A DNA stretch of 6,876 nucleotides from Deltaproteobacteria bacterium (lineage in GTDB: Bacteria > Myxococcota_A > JAADFL01). Shown piece after piece: positions 1-6,876 of the stretch. The stretch lies in assembly GCA_013152945.1 (NCBI GenBank), contig JAADFL010000056.1, positions 1-6,876 on the forward strand, in the 5' to 3' direction. A model generated the notes under the pieces. The model made no database searches and was not told where the DNA came from. It saw only the letters and a list, made by a program, of their open reading frames with translations. A program made the position numbers and the translations under genes. Each line of letters begins with the position of its first letter. Position 1 is the stretch's first letter.

Positions 1-3000
1 GAGCCCTGGATGTTCCTTACGGTAACGAGCATTCTTTCCGGGCCTATTATTCTGAAGTTCACGTCCGCCCTGAACGACGGCGATAAAAGCAACTCTCCCG
101 CCTTGGACGCCTCCTTCAATTGCAGGCCGTGTATTTCATCCCCAAAGGTTCCGTGGATCACAGCTATTCCCCCGTCCACGAGGTAATCACCCACCTGCCC
201 CTCGCCTCCTCCCCTGTACCTTGCAAAATCGTACCTCTGCGAGGTTACAATATCCTTTATCGAAGAATCCCGGACAGGTTGCATCCTCGAGGTCATGGCC
301 CTGAACCCCGAACCGTCCTGTGCCACGAATCCCCCGGGCGGCAAGCTCACGGTCTGTCCGAATGCATCCAGGGTCCAGTCATGGTCCTGGTTGTCATCCC
401 AGGAAATCTGAGCGCTAAACGCAGTGGAGTCACAAAAGTTATTCGCCTTCTGGTCAATCCGTAATGAAATCGTTTCACCTTTCTTGCACGAAATGTCCAG
501 GACAGCCTTGTCGCAAGGGGATGCCCGGTCACCGGGAAGATCACATCTCCAGGCAGTGGAGCCCTGGTGAAGCACGGTTGCTGTCACCCCGTCGCCGCAG
601 CTTAAATCCATGTCCTGTGCCCAGGCCTCCACATGGTACACGGTATCGGCCGGCACTGTGAAAGACCTTATTACCGCACCACCGTCAGGGTGCCCCCCGA
701 ATTCACCAAGGAAGCTGTACTTGTTCTTTCCCTGCCACCTCCTGTTCTCCGGGTCCCAGGCAAGCTCCACGAGCCCTGCGCCCAAATCCTCGTAGTAACG
801 CCAGCCTCGGCCTCCCTGCTCGTACGAGAAGTCGCCGTTCGAACTCGTAAGACCTGTTGAAAAATCCCTGTTCAAATAAACCTTCAGTCCGTTGTCGTAA
901 GTGATCTCGAGCCTCGCATGTTCAAGATCCAACCTGGATCGCAGGGCCTGCTCCAGATCGACAAAATTGCTCCCGTCGAAATACTTCACACTCACCAGGC
1001 CTGCCTCGCTGTATTTCTCCTGCAAGGCCTGCATGAGCCAGTACTCGGGTGCGTGGAAGTCCGGCCAATCCCGGACTCCGTTCACTCCATCGCCCATGAA
1101 CCCTGCATGGCCGAAGGCTATCTCCGTGGCCCTGTAGTGGTCCATGTCCACGTCGTCCGTCGATACGGGTTGCTGGCCCGAGGCAACGAAGAAACGCGCG
1201 TAGTAACCCATGCCGTGGTTGAACATGAGGGGACGCACGCTCAACAGCTCGTAGTCCGGGGCAACCAGTGACCAAGCCCTCTTTTCGACCTGTCTCTCAA
1301 CTGCATCCACGTGGCCGGCAAAGTACGAGTCGAACCTCCCGGTGCCTTCGCCTCCTTCTCCGAACAGGGGTCCCTTGTACACGGACCTGATATAGTCGAA
1401 AAGATCCACGGTGTGCATGAAGGAAAATGCCATTGTCGGCTCCACCTGCCGCGCAGCGTTGTAGTCGATGGCCCTCGACGGGGTCCAGCCCGTAGTGACA
1501 TCCAGGTACGCCGCATTGGGGCCGTAGGCCGATGCTATGGATGGGCTCTCCATTTCGCTGAAATCCCTCATGCGGTCCGCGGCAATGATGAAAGCCTGTT
1601 GGTGAGTACTCGGCTGGTACCACCCGGGTTTCCTGTTCCCCGAAGGGTCCAGGGCTATGGCTGTCTCGTCCCACAGGGGACTCGGGTAATCCGGCGGATT
1701 GTCCGGGTACATGTCAGTGTAGTTTTCATGCAAGGCTATGAGCATGCCCGCATCCCTTGCAGCTTTTACGAAATCCTTCATCTCCTGCCCGGTCCCCAGG
1801 GACGGGTTCGCGGGGTAGTGATCGGGCAGTCCCTGATCATATCCCCACCGCTGCCATACGTGGAATATCACTGCAAGGCTCTTCATGCCGTACTCTACGT
1901 ACCGTTCCACCATGTGCCTGGCATCCACGAACGCCGTGTCGCCCTGGCCGGGATGGCCGCCGCCGGCCCACAGCAGCGAGTATGCACTCTTGCCCTTCCA
2001 CTTGTTGTCGCCGCTATCGAACGTCATTGGGGTGCATTTCCCGGACACGCACTCGAGATACTCAAATCCCTTGTATCCCTGCGTGCCGGAGAAGTCGTCC
2101 CTGGAGTCGAAGGTCTGGCCGGCCATGTTTATCCTGGCCCGCATTGCAGTTGCATCGCATGCATTGTCACCGGCCCTGTCTATCTCGAAATGCAGATTAT
2201 CGCCTGCATCCAGGTCTGCACTGCCCTGCCAGGTCTTGGTCTCTGTCTGCCCGTTCGCCACTGACAGCAGGGCGAGGATAGATGAATCGTGTCTCACGTC
2301 TATTCGCACACCGTCACCGCAATCCGCGTTCTGGTCTGCATATTCCACCCTGATGTCGGCATGCCCGCCAGATTGCGGAGTCCAGCGAACCGCAACGCCC
2401 TCGTCGCCCCCGAACCTGCGGTGCATACCCCATACGTCCAACACCACCCTGCCGGACAGGTCCCGTCTGTATGCTGACACACCTGTATCGACACGCGGAA
2501 GCACGTCCCAAAGATCCGGACTCACTGTTACATACGCCGTGTCGTTCAACTGTTGCACCCGGCCGTTTGTATCCGGAATGTACAGGGTCCTTGCATGACT
2601 GTACAGGCCCGTGCCTTTCGAGATCCCAACCGCCCTCATTACCTCCGAAGAACTGCTCGTGGTTGGGTCCAGGAAGGCGGTCATGACCAGCCCGGAATTG
2701 AGCAGTGCAACCGGTTCCGGCAAGTACGGAAGATCCACTACCCGCGCTCCGGCTGTTTCAGGTGCATGGCCGAGAGAGATACCGGCGTACCCGCCTGCTC
2801 CATATCGGGAGCCGGATGAGAAGCTGATCTTCAGGGACATCCCCTGTAGCGAGAGCCTGAAAGTCTTGTTCAACACATGCGAGCCAAGTTTCTCTGAAAA
2901 GCCCAAAACCAGGCCGCCTGCCTCTATTGCTTTTTTAACCATTACCGGGTTGGTAATTTCAGCCCCCTGTCCGGGCTCCAGGATGTTGCCTGACGAATCC

Positions 3001-3305
3001 CTGTACCTCGTCCCGGCCTTTGACAGGACTATGGTCTCGGGGCCCCGGTCCACGGAGCAGGATACCTCCAGCAGCCCATGGGCGACATCGCCGGAGCCCG
3101 GGCTCACGAAGAACGACACGTCGTGTTTGCATTTTGACCGGAGTACATATCTTGACCTGCCTGCATCATAGGACACGCTGGTCGTGCATTGCCCGGACAC
3201 GGCCCTGGGTACCACAGCGGCAAAGGCAGACAGGACCGGGACAGCCGATGCGATCCCGATCACCACGCACACGGCAGCCGGGAATAAACTCCTTGCCGTT
3301 CTCAT
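1..3305 (-). CDS. Secreted multidomain TIM-barrel glycoside-hydrolase-like protein (C-terminus cut off by window edge)
   Basis: The minus-strand frame stays open for 1101 codons from the ATG at 3305 to base 1, with no stop. The start follows a strong GAGGTG ribosome site and gives a classic signal peptide: Arg3 and Arg5, a hydrophobic core, and likely cleavage after AFA at residue 29. Residues 40-270 look like a beta-sandwich. A TIM barrel follows: strand RVVLDVWGMHRRF at 286-298, then about 461-765 with WQRWGYDQGLPDHYP, LHENYTDMYP, AYLDVTTG (Asp602), GPLFGEGGEG (Glu650) and FNHGMGYY. A C-terminal beta domain carries ITYDNGLKVYLNR (801-813) and VSLPPGGFVAQD (986-997). Two related beta modules interrupt the scaffold at about 299-461 and 815-973. 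From memory the layout resembles GH101/GH129-like or DUF5696-type proteins, which act on carbohydrate outside the cytoplasm, but the exact family and the substrate are not established. The presence of a long exported enzyme-like protein is much surer than its reaction. Confidence 0.85.
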   Translation of the reverse strand, partial: MRTARSLFPAAVCVVIGIASAVPVLSAFAAVVPRAVSGQCTTSVSYDAGRSRYVLRSKCKHDVSFFVSPGSGDVAHGLLEVSCSVDRGPETIVLSKAGTRYRDSSGNILEPGQGAEITNPVMVKKAIEAGGLVLGFSEKLGSHVLNKTFRLSLQGMSLKISFSSGSRYGAGGYAGISLGHAPETAGARVVDLPYLPEPVALLNSGLVMTAFLDPTTSSSSEVMRAVGISKGTGLYSHARTLYIPDTNGRVQQLNDTAYVTVSPDLWDVLPRVDTGVSAYRRDLSGRVVLDVWGMHRRFGGDEGVAVRWTPQSGGHADIRVEYADQNADCGDGVRIDVRHDSSILALLSVANGQTETKTWQGSADLDAGDNLHFEIDRAGDNACDATAMRARINMAGQTFDSRDDFSGTQGYKGFEYLECVSGKCTPMTFDSGDNKWKGKSAYSLLWAGGGHPGQGDTAFVDARHMVERYVEYGMKSLAVIFHVWQRWGYDQGLPDHYPANPSLGTGQEMKDFVKAARDAGMLIALHENYTDMYPDNPPDYPSPLWDETAIALDPSGNRKPGWYQPSTHQQAFIIAADRMRDFSEMESPSIASAYGPNAAYLDVTTGWTPSRAIDYNAARQVEPTMAFSFMHTVDLFDYIRSVYKGPLFGEGGEGTGRFDSYFAGHVDAVERQVEKRAWSLVAPDYELLSVRPLMFNHGMGYYARFFVASGQQPVSTDDVDMDHYRATEIAFGHAGFMGDGVNGVRDWPDFHAPEYWLMQALQEKYSEAGLVSVKYFDGSNFVDLEQALRSRLDLEHARLEITYDNGLKVYLNRDFSTGLTSSNGDFSYEQGGRGWRYYEDLGAGLVELAWDPENRRWQGKNKYSFLGEFGGHPDGGAVIRSFTVPADTVYHVEAWAQDMDLSCGDGVTATVLHQGSTAWRCDLPGDRASPCDKAVLDISCKKGETISLRIDQKANNFCDSTAFSAQISWDDNQDHDWTLDAFGQTVSLPPGGFVAQDGSGFRAMTSRMQPVRDSSIKDIVTSQRYDFARYRGGGEGQVGDYLVDGGIAVIHGTFGDEIHGLQLKEASKAGELLLSPSFRADVNFRIIGPERMLVTVRNIQG
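387..863 (-). other. Inserted beta module 2 within the C-terminal beta domain (halves in order A then B)
   Basis: Residues about 815-973 lie between the strand ITYDNGLKVYLNR and the segment DWTLDAFGQTVSLPPGGF, which I believe are adjacent in uninterrupted relatives. The A half (824-872) has DFSYEQGGRGWRYYE, RRWQGKNKYSFLGE and GGHPDGG. The B half (873-970) has VIRSFTVPADTVYHVEA, CGDGVTATV, KKGETISLRID and NNFCDSTAFSAQI. It matches module 1 half by half, so the two are related copies. It carries three more cysteines (921, 931, 940) than the pair shared with module 1. Confidence 0.55.
1923..2411 (-). other. Inserted beta module 1 within the TIM barrel (halves in order B then A)
   Basis: Residues about 299-461 of the long exported protein separate the first barrel strand (RVVLDVWGMHRRF) from what looks like the first barrel helix (ARHMVERYVEYGMKSL). 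The insert has a B half at 302-398, with VRWTP, CGDGVRIDV, DAGDNLHFEID and NACDATAMRARI. An A half follows at 402-458, with DFSGTQGYKGFEYLE, NKWKGKSAYSLL and GGGHPGQGD. From memory these are the signatures of an accessory beta-sandwich often attached to secreted bacterial enzymes, where A normally comes before B. The module boundaries and the carbohydrate-binding role are inferred. Confidence 0.55.
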
Positions 3306-3307
3306 AC

Positions 3308-3318
3308 TGCACCTCTCG
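3308..3318 (-). promoter_or_regulatory. Shine-Dalgarno site of the long exported-protein gene
   Basis: On the minus strand the bases before the ATG at 3305 read GAGAGGTGCAGT. GAGGTG is a strong match to the 16S anti-Shine-Dalgarno and ends four bases before the start codon. No other nearby start has such a site and also yields a signal peptide, so this decides the start. Confidence 0.75.
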
Positions 3319-3345
3319 TTTCTTGACGACACGCTTACCTTATCC

Positions 3346-3370
3346 GTTAATAGCTACTACCGGTAATAAC
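3346..3370 (-). promoter_or_regulatory. Imperfect 25-base palindrome over the predicted transcription start (possible operator)
   Basis: On the minus strand the element runs from GTTATTACC to GCTATTAAC, with matching outer arms (GTTA/TAAC and further pairs inside). Seven of twelve symmetric positions pair. It lies immediately downstream of the TATAAT box, where a bound repressor would block initiation. It is AT-rich and imperfect, so chance symmetry is possible and no regulator family can be named. Confidence 0.25.
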
Positions 3371-3374
3371 CTCT

Positions 3375-3402
3375 ATTATATGCTTGTAACAATATATTCC
3401 AA
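3375..3402 (-). promoter_or_regulatory. Candidate sigma-70-type promoter of the long exported-protein gene
   Basis: On the minus strand a perfect TATAAT -10 box (3375-3380) is preceded, after 16 bases, by TTGGAA (3397-3402), a four-of-six match to the -35 consensus. A closer -35 match, TTGACT at 3402-3407, sits 21 bases from the -10 box, which is too far for normal use. Transcription would start near 3367, giving a leader of roughly 62 bases. The -10 box is strong; the -35 box is only fair. Confidence 0.5.
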
Positions 3403-3550
3403 GTCAAGCCGGCAAGGCTGTTGACCCCTGGGCCGCACTATTCCCGGCTGTGCCATAAATCGATCCACAAAGCTGCAGCCACCTTGGGCTTCTTCGGAAA
3501 ACCTGACACGGCTTCTGTAGTCCTGGAAGTTCATAGGGCGATTTTCCGCT

Positions 3551-3577
3551 GAAAAGAAATTGCCGCGCAGTGGCCAA
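3551..3577 (-). terminator. Weak intrinsic terminator candidate after the FHA-GGDEF gene
   Basis: Starting three bases past the TGA at 3580-3582, the minus strand can fold TTGGCC against GGCAA with one bulged G around the loop ACTGCGC. It then runs into TTTCTTTTC. The stem is short and the T run is interrupted, so termination would be modest. A second small hairpin (TTTTC, loop, GAAAA at 3542-3555) overlaps the T run. Confidence 0.35.
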
Positions 3578-3579
3578 GA

Positions 3580-4491
3580 TCAGCCTCTAACAGTATTCCT
3601 GCCTGCCTCCTTGGCCTCGAACATCTTTTCAGCGGCCCGCCTTAGTAAATCTTCTGCGTCAGAGTCATCAGGACCGAGCGTGACCACGCCGAGGCTCACG
3701 GTAACCGGTATCTCCAAGCCTTGAAATTCGAACATTTCCAGTTCAATAATGGAACGAATCTTTTCCGCGAACTTCATGGCCGCCCGTTTCCCTGTCTCGG
3801 GCAACAACACGGTAAATTCTCCCCCTTGTTGCCTGGCCAGCAGGTCCTCCCTCCTGATCCTGGGAAGCATGGATTGCGCAAGCTGCCTCAATACTGCATC
3901 GCCTCCAAGTTGTCCGAACTCGTCGTTGATTACGTGCAGTTGATCCACATCGAAATTCACTACCGACAAGTCCCTTTCGTAACGCCTGGATCTGCTGATC
4001 TCTTTAGAAAGCTGTTCCAGCAGGTATCTCCTGTTATACGCCCCGGTCAAACCATCCGTAACAGTAAGTCTGTATATTTCCTCCCTGAAAGAATTTTCCA
4101 GGTTGCCGCTCACCAGGAACTTGAAGATAATTCTACCGACCTGGATCCTATCTCCGTGCCTTAGCCTGTACTCATCAATCGCCCTGTCATTTACATAGGT
4201 GCCGTTTGTGCTGCCCAAGTCCCTGATGAGCACCTGTTTATCTCTGACCAAGACCTTTGCATGATTCCTAGACACGCTCTCGATTCCCAACTGGATATCG
4301 CAGGTCGAGGAACGACCGATCACAAGACTGGCCCTGTCTATGATGTACCTCTTGCCCACCTCCGGGCCATATACCATCAGCAGACATGCCTTTCTGGATC
4401 TTTGTCTTTCCTGGATTTTGCTTATCAGGGTAACGACAGTCTTTCCCTGCCTCTTGGCCCTGCCGGTATTTTTTTCGTTATCACCAGCCAT
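3580..4491 (-). CDS. FHA-GGDEF fusion regulator with degenerate QGGEF signature
   Basis: A cytoplasmic two-domain protein of 303 residues if it starts at the ATG at 4491. The FHA domain covers about residues 40-125 and has the usual phosphothreonine-binding landmarks: GRSS (59-62), SRNH (74-77), LGSTNGTYVN (92-101) and LRHGD. The GGDEF domain follows from about 140, with DGLTGAYNRRY, FDVD (180-183), IND and GGDAVL. The signature is QGGEF (222-226) where active diguanylate cyclases have GG[DE]EF. The RxxD inhibitory site (RRED, 213-216) sits five residues before it, as in canonical enzymes. FHA domains bind phosphothreonine peptides, so control by Ser/Thr kinases is likely by family. Loss of the third signature residue suggests poor or no c-di-GMP synthesis and possibly a c-di-GMP-binding role. 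There is no membrane segment. Upstream starts at 4530 (ATG) and 4584 (TTG) are possible, but I saw no ribosome site before 4530 and no clear one before 4584. Confidence 0.92.
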   Translation of the reverse strand: MAGDNEKNTGRAKRQGKTVVTLISKIQERQRSRKACLLMVYGPEVGKRYIIDRASLVIGRSSTCDIQLGIESVSRNHAKVLVRDKQVLIRDLGSTNGTYVNDRAIDEYRLRHGDRIQVGRIIFKFLVSGNLENSFREEIYRLTVTDGLTGAYNRRYLLEQLSKEISRSRRYERDLSVVNFDVDQLHVINDEFGQLGGDAVLRQLAQSMLPRIRREDLLARQQGGEFTVLLPETGKRAAMKFAEKIRSIIELEMFEFQGLEIPVTVSLGVVTLGPDDSDAEDLLRRAAEKMFEAKEAGRNTVRG

Positions 4492-4505
4492 TAATTCTTC
4501 GCCTC
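4492..4505 (-). promoter_or_regulatory. Ribosome-binding site supporting the ATG at 4491
   Basis: The minus strand reads AGAGGCGAAGAATTA directly before the ATG at 4491. GAGG lies 10 bases upstream of the start, which is slightly long but workable. It favours this start over the in-frame ATG at 4530, preceded by CCTGTATAGA, and the TTG at 4584. Confidence 0.45.
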
Positions 4506-4713
4506 TGAAAACCTGTGCATACCGTTTCATTCTATACAGGACGCGCACCAAGGCAAAGAAAAAACGACATGATATCAAAATCAATATTCAATTAATGGAA
4601 TAATAACTTTCATCAATGATATCTATCCGGGGAACTAATCAAGAATTATTTTGGAAGAACCAGGGAAGGAAATTGCTGAAATCAGGCCGCCGTACAGGAC
4701 GACCGACGACCGA
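4506..4713. other. AT-rich gap between the surface-protein gene and the regulator gene
   Basis: This gap probably holds the regulator's promoter, but I cannot pick a -35/-10 pair with acceptable spacing. AT-rich sequence is concentrated at about 4575-4660. ATGATATC occurs twice (4569-4576 and 4616-4623), 47 bases apart, each with a GATATC palindrome. A small tandem repeat of a seven-base unit (ACGACCG) lies at about 4698-4713, beside the stop of the surface-protein gene. I see no clear intrinsic terminator for that gene. Confidence 0.4.
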
Positions 4714-6876
4714 TCAGCCCCTGCGCTTCGTGGCTATTGCGAACAGACCCAGGAACAATGCCCAACCGAATATTCCGGGATATGATGCGCCGGTTGCGCT
4801 GCAGTTGCTGGTCAGGCTGCATCCGCCGCCGCCCTGTCCGCCGAGAACCAGTACGGAGAATGCCTTTATGTCTTTCACAAGACTGTCCATGTTGGTATCA
4901 TTGAACTCGAAGAGCTGATCCACGCCCATATCGCCATTTGTTTCCCATGCCTCTACGCTCACCGTAGGCTTGTCTCCGATATCCGCAAAGCCGTTCGGAA
5001 CCGCCGGCAAGTTGAAGCTTGGATTGCCCTTAGGCACGTAAACCTGCCACTGGACATTGTCTGCCATCAGGGTCATCCGGTACATACTTGCACCATCCAC
5101 CTGTTTACCCGAGAAGGTCCTGGAACCTGCGTCGAAGGTGGCATTTTCCACCCAACCCAGGAAATTGGACACATCGAGCTTGGCATCGGCCGGAAGCTTG
5201 TCCATGATGTCGAGGCGTCCGGAAATCGGAATGTCGGCGCCGCTGCTGAAGTCGAGTTTTGTAACCAGGGTCGCTACTACGTAAGGCGATCCTTCGATTC
5301 CGCCATGCTCGGGCGAAAGCTTGATGGTGATCTTTCCGTCACTTTTCTCTCCGACCATTTGATCAGGAGTGTCATCGTCGCTCCGCTTGTCGGTTCCGGC
5401 TCCGAGTCCAAGTATTACAAGCCCTTCAGGTGGTAGCGCACCGGCCAACACGACTGCAGCCTCCATCGGCGAATCATTGTAAGACGGCAATTTGGGTATG
5501 GAAAGCTCAAGATCCTGGCGCATCGGCGTATCGAGTACCAGGGGACCCACGGTCGGGAAATTATCGAAGTCGGCAATCATGTCATCGGTCTTGCCGTTTC
5601 CATTGAGATCGTTCACATCAGCTACCTTGGGAATGGCCTTGACATCGAGCCCGGTAAGAATGCCGTGCTGGAACTTGTAGATGTACGGCATCAACTTTGG
5701 AAGGTTCTCGCCGATCACGGCACCGTAGTCGCACTGGTTCGAGCACTTGTCGATGATAGGTGAAACAATGTCGAGGAGATCCTGCAACGGCAGATAACCG
5801 CCGAAGCCCCAAAGCACGCGGGAACCGTCTTCACCCTCTACCTCGAAACCTTTCTTGAATGTATTGCCGCTGAACCCGATGTGCAGGCCGGAAGGCAACG
5901 GGACATTGTCATTGTAGATGGCGCCGAGGTCGATATGGGTCTGGATCATCTCGCCGATGAGACTTGTGAAATCGAGGTTGGTCAAGTCGCCTGCGATGGA
6001 GAGCCCGGCCATGCCTATTTCTATTTCACTCTTTGTTATAAACTTCGAAAAATCGAAATCTCCCTTTACGCCGCCGGCCTTGTTCGGGTCGGGGAAGGGC
6101 TTGGTGTAGAATACCAGGTCATTTTTGGTGACATTCATTGCCGTGAGGTACGGGTACCCTTGCTTGAATACACTTACCGTTGATGCATTGAGACCGGTAA
6201 ACAATGCCGCACCTGTTGCATCGGTTACTTGTTCCTGGTCGTCGGCCTTTACCGTGGCCCCTTCGATTGGAGCGCCTGTAGCACTGTCGAAAAGCAGTAC
6301 CCGCGTATCGGCTGATGCAACCGCACTGTAATTAGTGAGCACTACCGCATCACTTGCAACCGTGTCGTTGCAGGCCAGCTTTGCCACGATGTCGGTGGTG
6401 CCTGACTTGTTTCCACCTGTGGCGACTCCTGTTTCCTCGTCTATGCTTGCAACATCCGTATCACTCGAACTCCACTTGAAGAGGAAGCCGGGAAGTACCG
6501 CCCCGTTCTTGTTCAACGCCTGGGCGCTGAAGGCTTTGGTCTTGCCCTCTGTAACCGCGCCTGCGGCGGTCGTGATGCGAACCGCCGTTACCACGTTGCA
6601 CTGGGGTGCGTCCACGCACTTACCACCTGAACAAATCTGGCCCCCGGGGCACTCATCGTTGCCCCCGCAAAGCGCTATCTGGCAAACGCCGTTCCTGCAC
6701 TCGTAGTCACTGCCAAGGTCCTTGCAATCAGTATTGCCGGAACATGTTACGATCTTCTGGCAACAACCTTCCTCACACCACCAGCCGGGATCGCAGTCAT
6801 CGTCCACGCCACAGGCCAAGCGGTTCGGGTCGCTCGGACAAACATCGCCCGTATCCGTATCCGTGTCAGTGTCCGT
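4714..6876 (-). CDS. Large cysteine-rich surface protein with Big_2 domain and MYXO-CTERM-like tail (N-terminus cut off)
   Basis: The frame is open to the window edge and ends at TGA 4714-4716. It shows 720 residues; the TTG at 6819 lies inside the coding sequence and is not the start. In order (counting the visible part): a Thr-Asp repeat (1-9), then three four-cysteine units (22-87). A Big_2-like Ig domain follows (about 95-185, with VRITTAAGAVTEGKTKAFSA and FKWSSSDTDVASID). Next is a segment like a carboxypeptidase regulatory domain (about 190-255, TGAPIEGATVKADD). About 400 residues I do not recognise follow, including the calcium-loop-like DLNGNGKTD. The tail is GGGGCS, a hydrophobic stretch, then KRR. 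The linker and cysteine units are typical of exported lipoproteins in myxobacteria-like lineages, so a signal peptide with a lipid-modified Cys upstream is expected but not visible. The MYXO-CTERM type of tail is a sorting signal for envelope anchoring or processing. No enzymatic motif is seen; an adhesion or binding role is a guess. Confidence 0.93.
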   Translation of the reverse strand, partial: TDTDTDTDTGDVCPSDPNRLACGVDDDCDPGWWCEEGCCQKIVTCSGNTDCKDLGSDYECRNGVCQIALCGGNDECPGGQICSGGKCVDAPQCNVVTAVRITTAAGAVTEGKTKAFSAQALNKNGAVLPGFLFKWSSSDTDVASIDEETGVATGGNKSGTTDIVAKLACNDTVASDAVVLTNYSAVASADTRVLLFDSATGAPIEGATVKADDQEQVTDATGAALFTGLNASTVSVFKQGYPYLTAMNVTKNDLVFYTKPFPDPNKAGGVKGDFDFSKFITKSEIEIGMAGLSIAGDLTNLDFTSLIGEMIQTHIDLGAIYNDNVPLPSGLHIGFSGNTFKKGFEVEGEDGSRVLWGFGGYLPLQDLLDIVSPIIDKCSNQCDYGAVIGENLPKLMPYIYKFQHGILTGLDVKAIPKVADVNDLNGNGKTDDMIADFDNFPTVGPLVLDTPMRQDLELSIPKLPSYNDSPMEAAVVLAGALPPEGLVILGLGAGTDKRSDDDTPDQMVGEKSDGKITIKLSPEHGGIEGSPYVVATLVTKLDFSSGADIPISGRLDIMDKLPADAKLDVSNFLGWVENATFDAGSRTFSGKQVDGASMYRMTLMADNVQWQVYVPKGNPSFNLPAVPNGFADIGDKPTVSVEAWETNGDMGVDQLFEFNDTNMDSLVKDIKAFSVLVLGGQGGGGCSLTSNCSATGASYPGIFGWALFLGLFAIATKRRG
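4717..4845 (-). other. C-terminal sorting signal, MYXO-CTERM-like
   Basis: The last 43 residues of the surface protein have three parts: a Gly-rich stretch with an invariant-type Cys (GGQGGGGCS), a hydrophobic segment (GIFGWALFLGLFAIA) and a basic end (KRRG). This is the layout of MYXO-CTERM and related Cys-containing sorting signals. A second Cys lies six residues after the first. The exact signal family was not checked. Confidence 0.65.
5584..5610 (-). other. Calcium-binding-loop-like motif in the surface protein
   Basis: The encoded segment DLNGNGKTD matches the D-x-[DN]-x-[DN]-G-x-x-D loop that binds calcium in FG-GAP, dockerin and EF-hand-like proteins. Only one copy is seen, with no clear flanking helices, so the motif is suggestive only. 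Confidence 0.4.
6616..6813 (-). repeat. Three tandem four-cysteine units in the surface protein
   Basis: The encoded units begin CGVDDDC, CSGNTDC and CGGNDEC, and end with EEGCC, RNGVC and SGGKC. The first and second cysteines are always five residues apart (C-x5-C) and the second Cys follows an acidic residue. The DNA copies have diverged, so the repeat is old at nucleotide level. Such units are common after the linker in exported proteins of myxobacteria-like bacteria and are probably disulfide-bonded. Confidence 0.75.
6850..6876 (-). repeat. Thr-Asp dipeptide linker encoded by a hexamer-like repeat
   Basis: The first nine visible codons alternate ACN Thr and GAY Asp (TDTDTDTDT) and run off the window edge, so the full length is unknown. 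The two codons form an imperfect six-base repeat, which can change copy number without shifting the frame. Linkers like this usually follow a lipoprotein signal peptide. Confidence 0.8.

Follow-up and report, generated by a model that had tools for sequence, protein, structure and literature searches.

The window analysed here, a stretch of 6,876 nucleotides from a deltaproteobacterial contig, carries a predicted glycosidase gene in which a preliminary description had seen two related beta modules with their halves, A and B, in opposite order. This locus raises the question of whether the two modules are copies of one domain, which of them is permuted, and how the reversed order arose. On the reading that we favour with high confidence, the gene encodes a putative retaining alpha-glycosidase, anchored at the cell surface, whose GH129-like scaffold combines an N-terminal beta-sandwich, a TIM barrel and a C-terminal beta domain and carries two copies of a jelly-roll-like domain of ~155 residues. 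Module 2 is in the order A-B; module 1, in the loop that leads from barrel strand 1 to helix 1, is permuted to B-A. Residue numbers start at the GTG codon. In the preliminary description numbering began at the ATG, here residue 10; the ranges that it gave as 299-461 and 815-973 are therefore 308-470 and 824-982 in our count.

The host enzyme and its two insertions

The gene and its parts, in the order of the protein, are as follows.

3-3332, minus strand: glycosidase gene (GH129/DUF5696-like, predicted secreted), 1110 residues, cut off by the end of the contig
2523-3215, minus strand: host N-terminal beta-sandwich, ~residues 40-270, from AF2 strands; the VIA alignment to GH129 begins at model residue 31-33
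2433-2447, minus strand: barrel strand 1, residues 296-300, in RVVLDVWG, the left border of module 1 (AF2 strand, model 267-271)
1929-2414, minus strand: module 1, residues 307-468, order B-A, from profile rotation, AF2 and empty-site alignment
2118-2414, minus strand: B half of module 1, residues 307-405, canonical profile ~60-153, from profile matches
1929-2117, minus strand: A half of module 1, residues 406-468, canonical profile ~2-61, from profile matches
1893-1934, minus strand: barrel helix 1, residues 467-480, the right border of module 1 (AF2 helix, model 438-451)
1500-1502, minus strand: Asp611, predicted nucleophile, invariant among relatives
1356-1358, minus strand: Glu659 (in GPLFGEGGEG), predicted acid/base, invariant among relatives, its role assigned from the spacing to the nucleophile
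387-848, minus strand: module 2, residues 829-982, A (829-885) then B (886-982), within the C-terminal beta domain, from profile, AF2 and empty-site alignment
3-386, minus strand: host C-terminal beta domain resumed, residues 983-1110, split by module 2, from empty-site alignment and AF2 strands

The glycosidase scored 40.4 bits with the DUF5696 family (PF18952; cut-off 25.6 bits), over only positions 264-343 of the 612 in the profile. An NCBIfam search returned nothing for the host. A profile built from 29 host relatives matched the GH129 enzyme NagBb (E 2.1e-14) through the nucleophile region, and hmmsearch aligned Asp611 with NagBb Asp435, which we take to be the catalytic nucleophile of that enzyme. 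The full-length AF2 model (pLDDT 86.2, pTM 0.85) was closest in VIA to GH129 structures, with Z of 23.9-25.8 over ~510-546 aligned residues (top match: Z 25.8, 511 residues, rmsd 3.6), and the next families, alpha-amylases, were well below at Z ~20. The GH129 crystal structures of NagBb (5wzn, 5wzp) and ZgGH129 (5opq, 8rzk) align to the host on both flanks of the inserts and have the whole scaffold in common with it at ~14% identity. Unlike the window host, their chains (603-659 residues modelled) have no room for two modules as well. Sequence and model together point to a secreted, GH129/DUF5696-like glycosidase. No relatives of the barrel were found in the viral contigs searched.

The contig break falls within the glycosidase gene, with 87 bases common to window positions 3-89 and to L015:10699-10785 on another contig of the same genome (G000:C24). 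That contig repeats residues 1082-1110 and adds 219 further residues, which supply the remaining C-terminus of a full-length protein of ~1329 aa. The protein ends in a CGC motif followed by a hydrophobic stretch and basic residues; judged from its sequence, this tail is a typical surface anchor. Two other genes were observed upstream on the same strand. Positions 4714-6876 encode a large secreted Cys-rich protein that weakly matches Big_2 and carboxypeptidase-regulatory-like profiles and whose C-terminus (GGGGCSLTSNC, a hydrophobic stretch, then KRRG) resembles the anchor of the glycosidase; positions 3580-4584 encode an FHA domain fused to a GGDEF diguanylate cyclase domain.

A search of public genomes with the barrel profile yielded 80 loci, eight of which carried module 1, all of them in Deltaproteobacteria or Myxococcales MAGs. 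One MAG orthologue (L041 / L032) was split over two reading frames near the barrel end, probably through sequencing error. In the inspected relatives from other phyla, the module 1 site spans 43-46 residues, compared with 206 in the window, as in LDIWGHHQGTYQGDAENLRTLKDHG, and barrel strand 1 of the window aligns with their LDIWGHH. The whole of module 1, including the A half, is absent at this site. At the module 2 site these relatives have an unbroken host hairpin (VWVN..PW.VEGR.LPQWGF), while the window reads VYLNRD, module 2, then DWTLDAFGQTVSLPPGGF. Since both sites are empty in the inspected relatives outside the clade, both modules are insertions, seen only in this clade. The AF2 borders and the empty sites thus bear out the placement that had been proposed from the sequence, with module 1 interrupting the barrel between strand 1 and helix 1 and module 2 interrupting the C-terminal beta domain at a hairpin that is continuous in the relatives.

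The canonical domain and the rotation of module 1

In standalone copies of the domain from this phylum A precedes B, opposite to module 1. We built a canonical A-B profile from 16 copies, with every module 1 left out. Module 2 gave one A-B match of 232 bits, whereas module 1 gave separate matches, first B at 61 bits and then A at 51 bits. The proposed relatedness of the two modules was thereby upheld, as both match the same profile, and so was the opposite order of their halves, with the motifs at the expected places: GGDEGVAVRW at 308, CGDGV at 338, CDAT at 392, WKGKSAY at 445 and GGHPG at 458 in module 1, and WQGKNK at 866, GGHPDGG at 879, CGDGV at 912 and CDST at 967 in module 2. The preliminary description had treated both modules as permuted; this holds for module 1 only, module 2 being canonical.

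When module 1 of the window was rotated, it scored 121.8 bits instead of 64.8, and the profile coverage grew from 60-153 to 2-152. Every rotation was scored, and the best cut fell between residues 405 and 406 (RINMAG|QTFDS). Across nine orthologues, rotation gained ~41 to 58 bits, and all shared one best cut (index 99; 105 in the two longer modules). As controls, shuffled sequences reached at most 4.6 bits, and three canonical copies scored best unrotated. Homology between module 1 and the canonical domain is, by these sequence scores, far above chance.

AF2 modelled module 1 alone, with nine sequences, as a single beta sandwich (pLDDT 84.7, pTM 0.82) whose strand order is that of module 2 rotated; the B half did not form an unrelated domain of its own, the outcome that the preliminary description had said would refute its reading. 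The B-half strands are 7, 11, 7, 8, 9, 7 and 9 residues long in module 1 and 7, 11, 7, 8, 7, 8 and 10 in module 2. Each A half opens with a short helical turn and then a strand six or seven residues long. In the models, strand succession and lengths thus match after rotation, with the ends relocated on the same predicted fold. The original ends are joined at 405/406, and the loop that follows the HPG motif provides the new ends. Here module 1 is ~eight residues longer than the canonical loop; this extra sequence could be a linker or a remnant.

The rotation gain, the shared cut in nine orthologues and the predicted single fold identify module 1 as a circular permutant of the canonical A-B domain. 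Two other readings of its architecture were weighed. One, also given in the preliminary description as a refuting outcome, is that only B was inserted and that A, which adjoins barrel helix 1, belongs to the GH129-like barrel itself. It has next to no chance of being right, given that the inspected relatives, with their short sites, lack the segment and that A scores 51 bits with the canonical profile. Module 1 might otherwise be two half-domains from different copies that do not fold together, and two truncated tandem copies would also give B-A with extra residues at the ends. We regard this as very improbable because AF2 predicts module 1 alone as one confident domain, an alignment with a carbohydrate-binding module in VIA runs through both halves (model 26-163), and the halves are kept together in the nine orthologues.

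The domain appears to be uncatalogued. Pfam searches at E up to 10 found no family for a standalone copy, for module 2 or for module 1 (the first residues of this last query being inexact), and a Pfam search with the whole protein likewise gave no match at module 1. Sequence profiles of the domain had no match among solved structures, and no copy of the canonical form was found in plasmid records. Phage records gave one partial match to the domain: a conserved hypothetical protein of Pseudomonas phage DVM-2008 (EU982300.1, 2705-3031) resembles the B half, with 29.5% identity and E 3e-7.

Permutation in other hosts and its likely route

A scan of 282 genomes of the same phylum found no permuted copy outside the glycosidase. 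In the rotation scan of other phyla, most copies gained at most 6 bits and served as a negative control. Scanning with long segments missed types II and III of the permuted domain, and both were revealed by trimmed segments. One of these hosts is a pair of melibiase-like proteins (L145:1-2748:- and L146:1-2748:-), in which the domain is inserted in reversed order with the breakpoint at profile 85/86; rotation raised the scores from 62 and 58 bits to 106 and 120. The melibiase label is weak, with E 0.0023, below the Pfam cut-off, for L145 and no match for L146. In two relatives of this host (L167 and L168) the module is absent, the positions equivalent to host residues 243 and 431 lie ~ten residues apart, and an A-B copy is found near the C-terminus instead. 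Judged by profile scores, the permutation in the melibiase-like hosts is clear.

Evidence for the third protein type (L135-L144, without a clear Pfam match) is moderate. Here the first strand of the domain, FxASxxFxxxQGxGGWSYE, is placed behind B. Nine of the ten proteins could be tested, with a rotation gain of 9 to 21 bits, and the rotated score exceeded that of shuffled tails in 9/9, the weakest by only about one bit. In the tree, each permuted type forms its own group (support 100/99, 100/97 and 95/93). The breakpoints differ between hosts, and for that reason we favour separate permutation events. We consider it probable, with appreciable room for doubt, that one uncatalogued CBM-like domain has undergone three or more permutations, each with its own breakpoint (profile ~60/61 in the GH129-like, ~85/86 in the melibiase-like and ~28-38 in the third type), with the permuted copy being an insertion in at least the first two. 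This latter point suggests that insertion selects a rotation that places the ends at the host loop.

Could B-A be the ancestral order and A-B derived from it? The tree leaves room for this in that it does not settle how the groups are related, but A-B spans many unrelated contexts and phyla, and each B-A type is limited to one host type with its own breakpoint, so we think this direction hardly likely. Nor does the tree support derivation of module 1 from module 2, or the reverse.

With A-B as the starting order, the likely route would be a tandem A-B-A-B array trimmed to B-A, at or before insertion. The preliminary description had argued for duplication followed by loss of the ends, pointing to short GG-containing segments at the junctions. 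The route remains plausible, since tandem A-B copies exist: a DUF4185 protein (G025; L124:1-1779:+) has two full copies in tandem. The argument from GG fails. The N-terminal junction of module 1 reads FGGDEGV in only 3/9 orthologues, with FGVAEGV, FSAPEGV, YSVKEGV and similar in the others, and because GG is not conserved there it is weak, non-discriminating evidence for duplication. Separately, a melibiase protein (L148) was observed to have three matches to the domain.

Fold relatives, function and significance

The best structural matches of module 1 were jelly rolls, several of them carbohydrate-binding, with a maximum Z of 7.5 for the C-terminal domain of EclA, a domain of calcium-mediated fucose binding. 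Matches to vCBM60 (Z 6.9) and CBM36 (Z 6.3) are at or below the background level of the tool. All these values, that of EclA included, are too low to support family membership or a common superfamily, and no sequence similarity of the modules to CBM36 or CBM60 was found. Module 1 aligns with CBM60 across both halves (model 25/26-163) and with CBM36 over the B half only (10-107), a pattern expected of a permuted module but only suggestive.

Loops after TIM-barrel strands lie on the catalytic face. Since module 1 follows barrel strand 1, it is predicted to flank the active site at its rim, where it would help hold or position the glycan. With its ends relocated, the edge of the module that faces the cleft would not be the one that a canonical insertion presents. 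Module 2 would serve as an ordinary accessory glycan-binding domain. We infer glycan binding by both modules from the host type and the fold. Module 1 may instead be a structural or regulatory insert, such as a lid, an oligomerisation surface or a disulfide-locked stabiliser. Its B-half cysteines C338 and C392, invariant in the nine orthologues, would suit a stabilising disulfide, and jelly rolls that do not bind sugar (C1q, GOLD) match at similar Z. The domain recurs in glycosidase hosts, however, and several carbohydrate-binding modules are among the matches, making this second role unlikely, if still a serious contender, compared with glycan binding.

Circular permutation and domain insertion are already known, even in combination. 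CBM36 and CBM60 are calcium-dependent carbohydrate-binding families related by circular permutation (Montanier et al. 2010); there, the two orders, with vCBM60 (PDB 2xfd, 2xhh) representing one, are separate families, whereas the window enzyme has both orders in one protein. The GH13_19 alpha-amylase MalS has a permuted domain arrangement around its glycosidase barrel (PMC10223318), but it is the host's own C-domain that is permuted, as opposed to an inserted accessory domain. Inserted domains that are themselves permuted have been noted for RNA polymerase, in a passage that names no glycosidase example (PMC13114784); as described there, insertion and permutation meet in one domain, as in module 1, while fold and host differ. 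What is new here is the uncatalogued domain, the occurrence of its permuted and canonical forms together in an enzyme whose relatives have empty sites, and repeated permutation in other hosts.

Permuted and unpermuted copies, empty sites and other hosts together make up a natural series that links permutation with insertion. This series could be used to ask if permutation precedes insertion and if the host site dictates the breakpoint. The domain is missing from Pfam yet present in 23 of the 44 genomes that were examined in other phyla, and giving it a name would bring annotation to many secreted proteins.
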